Positions 1-37,236 of a stretch of 37,236 nt of DNA are shown here, piece by piece. How positions within the stretch are numbered: the first letter of the stretch is position 1; each line of letters begins with the position of its first letter. This stretch comes from a virus. The DNA is taken from positions 1 through 37,236 of the IMG/VR virus record IMGVR_UViG_3300024243_000051. The stretch is one strand, 5' to 3'. Under the pieces are notes generated by a model that saw only the letters and a list, made by a program, of their open reading frames with translations, searched no databases and had not been told where the DNA came from. The position numbers and the translations under genes are program-made.

Positions 1-7
1 ACCTCCG
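1..7 (-). promoter_or_regulatory. Ribosome binding site of a gene that starts left of the window
   Basis: Read on the minus strand, the window edge gives ACGGAGGT, a strong Shine-Dalgarno sequence just after the terminator hairpin at 11-45. The start codon should lie within about 10 bases left of the window. It implies that leftward genes, probably further virion genes, continue beyond the terminator. Confidence 0.55.
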
Positions 8-10
8 TGG

Positions 11-45
11 ATAAATAAAAGAGGGGGGAGGTTAATCCCCCCTCT
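11..45 (-). terminator. Intrinsic terminator after the head-gene operon
   Basis: A perfect 10-bp stem (20-29 AGAGGGGGGA paired with 36-45) closes a 6-base loop. On the minus strand it is followed by TTTTATTTAT (20-11). It sits 9 bases after the stop codon of the last head gene, so it ends or attenuates the leftward transcript. Confidence 0.88.
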
Positions 46-54
46 ATGTTCAGC

Positions 55-810
55 TTATGCATGCCATCCACGCACAATGATAGGTACATAATCATCATCC
101 GCAGCAGAACCAACCACTGCCTGACCAATAGCCAGACTGTCGCTAGTACCAGCAGTCACCTTCTGAATCTTACCAGCAGTGGCATCAGAAATAACCACAT
201 CACCAGCAGCAAACGCATCACCAGTTGAAGCACTAGTCTGCGCCATCCAGTAACCAGCAATAACCATAAAACCATAGTATTCGTCTGTCAGGCTACGGCA
301 CGACACACCCCAATTAGGAATGGTAGCATCGTCGTCAGCCAGCTTCATACGTCCGGGTCGCCAAATCTGGTAGTTGTCTGCGTTAGCAACAGCGTCAGCA
401 GCATCATCTACTAGACGGATGGTGTCAGCATCCTCAATGGCTTTAACCTCTCCAATTTCAGGAGTTCCGATATCAGCAGTACCAGCTACCGCATCGTCGA
501 TGTAATAGAAGAATCCCCTAGAATCATCGTCGATCAGAGTAGTAGCAATACCATGAGTGGTATCTACGATGGAGTTCAAGCTTCCACCAGTAGCCGCATC
601 CATAGCTTCATCTCCCTGTACGCCAAATTCCTGTCGCAGTACAAGACCGCAACCGCCAATGGTTTCAGAAGCCTGAATGTGCATCACTCGGAAATCACCA
701 GAGAAACCGAGGGGATGCAGAGCATTGAAAACAAGCCCCGTATCAAGCCCTTCAATCGGTTTCGCACTGTTAGAATAGAGAGAGGCGGGTTGAATATTAG
801 TAGTAAACAT
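55..810 (-). CDS. Putative capsid decoration / head protein
   Basis: A 251-residue acidic protein encoded directly downstream of the major capsid gene and directly before the operon terminator. The C-terminal 65 residues are rich in Gly, Ala and Asp, with a segment AIGQAVVGSAADDDYVPI. This resembles the short beta-rich head-stabilising or decoration proteins that often follow a capsid gene. No signal peptide, membrane segment or enzymatic motif is visible. The ATG lies 16 bases after the capsid stop codon, with GAGAGGAAGGA as ribosome binding site. G+C is a little higher than in the tiny genes, as expected for an abundant virion protein. The decoration role is inferred from position and composition; another minor head protein is possible. 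Confidence 0.5.
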   Translation of the reverse strand: MFTTNIQPASLYSNSAKPIEGLDTGLVFNALHPLGFSGDFRVMHIQASETIGGCGLVLRQEFGVQGDEAMDAATGGSLNSIVDTTHGIATTLIDDDSRGFFYYIDDAVAGTADIGTPEIGEVKAIEDADTIRLVDDAADAVANADNYQIWRPGRMKLADDDATIPNWGVSCRSLTDEYYGFMVIAGYWMAQTSASTGDAFAAGDVVISDATAGKIQKVTAGTSDSLAIGQAVVGSAADDDYVPIIVRGWHA

Positions 811-826
811 AATTGTCCTTCCTCTC

Positions 827-1849
827 TTATGCAGTAGCAGGTGCAGTTACACCTGTAACAAGACCGACACTCTGGCAGTTATCAACACACAGATTCAAGT
901 ACGACAGAATCAGCGCAAGCTTGGCAACCACACCAGTAATGTAAGTCGGAGCAAACGGCAGGTTCGTGAAGTTACGCCCTTTCTTGATCTTCATCGAAAT
1001 GTGATTCGAGTTCAAGACATAGGCTTCCTCTTCACCAGAAGTAGTAGTCTGCTTCTGGAAATTCGGGTCGTAGGTAATAGTAGCACTACCATAACGCATA
1101 CCCTCAAACGAGGCATCCACAAACTTCTCATCAGGAATCCAGCGAAGATCATACATACAGAACTCAAACCATTCGAAGAAGTTCTGAGTACCGATGATGA
1201 TATCCGCACGACCTTTAGCAACATTGCTAGTCGTGTTCATGATGTTTCTTACAGCAGTAACCAGAGCTTCATAACCAGTGGTCAGGTTGAAAGCTTTGCC
1301 CACACTCGATTTAACGGTGGGCTGCCAGTTACTATAAGTACTACGGCTGAAACCAGCATAGCTGTCAGTCGTGTAGCTATTCAGGTCTACAACTTTCTGA
1401 AGACCCCACAGGTTCTTGCCTTTGTTGCCAGTACCATCCTGATACAGATGTGTGTTCAAACGCTTGCTAAGAGTCTGTGTGACCTGATCAATCTTGGCCT
1501 CAAGCAGATTAGCAATACGGGACACACCTTGGTTCTGTTGCTCTTCCGTATCCGATATGATAATTGGCGCACGATAAAACTTCCAAGGGAAGAAAGCTTC
1601 CTCAAACGGCTGCTCATCAACAGCAGTAAAAGGGTCAAGCCCCTCGAAAGAAGGCTCCATAGTGGCCTCATTAAGCATGACATGTTCCCTGAAACCAGCA
1701 CCACCATCAACTTCCTCGACTTTATCCTTCTGATTCAAATACCACAGAAGTACGTTATCTGCGAATGTCGCATTAACGATTTCATCACGGAACTTATACA
1801 GGGTACTGGACAGTACTTTGTCAAAGACCTCAGTTCTAATCTGAGACAT
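827..1849 (-). CDS. Major capsid protein
   Basis: A 340-residue protein, the usual size for a phage capsid subunit, encoded after portal and scaffold-like genes. It contains the stretch YQDGTGNKGKNLWGLQKVVD (near residue 140), typical of capsid proteins of the HK97-fold superfamily, followed by a long middle domain and a hydrophobic C-terminal strand region (VVAKLALILSYLNL). The start is ATG at 1849, because GGAGG lies 5 bases upstream; an in-frame TTG at 1861 would place that site inside the gene. No N-terminal propeptide is obvious and no prohead protease gene lies nearby, so assembly is more likely scaffold-driven without cleavage. Family assignment is by pattern and gene order. Confidence 0.85.
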   Translation of the reverse strand: MSQIRTEVFDKVLSSTLYKFRDEIVNATFADNVLLWYLNQKDKVEEVDGGAGFREHVMLNEATMEPSFEGLDPFTAVDEQPFEEAFFPWKFYRAPIIISDTEEQQNQGVSRIANLLEAKIDQVTQTLSKRLNTHLYQDGTGNKGKNLWGLQKVVDLNSYTTDSYAGFSRSTYSNWQPTVKSSVGKAFNLTTGYEALVTAVRNIMNTTSNVAKGRADIIIGTQNFFEWFEFCMYDLRWIPDEKFVDASFEGMRYGSATITYDPNFQKQTTTSGEEEAYVLNSNHISMKIKKGRNFTNLPFAPTYITGVVAKLALILSYLNLCVDNCQSVGLVTGVTAPATA

Positions 1850-1883
1850 GTGTACCTCCAAATACTTTACTTCTCAACGCCTC

Positions 1884-2762
1884 CTAGCGTTTTCTTAATT
1901 GTTTACGAAATTCAGCTTCCATGACTTGCGCCATAGACGGTTTGCGTTTTTGAGTTGCCGCAGTTGCAACATTGGTGTCGTCCCCCAAATCCCTTACAGC
2001 AGTAGAGGTAACTCTATTCTGACGACTCGTCTTATTCTTCTTAGCCCTTTCAACCCGCTTTTGCAGGGCTTTTGCTTTCTCGGCATAAGGAGAAAAGGTT
2101 TTAATCAGATGATTATACATCTTTTCCTCGTTGGGATTTTCCAAGAGATTCTTCCATACTGGGTCTGCTTTGAGGTCTGCATCAAGGGCTTCTATTACCT
2201 TACTGTTGTTGGCGGCAGAGTGCTTTTTGAAGAACACATTAACCGCTCTAGTCCTCTCGGACTCTGTAAAGTTGTGCTTGACTTTTTGATACTCGCCTTC
2301 CAGATCATCTAGTTTCTTCCCGTATTTCTTCTCTACAGTTTTCAACAGAGCAGGAATCAAGTTCTCCCCTATCTGCGCTGATAGGGCTTTAGCCTGTTGT
2401 GTCGAAAGTTTATCATCATCAGCCATCTCATCCAATACTTCTTTGTATGCTCCGATGATCTCAGTGGTATCATCTGTTGGGTCATACTCTTTTACTTCTT
2501 CTCTATCGTCGCTCTTGCCAGCAAGGATATTTGTAAGCTGTGCTACCTGTGATTCAAGTTGAGCAATCTTAGGGTCTACGGTGTCCGTCCGTGCAAACGC
2601 CTCGTCTTCGCCCTCTTCTTCTTCGGGGTCAATCCCATCCTCTCCATAATCTTCTCCTTCATCTTCATCTTCAGGGTAGATATAATCTTCCTCCCTATCC
2701 AACACTTCGTCCAAACCTTCAATCGTAATCGTGTCCATACCTAAGTGTCCATCTGCTGCCAT
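1884..2762 (-). CDS. Putative scaffolding protein
   Basis: A 292-residue, highly charged protein between the FmdB-like gene and the major capsid gene, where scaffold genes usually lie. The first 55 residues are extremely acidic (runs such as EDEDEGEDYGEDG). A predicted coiled coil follows (about residues 62-80, DPKIAQLESQVAQLTNIL), then a helical middle and a basic C-terminus (RKPSMAQVMEAEFRKQLRKR), the part that in scaffolds binds the coat. The ribosome binding site AGGAGG is 7 bases from the ATG. No protease motif is visible, so this looks like a stand-alone scaffold and not a protease-scaffold fusion. Confidence 0.75.
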   Translation of the reverse strand: MAADGHLGMDTITIEGLDEVLDREEDYIYPEDEDEGEDYGEDGIDPEEEEGEDEAFARTDTVDPKIAQLESQVAQLTNILAGKSDDREEVKEYDPTDDTTEIIGAYKEVLDEMADDDKLSTQQAKALSAQIGENLIPALLKTVEKKYGKKLDDLEGEYQKVKHNFTESERTRAVNVFFKKHSAANNSKVIEALDADLKADPVWKNLLENPNEEKMYNHLIKTFSPYAEKAKALQKRVERAKKNKTSRQNRVTSTAVRDLGDDTNVATAATQKRKPSMAQVMEAEFRKQLRKR

Positions 2763-2774
2763 TGTAAAGCCTCC

Positions 2775-3146
2775 TTAAATTTCGACCAAGTTTCCCCCGG
2801 TCTTTTCCTTCAATTGGTTTTCACGGTTTCGAGCTTTGTTTGTTTCAATTTTACATTTCCGCTCCTTTGCCGTGGGCAAGTTATCCACGAGCAGTTTCCT
2901 TTCTTCATCGTTCTCCCATGACCGAGCCTTTCGCCTCATGTCTCGATAGCCTGTTATCGGCTTATTGTAATCAAGAGCTTCTATAATCTGATCGGGAAAG
3001 GCTCTAAAGTTTACACGATGAACATTTAGTAACCGCTTCATTTTCTCCTTGCACTCTTCGCAAGATTGTTCGTCTGCCTCTGAGGGCCATACGAATCTTT
3101 CTTCGACTACATCACAATGAACACACTTATAATCATATATCGGCAT
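2775..3146 (-). CDS. FmdB-like zinc-ribbon protein
   Basis: A 123-residue protein beginning MPIYDYKCVHC, the signature of the FmdB family of small zinc ribbons. Cysteines C8, C11, C29 and C32 form two CxxC knuckles. The remaining 90 residues are charged and helical (RDMRRKARSWENDEERK) and unlike the bacterial family. The ATG at 3146 has AGGAGA upstream and matches the family start; an upstream in-frame codon at 3179 would overlap the portal gene. Its place between portal and scaffold suggests a role in head assembly or late regulation, but this is inference from position only. Confidence 0.65.
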   Translation of the reverse strand: MPIYDYKCVHCDVVEERFVWPSEADEQSCEECKEKMKRLLNVHRVNFRAFPDQIIEALDYNKPITGYRDMRRKARSWENDEERKLLVDNLPTAKERKCKIETNKARNRENQLKEKTGGNLVEI

Positions 3147-3156
3147 TGTGAATCTC

Positions 3157-5280
3157 CTATTGTTGAATTTCGCCAGCACCTAATTCAACAGTTGTCTGTG
3201 GCTGTCGAGGCGTGTCAGGCGATTCTGCGCCCTCTGCCATTGCAGCTTCATTCATGTTATGGTTCTGTGGGACTCCACCGGGATTCAAGTACTGTCTTGT
3301 TTCCTCAAGGTGAGCCTGTATAAGCTGTTGGTAATTCCCCACTTCACCCTCTAAAGCTTGAGCTTGGGCGGGGTCAGCCTGATCTCCTGCGTTCTGCATC
3401 TGAGCCATCCTCTGCTTCAATTCTTCAGGAGGATTCTCCAAGGCTTCCTCGTGAGCTTCAGCATGCATAGCATGATCTTCCTGTGGGTTGGGAGAGGGAA
3501 TAGGTATGCCCTTCATAGCCATCATATGTTCAAGCATGATAGCCTGTTGGATTTGTCCACTCATGCCGACCTTCAGTAAATCATCAGGGTCAGGTTCCTC
3601 AAGCCATCTCTCAATGAGCAATCTCCTAAGAGTGATCTCATCAAAGTGTGGGTCTTGAGCAGCCATATTGTAGAACTCAAAGAACTTCCGTTTCTTCTCT
3701 TCACTAGTCTCTCTGGCTACCGAGCCAGCCTTGATAGTGTAGAAGAATCTTCCTTCAACTTCTTCAGGAGGAACGTTTATCCAAGGCGACTCTTCGCCTA
3801 GAGCTTTCATCGTGTCAGGGTCAACTTTAACCATAACATCACCTGATGCATGAGATTGTATGATTCCCCCCATCTTAGTGAAGAATTCATCCATAAACAT
3901 CATGATCATGCTAATCATATCATCGACTCTTGTACGACTTCCACCCTTCACAAACGAAGCTTCAGTTGCAGTCTCTACCCTGCTTGAACTTCCCCTGTTA
4001 AACTCATCCACTCCTGCAAACTCTCCAATTATTCTTTGAAGCATGTTGTAGAATCCAAAGTCCAACTGCGGCATGGACTGATTGAATTCCCATACAGAGT
4101 CTTGACTGTTAGCAGAGAAGTATATCCCATCTTCTCCGTATGCGATCTTATCAAGCTCTTCCGGTTCGATCTCACCAGTGATATACCCATAACGCCTACG
4201 ATGCCTACGATGCGAACCTAACTGCGTGCTGAGAAGCTCTGAGAGAGCCTGTGCTATATGTTCGTACATGTACACATCCGGTGGCAAGTAGTACTTCCTT
4301 GGCGACAGGTTCATGGACAGCCTTGAGATTGGAAATCCCTTGAGGCCAGTAGGCCACGGAACCTCTACCAATTTCTCATACGCTACTCTAGTTCCACCCG
4401 CATGTTCTCTATCCTCTGTATCTTCGTGAGCTACAACATAAACAATCTTTTTATCATTCGGGTCTGCCTTATCCCATATCTCGTAGATTTCAAACATGTC
4501 TACTTCAACAGGATGTTCCTCAGTCCCGAAGTTCTTACTATATGTAGGCTTCAAGTCTTTGATTGACGGGAAGCTCTGGACTGCTTCGTAGGTGATCTTG
4601 TATATCTTCTTGATCAGCCACGGAGCTTCGTCAAGATTATACTTGGCTGTCGGAGGAACCAGCACGAGAGCAGGGTCAAGCCGTTTAGCGTACCATGTCT
4701 CTGAATCTGGAATCTCTTCAAGCATCAGTTCAGCACTGTCGTCATAATCATCAATAGACTTCAGCACTTTCTTGTCAAGCTTTTCTTTCTCTATATCGCC
4801 ATCTCGTACCGCCTGTCTCAAAGCTTCATCCGGCCCCTTCTTTCCAGTAGCCTGATTAAACTCTGAGAAGTACCCCTGTTGCATGTATGCCAAGTTGTAG
4901 GTCAGCACATCCTGAATCAGCATCTTGATCTCAAGCTTAGTGTTGTTGACTTTCAAGAAGTGAGCCATGACCGACTCTAACAACTTGGCAGACCTGTCTT
5001 TATCAGCTTCCATCGGGGACACCACAGGCAGATACTCTCCGCCTGTAAGCACTGCGGTCAGGTTCTTCCAGTTCAGCCATATAATATTATACGGCATCTT
5101 GAACCCCCTTCCGTCGTGACTTAGTGTCGATTCCTCTACGGAAGTGGCAACGTGGGGGGTGTCCCAATACGTTTGCCAGCGTTCCCAATCAACACTGTAG
5201 GAGTCCAAGAAGTCTTCACCTAGCTGAATCCATTGGGAGTACCGTGACGATTTTTCCTCATTGTTCAGTTTTTTTGCCAT
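3157..5280 (-). CDS. Portal protein
   Basis: A 707-residue protein, long like portals of podovirus-type heads. The central part has the portal-type stretch EHIAQALSELLSTQLGSHRR, then an acidic and aromatic wing region, then an EFAGVDEFNRGSS segment followed by helical barrel-like sequence (SFVKGGSRTRVDDMISMIMM). The C-terminal 130 residues are rich in Gln, Glu, Ala and Pro. The ATG at 5280 lies one base after the stop codon of the upstream gene (TAG-T-ATG), which suggests translational coupling. The partner terminase lies upstream in the same operon, separated from it by two secreted-type genes. Identification rests on overall pattern and gene order. Confidence 0.8.
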   Translation of the reverse strand: MAKKLNNEEKSSRYSQWIQLGEDFLDSYSVDWERWQTYWDTPHVATSVEESTLSHDGRGFKMPYNIIWLNWKNLTAVLTGGEYLPVVSPMEADKDRSAKLLESVMAHFLKVNNTKLEIKMLIQDVLTYNLAYMQQGYFSEFNQATGKKGPDEALRQAVRDGDIEKEKLDKKVLKSIDDYDDSAELMLEEIPDSETWYAKRLDPALVLVPPTAKYNLDEAPWLIKKIYKITYEAVQSFPSIKDLKPTYSKNFGTEEHPVEVDMFEIYEIWDKADPNDKKIVYVVAHEDTEDREHAGGTRVAYEKLVEVPWPTGLKGFPISRLSMNLSPRKYYLPPDVYMYEHIAQALSELLSTQLGSHRRHRRRYGYITGEIEPEELDKIAYGEDGIYFSANSQDSVWEFNQSMPQLDFGFYNMLQRIIGEFAGVDEFNRGSSSRVETATEASFVKGGSRTRVDDMISMIMMFMDEFFTKMGGIIQSHASGDVMVKVDPDTMKALGEESPWINVPPEEVEGRFFYTIKAGSVARETSEEKKRKFFEFYNMAAQDPHFDEITLRRLLIERWLEEPDPDDLLKVGMSGQIQQAIMLEHMMAMKGIPIPSPNPQEDHAMHAEAHEEALENPPEELKQRMAQMQNAGDQADPAQAQALEGEVGNYQQLIQAHLEETRQYLNPGGVPQNHNMNEAAMAEGAESPDTPRQPQTTVELGAGEIQQ

Positions 5281-5281
5281 A

Positions 5282-6280
5282 CTAATACCCCTCTGAGTGA
5301 AACTGAAGCTGTGCATTTACGTTGTTAGAATTAGCTACTGAAGTAATTTTAAACACATAGTTTTTAGTTTTATCAAAAACCCAATAACCAGTGATTACAT
5401 CGCCAATCACATTGTTTCTTCCACTGCGATACACATCTATTGTGAGTCCCGGCCCACCAACAGTACTGATAAAGTTCTTAGTAAAAACAGTTCCAGTAAC
5501 TCTATCACTAGCTCGATTCTTATTGAGTAAAGTCAAAGTATCACCAATCACACTATCCGTTGGAGCTTCAAATATTTCTACCTTAAATCCATCAGAAGCC
5601 TGAACAGAGAAATCAGTATGAATAGCATATTCAGGATTAATCCTAAACGTAACAAATTCATTCGTAGCCAAAGTAGTGTCCAAGAAAGTATGGAACTGTT
5701 CGCCAGCTTCTACCTTCGACTGGATATGTGTGTAAGATTCTGTCTTCAACTCACCCTTCTGATTAGTCCTCAGAGCAATGTGATGAGAGAACCCAATCTC
5801 TACCTTATCTCCTACATTCAGTGTATCCTTATACTCAACATAGAACAGGGAGTCAACCTTCAATGCTCCATAAGTAGTCTGTTCAGTCTCAGGAACCCAA
5901 TACCCATTCGGAGTAGTGTAGACTGTATCCAGCCATGAAGCCGTGTTCTGAGTCCACTGCCTACCAAGTAGAGTAGCTAATGTGTACTTAAGTACAGCCC
6001 TGTTATATGCTATCTTCTTGGTTACTTCAATACTTATTCGCATACTCTGAAGTGTGTCAAGATCAGCTATATCATTCTGATTCCAGAACGTTTCAATCAT
6101 ATCCGAACCCTGCTTATCTGCTTTATATATCTGAGCATCTGTAGTAAAAGCAAATAGATTCGGACTTGCAGACCATTCCTGTGTTGCGTAGTTCACGTTA
6201 GATGCATTAGTATTCTGAGCTTCAGCTATACCTGTGAAGGATAGCAAGAAAGCAAACATAACAATAAATATCTTTCTCAT
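5282..6280 (-). CDS. Signal-peptide-bearing virion-like protein, copy 2
   Basis: A 332-residue protein with a clear Sec-type N-terminus: Met-Arg-Lys, then a hydrophobic core to about residue 20, then AEAQ at the likely cleavage site. The mature part is rich in Thr, Asn and beta-forming residues and has no enzymatic motif. It is a paralogue of the upstream gene: both share a segment of the form FEAPTDS(V/I)xGDTLT, a following MNRD/KNRA segment and a VTFTKN-like strand. Such FEAP-type C-terminal domains resemble those in phage head-fibre or decoration-like proteins, but those lack signal peptides. The ATG at 6280 has GGAGG upstream. Function is unknown; surface display or periplasmic action is possible. 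Confidence 0.7.
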   Translation of the reverse strand: MRKIFIVMFAFLLSFTGIAEAQNTNASNVNYATQEWSASPNLFAFTTDAQIYKADKQGSDMIETFWNQNDIADLDTLQSMRISIEVTKKIAYNRAVLKYTLATLLGRQWTQNTASWLDTVYTTPNGYWVPETEQTTYGALKVDSLFYVEYKDTLNVGDKVEIGFSHHIALRTNQKGELKTESYTHIQSKVEAGEQFHTFLDTTLATNEFVTFRINPEYAIHTDFSVQASDGFKVEIFEAPTDSVIGDTLTLLNKNRASDRVTGTVFTKNFISTVGGPGLTIDVYRSGRNNVIGDVITGYWVFDKTKNYVFKITSVANSNNVNAQLQFHSEGY

Positions 6281-6290
6281 GCATCCTCCA

Positions 6291-7292
6291 TTAGTTATAA
6301 AGTACCTGAATGGAAATACCATTAGTGGCAGCACCAGATGAAACCTTCAAATAATATTTAAAAGCAGAATCAAGTCTCCAAAAGTTGTTTCCTGTGAAAC
6401 CGCCTATAATTCCTGCGCCTCGCCACGGTATCAATTCAGTTCCATCTCCATTTACTTTAGGAATCAGATTTTTTGTAAAAGTAACACTGGATGTCTTATC
6501 AGTATCCCTATTCATATTTTGAACAGTCAGAGTATCTCCAAAGATACTATCTGTAGGAGCCTCAAATAGTTGCACTCGATAAGCACCAGTTCCCTGCACA
6601 TAGATGTAAGTATCCATGTTGCTGCTTGCAGGAAAGATTCCCATTTGAATAGTATTTGTATTTCCTACAATAGAATCAAATCCACAGATATATAAAACTC
6701 CAAGTCCAACTAAAGCTTCTTCTCTTGTCTTGGCTACAGTAGTAAGCTCTCCATTATCAGTAGTGTTAATAGCTACGTTATGGGTAAACCCAAGAGTAAC
6801 CTTATCCCCCTTTGCCAAGTTAGCATTTGAATTGTAAACTACTGTAAACAAAGAGTCTACAACTTCTCCACCTACATCAGTCGGCAATTCAGGAATGTAC
6901 TGTTGAGTACTCGGCTGTACTGTGTCTCGCCATGTATATTGATTTGTAGGAAACTGTCCAGCCGTGTTATGCTCTATTATATATTCCAGCACAACAGTCT
7001 TCCCTCCCGACTGTGGAAGAGAAAGTTTTTCTACAACCTCAATAGTAATATCCATTCCCGATATCTGCCCTAAATTAGCATATTCTGTTTCAGATGTAGC
7101 AGTTGAAAGGACATCTCCTACATTATTAATCTTAAATGTCTTCGGCGTACCAGCCCTACCAAACATGTTTGCCAGCCCATCAGGGACAGCAAACTCAAAA
7201 GTAGTAGGAATAGTCGTAGAATTTTGTGCGTTACCTATCCCCGCAAAAGTGATCAGCAAGGCTATGACGCATGTGAGAATTTTTTTGATCAT
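6291..7292 (-). CDS. Signal-peptide-bearing virion-like protein, copy 1
   Basis: A 333-residue protein starting MIKK followed by a hydrophobic stretch to about residue 20 and the cleavage-like sequence GNAQ. The mature part is predicted all-beta, rich in Thr, Asn and Gly. Residues about 240-280 (QLFEAPTDSIFGDTLT, then SVTFTKNLIPK) match the downstream paralogue. The ribosome binding site AGGAGG is 5 bases from the ATG. It lies between the large terminase and portal genes, where no secreted protein is normally expected. It may be a structural protein exported for surface attachment or a protein that modifies the infected cell envelope. The signal peptide is clear; the function is not. Confidence 0.7.
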   Translation of the reverse strand: MIKKILTCVIALLITFAGIGNAQNSTTIPTTFEFAVPDGLANMFGRAGTPKTFKINNVGDVLSTATSETEYANLGQISGMDITIEVVEKLSLPQSGGKTVVLEYIIEHNTAGQFPTNQYTWRDTVQPSTQQYIPELPTDVGGEVVDSLFTVVYNSNANLAKGDKVTLGFTHNVAINTTDNGELTTVAKTREEALVGLGVLYICGFDSIVGNTNTIQMGIFPASSNMDTYIYVQGTGAYRVQLFEAPTDSIFGDTLTVQNMNRDTDKTSSVTFTKNLIPKVNGDGTELIPWRGAGIIGGFTGNNFWRLDSAFKYYLKVSSGAATNGISIQVLYN

Positions 7293-7303
7293 GTTTCCTC
7301 CTG

Positions 7304-8869
7304 TTAAAATTCAGTTCTTTGCGGGACATCTAATCCTCCGATAACGTTATATGGATGTTGTCTCTTTTGTTCCATTTCGTAAATCATCTGCTCCATAGTA
7401 GGTACTGGCCCCGTTCTCAGCAAACTAGGAGTCTCTCCTTTTGGTCTGGATGATATAACGTAACGTGTCTCATCCATAAAATGATCGTTCTCTTTCTGAG
7501 GTTCGCCAGCTTCAGTGTATGCATAACGCTGAAACTCTCGTCTGGTATTGTCACAGGTGTCAAGGATAAAAAGTCTAGGCCCATAAGCCCCTGTCAGATA
7601 TCCTCTCGTCCTTTCAATACCAGCCCATTTTCTACCTCTATCAGAAAAATCTTTGAGATTCTTGGCGAAGTCCCTATCAAGAACAGCTTTAATCCCAAAA
7701 GCTCGTAACTCCACTGCTGCGTTAGGCTCACTTCCATCCACTACGCAGAACTCTATTCTTTCGTCACCATTAACTACTCGTACCTTTCTGGCTATCTCAC
7801 TCATGGCTTCGTTCTCAAACCTCATGTCCCGGTACTTGTAGATGTCACCATTGGACGGGTCAACTGCATACCATCCTACAGCGCATACTGTGTAGCCGGG
7901 GTCTAGAGCCATGTACTTGTTCCACCATCTAGGTATCTCGAAGTTGCCCTTAACCAGACAACCCTTCTGGTTTAGATCGCTGTCATAGTATTCATCCCTA
8001 TAACATTTATACACTTTCCCTGTACGGACAGCGAACAAGCCTTTAATACGCATGTCACGTTCCGCTTCATCCTCGCCTATGCTCATATCATCCAGCCTCT
8101 TCAGAGCCTTCTGATCAAGATAGAAATTATCGTAACTGTTCAGAAGCCAGTATTCCACTTCAGGGTCGTTACGCTTGTTCTCAATAATTCTATCATAGAG
8201 ATAGGACATTGCGCCAGACTGAGGCGTAGCAGAGATAACAGTGCTACCGACACCAGCACCCAAAGTACGAAACTCCATCTCTCTAAAAACGTCCTCATCT
8301 TCAGGCTCTTCGTCGAACCAGACTTCAGCCACATAGCGGCCTCTCTGTCTTTTGAATCCCTGCGTCCATGAGCGAAACTGTATTGTAACATCCCCTTCAG
8401 GTCGAGTCACTATCAGTTCATGTGTACTACCCGACCATCTAAGATGTTCGTCTAAGGGATATACCATGTTAGGAGGCATCCAGTAGAGCAATGCCTGTAA
8501 CTGTACATCCCATGCGGTTTTAAAGTCTTCCGTCAACACCCACATCTGAAAGGGAGGCTTCGGTAATGAGGCAGGGTGTCTCCAAAAATGCTGACCCGTT
8601 GCAATCATTACCATCTCAGCCGCAGTAGAAAACGTCTTACTGCTTCTGTTTCCACCGAACAACGCTTTCATCTTCTTATAGGAAGAGTGAAACGGGATTG
8701 TATGCGGAAGACATAGAAGCGGATACATTGCGATTCTATTCTTCAACCAAGCTAAGTACAACATCCCTAGCATACGGTAACGTCTTTTAGTCATTCGCTT
8801 ATCTTGCAGCAAACACTCGAAAGAAGAAAAGGCATTTGCGGCAGCGAAATCTATTTGCTTGTCTGCCAT
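7304..8869 (-). CDS. terL: Terminase large subunit
   Basis: A 521-residue packaging motor. The ATPase domain has a Walker A motif GGNRSSKT (residues 72-79), a Walker B VWFDEE (183-188) with the catalytic acidic pair, and a coupling motif SATPQSG (213-219). The C-terminal nuclease domain begins at ALDPGY (321-326), where D323 is the expected first metal ligand, and has further acidic residues (VVDGSE near 373). It drives DNA into the prohead through the portal and cuts the concatemer. The ATG overlaps the stop codon of the upstream gene by one base (TAATG), so the two are coupled, which fits small and large terminase partners. Confidence 0.95.
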   Translation of the reverse strand: MADKQIDFAAANAFSSFECLLQDKRMTKRRYRMLGMLYLAWLKNRIAMYPLLCLPHTIPFHSSYKKMKALFGGNRSSKTFSTAAEMVMIATGQHFWRHPASLPKPPFQMWVLTEDFKTAWDVQLQALLYWMPPNMVYPLDEHLRWSGSTHELIVTRPEGDVTIQFRSWTQGFKRQRGRYVAEVWFDEEPEDEDVFREMEFRTLGAGVGSTVISATPQSGAMSYLYDRIIENKRNDPEVEYWLLNSYDNFYLDQKALKRLDDMSIGEDEAERDMRIKGLFAVRTGKVYKCYRDEYYDSDLNQKGCLVKGNFEIPRWWNKYMALDPGYTVCAVGWYAVDPSNGDIYKYRDMRFENEAMSEIARKVRVVNGDERIEFCVVDGSEPNAAVELRAFGIKAVLDRDFAKNLKDFSDRGRKWAGIERTRGYLTGAYGPRLFILDTCDNTRREFQRYAYTEAGEPQKENDHFMDETRYVISSRPKGETPSLLRTGPVPTMEQMIYEMEQKRQHPYNVIGGLDVPQRTEF

Positions 8870-9813
8870 TAAATCCTCGCTTGCTGTCTCTGTGCCATCC
8901 TCGCCCTATAGCGCATAGGGTGTCCCATTCTGGACAACGACCCTTTCGCTTCCTCGTAAGTAAGTCCCGGCTTCATTTTACGCATGTCACGGAACCAAAG
9001 CAGGTATGCCCTCCACATTGCAGGATGCATGCCAACATTATCTACTACGTCTGTGGGAACCCAATCAATCCTTGATGGGTCAGCTTCGAACATTTCCTTA
9101 CGGGACTTGCTCAGTTCAGCCTGAACCTGCTTGTCCCTGTTCTTCATCTTGATGGGCTTCTTTTCTTTCTTCTTCGTTTTCTGTTTTGCTAAAGCGGCTG
9201 TCAGTGCTTTCTCCTGCTCAAGTGTAACCTTGGTCAGATGCGACTTCAGCCCAAGTATAGCTATGATCTCTTTTGAAGGAACCTTAATTTCCTTCGACAA
9301 CTCATGCACCCTCTTCGGCACATGTGTCTTCAACTCATTCCCGGCCTTATCTACGATAGTAGCCTGAGTCACCTTACGCTCCTTCTCAATCTCTTTCTTA
9401 CGATTGGCTCTCAGTCTACTCTCTTCGATCATTACTACTTCTTCTGGATTAGGTACAACTACTCCGTGTCCTGTCTGTTCCTTGCGCTCTGCTACAACCC
9501 TCTCGTGATAGCCCTTCTGTTGGGCAAACTTATTCCACCTGTCCTTGTGGTCTACATCATCGTTCTCAGGGTCATGCTCCTGCAACTCAACTACACGCTC
9601 TTCTCTAGGTTCATTGTTGTCTGTCTCTTCGATGAACTCAGTAAACTCTTCTCGTTCTTCCTCTGCGAGTTCCAGAGCTTCATCATCGTCACCCATAGCG
9701 TCTTCTATTTCATCCAATCCAGAATCAATCCTTTGGTATTCTCTTTCGTACCGAGCTTCATCCTCATCTGCTGGTGATACAGCAGCAGCCTTCTCTAAGA
9801 AATCACTAGCCAT
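8869..9813 (-). CDS. IF2-N-like domain protein, possible small terminase
   Basis: A 314-residue protein immediately upstream of and coupled to the large terminase. Residues 1-90 are very acidic. Residues about 166-208 (KRVHELSKEIKVPSKEIIAI, then a Leu/Lys stretch) closely follow the pattern of the N-terminal helical domain of translation initiation factor IF2. A lysine-rich linker (KQKTKKKEKKP) follows, then a C-terminal part with WVPTDVVDNVGMHPAMWRAY. Position argues for a small terminase or DNA-recognition partner, with the IF2-N-like fold possibly serving as a nucleic-acid binding module. No canonical small terminase motif is visible. The ATG has AGGAGAAGC upstream. Confidence 0.5.
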   Translation of the reverse strand: MASDFLEKAAAVSPADEDEARYEREYQRIDSGLDEIEDAMGDDDEALELAEEEREEFTEFIEETDNNEPREERVVELQEHDPENDDVDHKDRWNKFAQQKGYHERVVAERKEQTGHGVVVPNPEEVVMIEESRLRANRKKEIEKERKVTQATIVDKAGNELKTHVPKRVHELSKEIKVPSKEIIAILGLKSHLTKVTLEQEKALTAALAKQKTKKKEKKPIKMKNRDKQVQAELSKSRKEMFEADPSRIDWVPTDVVDNVGMHPAMWRAYLLWFRDMRKMKPGLTYEEAKGSLSRMGHPMRYRARMAQRQQARI

Positions 9814-9825
9814 CTTGCTTCTCCT

Positions 9826-10146
9826 TTAGTCTTTTTCGACTTCATATGCTTTCAGTTTCTGGTTTCTGACGGCCCATAGTAAGGACTCGTTTGTTACCAG
9901 CCGTTTTCCCTTGGTGAACTTTGTCACGATAACTCCCACTGACAGGTTCGCCTCAATCTCATCGTCAGTCATTTCAAGAGCCTCTGCTACCTCTGAGACT
10001 GTACTTCCCTCTTTAGGCAGCTTCTTGGCCCTCTCAATCTGCAACTTAATCTTCTGCTTTTTAGAACTCATATGGACATCCATTTCCTCTGCGTTATTAA
10101 AGATGTTCAGGTCAGGTTCATTCAAGGTCAGCTTTGTGTTCGACAT
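9826..10146 (-). CDS. Small protein with possible helix-turn-helix
   Basis: A 106-residue basic protein. Residues about 53-75 (STVSEVAEALEMTDDEIEAN) look like a helix-turn-helix or winged-helix segment, followed by a beta-like stretch (GVIVTKFTKGKRLVT). The ATG at 10146 has GGAGG 9 bases upstream and overlaps the end of the upstream gene. It lies two genes before the large terminase, so it is an alternative candidate for a small terminase. The function is not recognised. Confidence 0.6.
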   Translation of the reverse strand: MSNTKLTLNEPDLNIFNNAEEMDVHMSSKKQKIKLQIERAKKLPKEGSTVSEVAEALEMTDDEIEANLSVGVIVTKFTKGKRLVTNESLLWAVRNQKLKAYEVEKD

Positions 10147-10591
10147 CCTCACCTTCCTCCAATTCCTTATCAAAATCTCCATTCAAAAAATGCTTGGCTC
10201 CTTCTTTGATATCAGCCTGAGTAGTCCCTTCGACTTCAGCGACCCTTTTAACAACTTCTTCAAGTTCTTTAAAGTTCTTGGGGGATTCTATATTCTCCCC
10301 TCTTTGCATTCGCTGTTTGTTCATAAGGGCTTTTGTCAACGGCTCCATCAATCCATCGTCACGACAAGCTTCCCATCCGACTTGAAGCAAGGACATGTAA
10401 TCAATATCTACATGTCCTTCCGTCTTCTCTTTTTCCAGCTTTCTATTGATAAGTCCTTGGATGAAGTTCAACTGAGGTACGTTCTTGAGGTTGCCTGTGG
10501 AAATAAGCTTGGCAGCTTCAAGAAGTTTCTTATCATCAAACTCTTCAAATAGTTTCGCCTCAAATGATTTCTTTCTCCTAGGTACAGCCAT
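10118..10591 (-). CDS. Hypothetical protein
   Basis: A 157-residue, mostly helical, charged protein: basic N-terminus (MAVPRRKKSFEAKLF) and acidic C-terminus. The segment KKLLEAAKLISTGNLKNVPQ and the following helices have no motif I recognise. The ribosome binding site AAGGAG is 6 bases from the ATG. It overlaps the next gene by 29 bases. Its place two genes before the terminase suggests packaging or head assembly. Confidence 0.7.
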   Translation of the reverse strand: MAVPRRKKSFEAKLFEEFDDKKLLEAAKLISTGNLKNVPQLNFIQGLINRKLEKEKTEGHVDIDYMSLLQVGWEACRDDGLMEPLTKALMNKQRMQRGENIESPKNFKELEEVVKRVAEVEGTTQADIKEGAKHFLNGDFDKELEEGEDVEHKADLE

Positions 10592-10603
10592 TGTATCTCC
10601 TTG

Positions 10604-10774
10604 TTAGCCTCTAAGTCCACATTTGCCAGCAGGGTTCCCTTTCGGGCTTGCACCACGATCACGAGGATCATACGCAGTATGTGAACCCTTCATCTTACGT
10701 TTTGCAGGGCCAGTATCTCTGGCGTTCCTCAAGGTCATGCTACCGTTGTTAGTTTCACTTGACTGTTCTTTCAT
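10604..10774 (-). CDS. Small basic protein, 56 residues
   Basis: Starts MKEQSSETNNGSM and ends in a Gly/Lys/Arg-rich tail (PRDRGASPKGNPAGKCGLRG). AAGGAG lies 7 bases before the ATG, and the stop codon is 12 bases before the next start, whose ribosome binding site immediately follows. No known domain. The low complexity suggests a disordered nucleic-acid or virion-associated peptide. Confidence 0.65.
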   Translation of the reverse strand: MKEQSSETNNGSMTLRNARDTGPAKRKMKGSHTAYDPRDRGASPKGNPAGKCGLRG

Positions 10775-11033
10775 TGTTATCTCCTTTGCAATACATGTAC
10801 CCGAAATATCCGAGTGCCATAGCTATACTCCACACTCCTATATCCATAATTGATTTTACCCAATACAGATCACTAGGATGTGGGTCTATAAAAAATTCTT
10901 TTATTGTCAATACTCCAAGCACTACTGCTATTATAAGCCACCTAGTAAACCCTGCCGACACAAAGCCTATAATAAATCCACCTATGAAATGCAGCAAAGT
11001 GCGCCAAGCTAGCATATCAAAAAAAGCTTCCAT
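10755..11033 (-). CDS. Small membrane protein, holin candidate
   Basis: A 92-residue protein with three hydrophobic segments (about residues 9-25, 31-47 and 62-82) separated by short polar turns, and a charged C-terminus (KGDNNERTVK). Size and topology fit a class I holin, but no endolysin gene lies beside it, so another membrane role is possible. The start overlaps the upstream stop as TAATG, and the end overlaps the next gene by 20 bases. Confidence 0.6.
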   Translation of the reverse strand: MEAFFDMLAWRTLLHFIGGFIIGFVSAGFTRWLIIAVVLGVLTIKEFFIDPHPSDLYWVKSIMDIGVWSIAMALGYFGYMYCKGDNNERTVK

Positions 11034-11233
11034 TATATCATCCTTGTCGGGAATTCATCTTTCGTCAGATGTCGTATGCGTTTGTGATCTAAAAGGGAGG
11101 GAAGTATCTTCTCGTTCTTGGTATAGCCTTTTGGCAGTCGGGCTACAGCAAGTTCATTCCCACACATGATGCATGTCAAGTTATGTATCTCATTAATGCA
11201 CATACAGTTAGCACACTGTTTCTTAATAGCCAT
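11033..11233 (-). CDS. Small zinc-ribbon protein
   Basis: A 66-residue protein with C7, C10, C12, C21 and C24; the pair C7xxC10 and C21xxC24 fits a small zinc ribbon. The C-terminal half is basic (KGYTKNEK, HKRIRHLTKDE). The start shares bases with the upstream stop (TAATG), with GAGGAAA as ribosome binding site. Function unknown. Confidence 0.65.
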   Translation of the reverse strand: MAIKKQCANCMCINEIHNLTCIMCGNELAVARLPKGYTKNEKILPSLLDHKRIRHLTKDEFPTRMI

Positions 11234-11352
11234 TATTGTTTCCTCTTCGGTTTGCCCGTCCGTGAATCAATCGGGCCTTTGATCTTCTTTCTCCTGTGAG
11301 GTTTGCTCTTAGATGTAGAAGAAGTTTTCCGTCTTGTGCTTGGTCTAGGCAT
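11233..11352 (-). CDS. Very basic 39-residue peptide
   Basis: Starts MPRPSTRRKTSS and has many Lys and Arg residues (KPHRRKKIKGP). GGGAGG lies 4 bases before the ATG and overlaps the previous stop codon; the stop forms TAATG with the next start. Likely a nucleic-acid-binding or packaged peptide. The coupling at both ends is the main evidence that it is real. Confidence 0.6.
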   Translation of the reverse strand: MPRPSTRRKTSSTSKSKPHRRKKIKGPIDSRTGKPKRKQ

Positions 11353-11353
11353 G

Positions 11354-11635
11354 CTACCTCCCGTCCCTAGCTCTGCCTGATGTTCCACTTCTAGGGTCAA
11401 TATGGTTCATAGTCTTTCTCGCTTTACTGACAGCTTTCTTTCTCTGCTTAGTAGCAGACTTTGATTTAACGCTAGAAACTGTCTTGCCTTTCTTACTTAC
11501 TCTTTTAGCCAATTCTTTAAGACCAGCCAAGACCCTAGGATTTGTTTTACCTTTCCTAGCTCTAGTGCTGTCTGACATCTCTCGTTCCATATCAGCCATT
11601 TCATCCATCATACTGCGACGTTTCTTTTTAGCCAT
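11354..11635 (-). CDS. Lysine/arginine-rich protein
   Basis: A 93-residue basic protein with a short acidic patch (MMDEMADMEREMSD) and then a long Lys/Arg/Ser-rich region, reminiscent of histone-like or packaged DNA-condensing proteins. TAATG overlap with the upstream gene. No specific family recognised. Confidence 0.65.
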   Translation of the reverse strand: MAKKKRRSMMDEMADMEREMSDSTRARKGKTNPRVLAGLKELAKRVSKKGKTVSSVKSKSATKQRKKAVSKARKTMNHIDPRSGTSGRARDGR

Positions 11636-11856
11636 TAGAGTTTCTCACTTTCTGGAATGTCTAGTCCCTTCCGTGTAAAGCTGTACCACTGCATCCATTT
11701 AATCCAGCATGTCTTACAGAAGTGATCGGGGTGGGTTTCTCCATGATTCACATTCTTCCTGACCTCTTCCTTCGTCTGGAAGTTATCAGAAGCTTTCCCA
11801 CAGAACGAGTACTTGTCGTCGTAGTTCTCTCTTATATGTATTTTATCTAGCGTCAT
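11635..11856 (-). CDS. Hypothetical Cys/His protein
   Basis: A 73-residue protein with C19 and the cluster HPDHFCKTC (C47, C50), which could bind one zinc ion. GGAGG lies 6 bases before the ATG, and the gene overlaps the upstream gene by 14 bases. Aromatic residues follow the cluster (WIKWMQWYSF). Function unknown. Confidence 0.65.
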   Translation of the reverse strand: MTLDKIHIRENYDDKYSFCGKASDNFQTKEEVRKNVNHGETHPDHFCKTCWIKWMQWYSFTRKGLDIPESEKL

Positions 11857-12253
11857 TCCTAGCCTCCACAGTTATTCCGAATGCGTCCAGCACATCCTGT
11901 ATGTCTTTCCAACAGTCTACAATGATTTGGATTCTTGCATTGTTGTCTTTAGGCCATTCGTTCAGATGGCTAAGAGTTGTATTGTCTATATAGAATAAGC
12001 TCGCTACGCCCTTCCTATGGCTTCCACAGCCAGCCGTCACGCCACGTTTAACCTTCAGGGGTATAAAAGAGTTGACCATATCTGACACTACTTTAGCCAG
12101 AAGGTTCATTCTGGCATTATCATCCATCTCTCCGTGTTGCTCAAACAATGCACAGCATTCTCCCATATCTATCACGGTCTTGATCTCTTCCCGTATGGTG
12201 ATGGGGAGAGCAGGGCTTCCTTTGTGCTTGATTAAGAAAGACTGTTCTTTCAC
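11843..12253 (-). CDS. Hypothetical protein with GTG start
   Basis: A 136-residue mixed alpha/beta protein without recognised motifs. The start is GTG at 12253: it forms a GTGA overlap with the upstream stop and has GGAGAAGAA upstream. The segment LNEWPKDNNARIQIIVDCWK is the best marker for a homology search. Confidence 0.65.
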   Translation of the reverse strand: MKEQSFLIKHKGSPALPITIREEIKTVIDMGECCALFEQHGEMDDNARMNLLAKVVSDMVNSFIPLKVKRGVTAGCGSHRKGVASLFYIDNTTLSHLNEWPKDNNARIQIIVDCWKDIQDVLDAFGITVEARNDAR

Positions 12254-12393
12254 TTCTTCTCCGTTTTCTTTGTGGGCTTTTTACAGTTCATAGTGCATTT
12301 GCCATCCCGGTGTATCAGTCCTCCACACTTGCAGAAGTCTACCGCTCCCGATTGCCAGATGGCTCCTTGTGATAGATTCCTTCGTTCCGTCAT
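12250..12393 (-). CDS. Small Cys-rich protein, 47 residues
   Basis: C21, C23, C33 and C37 (CKCGGLIHRDGKCTMNC) form a possible zinc site, followed by a lysine-rich tail. The ATG at 12393 is chosen because GGGAGG lies 6 bases upstream and the codon overlaps the upstream stop as TAATG; an upstream in-frame codon lacks a ribosome binding site. Confidence 0.6.
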   Translation of the reverse strand: MTERRNLSQGAIWQSGAVDFCKCGGLIHRDGKCTMNCKKPTKKTEKK

Positions 12394-12563
12394 TAACATC
12401 CTCCCATAGCTGCTATGAATGTTATCACTACTGCTGCGAATCCTGCCAGCTTCCAATACCACTTCATCGGCTCTGCTCTATATGGGATAAGTTCTCCCTC
12501 TCGTCTTTGCATTTCAGCTTCAGTCAGATTTCTCAGTCGTTTGAGTTGTTGGGGTCTTGGCAT
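12393..12563 (-). CDS. Small tail-anchored membrane protein
   Basis: A 56-residue protein: a charged N-terminal helix (residues 1-33), then one hydrophobic segment near the C-terminus (about 36-53, WKLAGFAAVVITFIAAM). AAGGAG lies 7 bases before the ATG. It overlaps the upstream gene by 44 bases in another frame. It may be a membrane effector or lysis accessory; function not recognised. Confidence 0.55.
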   Translation of the reverse strand: MPRPQQLKRLRNLTEAEMQRREGELIPYRAEPMKWYWKLAGFAAVVITFIAAMGGC

Positions 12564-13137
12564 TAAACTTCTCCTTAAATTCAGGACATTCAAAAACAGG
12601 TTGTACAGTGTTGAACTTCTTACACAGTTCAAAGTTCGCCTGTGCTATGTGACAATTCGTAATCTCAAACGGGTGGAAGTTCTCACAATCGAAACACAGG
12701 CAGCATTCCCTGTGAGTTCCCTTGAGTTCTTTCTTCACCCACACTTCTTTCTTGTGGTGTTCATACTTCTCATATTTTCCTTTGGCCTTTTCTTCTGCTT
12801 TAATCTTTTTTCCTCTGGTATCTATTGTCTCTACATATTCGGGGTAGAGTTCATACAGCATTCCTAAACGCTTCAAGTGCAGAAATTCATCATTCGTCAA
12901 CTGCTGAAAATCTTTTCTTAATGGTGTTAATGCCATGAGTACCTCCCGTTTGGCTTCTGCCCTACATGAGCAGAGTTTTTTAATTCGGTTATCAATCATC
13001 CACAAGTTCTCTATCTTGCCTACTTCATACCATCCCTTGCCATTACACTTGAGACATTCTGCTACTTTGTGATTTATAAACCGCTCTACTACTTTCTGTC
13101 TATATACCTCATCCCACTTCTGCATTAAAGACTTCAA
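12520..13137 (-). CDS. Cys-rich zinc-binding protein
   Basis: A 205-residue protein. Residues 28-35 (CLKCNGKG) match the CxxCxGxG repeat of DnaJ-type zinc fingers, completed by C56 and C58. A basic linker follows, then a second Cys/His cluster (CCLCFDCENFHP, NCHIAQ, ELC, ECP). The start is TTG at 13137, with GGGAGG 5 bases upstream; the next ATG is too far from that site. It overlaps the upstream gene by 29 bases. Possibly a regulatory or nucleic-acid-binding protein; no enzyme motif. Confidence 0.6.
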   Translation of the reverse strand: MKSLMQKWDEVYRQKVVERFINHKVAECLKCNGKGWYEVGKIENLWMIDNRIKKLCSCRAEAKREVLMALTPLRKDFQQLTNDEFLHLKRLGMLYELYPEYVETIDTRGKKIKAEEKAKGKYEKYEHHKKEVWVKKELKGTHRECCLCFDCENFHPFEITNCHIAQANFELCKKFNTVQPVFECPEFKEKFNAKTPTTQTTEKSD

Positions 13138-13234
13138 GTATCCCTCCCGGTTTCCATATCATGTACATGGATTGATCTCTGAATCTTACATACTCATCTA
13201 TCAGGTCATTCACATCTACTTCGGGAACTGTCAT
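13109..13234 (-). CDS. Small acidic protein, 41 residues
   Basis: Starts MTVPEVDVNDLIDEYVRF. GGAGG lies 4-5 bases upstream of the ATG, which overlaps the upstream stop by four bases (ATGA). No domain recognised. Overlaps at both ends support reality. Confidence 0.55.
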   Translation of the reverse strand: MTVPEVDVNDLIDEYVRFRDQSMYMIWKPGGILEVFNAEVG

Positions 13235-13389
13235 GCTCCCTCCACAGGATAGACCTGCTCTCCGTCTTCATCATACAGTTTCACCCGGCATTTATCTTTC
13301 GGGGCTATGAATATATCCAGACAGCTTACCACTTCTACCAAGTCGGAGTCCTCTACCAGCTTCAGCAAAACTTCTTCGATAGACTTCAT
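13231..13389 (-). CDS. First gene of the leftward operon, 52 residues
   Basis: A small acidic protein (MKSIEEVLLKLVEDSDLVEV and on) about 55 bases downstream of the predicted start of the leftward transcript. AGGAGATG precedes the ATG. No motif recognised. Confidence 0.6.
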   Translation of the reverse strand: MKSIEEVLLKLVEDSDLVEVVSCLDIFIAPKDKCRVKLYDEDGEQVYPVEGA

Positions 13390-13449
13390 CTCATCTCCTG
13401 GTTAATGTGCCTTACAGTGACATATGTGTATAGCAATCTACTGGCCTGT

Positions 13450-13478
13450 AATATAACACATTTATGTCGATTTGTCAA
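13450..13478 (-). promoter_or_regulatory. Sigma70-type leftward promoter
   Basis: On the minus strand TTGACA (13478-13473), a 17-base spacer and TATATT (13455-13450). The TGT just before the -10 box and the CC before the -35 box recur in the two promoters near 29930-30164. Transcription would begin near 13443 and read the whole head operon. Confidence 0.85.
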
Positions 13479-13791
13479 GGAAAAAATTCACTCTAAGTAC
13501 CTTTAACCTTGAAGGGGGTGGGGGGCGAAGACCCCCCTGTGTGCTTTCTCAAAGTCATTCTCAAAGTGGACATAGTGCTTTGATGGGGATGGAGTTATGG
13601 AGTTTTTTTAACGCTTGTGTACAGGGGTGTTTTAGAGAGATTGAGAATAAGAATGGGGTAGTTTGAGAATAAGATGTTGTAAAATGGATGAGATACGTGG
13701 GGGATATTACTTAAAGAGAACTGAAATAATGATAGGGGAGGGGTGGGGTCTACCCCTTATGATTGATACTAGGGGTATATCTTAGATGCTT

Positions 13792-13877
13792 CTGCTTTGA
13801 TAGCCGTTGCTTCTGCTTAGATAGTTGTTGCTTATAGCTTTAGAAGCTTTTGGTTTTCGCTTTGATAGCATTTGCTT
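13792..13877. repeat. Three 21-bp iteron-like repeats
   Basis: Copies at 13792-13812, 13813-13833 (in tandem) and 13857-13877. They share the core GCTTWGATAG followed by a 4-base variable part and TTGCTT. Iterons of this kind are typical of replication-initiator or regulator binding sites; which one applies here is not known. Confidence 0.75.
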
Positions 13878-13886
13878 ATGCCTTTC

Positions 13887-13941
13887 AAGTCTTACTTCTT
13901 TTAAGGACTTAGCTTGCTAAGTACTATAAAAGAAAAGACTT
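13887..13941. other. Long nested hairpin
   Basis: Three paired blocks with short symmetric internal loops: AAGTCTT (13887-13893) with AAGACTT (13935-13941), TCTTTTA with TAAAAGA, and ACTTAG with CTAAGT around a CTTG loop. There is no U-tract on either side, so it is more likely a regulatory or processing structure than a terminator. Confidence 0.7.
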
Positions 13942-14030
13942 CCCCCTGATAGTGATTATCATTCTAATAGCTCTGTAACTCTTTATATATAGGTAGATAA
14001 AAGTCTTGCTTTATGGGTCTAAAGGTGTTA

Positions 14031-14062
14031 ACTTGTCTCTGGTTGGACAAGTGTTTTACAAT
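14031..14062 (+). promoter_or_regulatory. Probable rightward promoter with overlapping operator
   Basis: A weak -35 TTGTCT (14033-14038), 18-base spacer and -10 TACAAT (14057-14062). A perfect inverted repeat, ACTTGTC (14031-14037) and GACAAGT (14046-14052), covers the -35 box and part of the spacer, as repressor operators do. The promoter match is moderate. Confidence 0.45.
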
Positions 14063-14082
14063 TCAAAAAGGCTAGATGCAGG

Positions 14083-15150
14083 ATGCAGAAAGAATTTAAA
14101 AAATCTGCTGAATTTAGTACAAAAATATCTAAAAACGTGCTGGGGATTATGCCAGTGCGTGATATAGAGAGAGATAAAGCTGTAAACCACTTATCCCTTA
14201 GTGACTGTAAGGGCAGTCATTACGGAGTTGATTATGGTTATGGTTGTCTCCCTACTGATTGCAGTTTAATCGTCCCTTGTGGTTGTCCTATGGACGTTAC
14301 AAGGTATGATTTCGGCAAACAATCACAAGGGACACAGTTGAAAGGTTTTAAAATGTCTAAGCTGAATAGCAAGCTTCGCAGAGTTAACAAGATGAAAAGC
14401 ACAGTAGAGCAGGGCATCAGTCTGGAAAAGGGAAGTCACGTTATTATCACTCAGGAACAAGGCGGGGATGGTTTTGTTAATTCTCCTACTGGCTCCTACG
14501 ATGTTGACTTGTGGCATTTGTTGGCAGGTTCGGAACACAAAGGTGAGCCTTTTGTGTTCTTTACCGATGCTGACAAAATCGAATCCCTTACCCCTCTGGA
14601 TAAAGTAGAGATAATGATGATAAAGCGGAGTATGGCTTTATTCATCGATATCTCTGGCGATGACCCTACCGAAGTGACTATCAACGATCTGTTCGATGCG
14701 GCGAGTCCTGAGCAGTTGCAACTGTTTCACAGCGACAAAGAAGCCAAAGCCTACAAAGATAGTGAGGGGCGCATTTATCCTTCGGCGGACAAGCTCTGTG
14801 AGCGTTACAACGACAAGAACAAGGCGCATGCAAGCTGGTTGGAGGATAACGAATTGCAACTGGCGTATCAACACGGTCAAACCTTGTGGCATTTGTTAGC
14901 CACAAAAGAGGGGTACAATTTCGCCAAGTACACGGATGGCACTGAGCGGATATTCAAACGTGGTATCAAGAATAATCTGTTTAGCGGAGACAATGCAATA
15001 CTGGCGAAGTACTTCCAGCATGCAAAGCCGATTAAAGAAGGTGAACCTCTTGCAAAGGCTATCAGAACCGGAACGCACATTCGTAAGCAGAGCGTCAAGG
15101 TTGTTTGCCCTGATAGCTGCGAGGCTTTCAACAAGCTGTTAGCCAGTTAA
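14083..15150 (+). CDS. Unknown protein, first rightward gene
   Basis: A 355-residue protein not recognised. The N-terminal 90 residues are Cys-rich (CKGSHYG, GYGCLPTDCSLIVPCGCPMD) and more AT-rich in DNA; the rest is helical and charged with higher G+C. The motif LWHLLA occurs twice (DVDLWHLLAG and QTLWHLLATK), each before a similar segment, which hints at an internal repeat. The ATG at 14083 follows the probable promoter but has only a weak ribosome binding site. An alternative ATG at 14353 (MSKLNSKLRR) has AAAGG upstream and follows a hairpin at 14272-14333, so a shorter product is possible. A strong terminator follows at 15173. As first gene after the control region it may be a regulator. 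Confidence 0.7.
   Translation: MQKEFKKSAEFSTKISKNVLGIMPVRDIERDKAVNHLSLSDCKGSHYGVDYGYGCLPTDCSLIVPCGCPMDVTRYDFGKQSQGTQLKGFKMSKLNSKLRRVNKMKSTVEQGISLEKGSHVIITQEQGGDGFVNSPTGSYDVDLWHLLAGSEHKGEPFVFFTDADKIESLTPLDKVEIMMIKRSMALFIDISGDDPTEVTINDLFDAASPEQLQLFHSDKEAKAYKDSEGRIYPSADKLCERYNDKNKAHASWLEDNELQLAYQHGQTLWHLLATKEGYNFAKYTDGTERIFKRGIKNNLFSGDNAILAKYFQHAKPIKEGEPLAKAIRTGTHIRKQSVKVVCPDSCEAFNKLLAS
14272..14333 (+). other. Hairpin inside the 5' part of the first rightward gene
   Basis: Arms 14272-14285 (GTCCCTTGTGGTTG) and 14320-14333 pair over 14 positions with one G-U wobble, around a loop of 34 bases. A smaller hairpin TGACTG/CAGTCA lies at 14202-14219. They precede the in-frame ATG at 14353 and could control its use. 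Confidence 0.5.
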
Positions 15151-15172
15151 GTAATTGCACCATCAACAGTTA

Positions 15173-15210
15173 ACTGATACCCCTGTTACGAAAGTAACAG
15201 GGGTATCAGT
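15173..15210 (+). terminator. Hairpin terminator after the first rightward gene
   Basis: A perfect 17-bp stem (15173-15189 with 15194-15210) closed by a GAAA tetraloop, followed by GTTTATAAAA. The U-tract is short, but the stem is very stable. It separates the 355-residue gene from the tiny-gene block. Confidence 0.8.
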
Positions 15211-15338
15211 GTTTATAAAACTAAATAAAAGAAGATAAAAAAGTCTTGTATAAATATAATGCAATGTAATGCAATATATGGCACGAACAGGGTGCTGTAC
15301 TATTAGAAACCTAAGAGATAACCAAATGAGAGGATAAT

Positions 15339-15539
15339 ATGAGCAAGAAAGATATAGCTATTGAAGAATTACAAAGTGTTATAGAAAGTATGCATGATAG
15401 CTATATAAAAGGAAATTATATTTCACAGGATACAAAATTAAATATTATGACAAAAATAAGAATGGCAATCAATACTATAAAAGAAATGGAATTAGCAATA
15501 GATGATCACGAGCCTATGTTTAGGTTTTTTAGAGATTAA
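15339..15539 (+). CDS. Hypothetical helical protein
   Basis: A 66-residue, mostly helical protein (IAIEELQSVIESMHDSYIKG). AGAGGAT lies 4-5 bases before the ATG. A TATAAT box (15255-15260) lies upstream, but I see no matching -35 box. No family recognised. Confidence 0.6.
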   Translation: MSKKDIAIEELQSVIESMHDSYIKGNYISQDTKLNIMTKIRMAINTIKEMELAIDDHEPMFRFFRD

Positions 15540-15572
15540 CAAAGTTCTTTCCTATTTAGTTGGGAGGATAGC

Positions 15573-15815
15573 ATGAACATTATTAAACAGATTCAAAGGA
15601 AGCAAGGTACAACTGGTTATTGGAGTCGAGATAAATGTCTATCACGAATAGGAGCGCACATTGTTAAAAAGGAGAAGAGTTTCAGAAGGATGGATGGCTG
15701 TACTTTTATTGGCAATCCTCTTCAACTCACGCAGGATGTGAGACAACATCATGCTGAAAAACTTATCTTTGCGGCTATGCTTTTGAAATGGCCCGGCAAG
15801 GAGATAGTTAAATGA
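15573..15815 (+). CDS. Hypothetical basic protein
   Basis: An 80-residue basic protein, with GGGAGG upstream. It ends in an ATGA overlap with the next gene. No motif recognised. Confidence 0.6.
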   Translation: MNIIKQIQRKQGTTGYWSRDKCLSRIGAHIVKKEKSFRRMDGCTFIGNPLQLTQDVRQHHAEKLIFAAMLLKWPGKEIVK

Positions 15816-15952
15816 AACTCGCTCAAAGATTTAGCTGTGTTATATTATTTCTTATTGCTGCTCAAGGATATATATACGCCAGTACTAACCTGCATGCTTT
15901 GGCGTTTGTGTGTCTTTGTATAATAGCAGTGGTATTATTCCGCAAAGCATAG
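15812..15952 (+). CDS. Small two-pass membrane protein
   Basis: A 46-residue protein with two hydrophobic segments (about residues 8-22 and 28-43) and a basic C-terminus (FRKA). The start overlaps the upstream stop by four bases and AAGGAG lies 10 bases upstream. Function unknown. Confidence 0.55.
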   Translation: MKLAQRFSCVILFLIAAQGYIYASTNLHALAFVCLCIIAVVLFRKA

Positions 15953-15960
15953 GAGAGATT

Positions 15961-16209
15961 ATGCGAGGGATATTGCCTGAAGCTGAAGCTAGAGATATAT
16001 TCAAGAATAACTATATCACTGGCGATACAGAAATACAAATTGAATTAGACATCTTTCATGGTGGCATGCAGTGGTATCTTATCACTGGTAATGTGTGGCT
16101 TGCGGAAGATAAAAAGAATCCTCAACGGGGGTTCTTTAGCTTTGCATCTGAGTTGATCAATGAAATAGATGTAGCTAAACTTGACATATTGGAGAAAGCC
16201 AATGCTTAG
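15961..16209 (+). CDS. Hypothetical protein
   Basis: An 82-residue mixed alpha/beta protein (MRGILPEAEARDIFKNNYIT and on). The ATG at 15961 is chosen because AGGAGA lies 5 bases upstream; the reading frame is open further back but overlaps the preceding gene. Unknown function. Confidence 0.6.
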   Translation: MRGILPEAEARDIFKNNYITGDTEIQIELDIFHGGMQWYLITGNVWLAEDKKNPQRGFFSFASELINEIDVAKLDILEKANA

Positions 16210-16279
16210 TATTGCAATACTGATAGTAATCATTACAATTCTCTTTTACCTTATAACAAAGGATAAATTCGGATGGTAG
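16202..16279 (+). CDS. 25-residue transmembrane peptide
   Basis: Sequence is almost entirely one hydrophobic helix followed by KDKFGW. GGAG lies 8 bases before the ATG, and it overlaps both neighbours by 7-8 bases. Overlap coupling and the clear helix support it; its size keeps confidence moderate. Confidence 0.45.
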   Translation: MLSIAILIVIITILFYLITKDKFGW

Positions 16280-16488
16280 ACAAAGACGAGCAGTTGAAAA
16301 TGACATCAGCAGAGATAGACGCTGTATTGGATGAATGCATTAAAAAGCTCAAAATGATTAAATGCGAGCTTAATAGCATAGCTGACTATCTCGAAGCTAT
16401 CAATACCAGTGCGTTTATCGTATGGCCTGTTGGCAGAATGATCAAGTTAGCTGTTGTAAGAATAAGGCGGGAAGCTGACAGGTTATAA
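16273..16488 (+). CDS. Hypothetical helical protein
   Basis: A 71-residue protein of two or three helices (SAEIDAVLDECIKKLKMIKC) and a basic C-terminus (VVRIRREADRL). AAGGAT lies 8 bases before the ATG. It is the last gene before the terminator at 16495. Confidence 0.6.
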   Translation: MVDKDEQLKMTSAEIDAVLDECIKKLKMIKCELNSIADYLEAINTSAFIVWPVGRMIKLAVVRIRREADRL

Positions 16489-16494
16489 TCTATT

Positions 16495-16535
16495 CCCCTC
16501 TCACTCTAGAATAATAGAGTGAGAGGGGTTTTCTT
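16495..16535 (+). terminator. Intrinsic terminator
   Basis: A perfect 14-bp stem (16495-16508 with 16515-16528) with loop GAATAA, followed by TTTTCTT. It is a textbook terminator and ends the first tiny-gene block. Confidence 0.9.
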
Positions 16536-16573
16536 GTATCTTGATTAGAAAAGGATAGAAAACGAGGGCTATA

Positions 16574-16708
16574 ATGGTAAACGGACACAACTATCCTTAT
16601 GGACTTAAATGCGCTAAATGTGAAAAAGAATATACAAGTTACAATGATTGTGAATCTATCCTAAGAAAAGATAAATGTTGCAAATGTTCTAAAGGGGATA
16701 ATGAATGA
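16574..16708 (+). CDS. 44-residue zinc-ribbon protein
   Basis: C13xxC16 and C35xxC38 (with C36) form one zinc ribbon. GAGGGCT lies upstream of the ATG, and the stop overlaps the next start (ATGA). Function unknown. Confidence 0.55.
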   Translation: MVNGHNYPYGLKCAKCEKEYTSYNDCESILRKDKCCKCSKGDNE

Positions 16709-16896
16709 AAGCTATAAAAAGAAAACTATCAGATTTTATATGGAGCCGTGAGTGGATAACAGTAATTTCTGGAATCTGCATGATGTTATTTTTTATTGCA
16801 GCTTTTATAGTTATGACGTATCTCATCCTTGGCACAATTACTTTAGTCTTTGTTATTTTAGGATTATATCCTGAATCTATGCTCAACATGTTTTAA
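16705..16896 (+). CDS. Two-pass membrane protein
   Basis: A 63-residue protein: basic N-terminus (MKAIKRKLSDFIWSR), then two hydrophobic helices (about 18-38 and 40-55). Start coupled to the upstream gene. Possibly a membrane effector or holin-like protein. Confidence 0.6.
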   Translation: MKAIKRKLSDFIWSREWITVISGICMMLFFIAAFIVMTYLILGTITLVFVILGLYPESMLNMF

Positions 16897-16902
16897 GGAG
16901 AA

Positions 16903-17190
16903 ATGATGCCGCCATCTGAACCAATAGTATCTGTCATGCAGTTGGGACAGAAGAAAGCAGAATATGAGCTAGACCCTAGCAAGGTCTTATTCACATATAT
17001 CTATGAGTATTGTATGATGGAGATGCGTTCTCCTGAATTGCTTATGGATATAGTAGAAGGAAGGAAGTTTATTATCTATAATGACAAGCAGATATCTTTG
17101 CTTCAATCTATGGGCAAGATGGCGTACATCTTTGATACAATTCTTATTACTCATACCCTATATATAGGGGGAAAGGTATTTAAGAAATGA
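16903..17190 (+). CDS. Hypothetical protein
   Basis: A 95-residue protein of mixed structure with no motif recognised. AAGGAG lies upstream of two adjacent ATGs (16903 and 16906); either could be used. Confidence 0.6.
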   Translation: MMPPSEPIVSVMQLGQKKAEYELDPSKVLFTYIYEYCMMEMRSPELLMDIVEGRKFIIYNDKQISLLQSMGKMAYIFDTILITHTLYIGGKVFKK

Positions 17191-17249
17191 GCTTCACTAC
17201 ATAGTAATAGCAATAACTTTACTCTAACCATTAGATAAGGGAGAAAGCA

Positions 17250-17492
17250 ATGAAAAAGTTTAATTCGTTTGCAGCACTCCAAGCTTCTATTGACCCTGCT
17301 GCTGCAAAGAAAAATGTACGAGCAAAAGAAAAGAAACAAGAATTTTCCAAAGCTGCAATGCTGAAGAAGGTGCAGGAAGATGATTGTTGGGAACGATTTA
17401 CTGCCGCTAAGAAACGTGGAAAGTATGACTATCTGGATGATGAATTGCTGAGAAGGCCAGAACTCTTTGCTTCTAATGTAACTGAAATATAA
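17250..17492 (+). CDS. Hypothetical charged protein
   Basis: An 80-residue protein rich in Lys, Ala and Glu (DPAAAKKNVRAKEKKQEFSK), predicted helical. GGGAG lies 7 bases before the ATG. It ends 6 bases before the inverted-repeat RNA at 17498. Confidence 0.6.
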   Translation: MKKFNSFAALQASIDPAAAKKNVRAKEKKQEFSKAAMLKKVQEDDCWERFTAAKKRGKYDYLDDELLRRPELFASNVTEI

Positions 17493-17497
17493 AAGCA

Positions 17498-17582
17498 ATA
17501 AACTTGTCCTGCCTGAGTGGGGTAGACGTCAAACCACAATCGAAGACCAGTGAAATTCTGGTGGGGGGCAGGACAAGTTTAT
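17498..17582 (+). ncRNA. Structured RNA element with 16-bp closing stem
   Basis: Perfect 16-bp arms (17498-17513 ATAAACTTGTCCTGCC and 17567-17582) enclose 53 bases. Inside are a GTGG/CCAC helix (17517-17520 with 17534-17537) and an ACCAG/CTGGT hairpin (17546-17550 with 17558-17562), giving a three-way-junction shape. It lies between genes and ends 17 bases before the next start. It is too elaborate for a plain terminator, although TTTATATTTT follows. I do not recognise a known riboswitch or ribozyme class. Confidence 0.6.
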
Positions 17583-17599
17583 ATTTTAGGGAGATCGAT

Positions 17600-17716
17600 A
17601 TGTATGATATGTACACTTTTCTAAAGGTAGGGGAAGTAGCCTACCAAATGCCAGCAATTGTAGTATCCTGTCTTTTTGTCTGTCTTTGTGTGTCTCTTAT
17701 AACAACGAGGCGATAA
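17600..17716 (+). CDS. 38-residue single-pass membrane peptide
   Basis: One hydrophobic helix (about residues 17-34, AIVVSCLFVCLCVSLI) with a short basic tail. The ATG at 17600 follows GGGAGATCG; an in-frame upstream codon would fall inside the structured RNA. The stop overlaps the next start (TAATG). Confidence 0.5.
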   Translation: MYDMYTFLKVGEVAYQMPAIVVSCLFVCLCVSLITTRR

Positions 17717-17886
17717 TGACAGACCCTCGTCTTGATCATTTTACGTTAATCATTGATGATAAAGCAGTTACGGTGGTAAGAGCAAAGCCAAAGGAAGGAG
17801 CTACTGTTTTCTTGCCCTTGTTAGATAATAACAAGGATACTGAACTGAGGCTGCAATTAATCTGTGACGCAATCAAAGAGGAATAG
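17716..17886 (+). CDS. Hypothetical protein, 56 residues
   Basis: A small mixed alpha/beta protein (MTDPRLDHFTLIIDDKAVTV and on) coupled by TAATG to the upstream peptide, with ACGAGG upstream. No family recognised. Confidence 0.55.
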   Translation: MTDPRLDHFTLIIDDKAVTVVRAKPKEGATVFLPLLDNNKDTELRLQLICDAIKEE

Positions 17887-17887
17887 G

Positions 17888-18172
17888 ATGAAAAAGCTTA
17901 TTGTAGTTTGCCTACTGATATGGGTTCCTTTGTGGTGTATTCCTCCAAAGAGAACTATAATCTTTAAGCCAATAAAAAAGGAGAGGTTGATTGAATCAAT
18001 TTGGCATCATATCGTAGAAACTAAACAAGATTCCTGCGTAGAAGTGATGAGAGAAATTATTAGTAGCAAAGGCATAGTTTATGTCAATGATCTCAAAGCT
18101 TCTATCAGGTTTCTAGTATCTGACTCTGTTATTATTGGTGATTCGATTACTATCATATTGGAGAGCAAATGA
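17888..18172 (+). CDS. Membrane-anchored or secreted small protein
   Basis: A 94-residue protein starting MKKLIVV with a hydrophobic segment (residues 4-19) and WCIPP, either a signal peptide or an N-terminal anchor; the rest is soluble alpha/beta. AGAGGA lies 6-7 bases before the ATG. The stop overlaps the next start (ATGA), which couples it to the ubiquitin-like cassette. Confidence 0.55.
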   Translation: MKKLIVVCLLIWVPLWCIPPKRTIIFKPIKKERLIESIWHHIVETKQDSCVEVMREIISSKGIVYVNDLKASIRFLVSDSVIIGDSITIILESK

Positions 18173-20325
18173 ATAAGGCTACTCTTGTTACTGAAACTCC
18201 TGTTGCTGTAGACCGCAGAAGTACTGCCGATAAAGCACATGCCGCTATAGCGGAGTCGTTGATAAAGCAAAAGGTTTACAAGACTGAACGTATAGATATT
18301 TCCGAAAAGAAATATCCTTCTTTAACTGCTACTGCCAAAATAAAAGAAGGTTTTGAACTTTCTCTTATAAATTCACTTGAGCAGGGATTTAGCCCTGTTC
18401 TCATATGCCCTTCCCCTTCTTTCCCTTTTAAAAATATGAAAATGGGAAGAATTCCTCTCAGAAAATATAGTGATATCTCAACAGAAATGCAAAATAGTTA
18501 TTTCAAAAGATATCCACACTTGAATGGAATAGGTAAAAATGCATTCTTTCTTTTGAGTACAAATGAGTTTATTGCCTTCTTGAATCTGAATGAGGCTTCT
18601 ATGTTCAGACCATTTTCACAGGAAGCCTTTAATTTTGAATACATGACGACAGGAGTAAGGAAGAGAAAGAAGCAAGAGTATTCTTCCTCTCAGTATGAGA
18701 ATAGCTACTTCTACTCTGCTCCTTATTCTTGCCTGTCCACTACTCCAAGAGTAGTATCTGCTTCCTCACATACCTCACATATGATGCATATGAAAAGAGA
18801 AGCACATTGTGAAGCTTTCAGAAAGAAATGGCTTAAAAACCAACATGTAGCTATGCTCTGTGGCATGGATATAATGGATTTACATTCAAATTGCTCTCAT
18901 GGTTATGGAGGATATACCTTTGTAAAAAACAATGAGAGTATATCTATATTTGCCTTTTCTTTTGAAGCTACTTATGGGCATGGCATGTATAGAAATATCG
19001 CTCAATATATAGAAAGAGAGATAGATAGGCCAAGAATAGGAAAAGTAACTGTAAGATCAAAATCAAATCCAGATAAAATTCTCTTGGATTTGGATTTGTC
19101 TAAGCAAGCCGATGTAGAAAAATATGAAACTTTTAAACAATTGACTCATATCGTGCAAAGTCATGCCATACAAGATGGACTTAAACATCATTCTGCAAAG
19201 ATTTCAATCAGGGCAGAAGAGAAAAGCAATACAGACGATGCTGTACCTTTTGTAAAGGAATTTGATTTTGAATTGGGAGGAATTGTTCCCAAAAAAGGAA
19301 TATTTATTAACATAAAAAGAGAGCCATATACTCCAACTAGTAAAAACGCTCTTGCTTTTAAATACTTAGAGTGGGCTTTTGATGAAATCAATTCTATAAT
19401 AGAAGCAGACCCATCGCTTCTGAATGAATTCACTAAAAAGAAGAAAGAAAAACGCCTTACTCCGAAACAAAAGATGGAAATAGCAAAGAAACAGTATGTA
19501 GATAATTGTTTAATCCAATTTCGAACAGAGAAAGATAAGTTAACCAAAACGGAAAAGAGTTTGAGAGAAAGACATGAACATCTTCTAACTCAACTTATGA
19601 AATCGTCTTCAGATATAGAAATAATTCATGACAAACAAGAGCAGATTGAAACTACTTTAGCTATCAAAACCTCCAACACGATAGAAAAACAATGGGAGAA
19701 TCTACTTTCTTTATCAAAAGTAGATCAAGTGATATCTAATGAAAAGACTTCTACTCTGTATATAGGCACAAAGCCTTTATTTTGCAGAGACAGTCGATCA
19801 GGAATATTGCATCTGATAGGTAAAATTCAGATAACACTGCCAATGAATAAGAACATGTCATTCATCAAGTATAAGCCATTGGATGTACTTAATTGTTTAG
19901 GCAGAACTAAGAGAAGGCATATTGCTCCACATGTGCCTATTAGTGGTGGGCCTTGCTATGGTAATGTAGGAGCAGTACTGACTCAGCTTATAGGAGAGAA
20001 TAGATATGCGGAAGCTGTGGGTAGGATTATATCTTACCTACAATCCGCTAATGTCAAAGATACATGGGGTAAAGGTGTCCATAGTTGGCCTTGGATTGAT
20101 GAAAATAATAAAACTTTCATCAAAGGATTTGAAAAAGGAGCTACAGAAGGAGAGTTTGTTAAGTATTTGGCTGATAACAACTTTAATCTCAAGGAGGTTT
20201 TGCAAGGTAACTACTTCTATTATATGAGGCAACTCAGAATCCTTGAACCTAAATACTTGACCAAGTACTCTAAGAAAGTGCTTGGAGAATCAGAAGAAAT
20301 GCTTATGACTCATGTAGGAGCGTAA
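18169..20325 (+). CDS. Large protein with C-terminal E2-like conjugation domain
   Basis: A 718-residue protein. Residues 1-390 form an unrecognised region with clusters of His and Cys near residues 200-270 (HTSHMMHMKREAHC, DLHSNCSHGYGGY). Residues about 420-520 are lysine/glutamate-rich and predicted coiled coil. Residues about 540-700 show an E2-like pattern: beta strands, then RRHIAPHVPISGGPCYGN, where H588 and C596 match the His-Pro-His / Gly-x-x-Cys-x-Gly active-site layout of prokaryotic E2-like families, then helices ending in a WGKGVHSWPW segment. It would accept the activated Ubl on C596. The next genes are JAB, E1 and Ubl, which supports this reading strongly. An adaptor without catalytic activity is the main alternative. 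Confidence 0.6.
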   Translation: MNKATLVTETPVAVDRRSTADKAHAAIAESLIKQKVYKTERIDISEKKYPSLTATAKIKEGFELSLINSLEQGFSPVLICPSPSFPFKNMKMGRIPLRKYSDISTEMQNSYFKRYPHLNGIGKNAFFLLSTNEFIAFLNLNEASMFRPFSQEAFNFEYMTTGVRKRKKQEYSSSQYENSYFYSAPYSCLSTTPRVVSASSHTSHMMHMKREAHCEAFRKKWLKNQHVAMLCGMDIMDLHSNCSHGYGGYTFVKNNESISIFAFSFEATYGHGMYRNIAQYIEREIDRPRIGKVTVRSKSNPDKILLDLDLSKQADVEKYETFKQLTHIVQSHAIQDGLKHHSAKISIRAEEKSNTDDAVPFVKEFDFELGGIVPKKGIFINIKREPYTPTSKNALAFKYLEWAFDEINSIIEADPSLLNEFTKKKKEKRLTPKQKMEIAKKQYVDNCLIQFRTEKDKLTKTEKSLRERHEHLLTQLMKSSSDIEIIHDKQEQIETTLAIKTSNTIEKQWENLLSLSKVDQVISNEKTSTLYIGTKPLFCRDSRSGILHLIGKIQITLPMNKNMSFIKYKPLDVLNCLGRTKRRHIAPHVPISGGPCYGNVGAVLTQLIGENRYAEAVGRIISYLQSANVKDTWGKGVHSWPWIDENNKTFIKGFEKGATEGEFVKYLADNNFNLKEVLQGNYFYYMRQLRILEPKYLTKYSKKVLGESEEMLMTHVGA

Positions 20326-20373
20326 TTCTCTCTTAATAACTGTAGTGCCTATCCTTTTGAAAGGAATTGAAGC

Positions 20374-21255
20374 ATGGTGAGAAAGAAACTAACGAAGAGC
20401 GAAAAAAATGCAAAGAAAGGCAAGAACAAGAAGAAAGAAGCAGAGAATAACTCTGGATATATAGAGACTAAGATCATCTCGGAAGATGGCAAGGAAAAGA
20501 AAATAAGTCTTTATAAGTCTGAAGTCTCAACTGACTTGGCCTTACCGTTCAGGACAGATAAGGGTAAGCCAGAATTCACTGTGAGCTTTAATCCAAAAAT
20601 GATTATATCTCAAGAGGCTTTATCTAAACAACAGACTCTTGTCTCAATTGCAGGGCATGAGATAAGTTGGTTCGGAGCAGTCGAGAAAGTAAAGTCTGAT
20701 GTGTTTCGATTGTACGATATATTTCTACCAGAGCAAAGAGTATCTGGTGGAGAGACTGATGCTTCCGGCAAGGGAATCAATCGCATAGTCACAGACTTAC
20801 TGAAAAATATGACCCCAAAAGCAAATGCTATCAAGATTATAAGGGAATTGCGCTTTTGGGGGCATAGTCATGTAAATATGGGAGTTGAACCCTCTTCGCA
20901 GGATAATGCACAGATGAAGACCTTTGGACAAGGAGGGAAACTTGCTCCTTCTTATATGTTCAGGGGAATATTCAACAAGAATGGTAAAGTTATCATTGAC
21001 ATGTGGCATTATAAAAAGGGAATCATAATTAAGAATCTAAATTGGGTTCCCGAAGCCGTAGTCATGGACAATGACCCATTAATTCAGGAGTATCTGGAAA
21101 AAGTTCAGGTATTCAAAACGCATACAAATTCCTCTGATCGGAGGTCGGTTCGGCTTTCTACAGACACAGGGGTCGGGGCAGCAGACGTCGCATGGTGGGA
21201 AAGCCAGTACGGAACACAAGACCAGTTTGAATTCGGAATCGTTGATCGATCTTGA
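20374..21255 (+). CDS. JAB/JAMM metalloprotease
   Basis: A 293-residue protein. A lysine-rich N-terminus (1-25) precedes the catalytic domain. E96 (AGHEISWFG) is the expected upstream glutamate. H164, H166, S174 and D177 (FWGHSHVNMGVEPSSQD) fit the JAMM zinc motif HxHx7Sx2D exactly. JAMM enzymes remove Ubls from proteins or trim Ubl precursors. The Ubl encoded downstream ends in Gly-Asn-Asn, a plausible substrate for trimming. The C-terminal 60 residues are polar and variable. AAGGAATTGAAGC precedes the ATG. Other JAB proteins act in phage tail assembly, but those carry an NlpC/P60 partner, which is missing here. Confidence 0.85.
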   Translation: MVRKKLTKSEKNAKKGKNKKKEAENNSGYIETKIISEDGKEKKISLYKSEVSTDLALPFRTDKGKPEFTVSFNPKMIISQEALSKQQTLVSIAGHEISWFGAVEKVKSDVFRLYDIFLPEQRVSGGETDASGKGINRIVTDLLKNMTPKANAIKIIRELRFWGHSHVNMGVEPSSQDNAQMKTFGQGGKLAPSYMFRGIFNKNGKVIIDMWHYKKGIIIKNLNWVPEAVVMDNDPLIQEYLEKVQVFKTHTNSSDRRSVRLSTDTGVGAADVAWWESQYGTQDQFEFGIVDRS

Positions 21256-21607
21256 CGAAGCCACAAGGTTTGCAGAAGAAGAGCAGGGAGAATACATAAA
21301 AGATATACTCATGGCGAATCTGCTGAAATATCCAAAAGACCTTTTCGCTATGGGGCTTCCTGCCTTCATTATAGAGAAACATATGACAGAGAGTAAGCAA
21401 GAGATATGTGATATAACTCCTGTCTATAGTAAAGAATCTGCTATATGTTACATGGACTCTCTTCCGTTATACAAATATTTAACCATGTACCTTTGCATTC
21501 CTCCCGATGAGTTTATGAATTACGGCTGTAGTCCTAAGTATTACAGGACAATTCTTGATCAATGGAAGGCCGGGGCGGAATCCTCTGAAGCATCAGTAAC
21601 ATTATAA
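21227..21607 (+). CDS. Unknown cassette protein between JAB and E1
   Basis: A 126-residue acidic, mostly helical protein with three Cys in the middle (EICDITP, AICYMDS, MYLCIPPDE) and one near the end (YGCSPKYY). It has no motif I know. The 5' end overlaps the JAB gene by 29 bases if TTG at 21227 is used; an ATG at 21311 is an alternative, but neither has a strong ribosome binding site. It ends 12 bases before the E1 start. Its position makes it a candidate adaptor, E3-like factor or substrate. Confidence 0.6.
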   Translation: MNSESLIDLDEATRFAEEEQGEYIKDILMANLLKYPKDLFAMGLPAFIIEKHMTESKQEICDITPVYSKESAICYMDSLPLYKYLTMYLCIPPDEFMNYGCSPKYYRTILDQWKAGAESSEASVTL

Positions 21608-21619
21608 GGAGCAATACGT

Positions 21620-22348
21620 TTGGACATAACTAGAAGTAATGATGTCTTTAATCCTACCAAGTTTAAAGACAATGTACATGTAGTAGGCGCAGGAGCTACT
21701 GGTGCGAGGGTAGCAATTAGTCTTATCAAGATGGGACTGCCTCCACAACAGCTTCATGTGTATGATTTTGATAAAGTAGAAAGGCATAATATAGGGAATC
21801 AGCCTTATACCAACAATGATATAGGAGAGTATAAGGTTGACGCTCTGAGTAAAATATGTGCCGATCTGGAACAAAAGAGGATTCACACTTACAACATGAG
21901 AGTGAATTCTGCTGAACACGACCCCAATACTTTTGATGGAGTAGTATTCCTTCTGACTGACTCTTTTGATTCGAGAAGGGATATATTCAGAAACATAATT
22001 CAAGAAGGGTTTGATACCAAGTGGGTAATCGAAACCCGAATGGACGTTCTACATGGGATTGTGTACTCTATTCCCATGACTATACCGAAGATAGTAGAGA
22101 AGTATGATGGAACGTTAGATGTAAAGGATGAGGATGTTCCCGCAAGTCCATGTGGGACTCCACTTTCAATAGGTAGTACAGCAGATATTTTGTCTGGATA
22201 TGCTATCTGGTCATTCATCTATTGTGCTAATTTCTTGTACGGCACTACCAGAAAGGAGATACTGCCTAACGACAAACTGCCTGAAATTAACAAGTTGCAA
22301 TTTTCGCTCCGTCCACATATTATCCTGACCTCAAAATACGGAGCATAA
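21620..22348 (+). CDS. E1/ThiF-like Ubl-activating enzyme
   Basis: A 242-residue adenylating enzyme of the ThiF/MoeB/E1 superfamily. The nucleotide-binding loop is GAGATG (residues 23-28). VYDFDKVERHNIGNQ (47-61) carries D49, D51, N57 and Q61 in place of the canonical DxDxVxxxNxxRQ; the Arg is replaced by Asn60. K72 and the TDSFDSRR segment (113-120) complete the ATP site. C178 (ASPCGTPLS) is the candidate catalytic cysteine, placed as in plasmid PRTRC-type ThiF proteins. It lacks the extra domains of eukaryotic E1. The start is TTG at 21620 with AAGGAG 8 bases upstream. It would adenylate the Ubl C-terminal glycine and form a thioester. Confidence 0.88.
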   Translation: MDITRSNDVFNPTKFKDNVHVVGAGATGARVAISLIKMGLPPQQLHVYDFDKVERHNIGNQPYTNNDIGEYKVDALSKICADLEQKRIHTYNMRVNSAEHDPNTFDGVVFLLTDSFDSRRDIFRNIIQEGFDTKWVIETRMDVLHGIVYSIPMTIPKIVEKYDGTLDVKDEDVPASPCGTPLSIGSTADILSGYAIWSFIYCANFLYGTTRKEILPNDKLPEINKLQFSLRPHIILTSKYGA

Positions 22349-22418
22349 GTCAAGGTCAGATGTATGTACATTGTTGGATTAATGTAGTGCCGAAACATAA
22401 CGAAAGGTTTAAACTATT

Positions 22419-22865
22419 ATGGCAAAGATTACCCTGATCATGGTTCCCGGTGATGTGTTGGACGTTACTGTTGCTGAAGGAGCTTCCGTGGCTGATGTCC
22501 TGAAGAAAGGACAGCTTGAGGTTGACGGTCAGGATGTCCAGCTTAATGGTAACGATACCGATCTGGATGCCCCTGTCGAGGATGGGGATGCTATATCGGT
22601 AGCCGATGATGCCAAGGGCAATGCTGAACAGGTTGCTATCAAGGTATCGAAAGTGCCGGGGGACGGAACCACGGTCATGCTGCCCCTCGCTGGTGTAAAG
22701 GATGGAGCCTTTACAGTGGAGGATGTGGCGAAACTGGCGGAAGTTCGCGCAAAGGACATGGAAGGAATGAATGTCTGCGTGAACAACGAGGATTCCAAAC
22801 TCTCTACCATAATCAAGGCAGGGGATGAAATCCTGTTCGCCTTCAATGCAAAAGGCAATAACTAA
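22419..22865 (+). CDS. Tandem ubiquitin-like (beta-grasp) modifier
   Basis: A 148-residue acidic protein of two ThiS/ubiquitin-like halves. Half 1 (about 1-68) has the pattern of beta strands, VADVLKKGQLEVDGQ, then VEDGDAISVADDAKGN. Half 2 (about 69-148) has VKVPGD-like strands, then IIKAGDEILFAFNAKGNN. The DGDxI / GDEI segments are typical of ThiS/MoaD and prokaryotic Ubls. Both halves end Ala-Lys-Gly-Asn, so G67 and G146 are possible processing sites; removing Asn147-Asn148 would leave a C-terminal glycine for E1. Codon use is more G+C-rich than in neighbours, suggesting high expression or recent gain. AAAGG lies 11 bases before the ATG. Confidence 0.8.
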   Translation: MAKITLIMVPGDVLDVTVAEGASVADVLKKGQLEVDGQDVQLNGNDTDLDAPVEDGDAISVADDAKGNAEQVAIKVSKVPGDGTTVMLPLAGVKDGAFTVEDVAKLAEVRAKDMEGMNVCVNNEDSKLSTIIKAGDEILFAFNAKGNN

Positions 22866-22896
22866 CTAAGAAAGGCACATGCCTATAGCATGAGAT

Positions 22897-23021
22897 AAAA
22901 GGGGAGCGTCCTCTACTTACTAGTAGTTGCTCACTTCTAGCTATATAACTGAACACCCACAAGTTTATGGTTATTCTTGTGTTATTCTTATTTGCACTCA
23001 GTTATTGGACGCTCCCCTTTT
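22897..23021 (+). ncRNA. Structured RNA or complex terminator after the Ubl gene
   Basis: Perfect 15-bp arms (22897-22911 AAAAGGGGAGCGTCC and 23007-23021) enclose 95 bases with further helices: CTACT/AGTAG (22913-22926), ATAACTGA/TCAGTTAT (22945-22952 with 22998-23005) and, inside it, CACAAG/CTTGTG (22958-22981). The 3' arm ends in TTTTT, so it can act as a terminator, but the internal structure suggests a stable small RNA or a regulated leader for the next gene. No known class recognised. Confidence 0.65.
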
Positions 23022-23048
23022 TAAAATATACCAAGCCAAGGACTTCAT

Positions 23049-23270
23049 ATGAAACCTGATTTAATAATCAAACAAGAAAAAGGTATGATCAGTCATATAC
23101 AAACATCAGAGTTAATTAACTTTCTATATATGCTAAAGGAATCAGAAACACAAACAGATTATTATAAATTTGTAAAAACACGATTTATGGATGAGTTTGT
23201 GTTTCCAGAACAGATTTCAAAAGAGAATGCTGAAGAAGAGTTTGATTTATTTTCAGGAAGGAGAAACTAA
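23049..23270 (+). CDS. Hypothetical protein
   Basis: A 73-residue protein, mixed charge, no motif recognised. AAGGA lies 7 bases before the ATG. It is the first gene after the structured RNA; its stop codon directly abuts the next start codon (TAAATG). Confidence 0.6.
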   Translation: MKPDLIIKQEKGMISHIQTSELINFLYMLKESETQTDYYKFVKTRFMDEFVFPEQISKENAEEEFDLFSGRRN

Positions 23271-23555
23271 ATGGGAAAACACACACGGTACAGAGAGATT
23301 TCTGTAGAAGAGATTAAGAAATCCAGTACTGATTGGAAGACTATAGTAGGACTTTCTAATTACGAAGGCACATCTATTCAAGCAGTCTACGAAGAGATTA
23401 AAAAACATCCTGACAGATTCATTCTGCGTACTTTGGAAGGAAGTAAAGTCACTATCCTAGCTAGGATAGCACCTAAACAAATAGTTCCCGGTAACTTTAG
23501 CAGAGGCAAGGTTGCTCCTACTGTTCCGCCCAGCTTTCGAAAGTATGACACATGA
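23271..23555 (+). CDS. Hypothetical protein upstream of primase
   Basis: A 94-residue basic protein; the segment SVEEIKKSSTDWKTIVGLSN may be a short helix-turn-helix, but this is weak. GGAAGGAG precedes the ATG. It overlaps the primase gene by four bases (ATGA), which suggests a primase-related role. An 18-bp perfect palindrome lies at 23452-23469. Confidence 0.6.
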   Translation: MGKHTRYREISVEEIKKSSTDWKTIVGLSNYEGTSIQAVYEEIKKHPDRFILRTLEGSKVTILARIAPKQIVPGNFSRGKVAPTVPPSFRKYDT

Positions 23556-24658
23556 ATGTACTTCAGATATTAAACAGATATCATGTCAGGTATGAGCATA
23601 ATCATCCTAACCAGACAGAAGGATGGGTAGGGGCATGGAGATGTCCCTATTGTCAAAAGCCTGACTATCATTTAGGGATTAACTTAAAGTCAGGTGGATT
23701 CAAGTGTTGGGTGTGTGGAGAGAAGGGCTGGATAGCTAAACTGATGGAAAAGTTTGGGGTAGCTGAAGATGAGCTACAATTAATTCGACAATCCTTTGAG
23801 CCATTCATCATATCAAGAGATGAGATCAAAAGCAAATACAATAAAGAAAGCAAAGAAAGGAGAACGGCTTTACGATTAATACCGGGAACACATCCTGTTC
23901 CACCTATGGCAATGGCAAAGCTTAAAGCTTATCTCGAACTAAGAAAGATTATTGAACCGGGAGATAATTTGGACGATACAATGATAGCAGTACACAGATA
24001 TAACCTCTTCATTGGCACTGGGGCAAACTGGGAAGGAAGAATATCTGCTCCAATAGAGCAGTTCAAGGATGGACAAGTCATTGATGTTGGGGCAGTAGGA
24101 AGATCAACCAATGATGAGAAAAGAAAGTATCTATATGAAGAAGGAACTCAAATGACCAAAGGATTTATTGGTCTGTCTTTCCTTCATAAATATCTATTCA
24201 CTAATCCAGAAACAGATGAATATTCTGAAGGCATCATTATTCCCATAGTAGAAGGAATGTTTGATGTTCTTTCTTTATGTGAGCCTTATGGAGATTCCCT
24301 TATTGATACTGTTGTATGTCCTCTTGGCATTGGCGGCAGTCATATGTCAGATCAGCAGCAGCTTCAGTTAGGCGTAATCATTACTGCTTTACTGGATACA
24401 AATCAGGGTAAGCGTTCCCCTATCTTTGTGCCTGTAGCTTTAGACAGGGATAAGTACGATGAGAATGTGAAGATAGTAAGCTCATTGAGATTGATTCTCC
24501 CTGACAAAGTTAAAGTGTTCCCTGTCAAGTGGCCTCAAGGAGTGCCAGACCCAAATGATTACATGACACACAACAAGGATGATGGGATTAGCTGTGCTTT
24601 ACTCGACTTCTACGATGGATGGAAGGCAATTGAAGATGTTACCAAACTAGAAAGGTAG
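23552..24658 (+). CDS. DNA primase (zinc ribbon plus TOPRIM)
   Basis: A 368-residue DnaG-type primase. The N-terminal zinc ribbon uses C31, C34, H40 or nearby, C52 and C55 (CPYC and CWVC). The TOPRIM core has VEGMFD (233-238, E234) and ALDRDKYDE (296-304, D298 and D300) as metal-binding acids. It is shorter than bacterial DnaG and lacks the C-terminal helicase-binding domain. It makes primers for the lagging strand and should work with the DnaB-like helicase encoded at 27962-29347 on the other strand. Start overlaps the upstream stop. Confidence 0.9.
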   Translation: MNVLQILNRYHVRYEHNHPNQTEGWVGAWRCPYCQKPDYHLGINLKSGGFKCWVCGEKGWIAKLMEKFGVAEDELQLIRQSFEPFIISRDEIKSKYNKESKERRTALRLIPGTHPVPPMAMAKLKAYLELRKIIEPGDNLDDTMIAVHRYNLFIGTGANWEGRISAPIEQFKDGQVIDVGAVGRSTNDEKRKYLYEEGTQMTKGFIGLSFLHKYLFTNPETDEYSEGIIIPIVEGMFDVLSLCEPYGDSLIDTVVCPLGIGGSHMSDQQQLQLGVIITALLDTNQGKRSPIFVPVALDRDKYDENVKIVSSLRLILPDKVKVFPVKWPQGVPDPNDYMTHNKDDGISCALLDFYDGWKAIEDVTKLER

Positions 24659-24662
24659 GCAG

Positions 24663-24824
24663 ATGGACGAGGAAAAACTAAGAGCAGAGTTTACCCAAGT
24701 AATACTAGAAGCAGACTACAATCAAATGGCGATTGAAGATTTGGAAGAGATTGCTACACAAATTCAAATCATTCAAAACGTTAACCAACTGAAATGCACA
24801 GAAAAATATCAGGAGACTACCTAA
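24663..24824 (+). CDS. Small acidic helical protein, 53 residues
   Basis: Starts MDEEKLRAEFTQVILEADYN; predicted two-helix protein. It lies 4 bases after the primase stop codon, with AGGCAG upstream. No family recognised. Confidence 0.5.
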   Translation: MDEEKLRAEFTQVILEADYNQMAIEDLEEIATQIQIIQNVNQLKCTEKYQETT

Positions 24825-24892
24825 TTGTGAAAGCCCTCTTTACAGAGGCTCGCTTATTTATCGAAGAAAACTTTCCAAAATAGGAGACTGAT

Positions 24893-25606
24893 TTGTTCTA
24901 CCCTAAAATACAATCTCTTTGGAAAAGAGACATGAGCAAGAAGGGAATTATCATTCCCGGTGAACTTTCCATGCCTGAGTTTGGTTCCATTAATCATTGG
25001 AACGTTACCGAAAAGATTGACGGCATGAATGTCAGAGTTATATATGACCATAAAGAAGAGAAAGTCACATTTAATGGAAGGACTGACCGAGCGCAAATGC
25101 CTGTCAATCTGATGAAGTCTTTACATGCTCAGTTCAACTATCCTCACATGGCATCTCAGCTTGGATTGGATAAGCTTACCTTATTTGGAGAAGGATACGG
25201 AGCAGGGATACAGAAGGGGGGAGGATATATTAAGGAAGATCAAGACTTTATCCTCTTCGATGTGTATAATTGGAACCACGATTACTGGCTTCCGTGTGAA
25301 GATGTTATGACTATGGCTAAAACTCTGCACATAAAATGTGTGCCTTGGATTGGAGTCATGTCTACTGACGATGCAATAGAAGAGGCCAAATCTCTTTTCT
25401 GTAGCAGTATTTCTGAGGATAAGAATAAAAAAGCTGAAGGAATTGTAGCTACCAGTTGTCCTCATCTGTTTAATGCTAGAGGTCACAGGATTAGATGGAA
25501 ACTCAAAGCCAAAGATTTTGAACATCTTGAACAAATGGAAGCTCAAGAAAGGAAAGAAAACAATAAACAGAATGAAGGACTAGTGGACGCTCTTCAATTA
25601 TCGTAG
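24893..25606 (+). CDS. RNA ligase (Rnl2/DRB0094-like nucleotidyltransferase)
   Basis: A 237-residue ligase with the covalent nucleotidyltransferase motifs in order: EKIDG (motif I, nucleophile K41), NGR (residues 61-63), LFGEGYGAGIQKGG (97-110), AEGIV (181-185) and RWKLK (201-205, motif V). It is close to the minimal catalytic-domain size, without an obvious C-terminal domain. It likely seals nicked RNA, for example host-cleaved tRNA; a tRNA gene is present in this window. The start is TTG at 24893 with AGGAG 7 bases upstream. A DNA ligase is less likely at this size and motif spacing. Confidence 0.82.
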   Translation: MFYPKIQSLWKRDMSKKGIIIPGELSMPEFGSINHWNVTEKIDGMNVRVIYDHKEEKVTFNGRTDRAQMPVNLMKSLHAQFNYPHMASQLGLDKLTLFGEGYGAGIQKGGGYIKEDQDFILFDVYNWNHDYWLPCEDVMTMAKTLHIKCVPWIGVMSTDDAIEEAKSLFCSSISEDKNKKAEGIVATSCPHLFNARGHRIRWKLKAKDFEHLEQMEAQERKENNKQNEGLVDALQLS

Positions 25607-25633
25607 TACCCCAACAACAAGGGAGTTACACCT

Positions 25634-26071
25634 ATGCCTCCGTATGAAATCTGTCCCATCTGCAATACCAAGATTTACTTTGCCGATCCCTCATATCCGT
25701 TTGGCAAGATGAACATATGCCATGAATGTCATGCAGCTTTTACCAAAACAGCCAATGAAAGGAAAAATGCCAGTGCCGCTCATTTTAACAAGATACTGGC
25801 GAAGATGGAAAAGCAAACCATCTGCCAGACTCGACTGCTCTACTGTCCTGAGTGTGGCACTATCTTCTACTGCAATTCATCCGAAGCAGGAGATTTCTGT
25901 AAGGTGTGCTACAAGAGAGAGGGGGCTTATATCAAGATACTTGGCCTCAATCTCACTGAAGAGGCCACCCTCGCCCATCTGACAGACTCTATAAGGACAC
26001 CACCTTCCGATGTTGTGGGAGTTCCGGCTGACTGTCCCCTGCTCCAAGCTATAGAAGCAGGATGCTACTAA
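25634..26071 (+). CDS. Cys-rich zinc-binding protein
   Basis: A 145-residue protein with two zinc-ribbon-like clusters: C7, C10, C29, C32 and C71, C74, C89, C92. Additional Cys at 64 and 80. AGGGAG precedes the ATG. The C-terminal 50 residues lack Cys until near the end. It may be a transcription or RNA-binding factor; no specific family recognised. Confidence 0.65.
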   Translation: MPPYEICPICNTKIYFADPSYPFGKMNICHECHAAFTKTANERKNASAAHFNKILAKMEKQTICQTRLLYCPECGTIFYCNSSEAGDFCKVCYKREGAYIKILGLNLTEEATLAHLTDSIRTPPSDVVGVPADCPLLQAIEAGCY

Positions 26072-26110
26072 ACTATCTTGAACACGAGTACCAACTATAA
26101 AGAGCCTAAC

Positions 26111-26437
26111 ATGGCAGAATTCTTTTGTAACGCTCAAATAGTAATGACGATACTAGCTGGCATTGCTATTTTCATTGGCTTTGCCGTGATGTGTGAAACT
26201 GAAAGCTGGAAACTTGTGCCATTAATCCTGGCTATAGCCTTCTTCTGTCTGCTAATGGCAGTGGCAGCAGACAGCATTCAAGACAGAGTAGCAGATAGGG
26301 ACGCCCTTGCTTCCAAAAACAAAGAGCTTATGCTAAAGATACAGGACATGGAAAAGGAGTTGAGCAAATACCCTGCTCCTGTCATTGTCGATACCTTCTA
26401 CGTTTCTCCTGAAACAATTATCATCGTGGAAGAATAA
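26111..26437 (+). CDS. Two-pass membrane protein with coiled tail
   Basis: A 108-residue protein with two hydrophobic helices (about 9-27 and 34-54), then a helical charged tail (ASKNKELMLKIQDMEKELSK) and a beta-like C-terminus. The topology resembles some spanin or lysis-accessory proteins, but no lysis genes lie nearby. Start ATG at 26111; an upstream in-frame TTG at 26078 is less likely. Confidence 0.55.
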   Translation: MAEFFCNAQIVMTILAGIAIFIGFAVMCETESWKLVPLILAIAFFCLLMAVAADSIQDRVADRDALASKNKELMLKIQDMEKELSKYPAPVIVDTFYVSPETIIIVEE

Positions 26438-26505
26438 TTTTCTAGGAGACAATTTTGAACGAGAACCTTGATGCTGTTATGACCACACTTGAGGAGAGGA
26501 TGTAG

Positions 26506-27972
26506 CTAGAACTCAGTTATAAAATAGTCTTTGATTTCCTGAATTGTACCTAGTTTTCCCATAGCTATGTGCAAAATGTCCTCGTCAATGGTATGTTCGT
26601 TGAGCATATCAATGACGAGGCATTTTTTTTCTTGTCCCTTCCGATGTATCCTGCCTATGGCCTGACTCCTTTTCTCTCCCGAATAATCCTGTGAATAGAA
26701 GATTATCGTATCAGCCACAGTAAAATTAACTCCCTCTCCAAACACATTAGGGGTAGTGACTACTACCTTTGGCATCTTATTCTTCTGTATCTTATCCCAC
26801 TTCTTAGCCAAGTCTGCACTAGACTCTACATACTCCACTCCCTTCAGTCCCTTCAATGACTTCCTGATTATCTCCCTATCAGCATGGAACCGATGGTACA
26901 CTATGATCTTACCACCCCTATGCCAGCACTCTTCCACTACCTTGCGAAGCTCTTTAGCTTTAGGAATATCGTTATAATATTCTGGCTCTTTCTTATCATC
27001 ATATATAAAGCCATTACTTATCTGACTCATTTTAGATATGAGTTTGAGCATGGTATCAATCCGTACCTGTCCACCATGCATAAGCTTGACTAATCCCTCA
27101 TGGGCTTCATCATACTTCTCTCTCTGCTCATTGCTTATGAGAGTATGCCTCTTCTCAAATACCAAGTCAGGTAGGTCAAAGCATTCCTCTTGAGCATAGG
27201 ATAATACTATGTCGTCTATCTTATTAAGTATCTGCTTCCCTGCCCCTGCCTTCATCTTCCACTTGTGAAATGCCTCATAGAAATATTTATATCTGAACCC
27301 AAAGAAGTTCCTACCCAATCGTTGACCGCCATCAAGACAATATATCTGTGACCATAGGTTAAGATAGTTCTCCGAAGCTGGTGTGCCACTCATTACTATG
27401 GCTTTAGGAATCCGTACTGCAAGATTGCAACATGCTATCGTCTGATCTGTATCATGGTTCTTGATATGATGTGACTCGTCATACACTACAGCATCAAACC
27501 CTAAAGAATCTATAAAGTCTTCATCAATATATAGCAAAGACTTACCATTTACTACCTGCTTCTGTGTGAAAATACTCCTAGCTCCGCTATAAGTAAGTAC
27601 CCACACACCTTCTTCTCTCCGGGTATCCCTCAGTGCCTTTTTCCTACGTTCGTTGCTCATATCTAAGATATGGACGTTATACGAGGTATGTTCTCGTGTC
27701 TGCTCTTCCCAAGTTTTCATGATGGAATAGTTAGGACATACCACTAAAATTCGTTTGGCCTTCCATATGTACTTAGATATGTACAGTGCTGTCAAGGACT
27801 TACCTACTCCAATGTCAAAGAACAAACCTACAGCATCACGGTCAATGGCGAATAGCATTGCCACTGACTGATGATGCATGGGCTTGGTAGTGAACCTCTT
27901 AGACATCTTGCCTAACAACTTGTCTGTATCCTCTGGACTCAGTGCCTTATAGTCATAACTACTAATCATCAT
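26506..27972 (-). CDS. SNF2-type superfamily 2 helicase/translocase
   Basis: A 488-residue protein with SF2 helicase motifs: Walker A DIGVGKS (residues 53-59), Walker B DESHH (165-169), motif III SGTP (195-198) and motif VI QAIGRIHRKGQ (437-447), typical of SNF2-like enzymes. It is compact, without accessory DNA-binding domains. Such phage enzymes may remodel protein-DNA complexes or branch-migrate forks during replication or recombination. ATG at 27972 or 27969 overlaps the stop region of the DnaB-like gene, so translation is coupled. It converges with the rightward operon with only a few bases between. Confidence 0.88.
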   Translation of the reverse strand: MMISSYDYKALSPEDTDKLLGKMSKRFTTKPMHHQSVAMLFAIDRDAVGLFFDIGVGKSLTALYISKYIWKAKRILVVCPNYSIMKTWEEQTREHTSYNVHILDMSNERRKKALRDTRREEGVWVLTYSGARSIFTQKQVVNGKSLLYIDEDFIDSLGFDAVVYDESHHIKNHDTDQTIACCNLAVRIPKAIVMSGTPASENYLNLWSQIYCLDGGQRLGRNFFGFRYKYFYEAFHKWKMKAGAGKQILNKIDDIVLSYAQEECFDLPDLVFEKRHTLISNEQREKYDEAHEGLVKLMHGGQVRIDTMLKLISKMSQISNGFIYDDKKEPEYYNDIPKAKELRKVVEECWHRGGKIIVYHRFHADREIIRKSLKGLKGVEYVESSADLAKKWDKIQKNKMPKVVVTTPNVFGEGVNFTVADTIIFYSQDYSGEKRSQAIGRIHRKGQEKKCLVIDMLNEHTIDEDILHIAMGKLGTIQEIKDYFITEF

Positions 27973-29347
27973 CCCCCGCAAACGAAAATGGCACTGACCA
28001 CTCTGACCATTGCCCTATGCCTAAGTTGTCGTATGCTCCACACCCTACACCATCAGCGAACCCTCTACCACCAGCTACGAACAGTCGCTTGAAGTGTCTG
28101 GCCTTGTCCTCTGCTGAACGGCAGATAGCTATACAGGCATCAGCATTAGCCGCTTTCCTAATGTCTTCCGCAAGGTTATTCATCTTGATGATTGGAGCTT
28201 CAATAGCTCCCCTCTGTACCTGCGAGACTGTGAACACCGTCATATTGTACTTGTCTGCTAACATCTTGTGAAGCATATAGGTTATGTTAAGCTGATCTCT
28301 TGTGTCCTTCCGTCCATCTATAGGCTTCATCAAGTCTGCATAATCTGTTATCACAATATCAAACTTAATGCCATGTGCTTGCTCATAATAAACTATCCTG
28401 TCTTCTATGTCAAGGATACTGGCTCCTGTGTATGGCGGGAACTTCTCAATCATTAGCTTTCCACCGTACTTGGACATCTTCTCTCTTGCCTTTGTCCACT
28501 CTGCCCTGTCATAGACTGATGGCATCTCCTTCTGTACTATGATAGGCCGCCTATGATCATCCTGCACTACCATTTCTATCTCTCTCTTAGATGGTGCGTT
28601 AACCAATCGCCCAAACATCTGATCATATCTTAACTGCATCTCTCCCTGTGGAACTTCAAAACTGGCATGGTACACGTTGAGGCCATGCATCAATGCTGTC
28701 TTAGCCATGTGCTGTAGACACCATGTCTTGCCCCCCTTGTATGGGCCAAACCAGCAGATGAAATTCTGTTTCTTGAACCCACCAATAAGCTTATCCAGTT
28801 CAAGATGTCCGGTTGGCATCATAAAGTCTTCCTCAAAATTCCTATCCAATGCTACGGAGAAATCTTCAAAGTAGTCCATTGCTCCCGATGATGTAGGCAG
28901 TACGGAGCGGAACGAACCAAGTGCTACTGACTTAGCTTCTTCTATCTTCCCATCGTTAGCCAAGTCTCTGATGCTGTCTATGTTACGGCAGAAGGTAAGG
29001 TCAACAAGTTCCTTGTTCAACCTATCCATGACATACTCTCGGTCATGTTCCGACATATCCTTAGTAGCCAACTGTTTAAGATACATCTTCAACAAATTAA
29101 ATTCAGTCTCATCCATCTTAGCCTTACGGTCTTTAACCAACTCAATGAATACGTCCTTTGGCGCACGTTGGTACTTATCAAAGAAGTCATAACAGATTGT
29201 GACACAATGCTCTACTGCTGAACTGTCAAACACTCTTGCCGGGAGTATCTGCCTCACTGACTTGAGAAACTCATCATCATGAATGGCAGTGTACACGATG
29301 TAATCTGTTACGAATCCTGATAAGGCCAACCTCTTTTGTTCTGGCAT
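27962..29347 (-). CDS. DnaB-like replicative helicase
   Basis: A 461-residue protein with a helical N-terminal domain (1-160) and a RecA-type motor: Walker A GPYKGGKT (201-208), Walker B IVITDYADL (331-339), and SQVQRG (375-380), the sensor-like motif of DnaB-family helicases. It would unwind the fork for the family A polymerase and load the primase. Start ATG with AAAGGAG upstream. It overlaps the SNF2 gene end to start. Confidence 0.85.
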   Translation of the reverse strand: MPEQKRLALSGFVTDYIVYTAIHDDEFLKSVRQILPARVFDSSAVEHCVTICYDFFDKYQRAPKDVFIELVKDRKAKMDETEFNLLKMYLKQLATKDMSEHDREYVMDRLNKELVDLTFCRNIDSIRDLANDGKIEEAKSVALGSFRSVLPTSSGAMDYFEDFSVALDRNFEEDFMMPTGHLELDKLIGGFKKQNFICWFGPYKGGKTWCLQHMAKTALMHGLNVYHASFEVPQGEMQLRYDQMFGRLVNAPSKREIEMVVQDDHRRPIIVQKEMPSVYDRAEWTKAREKMSKYGGKLMIEKFPPYTGASILDIEDRIVYYEQAHGIKFDIVITDYADLMKPIDGRKDTRDQLNITYMLHKMLADKYNMTVFTVSQVQRGAIEAPIIKMNNLAEDIRKAANADACIAICRSAEDKARHFKRLFVAGGRGFADGVGCGAYDNLGIGQWSEWSVPFSFAGDDD

Positions 29348-29368
29348 TTACGCTCCTTTCACTTTTGC

Positions 29369-29845
29369 TTAGTCCGTGTCCTTTTGGTTTTCTTCTTCAC
29401 TATTTTTCGGTGCTTCCTTGCTGTCTCGTTGCTTGCCTTTACTGTCTTTCTCGCTTGTCGCCTTGCTCTTAGCTTTGTCTCCCTGCCCTGCTTGCTTGCC
29501 GCTTGTTTTATTTCTCTTTGCGTTTTCATTCTGCACCTTACCTATCTTCTCATCCAGTGCAATAATCATTGAGGATATGTCTTCGAAGAATCCTTCCAAT
29601 GCCTCACACAAATCAAACAACGCATCCAGAGCCATGCCCGATGAACTGTAAACATTCCCGGTGGACTGCGTGGTTGTTTTAATCTCTTCAAGTTTGTCAA
29701 AGATTTCAATCTTCTTCTCCTGTAGTTCCTCGCCAGCGATTGTAACTTCTTTGACTTCAGCAGGTTGAGCCTCTATTTTAGCGGCCTCTTCCTGTCGAGC
29801 TTTCTTCCGTGTCTCCTTCTTGATTCTGTCTCTTGCGGCTCCCAT
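29369..29845 (-). CDS. Charged protein upstream of the helicase
   Basis: A 158-residue protein: basic N-terminus, acidic helical centre (ALFDLCEALEGFFEDISSMI) and a lysine/serine/glutamate-rich, probably disordered C-terminus. AAGGAG lies 6 bases before the ATG. It is the first gene of the leftward replication operon, right after the divergent promoter, so a helicase loader or regulator role is possible, but nothing in the sequence shows this. Confidence 0.6.
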   Translation of the reverse strand: MGAARDRIKKETRKKARQEEAAKIEAQPAEVKEVTIAGEELQEKKIEIFDKLEEIKTTTQSTGNVYSSSGMALDALFDLCEALEGFFEDISSMIIALDEKIGKVQNENAKRNKTSGKQAGQGDKAKSKATSEKDSKGKQRDSKEAPKNSEEENQKDTD

Positions 29846-29929
29846 CTAAATCTCCTTTCGTGTTGGCATTTCTGTAGTTAGAAAGCATTAATCTCAATAC
29901 GATTGCTGCTGTGATGTAACGTGGCTAAC

Positions 29930-29958
29930 AAGATAACACACTTGCCTAGGTTTGTCAA
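29930..29958 (-). promoter_or_regulatory. Leftward sigma70-type promoter for the helicase operon
   Basis: On the minus strand TTGACA (29958-29953), 17-base spacer, TATCTT (29935-29930). The context AAACCTTGACAAACC is the same as in the rightward promoter at 30136. Confidence 0.85.
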
Positions 29959-30046
29959 GGTTTATTATTGACCTATATGTGATGCATTATAATGCACTGC
30001 CCTTTACGTAACTAAGATAAACCTTAAGAACCTATATACCTCTTTC

Positions 30047-30065
30047 GTATATACTTCGTATATAC
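30047..30065. repeat. Direct repeat of palindromic GTATATAC
   Basis: Two copies of GTATATAC at 30047-30054 and 30058-30065, 11 bases apart, about one helical turn, with a related CTATATACC at 30032-30040. The spacing suits cooperative binding of a regulator between the divergent promoters. Confidence 0.6.
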
Positions 30066-30135
30066 TCTATCGGTCTTTATTAATTAACTAAGTAACTAAG
30101 TTATAAGTAAGGGACACCACCCGAAAAAATAAACC

Positions 30136-30164
30136 TTGACAAACCCACCCGAATGTATTATACT
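30136..30164 (+). promoter_or_regulatory. Rightward sigma70-type promoter for the polymerase operon
   Basis: TTGACA (30136-30141), 17-base spacer, TATACT (30159-30164), a near-perfect match. The transcript should start near 30171 and read polymerase, SSB, UvsY-like and RecA genes. Confidence 0.9.
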
Positions 30165-30194
30165 ATGCTCCCACTCAACCAACAAGGAGGAAAC

Positions 30195-30692
30195 GTGGAT
30201 AGTCAATTAGTAATCTGGTGTGAAAAGTGTAAGAACTACAGCTTAGTTTTCGACTCAATAGTTTACCCGGAAGCAAATGTTATTGGCAAGCTTGTGTACA
30301 AGTGTAGGACTAAGAAATGTGAAAGGCTATGGAGGGTAATGACAGAAGACCCCGACAACCATCCCTTGTTACACTCTGACTTGAGTTACCAAATTGTGAG
30401 TCAGTTTGTAGGAGGGTTGCCGTTTCGTTTATGTAGTGAGGAGCCTTCTGGCACGGAGACTGGACAGGTTGCCAGAGCAGTAGCTACTCTGCCTCATAAC
30501 CTTCAGCAAGCAGAAACGATAATGAGGACAACTAGGCCAACAAGGAATATGAATGAGAGAGCCGCTAGAGCAAGAGAGGCTATTCCTCAACCTATTGCCC
30601 CGCTTGAATTTGGTACAGCATGGATGGACGAGACTGAAGAAGCTAGATCAGAACCTGCCGTATATGACACTGCGCGGGGGACGTTACGATGA
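30195..30692 (+). CDS. Zinc-ribbon protein upstream of polymerase
   Basis: A 165-residue protein with GTG start; AAGGAGG lies 4 bases upstream and an in-frame ATG at 30153 would lie before the transcript start. C9, C12, C37 and C42 form a zinc ribbon (WCEKCKNY, KCRTKKC). The rest is low-complexity, with Arg/Ala-rich segments. It overlaps the polymerase start by four bases (ATGA). Confidence 0.65.
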   Translation: MDSQLVIWCEKCKNYSLVFDSIVYPEANVIGKLVYKCRTKKCERLWRVMTEDPDNHPLLHSDLSYQIVSQFVGGLPFRLCSEEPSGTETGQVARAVATLPHNLQQAETIMRTTRPTRNMNERAARAREAIPQPIAPLEFGTAWMDETEEARSEPAVYDTARGTLR

Positions 30693-33208
30693 AGTGTGCC
30701 TGTCACGAACAAGTAGATACGCTAATCAATCCTAGGATGCGACCACAAGGAAAGTTTGAAAAAGAAATCCTAGTGATAGGGCGAACTGTTCAACAGCAAG
30801 AGGATGCAACAGGTAGATTATTCTTGAGCAGTTCGGGACATATAGTGCGTAACTCGTTAAAGAAAGCAGGACTTGATGTAGCCACAGGCAGTAACATTCA
30901 GAAGCAGACAGATGTAGATGTGATGTTCCACAATTGGAGAAGATGTGGGTTTGATTTTGGAGTGGAAAAAACAAACCTAAAGCCTTGTACCTCATACATG
31001 AATAGGCTGATCACAGCTATACAACCTAAAGTTATTGTAGCTATAGGTCAGGAAGTCTTTGAGAAGCTTATGCCTATGACGTACAAGATTGATCGGGCTA
31101 CATGTAAGTTGATGCGTGGCATAGCTATACCAAGTTACAAGCATAACTGTTGGGTTGTTCCGGTTCTTGATTCGGAAGCCTTGATGATGGATGAGAGGCA
31201 CCAAGATTTTATGTTCGCTCAATTTGATAGGGATATTAAGAATGCAGTTGAGCATTCAGAGATTCCTCTACCAAAAAAGCCAGAGCCAAAAGAGATTGTC
31301 GCTCTGGACACAGCAGAAGAGATAGAAGAAATCTTAGCCTCTGAAGAGTTTTCACATGAAGACTATTGGGTGTCATTTGATTTTGAATCCACCCACTATG
31401 ATGCGAGGAAAGGAGACTTACTTACTGTAGCGTTAGCCAGTTCTGGATGTGATGCCGTTTATACTTTCCCATTCAGACGTTTAGAAACAGAAGAAGAACA
31501 AGAGCGAGTGAAGTGTGCCTTCAGAGATTGGCTATGCTCTGACTGCGCTAAGATAGTGACAGAGATTAACATGGAGTTCCTGTGGTCATGGGCTAAGTTC
31601 GGTGTGATTCCTAAGAATATACACAGGGCTACGGAAATCATGACCCACATTGCTGATCAAAGAAGAGGAACAAACAGTTTAGATTGGAGAGCTTTAGCTG
31701 ACTTTGGTGTGTACTACAAAGACATCGTTGACCGTAAGAACATGGCAGCAGAAGAGTTAGATAAAGTTCTATATTACAATGGGCTTGATGCCTACTACAC
31801 TTTACAGTTGGCTTTACTATATGAGAAAAAGATCAAGGCACAGGGACAGGAGAAAGCCCTTGACTTATTGACCAAAGCTAGTTATATTTATTGCAAAGCT
31901 TCAGTAAACGGAATCAAACTAGATGAGACAGTACTTGACCAAGTTGGACAGGGATTTGAGAAGCGTAAGAACGAGATAGTCGATGAGCTAAAAGAATTTC
32001 CGTGTGTACAAGAATGGGACAAGGCTGTGCATATCACGCACTCCCTACCTATTAGCAGTATCAAGCCCACATTCGAGGGCGAAATAATACCAAGCGCAAG
32101 GAAGCAAAGAGGCAAGACATTACTCAAAGCGTTGTGGACTCCTACTGGACAGATCAATAGGAGAGCCGTACTCTTTGACATACTAGGTGCGCCCGTCTTG
32201 ATGGAGACAGACAGTGGAGAACCTAGCCTATCTGCCGCTCACATGGACTTACTGGCAGAGGAATGGAAGGATGATGTTGGGTTGAAGTATGTTAAGAAGT
32301 GTCAGGAAGCTACGACTATAGATACTATAATCAAAAGCTACATGAACCTTAAGAATAACATATGGCCTGACGGAAGGATTCATCCTAAGTTTAAACTATC
32401 TGTACCACGGACTTATAGAAGTAGTAGCTCTGACCCTAACTTTCAGAACCAACACAAGCACGGAGAGGGGGTGGCATTACGGAAAGCTTTTGTGCCTACA
32501 CTTGACGGATTCCTAGCGGCTGATTACGGAGCTATGGAAGTGAGAGTGATAGCGTACCTGAGTCAAGACAAGGTACTACTGAAACAGTTGAATGATGGAT
32601 TTGATTTGCATGCGTATTGGGCTTCTAAGTTATGGAACATTGAGTTTAACTCCTTTCTTAGAAACTTGAAAAAAGATGAGTACAAAGAGATGCGGTTCAA
32701 GGCCAAGAACATGTTTGTGTTTCCAGAGTTTTATGGTAGTTGGAATGAGCCTATCTCTGAGAACATCGGCCTCTCAGTTAAGAGGGTGAGGCTGGTTGAG
32801 TCTTGGTTCTGGAAGGAATACAATGGAGTAGGTAAGTGGCACAATAAACTAGAGGAACAGTACAAGACTGACCACGGAATTTACCTGCCCAATGGATTCT
32901 ACATACCGGGGCCGCTAACAAGAAACGACATCTTCAATTACCCTGTGCAGGGGCCAGCATCACATTACGTTGCGGCATCTTGCATTGACCTACAGCAAGT
33001 CTATGAAGAGAAAGGATTTGAATCGTACTTGTGTGGTCAGATACATGATGATATCATTACTGATTTTACGAAAGGAGAAGTGCGTGAAGTATTGAAAGTA
33101 AAAAAGGAAATTATGGAGACTCCTAGATTTGGACTGAGTGGTGCGCCTTTGCTGTCCGAATTCTCAATCAGTACAACTAACTGGCATGACATGGAAGACA
33201 TAGGATAA
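30689..33208 (+). CDS. DNA polymerase family A with UDG-like N-terminal domain
   Basis: An 839-residue polymerase. Residues about 25-190 resemble family 4/5 uracil-DNA glycosylases (EDATGRLFLSSSGHIVR, and NLKPCTSYMNRLITAIQPKV then VAIG), but the N-terminal GEAPG-like catalytic motif is degenerate (IGRTV). A 3'-5' exonuclease domain begins with DFESTHYD (231-238). The polymerase domain has motif A DYGAMEVRV (612-620, D612), the O-helix region with FYGSW, and motif C IHDD (785-788, D787). It is the replicative polymerase and should work with the DnaB-like helicase and SSB. Phage polymerases with UDG-like N-termini are known in SPO1-like phages. Confidence 0.9.
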   Translation: MKCACHEQVDTLINPRMRPQGKFEKEILVIGRTVQQQEDATGRLFLSSSGHIVRNSLKKAGLDVATGSNIQKQTDVDVMFHNWRRCGFDFGVEKTNLKPCTSYMNRLITAIQPKVIVAIGQEVFEKLMPMTYKIDRATCKLMRGIAIPSYKHNCWVVPVLDSEALMMDERHQDFMFAQFDRDIKNAVEHSEIPLPKKPEPKEIVALDTAEEIEEILASEEFSHEDYWVSFDFESTHYDARKGDLLTVALASSGCDAVYTFPFRRLETEEEQERVKCAFRDWLCSDCAKIVTEINMEFLWSWAKFGVIPKNIHRATEIMTHIADQRRGTNSLDWRALADFGVYYKDIVDRKNMAAEELDKVLYYNGLDAYYTLQLALLYEKKIKAQGQEKALDLLTKASYIYCKASVNGIKLDETVLDQVGQGFEKRKNEIVDELKEFPCVQEWDKAVHITHSLPISSIKPTFEGEIIPSARKQRGKTLLKALWTPTGQINRRAVLFDILGAPVLMETDSGEPSLSAAHMDLLAEEWKDDVGLKYVKKCQEATTIDTIIKSYMNLKNNIWPDGRIHPKFKLSVPRTYRSSSSDPNFQNQHKHGEGVALRKAFVPTLDGFLAADYGAMEVRVIAYLSQDKVLLKQLNDGFDLHAYWASKLWNIEFNSFLRNLKKDEYKEMRFKAKNMFVFPEFYGSWNEPISENIGLSVKRVRLVESWFWKEYNGVGKWHNKLEEQYKTDHGIYLPNGFYIPGPLTRNDIFNYPVQGPASHYVAASCIDLQQVYEEKGFESYLCGQIHDDIITDFTKGEVREVLKVKKEIMETPRFGLSGAPLLSEFSISTTNWHDMEDIG

Positions 33209-33220
33209 AGGAGATTAAAA

Positions 33221-34117
33221 ATGGCAAGATCAATGACCGCAGATAAGGTACAGAATTACCGTGAGCCGTCAGGTTGGGCAGGAGAATCTTTCCTCGACTT
33301 GGCAAAGATGGAAGCACTTGGTATTGGTAGATATACAGCACATGAAAAGATTAACAGGATTGCTTTCGTTCCCCCTAGAGAGAGGGGATTCTATGGCAAG
33401 AAAATTTGGGTGCATTATAGTCAGGGCATGGATAAGAATGCTTGGCTCTGCCCCCGGTTTCATTCTACTGAGTTCATGTCACAAGATGAACGTGCGGCTA
33501 TGGAGCAATCAGGACATGACCCAAAACGATGTGTCGTGTGTGAGACATGGAAACACCATGACGAAATAGGGAGTGTGGACAAGATCAAGAACCACTTCTC
33601 CTATAAGAAGAGGATGCTTCTCTATGTCATTGACACACGAACTGAAGAGTCCATTGCAGAAGGAGTGCAACTGTATGACGCACCTATGGGTAGGGTTGAT
33701 GGCACTGCCGGGGTTGGCTATTGCCTCAAGAATATGGTTGATCAAGACATAGAACTGGAAAACTTTAGGGACATGTCTATCTCTAAGAAGTTTGACTTTG
33801 TGTTCACTCGTACTGGCACATCGCAAACTGGCACTGGATACTCAGGCCACATGATCATGGAGAGGAAGCACAAGATTCCTAAAGCTATTATAGATGCGGC
33901 AATGGAACTGCCTGAGATTGAAGACCTTCTGCTGTTTAAGGATGCACAGCATATCGCAGGTAAGATGGGTGCAGGTAGAGAAGAACTACCGGAAGGGAAA
34001 CCTGCCACGTTGCAGGAAGCAGAGGAAGAAGTAGAAGCTCCTACTGTGAAGAGAGATAAACTAACTAGTGATCTGGAATCTAAAATTGGTGATCTTGATG
34101 ATGATGGGGAGGAATAA
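33221..34117 (+). CDS. Single-stranded DNA-binding protein (gp32-like)
   Basis: A 298-residue protein between polymerase and recombination genes. H65, C77, C104 and C107 could form the structural zinc site seen in T4 gp32. The middle is rich in beta and aromatic residues, and the C-terminus is highly acidic (SKIGDLDDDGEE), a typical SSB tail for partner binding. AGGAG lies upstream of the ATG. Coats ssDNA at the fork and during recombination. Identification is by layout and features and not by a strict motif. Confidence 0.7.
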   Translation: MARSMTADKVQNYREPSGWAGESFLDLAKMEALGIGRYTAHEKINRIAFVPPRERGFYGKKIWVHYSQGMDKNAWLCPRFHSTEFMSQDERAAMEQSGHDPKRCVVCETWKHHDEIGSVDKIKNHFSYKKRMLLYVIDTRTEESIAEGVQLYDAPMGRVDGTAGVGYCLKNMVDQDIELENFRDMSISKKFDFVFTRTGTSQTGTGYSGHMIMERKHKIPKAIIDAAMELPEIEDLLLFKDAQHIAGKMGAGREELPEGKPATLQEAEEEVEAPTVKRDKLTSDLESKIGDLDDDGEE

Positions 34118-34593
34118 TGCTAGATAAAGGAAAGTGGGAGAATGACTTAACTGAACTGGAAGCTTTCCTTGTCATTGAAGAGAAAGACCTTCCACTTCAT
34201 GCATCCAATCAGCCAAAAGCATTGTTTGATGCTGGCAGGATTAAGGCTGAGATCAAGAATGAATTGGCTTTAGCTGATCAGACCTTGACTGCTTTGAAGG
34301 CTAGTACTGATTTAGAAGTGAGGCTGTCTGACCCCGGTGCAATTGGGCTGGTTAAATGGACAGAGCCTTCTATCAAGGCGGCTGTGCTTGATAATCAGGA
34401 AGTGAAGGATGCTCAAGAGGTTAGCAGAGAAACGCAAGAGTTGTCTGACTATGCAGATTCGCTGTTCAATGCAGTGTATAGTAAGGCGCAGATGATCAAC
34501 GCTCTCGTTCAGTTAAGGGTAAGCATGAACTACGGGAGCTACACTGATGAAGAGAAGACTCATGAGAAAATTAACCGAAAGGAAAAGAAATGA
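34117..34593 (+). CDS. UvsY-like recombination mediator candidate
   Basis: A 158-residue helical protein between the SSB and RecA/UvsX genes, where recombination mediators lie in T4-like gene sets. The pattern of an N-terminal helix, the KWTEPSIKAAV segment and a long C-terminal helix resembles small UvsY-like proteins. A mediator would help RecA displace SSB. The ATG shares one base with the SSB stop codon. No definitive motif exists, so this is inference. Confidence 0.45.
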   Translation: MLDKGKWENDLTELEAFLVIEEKDLPLHASNQPKALFDAGRIKAEIKNELALADQTLTALKASTDLEVRLSDPGAIGLVKWTEPSIKAAVLDNQEVKDAQEVSRETQELSDYADSLFNAVYSKAQMINALVQLRVSMNYGSYTDEEKTHEKINRKEKK

Positions 34594-34952
34594 TTAAACT
34601 CACTTGCGATATATGTGAGGCAGTAGACGAGTATAAGCATGTCAATGAGTACCAAGAAGCTTTGCAAACTCTTCAGCAAACCTACCCTGCGTTCCCGTTT
34701 GTAATGGCGAATGTAGCTCGTAGGAATAAGACAGTCTGTAAGGCTTGCTTTTCTAAACTCGCTGAGAAATTAGAAACACATCTTAAGGAACAGGATAAGA
34801 AAGCGAGGGCTATTGCGGATGATTTTCTTGGGCCAATTCCCACGATCATCACACCAGCCGAGGCAGGAGTTGACCCTGCTGATGTAAATAATCCAGAAGG
34901 CGTAGCGGCTAATGTAATTAAGGCGGCACAGGAACAGGCCGCTAAGAAGTAG
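34590..34952 (+). CDS. Small zinc-knuckle protein
   Basis: A 120-residue protein with C6xxC9 and C50xxC53, which could bind one zinc ion; the C-terminal half is Ala/Pro-rich and helical. Start overlaps the upstream stop (ATGA). Its stop codon lies inside the first bases of the tRNA gene. Confidence 0.6.
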   Translation: MIKLTCDICEAVDEYKHVNEYQEALQTLQQTYPAFPFVMANVARRNKTVCKACFSKLAEKLETHLKEQDKKARAIADDFLGPIPTIITPAEAGVDPADVNNPEGVAANVIKAAQEQAAKK

Positions 34953-35032
34953 CAGACGCCCAATAGGAAGGGCAACAGGCTGTAACCCTGTGGCTTCTAT
35001 GCGTGTGGGTTCGACTCCCACCTGCTACACCA
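34949..35032 (+). tRNA. tRNA-Tyr (GTA)
   Basis: An 84-base cloverleaf with encoded CCA. Acceptor GTAGCAG pairs with CTGCTAC, followed by A and CCA. D stem GCCC/GGGC, anticodon stem ACAGG/CCTGT with loop CTGTAAC (anticodon GTA, Tyr), long variable arm as expected for bacterial tRNA-Tyr, T stem GTGGG/CCCAC with TTCGACT loop. The first four bases overlap the upstream gene, including its TAG stop, so processing of one transcript would cut the other. Confidence 0.92.
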
Positions 35033-35037
35033 AATGT

Positions 35038-35097
35038 GAGGCTTGAGGGGGAGGGAAGTCCAACACTCCATACCAGTGAGTGCCTCCCTCTCGCCTC
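35038..35097 (+). other. Structured RNA between tRNA and RecA gene
   Basis: Nested pairing: GAGGC (35038-35042) with GCCTC (35093-35097), GGAGG (35050-35054) with CCTCC (35083-35087), and CACTC (35064-35068) with GAGTG (35078-35082). It may be a terminator, a processing signal for the tRNA or a leader that controls the RecA gene. The ribosome binding site for RecA follows directly. Confidence 0.55.
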
Positions 35098-35115
35098 CTT
35101 TCTAAAGGAGAGCTA

Positions 35116-36150
35116 ATGGCAAAGAAAAAGAAAGATGTACCTGTAGCATCAGTGATAATGACGGAACAACCAAGTAAGTTTCTATCAACTGGAAGCTCTC
35201 TACTGAACTTTGCTATATCAGAAAAAGAAGAAGGGGGAATTGCAGTAGGCAGAACGACTCAGATAATGGGAGATGAATCTACTGGTAAGTCCTTACTAGC
35301 GGCAGAGATAGCAGGGGCAATACAACGTGAGGGTGGAGAGGTAGTGTACTGTGATGTAGAAGGAACTCTAGATTTGAAACGCTCACATGCTTTATGCGGA
35401 ATGAGTCTTGAGGAAGGAGACTTTAGAGTAGATCATCCATTTATAATAGAAGACCTTTGGGATAGGGTCATGGCAGGATTGATTGAGCTATGCGAAAAAG
35501 ATAAAAGGCCACGGCTTGTTATCATTGATTCTCTCTCAGCTATGAAGTGCAGGAGAGAGGAAGAGTCTGATGATACTGAAAAGAATGCTAACTTTACTTC
35601 GGCTTTCAGAGCCAAAGTATTTGGAGCAGGATATAGAAAGTACCAAGAAGCTATAGTTAGAAACAATATAACTTTACTGTTTGTGTCTCAGGTCAGGGCT
35701 AACCCTAATCAAACAATGGGAGATAACAGGGTGTCTGACTGTGGGAAAGCAATTAAGTTCTACGCTTCTACCATTGTAAAACTAAAAGTAGGGAAGAAGC
35801 TTAAAGACGGTAACGATGTTGTGCAGGGAGTCAATGTTAAATTTGTTGTATCTAAAAACAAGATAGCTCCCCCCATGAGAGAGGGAGAGTTTGCCATGTA
35901 CTTCGACTATGGCATAGATGATATAGAATCCCTGCTTAGATTCAACAAGAAGTATTCTTCTGATACTACCTTCGAAGGCCACAGGTCTGTAGAGGATGCT
36001 ATCAGTGAGGTAGAGGACAACCCTGAGAAGTTCACGGCATTGATGGACAGGGCATACAAGATATGGATGAAACTACATGAGTATAAATACCGTAAACCTA
36101 GACATACTGTACTAGCGGAAGCGAGGGAAGCGAATGCGAATAGCGATTAG
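35116..36150 (+). CDS. RecA/UvsX-like recombinase
   Basis: A 344-residue RecA-fold ATPase: Walker A GDESTGKS (residues 52-59), DVEGTLD region (70-76) with the catalytic-type glutamate, Walker B RLVIIDSLSA (133-142), and a FVSQVRAN motif near residue 200. It pairs homologous strands for repair and recombination-dependent replication. The ATG at 35116 follows AAAGGAG; an in-frame upstream codon would include the structured leader. Works with the SSB and UvsY-like proteins encoded upstream. Confidence 0.88.
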   Translation: MAKKKKDVPVASVIMTEQPSKFLSTGSSLLNFAISEKEEGGIAVGRTTQIMGDESTGKSLLAAEIAGAIQREGGEVVYCDVEGTLDLKRSHALCGMSLEEGDFRVDHPFIIEDLWDRVMAGLIELCEKDKRPRLVIIDSLSAMKCRREEESDDTEKNANFTSAFRAKVFGAGYRKYQEAIVRNNITLLFVSQVRANPNQTMGDNRVSDCGKAIKFYASTIVKLKVGKKLKDGNDVVQGVNVKFVVSKNKIAPPMREGEFAMYFDYGIDDIESLLRFNKKYSSDTTFEGHRSVEDAISEVEDNPEKFTALMDRAYKIWMKLHEYKYRKPRHTVLAEAREANANSD

Positions 36151-36727
36151 TGGAAAGGCAGGGTCAGGGAAAGACACTGTAGGAGCAAAGCTGGCTAGAG
36201 CTTTTGAGATACCTATCACACATCTTGCGGATGCTCTGAAGGTAGAGTATTTTAATAATGAGATTATGTGTGACAAGGCTATTACAAAAGAACAAGAGCT
36301 TTATCTTCTCAATCTTACTGATGAAGAGAAGATTGTAAATACAAATAAACAGAAACACCTTCCACATGTAAGACAAGGGCTGATTCAATGGGGACAGATG
36401 AAACGCAAGGCTGACCCCGACTACTGGATAAAGAAGCTAGACTTAGAAGCCTCACAAGTTTTACCTGATCTTAGATTTACAAACGAACTCATGGCCTTTC
36501 ACAAGGCAGGATTTATTCTGATCAGGGTAGAGACATCAGAGGATAAAATAGTAGAGAGGGGTGGCCCTGCTTACATAGATGATATAAGTGAAACTGCCTT
36601 GGACGATAACATCCTTGAGTGGGATTTTATCATTGACAACAATAAGAGTATAGGCGCACTGAGGCGTAGGCTTCGTGAAGTAATCAAAAGGATAAAGGAG
36701 ATAGAACATGACAGAACAAGTGAGTAA
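36134..36727 (+). CDS. Deoxynucleoside monophosphate kinase
   Basis: A 197-residue P-loop kinase with GKAGSGKDT (7-15) and a DLRFTNE segment (112-118), as in T4 gp1-like dNMP kinases. It would phosphorylate dNMPs for replication. The start overlaps the end of the RecA gene by 17 bases, and the end overlaps the next gene by 20 bases. Start has AAGCGAGGGAAGCG upstream, a modest ribosome binding site. Confidence 0.8.
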   Translation: MRIAISGKAGSGKDTVGAKLARAFEIPITHLADALKVEYFNNEIMCDKAITKEQELYLLNLTDEEKIVNTNKQKHLPHVRQGLIQWGQMKRKADPDYWIKKLDLEASQVLPDLRFTNELMAFHKAGFILIRVETSEDKIVERGGPAYIDDISETALDDNILEWDFIIDNNKSIGALRRRLREVIKRIKEIEHDRTSE

Positions 36728-37163
36728 GATTCCCGGCAAAGACCCTATTGATGTTCGTAAACCATTGATAGCTATTGACTTTGATGGAACCATTACTACA
36801 TATAAGAAGTGGCAAGGTGTCAACATTTTCGACCCCCCACAGCCCGGAGCTAGAAAAGCTTTGCAGTTGCTTAAGGATAAGGGCTATCGAATACTCATTT
36901 GGACTACCAGAAACAATAAGAAGGAGCTTAAAGCTTATCTGCATAAGCATAGCATTCCTTTTGATTTCATCAATACTGCGCCTGTAGCACCACACCAGAA
37001 CCCCGGTAAACCTGCGTGTGCTTTCTACATAGATGATAATGCAGTGAGGCACACAGATTGGGAGCATACCCTGATGATGCTACAAGGATATGAACAAGCC
37101 AGACTTGCACAATTCTGTAATTGGTCGGACGACTTTGAACATGCACAAGGAGATGAGAAATGA
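36708..37163 (+). CDS. HAD-superfamily phosphatase
   Basis: A 151-residue protein with HAD motifs: IDFDGT (residues 23-28, nucleophile D24, D26), WTTRN (65-69, motif II threonine) and YIDDN (107-111, motif IV acids D109 and D110). The lysine motif is probably in the preceding segment (NPGKP). Candidate substrates are nucleotides, or 3'-phosphate ends of RNA as a partner of the RNA ligase; the sequence does not decide. Overlaps the dNMP kinase gene. Confidence 0.8.
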   Translation: MTEQVSKIPGKDPIDVRKPLIAIDFDGTITTYKKWQGVNIFDPPQPGARKALQLLKDKGYRILIWTTRNNKKELKAYLHKHSIPFDFINTAPVAPHQNPGKPACAFYIDDNAVRHTDWEHTLMMLQGYEQARLAQFCNWSDDFEHAQGDEK

Positions 37164-37236
37164 GTAGAGAAGCGTTCAGTTCTAATGAGACTTTTATAGC
37201 AATAGGATTCATGGCGGCAGTGACTTTGTTTGCATG
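37160..37236 (+). CDS. Partial gene at the window edge
   Basis: Begins ATG at 37160, overlapping the upstream stop codon by four bases, with AAGGAG upstream. The 25 visible residues start MSREAFSSNETF and become hydrophobic, suggesting a membrane or signal segment. The rest lies outside the window. Confidence 0.55.
   Translation, partial: MSREAFSSNETFIAIGFMAAVTLFA

Follow-up and report, generated by a model that had tools for sequence, protein, structure and literature searches.

What is known so far of bacterial ubiquitin-like systems places them mainly in host housekeeping or in defense against phages, and Bil is one of those with the latter function. The PRTRC plasmid system combines a ThiF-family protein, also present in the locus described here, with JAB-, E2- and Ubl-like partners, and the archaeal SAMP systems are not known to use an E2. 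Operons for E1, E2, JAB and ubiquitin-like (Ubl) proteins have been predicted in bacteria as types 6a-6e (Iyer, Burroughs and Aravind 2006; PMC1779556), a bacterial Ubl system takes part in anti-phage defense in CBASS (PMC10097602), and the tail assembly operon of lambdoid phages includes genes for a Ubl and a JAB protein (PMC1779556). In the excerpts of PMC1779556 consulted, phages are mentioned for these TAPI/TAPK tail genes and no phage E1/E2 set is found. Here we describe a locus in a window of 37,236 nucleotides (the whole stretch of DNA analyzed, IMG/VR record IMGVR_UViG_3300024243_000051) whose four conserved genes, judged from their sequences, very likely constitute a phage-encoded, reversible ubiquitin-like conjugation system.

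ORF calling recovered five open reading frames between 18169 and 22865, all on the plus strand as originally predicted (Table 1). The E2-like gene starts at a codon overlapping the stop of the preceding ORF (ATGA), and the E1 gene starts with TTG, preceded by the ribosome-binding site AAGGAG; promoter-like sites were not enriched over shuffled sequence. The claimed setting, with head and replication operons nearby, was borne out by a minus-strand terminase gene to the left, the primase-like gene downstream, and DNA polymerase, DnaB-like helicase and UvsX genes to the right. The original prediction of a five-gene cassette holds for the E2-like protein, the JAMM protease, the E1 and the tandem Ubl, and fails for the third gene. 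This 126-aa ORF gave nothing significant against Pfam, NCBIfam and PADLOC, and since it has relatives in zero other loci, we judge it to lie outside the conserved cassette, which has four parts and not five.

Table 1. Coordinates of the cassette genes and of the gene downstream, with the basis of each assignment
Feature	Position	Strand	Basis
E2-like conjugating enzyme, 718 aa	18169..20325	+	ORF, core profile, AlphaFold2 model
JAMM/JAB (MPN+) metalloprotease, 293 aa	20374..21255	+	motif, family profile
126-aa orphan ORF between JAMM and E1	21227..21607	+	without significant model match
E1-like (ThiF fold) activating enzyme, 242 aa	21620..22348	+	Pfam ThiF, profile A2
Tandem ubiquitin-like protein, 148 aa, two beta-grasp domains	22419..22865	+	Pfam ThiS, profile A5
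DNA primase-like gene just downstream of cassette	23552..24658	+	PHROG DNA primase 4e-11

The E1-like protein exceeds the Pfam cut-off for ThiF (1.6e-17), and the family profile A2 matched yeast Uba1 (1.3e-17), UBA5 (4e-17), BubCD (2.8e-10) and also ThiF in the PDB. Its ATP-site residues are G23/G25, D49, D51, N57, Q61, K72 and D114, and Cys178 (codon 22151-22153) lies within the motif SPCGT. Among relatives, D49, D51, N57, Q61, K72 and D114 are conserved in 71/71 and Cys178 in 70/71, as expected for a candidate E1 with a ThiF/Rossmann adenylation site and a catalytic cysteine. The Ubl exceeds the Pfam cut-off for ThiS (8.5e-7) over two stretches, and its profile A5 matched archaeal SAMP2, the closest solved Ubl (8.8e-8), as well as ThiS. 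In round figures (1e-17 for ubiquitin E1, 9e-8 for SAMP2), both folds named in the original prediction were thus found by profile search. Both Ubl domains terminate in AKG followed by N, at G67 (22617-22619) and G146 (22854-22856). G67 is kept in all 29 Ubl relatives, single-domain relatives end exactly at ...AKGN or ...RGG, and Ubls of the Flavobacterium/crAss type end in KSG (glycine in 32/32). This pattern points to a beta-grasp Ubl with a C-terminal or exposed glycine, and we read the tandem as a putative polyprotein for processing by the JAMM protease.

In the window, the JAMM residues are E96, H164, H166, S174 and D177. As a single query this protein stays under the Pfam cut-off, and phmmer aligned its HSHx7SxxD with Rpn11 at E 0.13; the family profile matched yeast/human Rpn11 at 9e-9, and also CSN5, BRCC36 and archaeal JAMM1 (0.006). 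Both histidines of HxH and the aspartate are present in 127/127 relatives, the serine in 126/127 and E96 in 89/127. The protein therefore carries the arrangement E..HxHx(7-10)SxxD of a predicted JAMM protease.

In the E2-like protein, an N-terminal region of ~400 aa is followed by an extended helical/coiled-coil segment, then by a UBC-like core (approximately residues 515-650) and a helical tail. The core carries the motif APHxxxxxxxCYG, in which the first histidine of HPH is replaced by alanine and the second retained, and which includes the putative catalytic Cys596 (codon 19954-19956). Both Cys596 and Gly598 are kept in 37/37 distinct relatives, and the N-terminus (1-410) has no relatives among the homologs compared. 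As a single query, the protein gave no useful match in Pfam, PDB, phages or plasmids. The PDB matches of a longer profile (A3) were coiled coils, and the core profile A6 was used instead; its best PDB match is modest (0.0074), and every one of the 60 matches listed is a ubiquitin-conjugating or UBC-core protein. The nine best PDB folds for the AlphaFold2 model are UbcH7 and UFC1, also with modest Foldseek statistics (best E 0.01; target-normalized TM ~0.33-0.50 over these nine). The statistics are moderate and their direction is consistent, which suggests an E2 with a UBC fold and an active-site cysteine of the kind that follows an HP(N/H) motif. For the Flavobacterium/crAss-type counterpart (FE2), hhalign against the window type gave 78% probability and 1.8e-5 with the cysteine aligned. 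Its model has weak PDB matches (best E 0.15), among which the UEV domain of TSG101, an E2 variant, recurs, and its identity as an E2 is less certain.

Single-sequence scans of IMG/VR returned a near-identical contig only, and the E1 alignment returned 165 relatives. Linkage was counted over 75 viral loci, each with an E1 sequence of its own: JAB is present in 72, E2 in 67, Ubl in 63 and the four together in 62, so that the expectation of linkage in relatives was confirmed. The cassette genes are co-stranded in 75/75, in several gene orders, and several seemingly absent Ubls are real, divergent small upstream genes with the endings KGA or AGG. Carriers include cultured Flavobacterium phages and crAss-like phages (Steigviridae), and have few other genes in common. 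Xanthomonas/Erwinia jumbo phages carry the cassette without JAB; in the genome of Xanthomonas PhiXhv-12, the E2 matched at 1.1e-7 and JAB is absent.

We propose the following chemistry. The JAMM protease would cleave the tandem Ubl after the glycine of each AKGN, releasing two mature Ubls that end in glycine. With ATP, the E1 would adenylate this glycine and then load the Ubl onto Cys178, given the conservation of its ATP-site residues and cysteine. The Ubl would pass from the E1 to Cys596 of the E2-like protein, which would attach it to target proteins, and the same JAMM protease could later remove it. No E3 gene was found, and for that reason substrate choice may rest with the E2 itself, through its coiled coil and the 400 N-terminal residues that are unique to it. 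Of this chemistry we are fairly confident; the role is more tentative. In the early phase of infection the system may alter how active host or phage proteins are, alongside the replication module that usually adjoins it.

Other uses of the same parts have to be weighed. The E1 and Ubl resemble ThiF and ThiS, phage records label their genes 'thiamine biosynthesis protein', and archaeal Ubls and Urm1 perform both sulphur transfer and conjugation; the pair might thus yield a Ubl-thiocarboxylate as sulphur donor (compare ThiS/ThiF, MoaD/MoeB and TtuB), with thiolation of nucleotides or RNA as one possible use. However, the window E1 does not reach the equivalog cut-offs of the thiamine and molybdopterin sulphur-carrier systems (53.5 versus 159 bits for ThiF, 16.3 versus 376.55 for MoeB), its sequence has neither a CxxC zinc pair nor a rhodanese domain, and no sulphur-transfer gene was recognized among the scanned neighbors. 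Because an E2-like protein is present, with its invariant cysteine and linked in 67 of the 75 viral loci, we prefer conjugation and regard sulphur transfer as the least probable account. Decay of a captured bacterial operon, or a moron that affects the host without a role in the phage life cycle, is nearly as hard to credit. Related sets do occur on MAG contigs, both bacterial and CPR; two MAGs of Buchananbacteria share the window's order E2-JAB-E1-Ubl (next to a UvrA-like ORF and a gene for UvrB), and the single sequences closest to the window E1 come from bacterial MAG contigs (40-42%). Yet the set keeps its active sites intact and has persisted across many viral clades at large divergence, and the JAB gene of phage Fpv1 houses a group I intron, an element that tends to insert in conserved phage genes.

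Conjugation might also mark or process structural proteins in virion maturation, as suggested for lambda TAPI/TAPK. The lambdoid tail operon is a precedent for phage Ubl and JAB (PMC1779556), and in loci L037/L041 and L047 the cassette adjoins opposite-strand genes without functional annotation that are possibly structural. Against this, in the window and most relatives examined the neighbors are primase, UDG, DnaB, RecA-like or polymerase genes, the opposite strand carries the window's structural operon, and TAPI/TAPK come without E1 and E2; the context favors a replication/early module rather than head assembly, and we find this role improbable. Counter-defense is unlikely too, if less so: the phage system would disturb the Ubl-based defenses of the host (Bil, Bub, type II CBASS), for example as a competitor for host E1/E2 or a modifier of them, or through removal of host tags by its JAMM. 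Such bacterial systems do work against phages, and an E1 accompanied by its own Ubl and by a JAMM might serve as decoy or eraser, but a pure eraser would need the JAMM only, and E1, E2 and Ubl are all retained with intact active sites; moreover, the carriers are very different phages, without demonstrated matching host systems.

Bacterial versions of these parts are already known; for a phage-borne lineage as broad as our sequence comparisons indicate, the open literature searched yielded no precedent. Phage E1/E2/JAB/Ubl sets are unreported in the open-access literature searched (most subscription journals and all preprints fall outside this scope), where two crAss papers also lack the relevant words. 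Some phages, it seems, probably tag proteins during infection. We give about an even chance to the wider proposition that a large tailed-phage lineage, with the abundant gut crAss-like phages among its members, carries complete, self-contained Ubl conjugation and deconjugation systems modifying host or phage proteins early, an undescribed form of viral post-translational takeover. If so, linked crAss-like genes labeled 'hypothetical', 'metalloprotease' or 'thiamine biosynthesis' would gain a function, and if phages carry their own full cascade, a Ubl tag would be active on both sides of the phage-host conflict. With cultured carriers (Flavobacterium Fpv phages, Bacteroides crAss-like phages), phage protein tagging is directly testable.

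The cassette did not test as a PRTRC, CBASS or lambda TAPI/TAPK system, and it differs in some features from the other known systems closest to it. The likeness to PRTRC loci in the original prediction did not survive: PRTRC_ThiF (TIGR03736) scored 36.7 bits against a cut-off of 144.75, and no other PRTRC model matched among the nine proteins scanned. It shares the E1, E2 and JAMM logic of Bub, Bil and type II CBASS, and its E1 profile matches BubCD, but its E1 is a stand-alone protein, unfused to JAB or E2, and phage-borne. The model libraries used gave no match under a Bil name. Type II CBASS/6A-MBL, with an E1-E2 fusion and a CD-NTase or MBL, does not agree with these separate genes; the 6A-MBL Cap2/3 model scored 34.2 versus 320 bits, the PADLOC E1-E2 and JAB models gave weak, partial matches (the E1-E2 models over the ThiF part only), and no CD-NTase was recognized among the proteins scanned. 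Lambda TAPI/TAPK (gpI/gpK) likewise pair a phage-encoded Ubl with a JAB, but lack the E1 and E2 and belong to a tail assembly operon, whereas the cassette has unassigned early ORFs and a primase as neighbors and no recognized tail genes. Archaeal SAMP2/JAMM1 lie close by Ubl and JAMM profile, and the phage cassette differs from them in its linked E2-like protein. Among the bacterial 6a-6e operons (PMC1779556), type 6d is notably similar, with separate, linked Ubl, JAB, E1 and E2 genes, an E1 without rhodanese and a Ubl ending in glycine; the operons include a conserved alpha-helical fifth protein absent from the cassette, and 6d E2s lack the histidine before the cysteine and have one downstream, whereas the cassette E2 keeps the classical order (HPHx..CxG) and the whole set is carried by phages.

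All five open reading frames that the original prediction placed in the cassette region are present on the plus strand (table), and family profiles built from relatives bear out the identities proposed for four of them. The E1 profile matches yeast Uba1 (1.3e-17), UBA5 (4e-17), ThiF (7e-15) and BubCD (2.8e-10). In an alignment of distinct relatives, the E1 ATP-site residues are kept in 71/71 sequences and the putative catalytic Cys178 in 70/71; this cysteine sits in a 'CGT..SIG' loop close to the domain end, a location similar to that of the ThiF/E1 catalytic cysteine. The Ubl profile matches SAMP2 (8.8e-8), and each of the two Ubl domains of the window terminates in AKG|N; relatives with one domain end exactly in ...AKGN, and several bacterial ones in ...RGG or KGG. 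The JAMM profile matches Rpn11 (9.1e-9), with HxH and D conserved in 127/127 relatives and S in 126/127. The E2-like protein matched nothing as a single-sequence query, but ubiquitin-conjugating or UBC-core proteins make up all 60 matches listed for its core profile (best 0.0074), with HP(H/N)...Cys in register; Cys596 and Gly598 are both kept in 37/37. The nine best PDB folds for its AlphaFold2 model (mean pLDDT 78.7) are UbcH7 and UFC1 (best E 0.01, probability at most 0.93). The 126-aa ORF has no relatives at any other locus compared, leaving four conserved parts of the predicted five-gene cassette.

Features of the window and of compared loci (positions without an L-number refer to the window)
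Feature	Location	Strand	Evidence
Neighbouring proteins, same sequence cluster (c220)	5282-6334; 6291-7292	-	
Terminase	7304-8869	-	phrog_2, 2.8e-22
ORF adjoining terminase	8869-9813	-	IF-2 N-terminal region, PF04760 4.8e-5, ~20 aa, below cut-off
E2-like	18169-20325	+	
JAMM	20374-21255	+	motif E96..H164-S-H166-x7-S174-x-x-D177
126-aa ORF	21227-21607	+	
E1-like	21620-22348	+	Pfam ThiF 1.6e-17
Ubl	22419-22865	+	Pfam ThiS 8.5e-7, above cut-off, two stretches
DNA primase	right of cassette		4e-11
RNA ligase	right of cassette		
UvsX	right of cassette		
DnaB-like helicase	right of cassette		
DNA polymerase A	right of cassette, 30689-33208	+	PF00476 7.2e-40; N-terminus uracil-DNA glycosylase superfamily, PF03167 8.8e-8
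Group I intron, Fpv1 (KU599877.1)	L003:5934-6179		RF00028, E 2.2e-9, 43.4 bits (gathering score 50 not reached)
249-aa ORF, Fpv1	L003:6133-6882	opposite	
E1-Ubl-E2-JAB-E1, viral contig	L078:5980-9685		
ClpA/C-type AAA+ unfoldase, MAG contig	L106:7750-10143		Pfam

The window covers a virus record of 37 kb. A 54-kb contig from IMG/VR, which matches it at 99.94% identity across the shared 22 kb that were compared, reaches beyond its left end. The two c220 proteins are possibly paralogous head genes, and the polymerase gene apparently encodes a UDG-polymerase fusion.

A search of IMG/VR with the alignment of E1 relatives gave 165 related stretches, of which 80 were kept; with phage records and the window, this set yields 75 viral loci with distinct E1. 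JAB accompanies E1 in 72/75, an E2 of the window or the Flavobacterium/crAss type in 67/75 and Ubl in 63/75, with all four in 62/75, and the recognised cassette genes are co-stranded in 75/75. Some loci counted as Ubl-less have a divergent Ubl directly upstream (L054, L056, L060 and L049, ending in AGGF, AGGRQ, AGGNAC and KGA, respectively). The linked set recurs in many phages, and gene order varies: Ubl-E2-JAB-E1, Ubl-E1-JAB-E2, Ubl-E2-E1-JAB, E2-JAB-E1-Ubl (window) and E1-Ubl-E2-JAB. That order is shuffled and linkage nevertheless kept argues for selection acting on the cassette as a unit. In neighbour clustering, the other common families (primase, UDG and others) are limited to subsets of loci, and the window has very few genes in common with other loci. 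One viral contig carries two E1-like genes around Ubl, E2 and JAB (L078), and two consecutive E2-like genes precede JAB in L037, L041, L052 and the MAG contigs L105-L107; in the last three, the second copy has an 'APYVxxDGRICP'-like sequence, unlike the usual CxG.

Named carriers include the Flavobacterium phages Fpv1 and relatives, crAss-like Steigviridae (for example Kolpuevirus 'frurule' and cr106_1) and bajarodcaudo virus 1; the three last named share the order primase, Ubl, E2, JAB, E1, X, UDG. The E1 of a viral locus (L056) matches 83 phage-collection records, including 29 from Bacteroides and 29 from Flavobacterium phages. In Xanthomonas PhiXhv-12, E1 occurs with an E2 match (1.1e-7) and a likely Ubl that ends in SGG, but JAB is absent from the entire genome; the E1 match in Erwinia Ep032 is near-identical. 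In the Flavobacterium/crAss type, a tail comes after the conserved KSG of the Ubl (Gly 32/32), and the corresponding E2 has a Cys conserved in 31/31. The hhalign comparison supports homology between this E2 and that of the window type (probability 78%, 1.8e-5, Cys aligned), but the fold does so only weakly, with TSG101 UEV among the best matches (E 0.2). In Fpv1, JAB is split at the HxH of its JAMM motif by a group I intron, and the 249-aa ORF looks like a homing endonuclease; JAB is uninterrupted in a related contig (L007).

A genome scan found related sets on MAG contigs assigned by binning to Myxococcota, Methylomirabilota, Chloroflexota, Nitrospinota, CPR and others. Two Buchananbacteria MAGs share the gene order of the window, and their sets adjoin a UvrB gene (by Pfam for L108) and an ORF that looks UvrA-like from its sequence. 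In L105-L107, three further MAG contigs, a ClpA/C-type AAA+ unfoldase gene (by Pfam for L106) directly follows E1, which suggests that Ubl tagging is linked to unfolding machinery of this kind in these bacteria. In the E1 tree, whose deep branches are poorly resolved, the window occupies its own long branch in a clade mixing viral and bacterial-MAG contigs; phage-host transfer of the cassette, in either direction, would be the simple reading of this mixture.

The interpretation in the original prediction finds partial support: very likely, the phage carries a Ubl conjugation cascade, each step of which we infer from residues conserved in families with known chemistry. The JAMM protease would cut the tandem Ubl at AKG|N; E1 would activate the Ubl Gly and hand Ubl over from Cys178 to Cys596; E2 would attach the tag, and JAMM would take it off. 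No E3 gene was recognised, and for target choice E2 may rely on its coiled coil and on the N-terminal 400 aa, which are unique to it. The usual cassette neighbours are replication/recombination genes: primase and UDG in Kolpuevirus 'frurule', cr106_1 and bajarodcaudo virus 1, DnaB and primase at L053, a RecA-like gene at L056, DNA polymerase A at L031, and primase in the window. These neighbours favour an early role over one in virion assembly.

The cassette falls outside the models for PRTRC, ThiF/MoeB and fused E1-E2 defence systems. No phage cassette of this kind is reported in the open-access literature searched, a body that excludes most subscription journals and all preprints. Iyer et al. 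2006 (PMC1779556) describe the same functions in bacterial sets, as well as the phage Ubl/JAB pair TAPI/TAPK. Among their systems, type 6d is the nearest in kind to the phage cassette, whose E2 differs from it in having the classical His-before-Cys layout.
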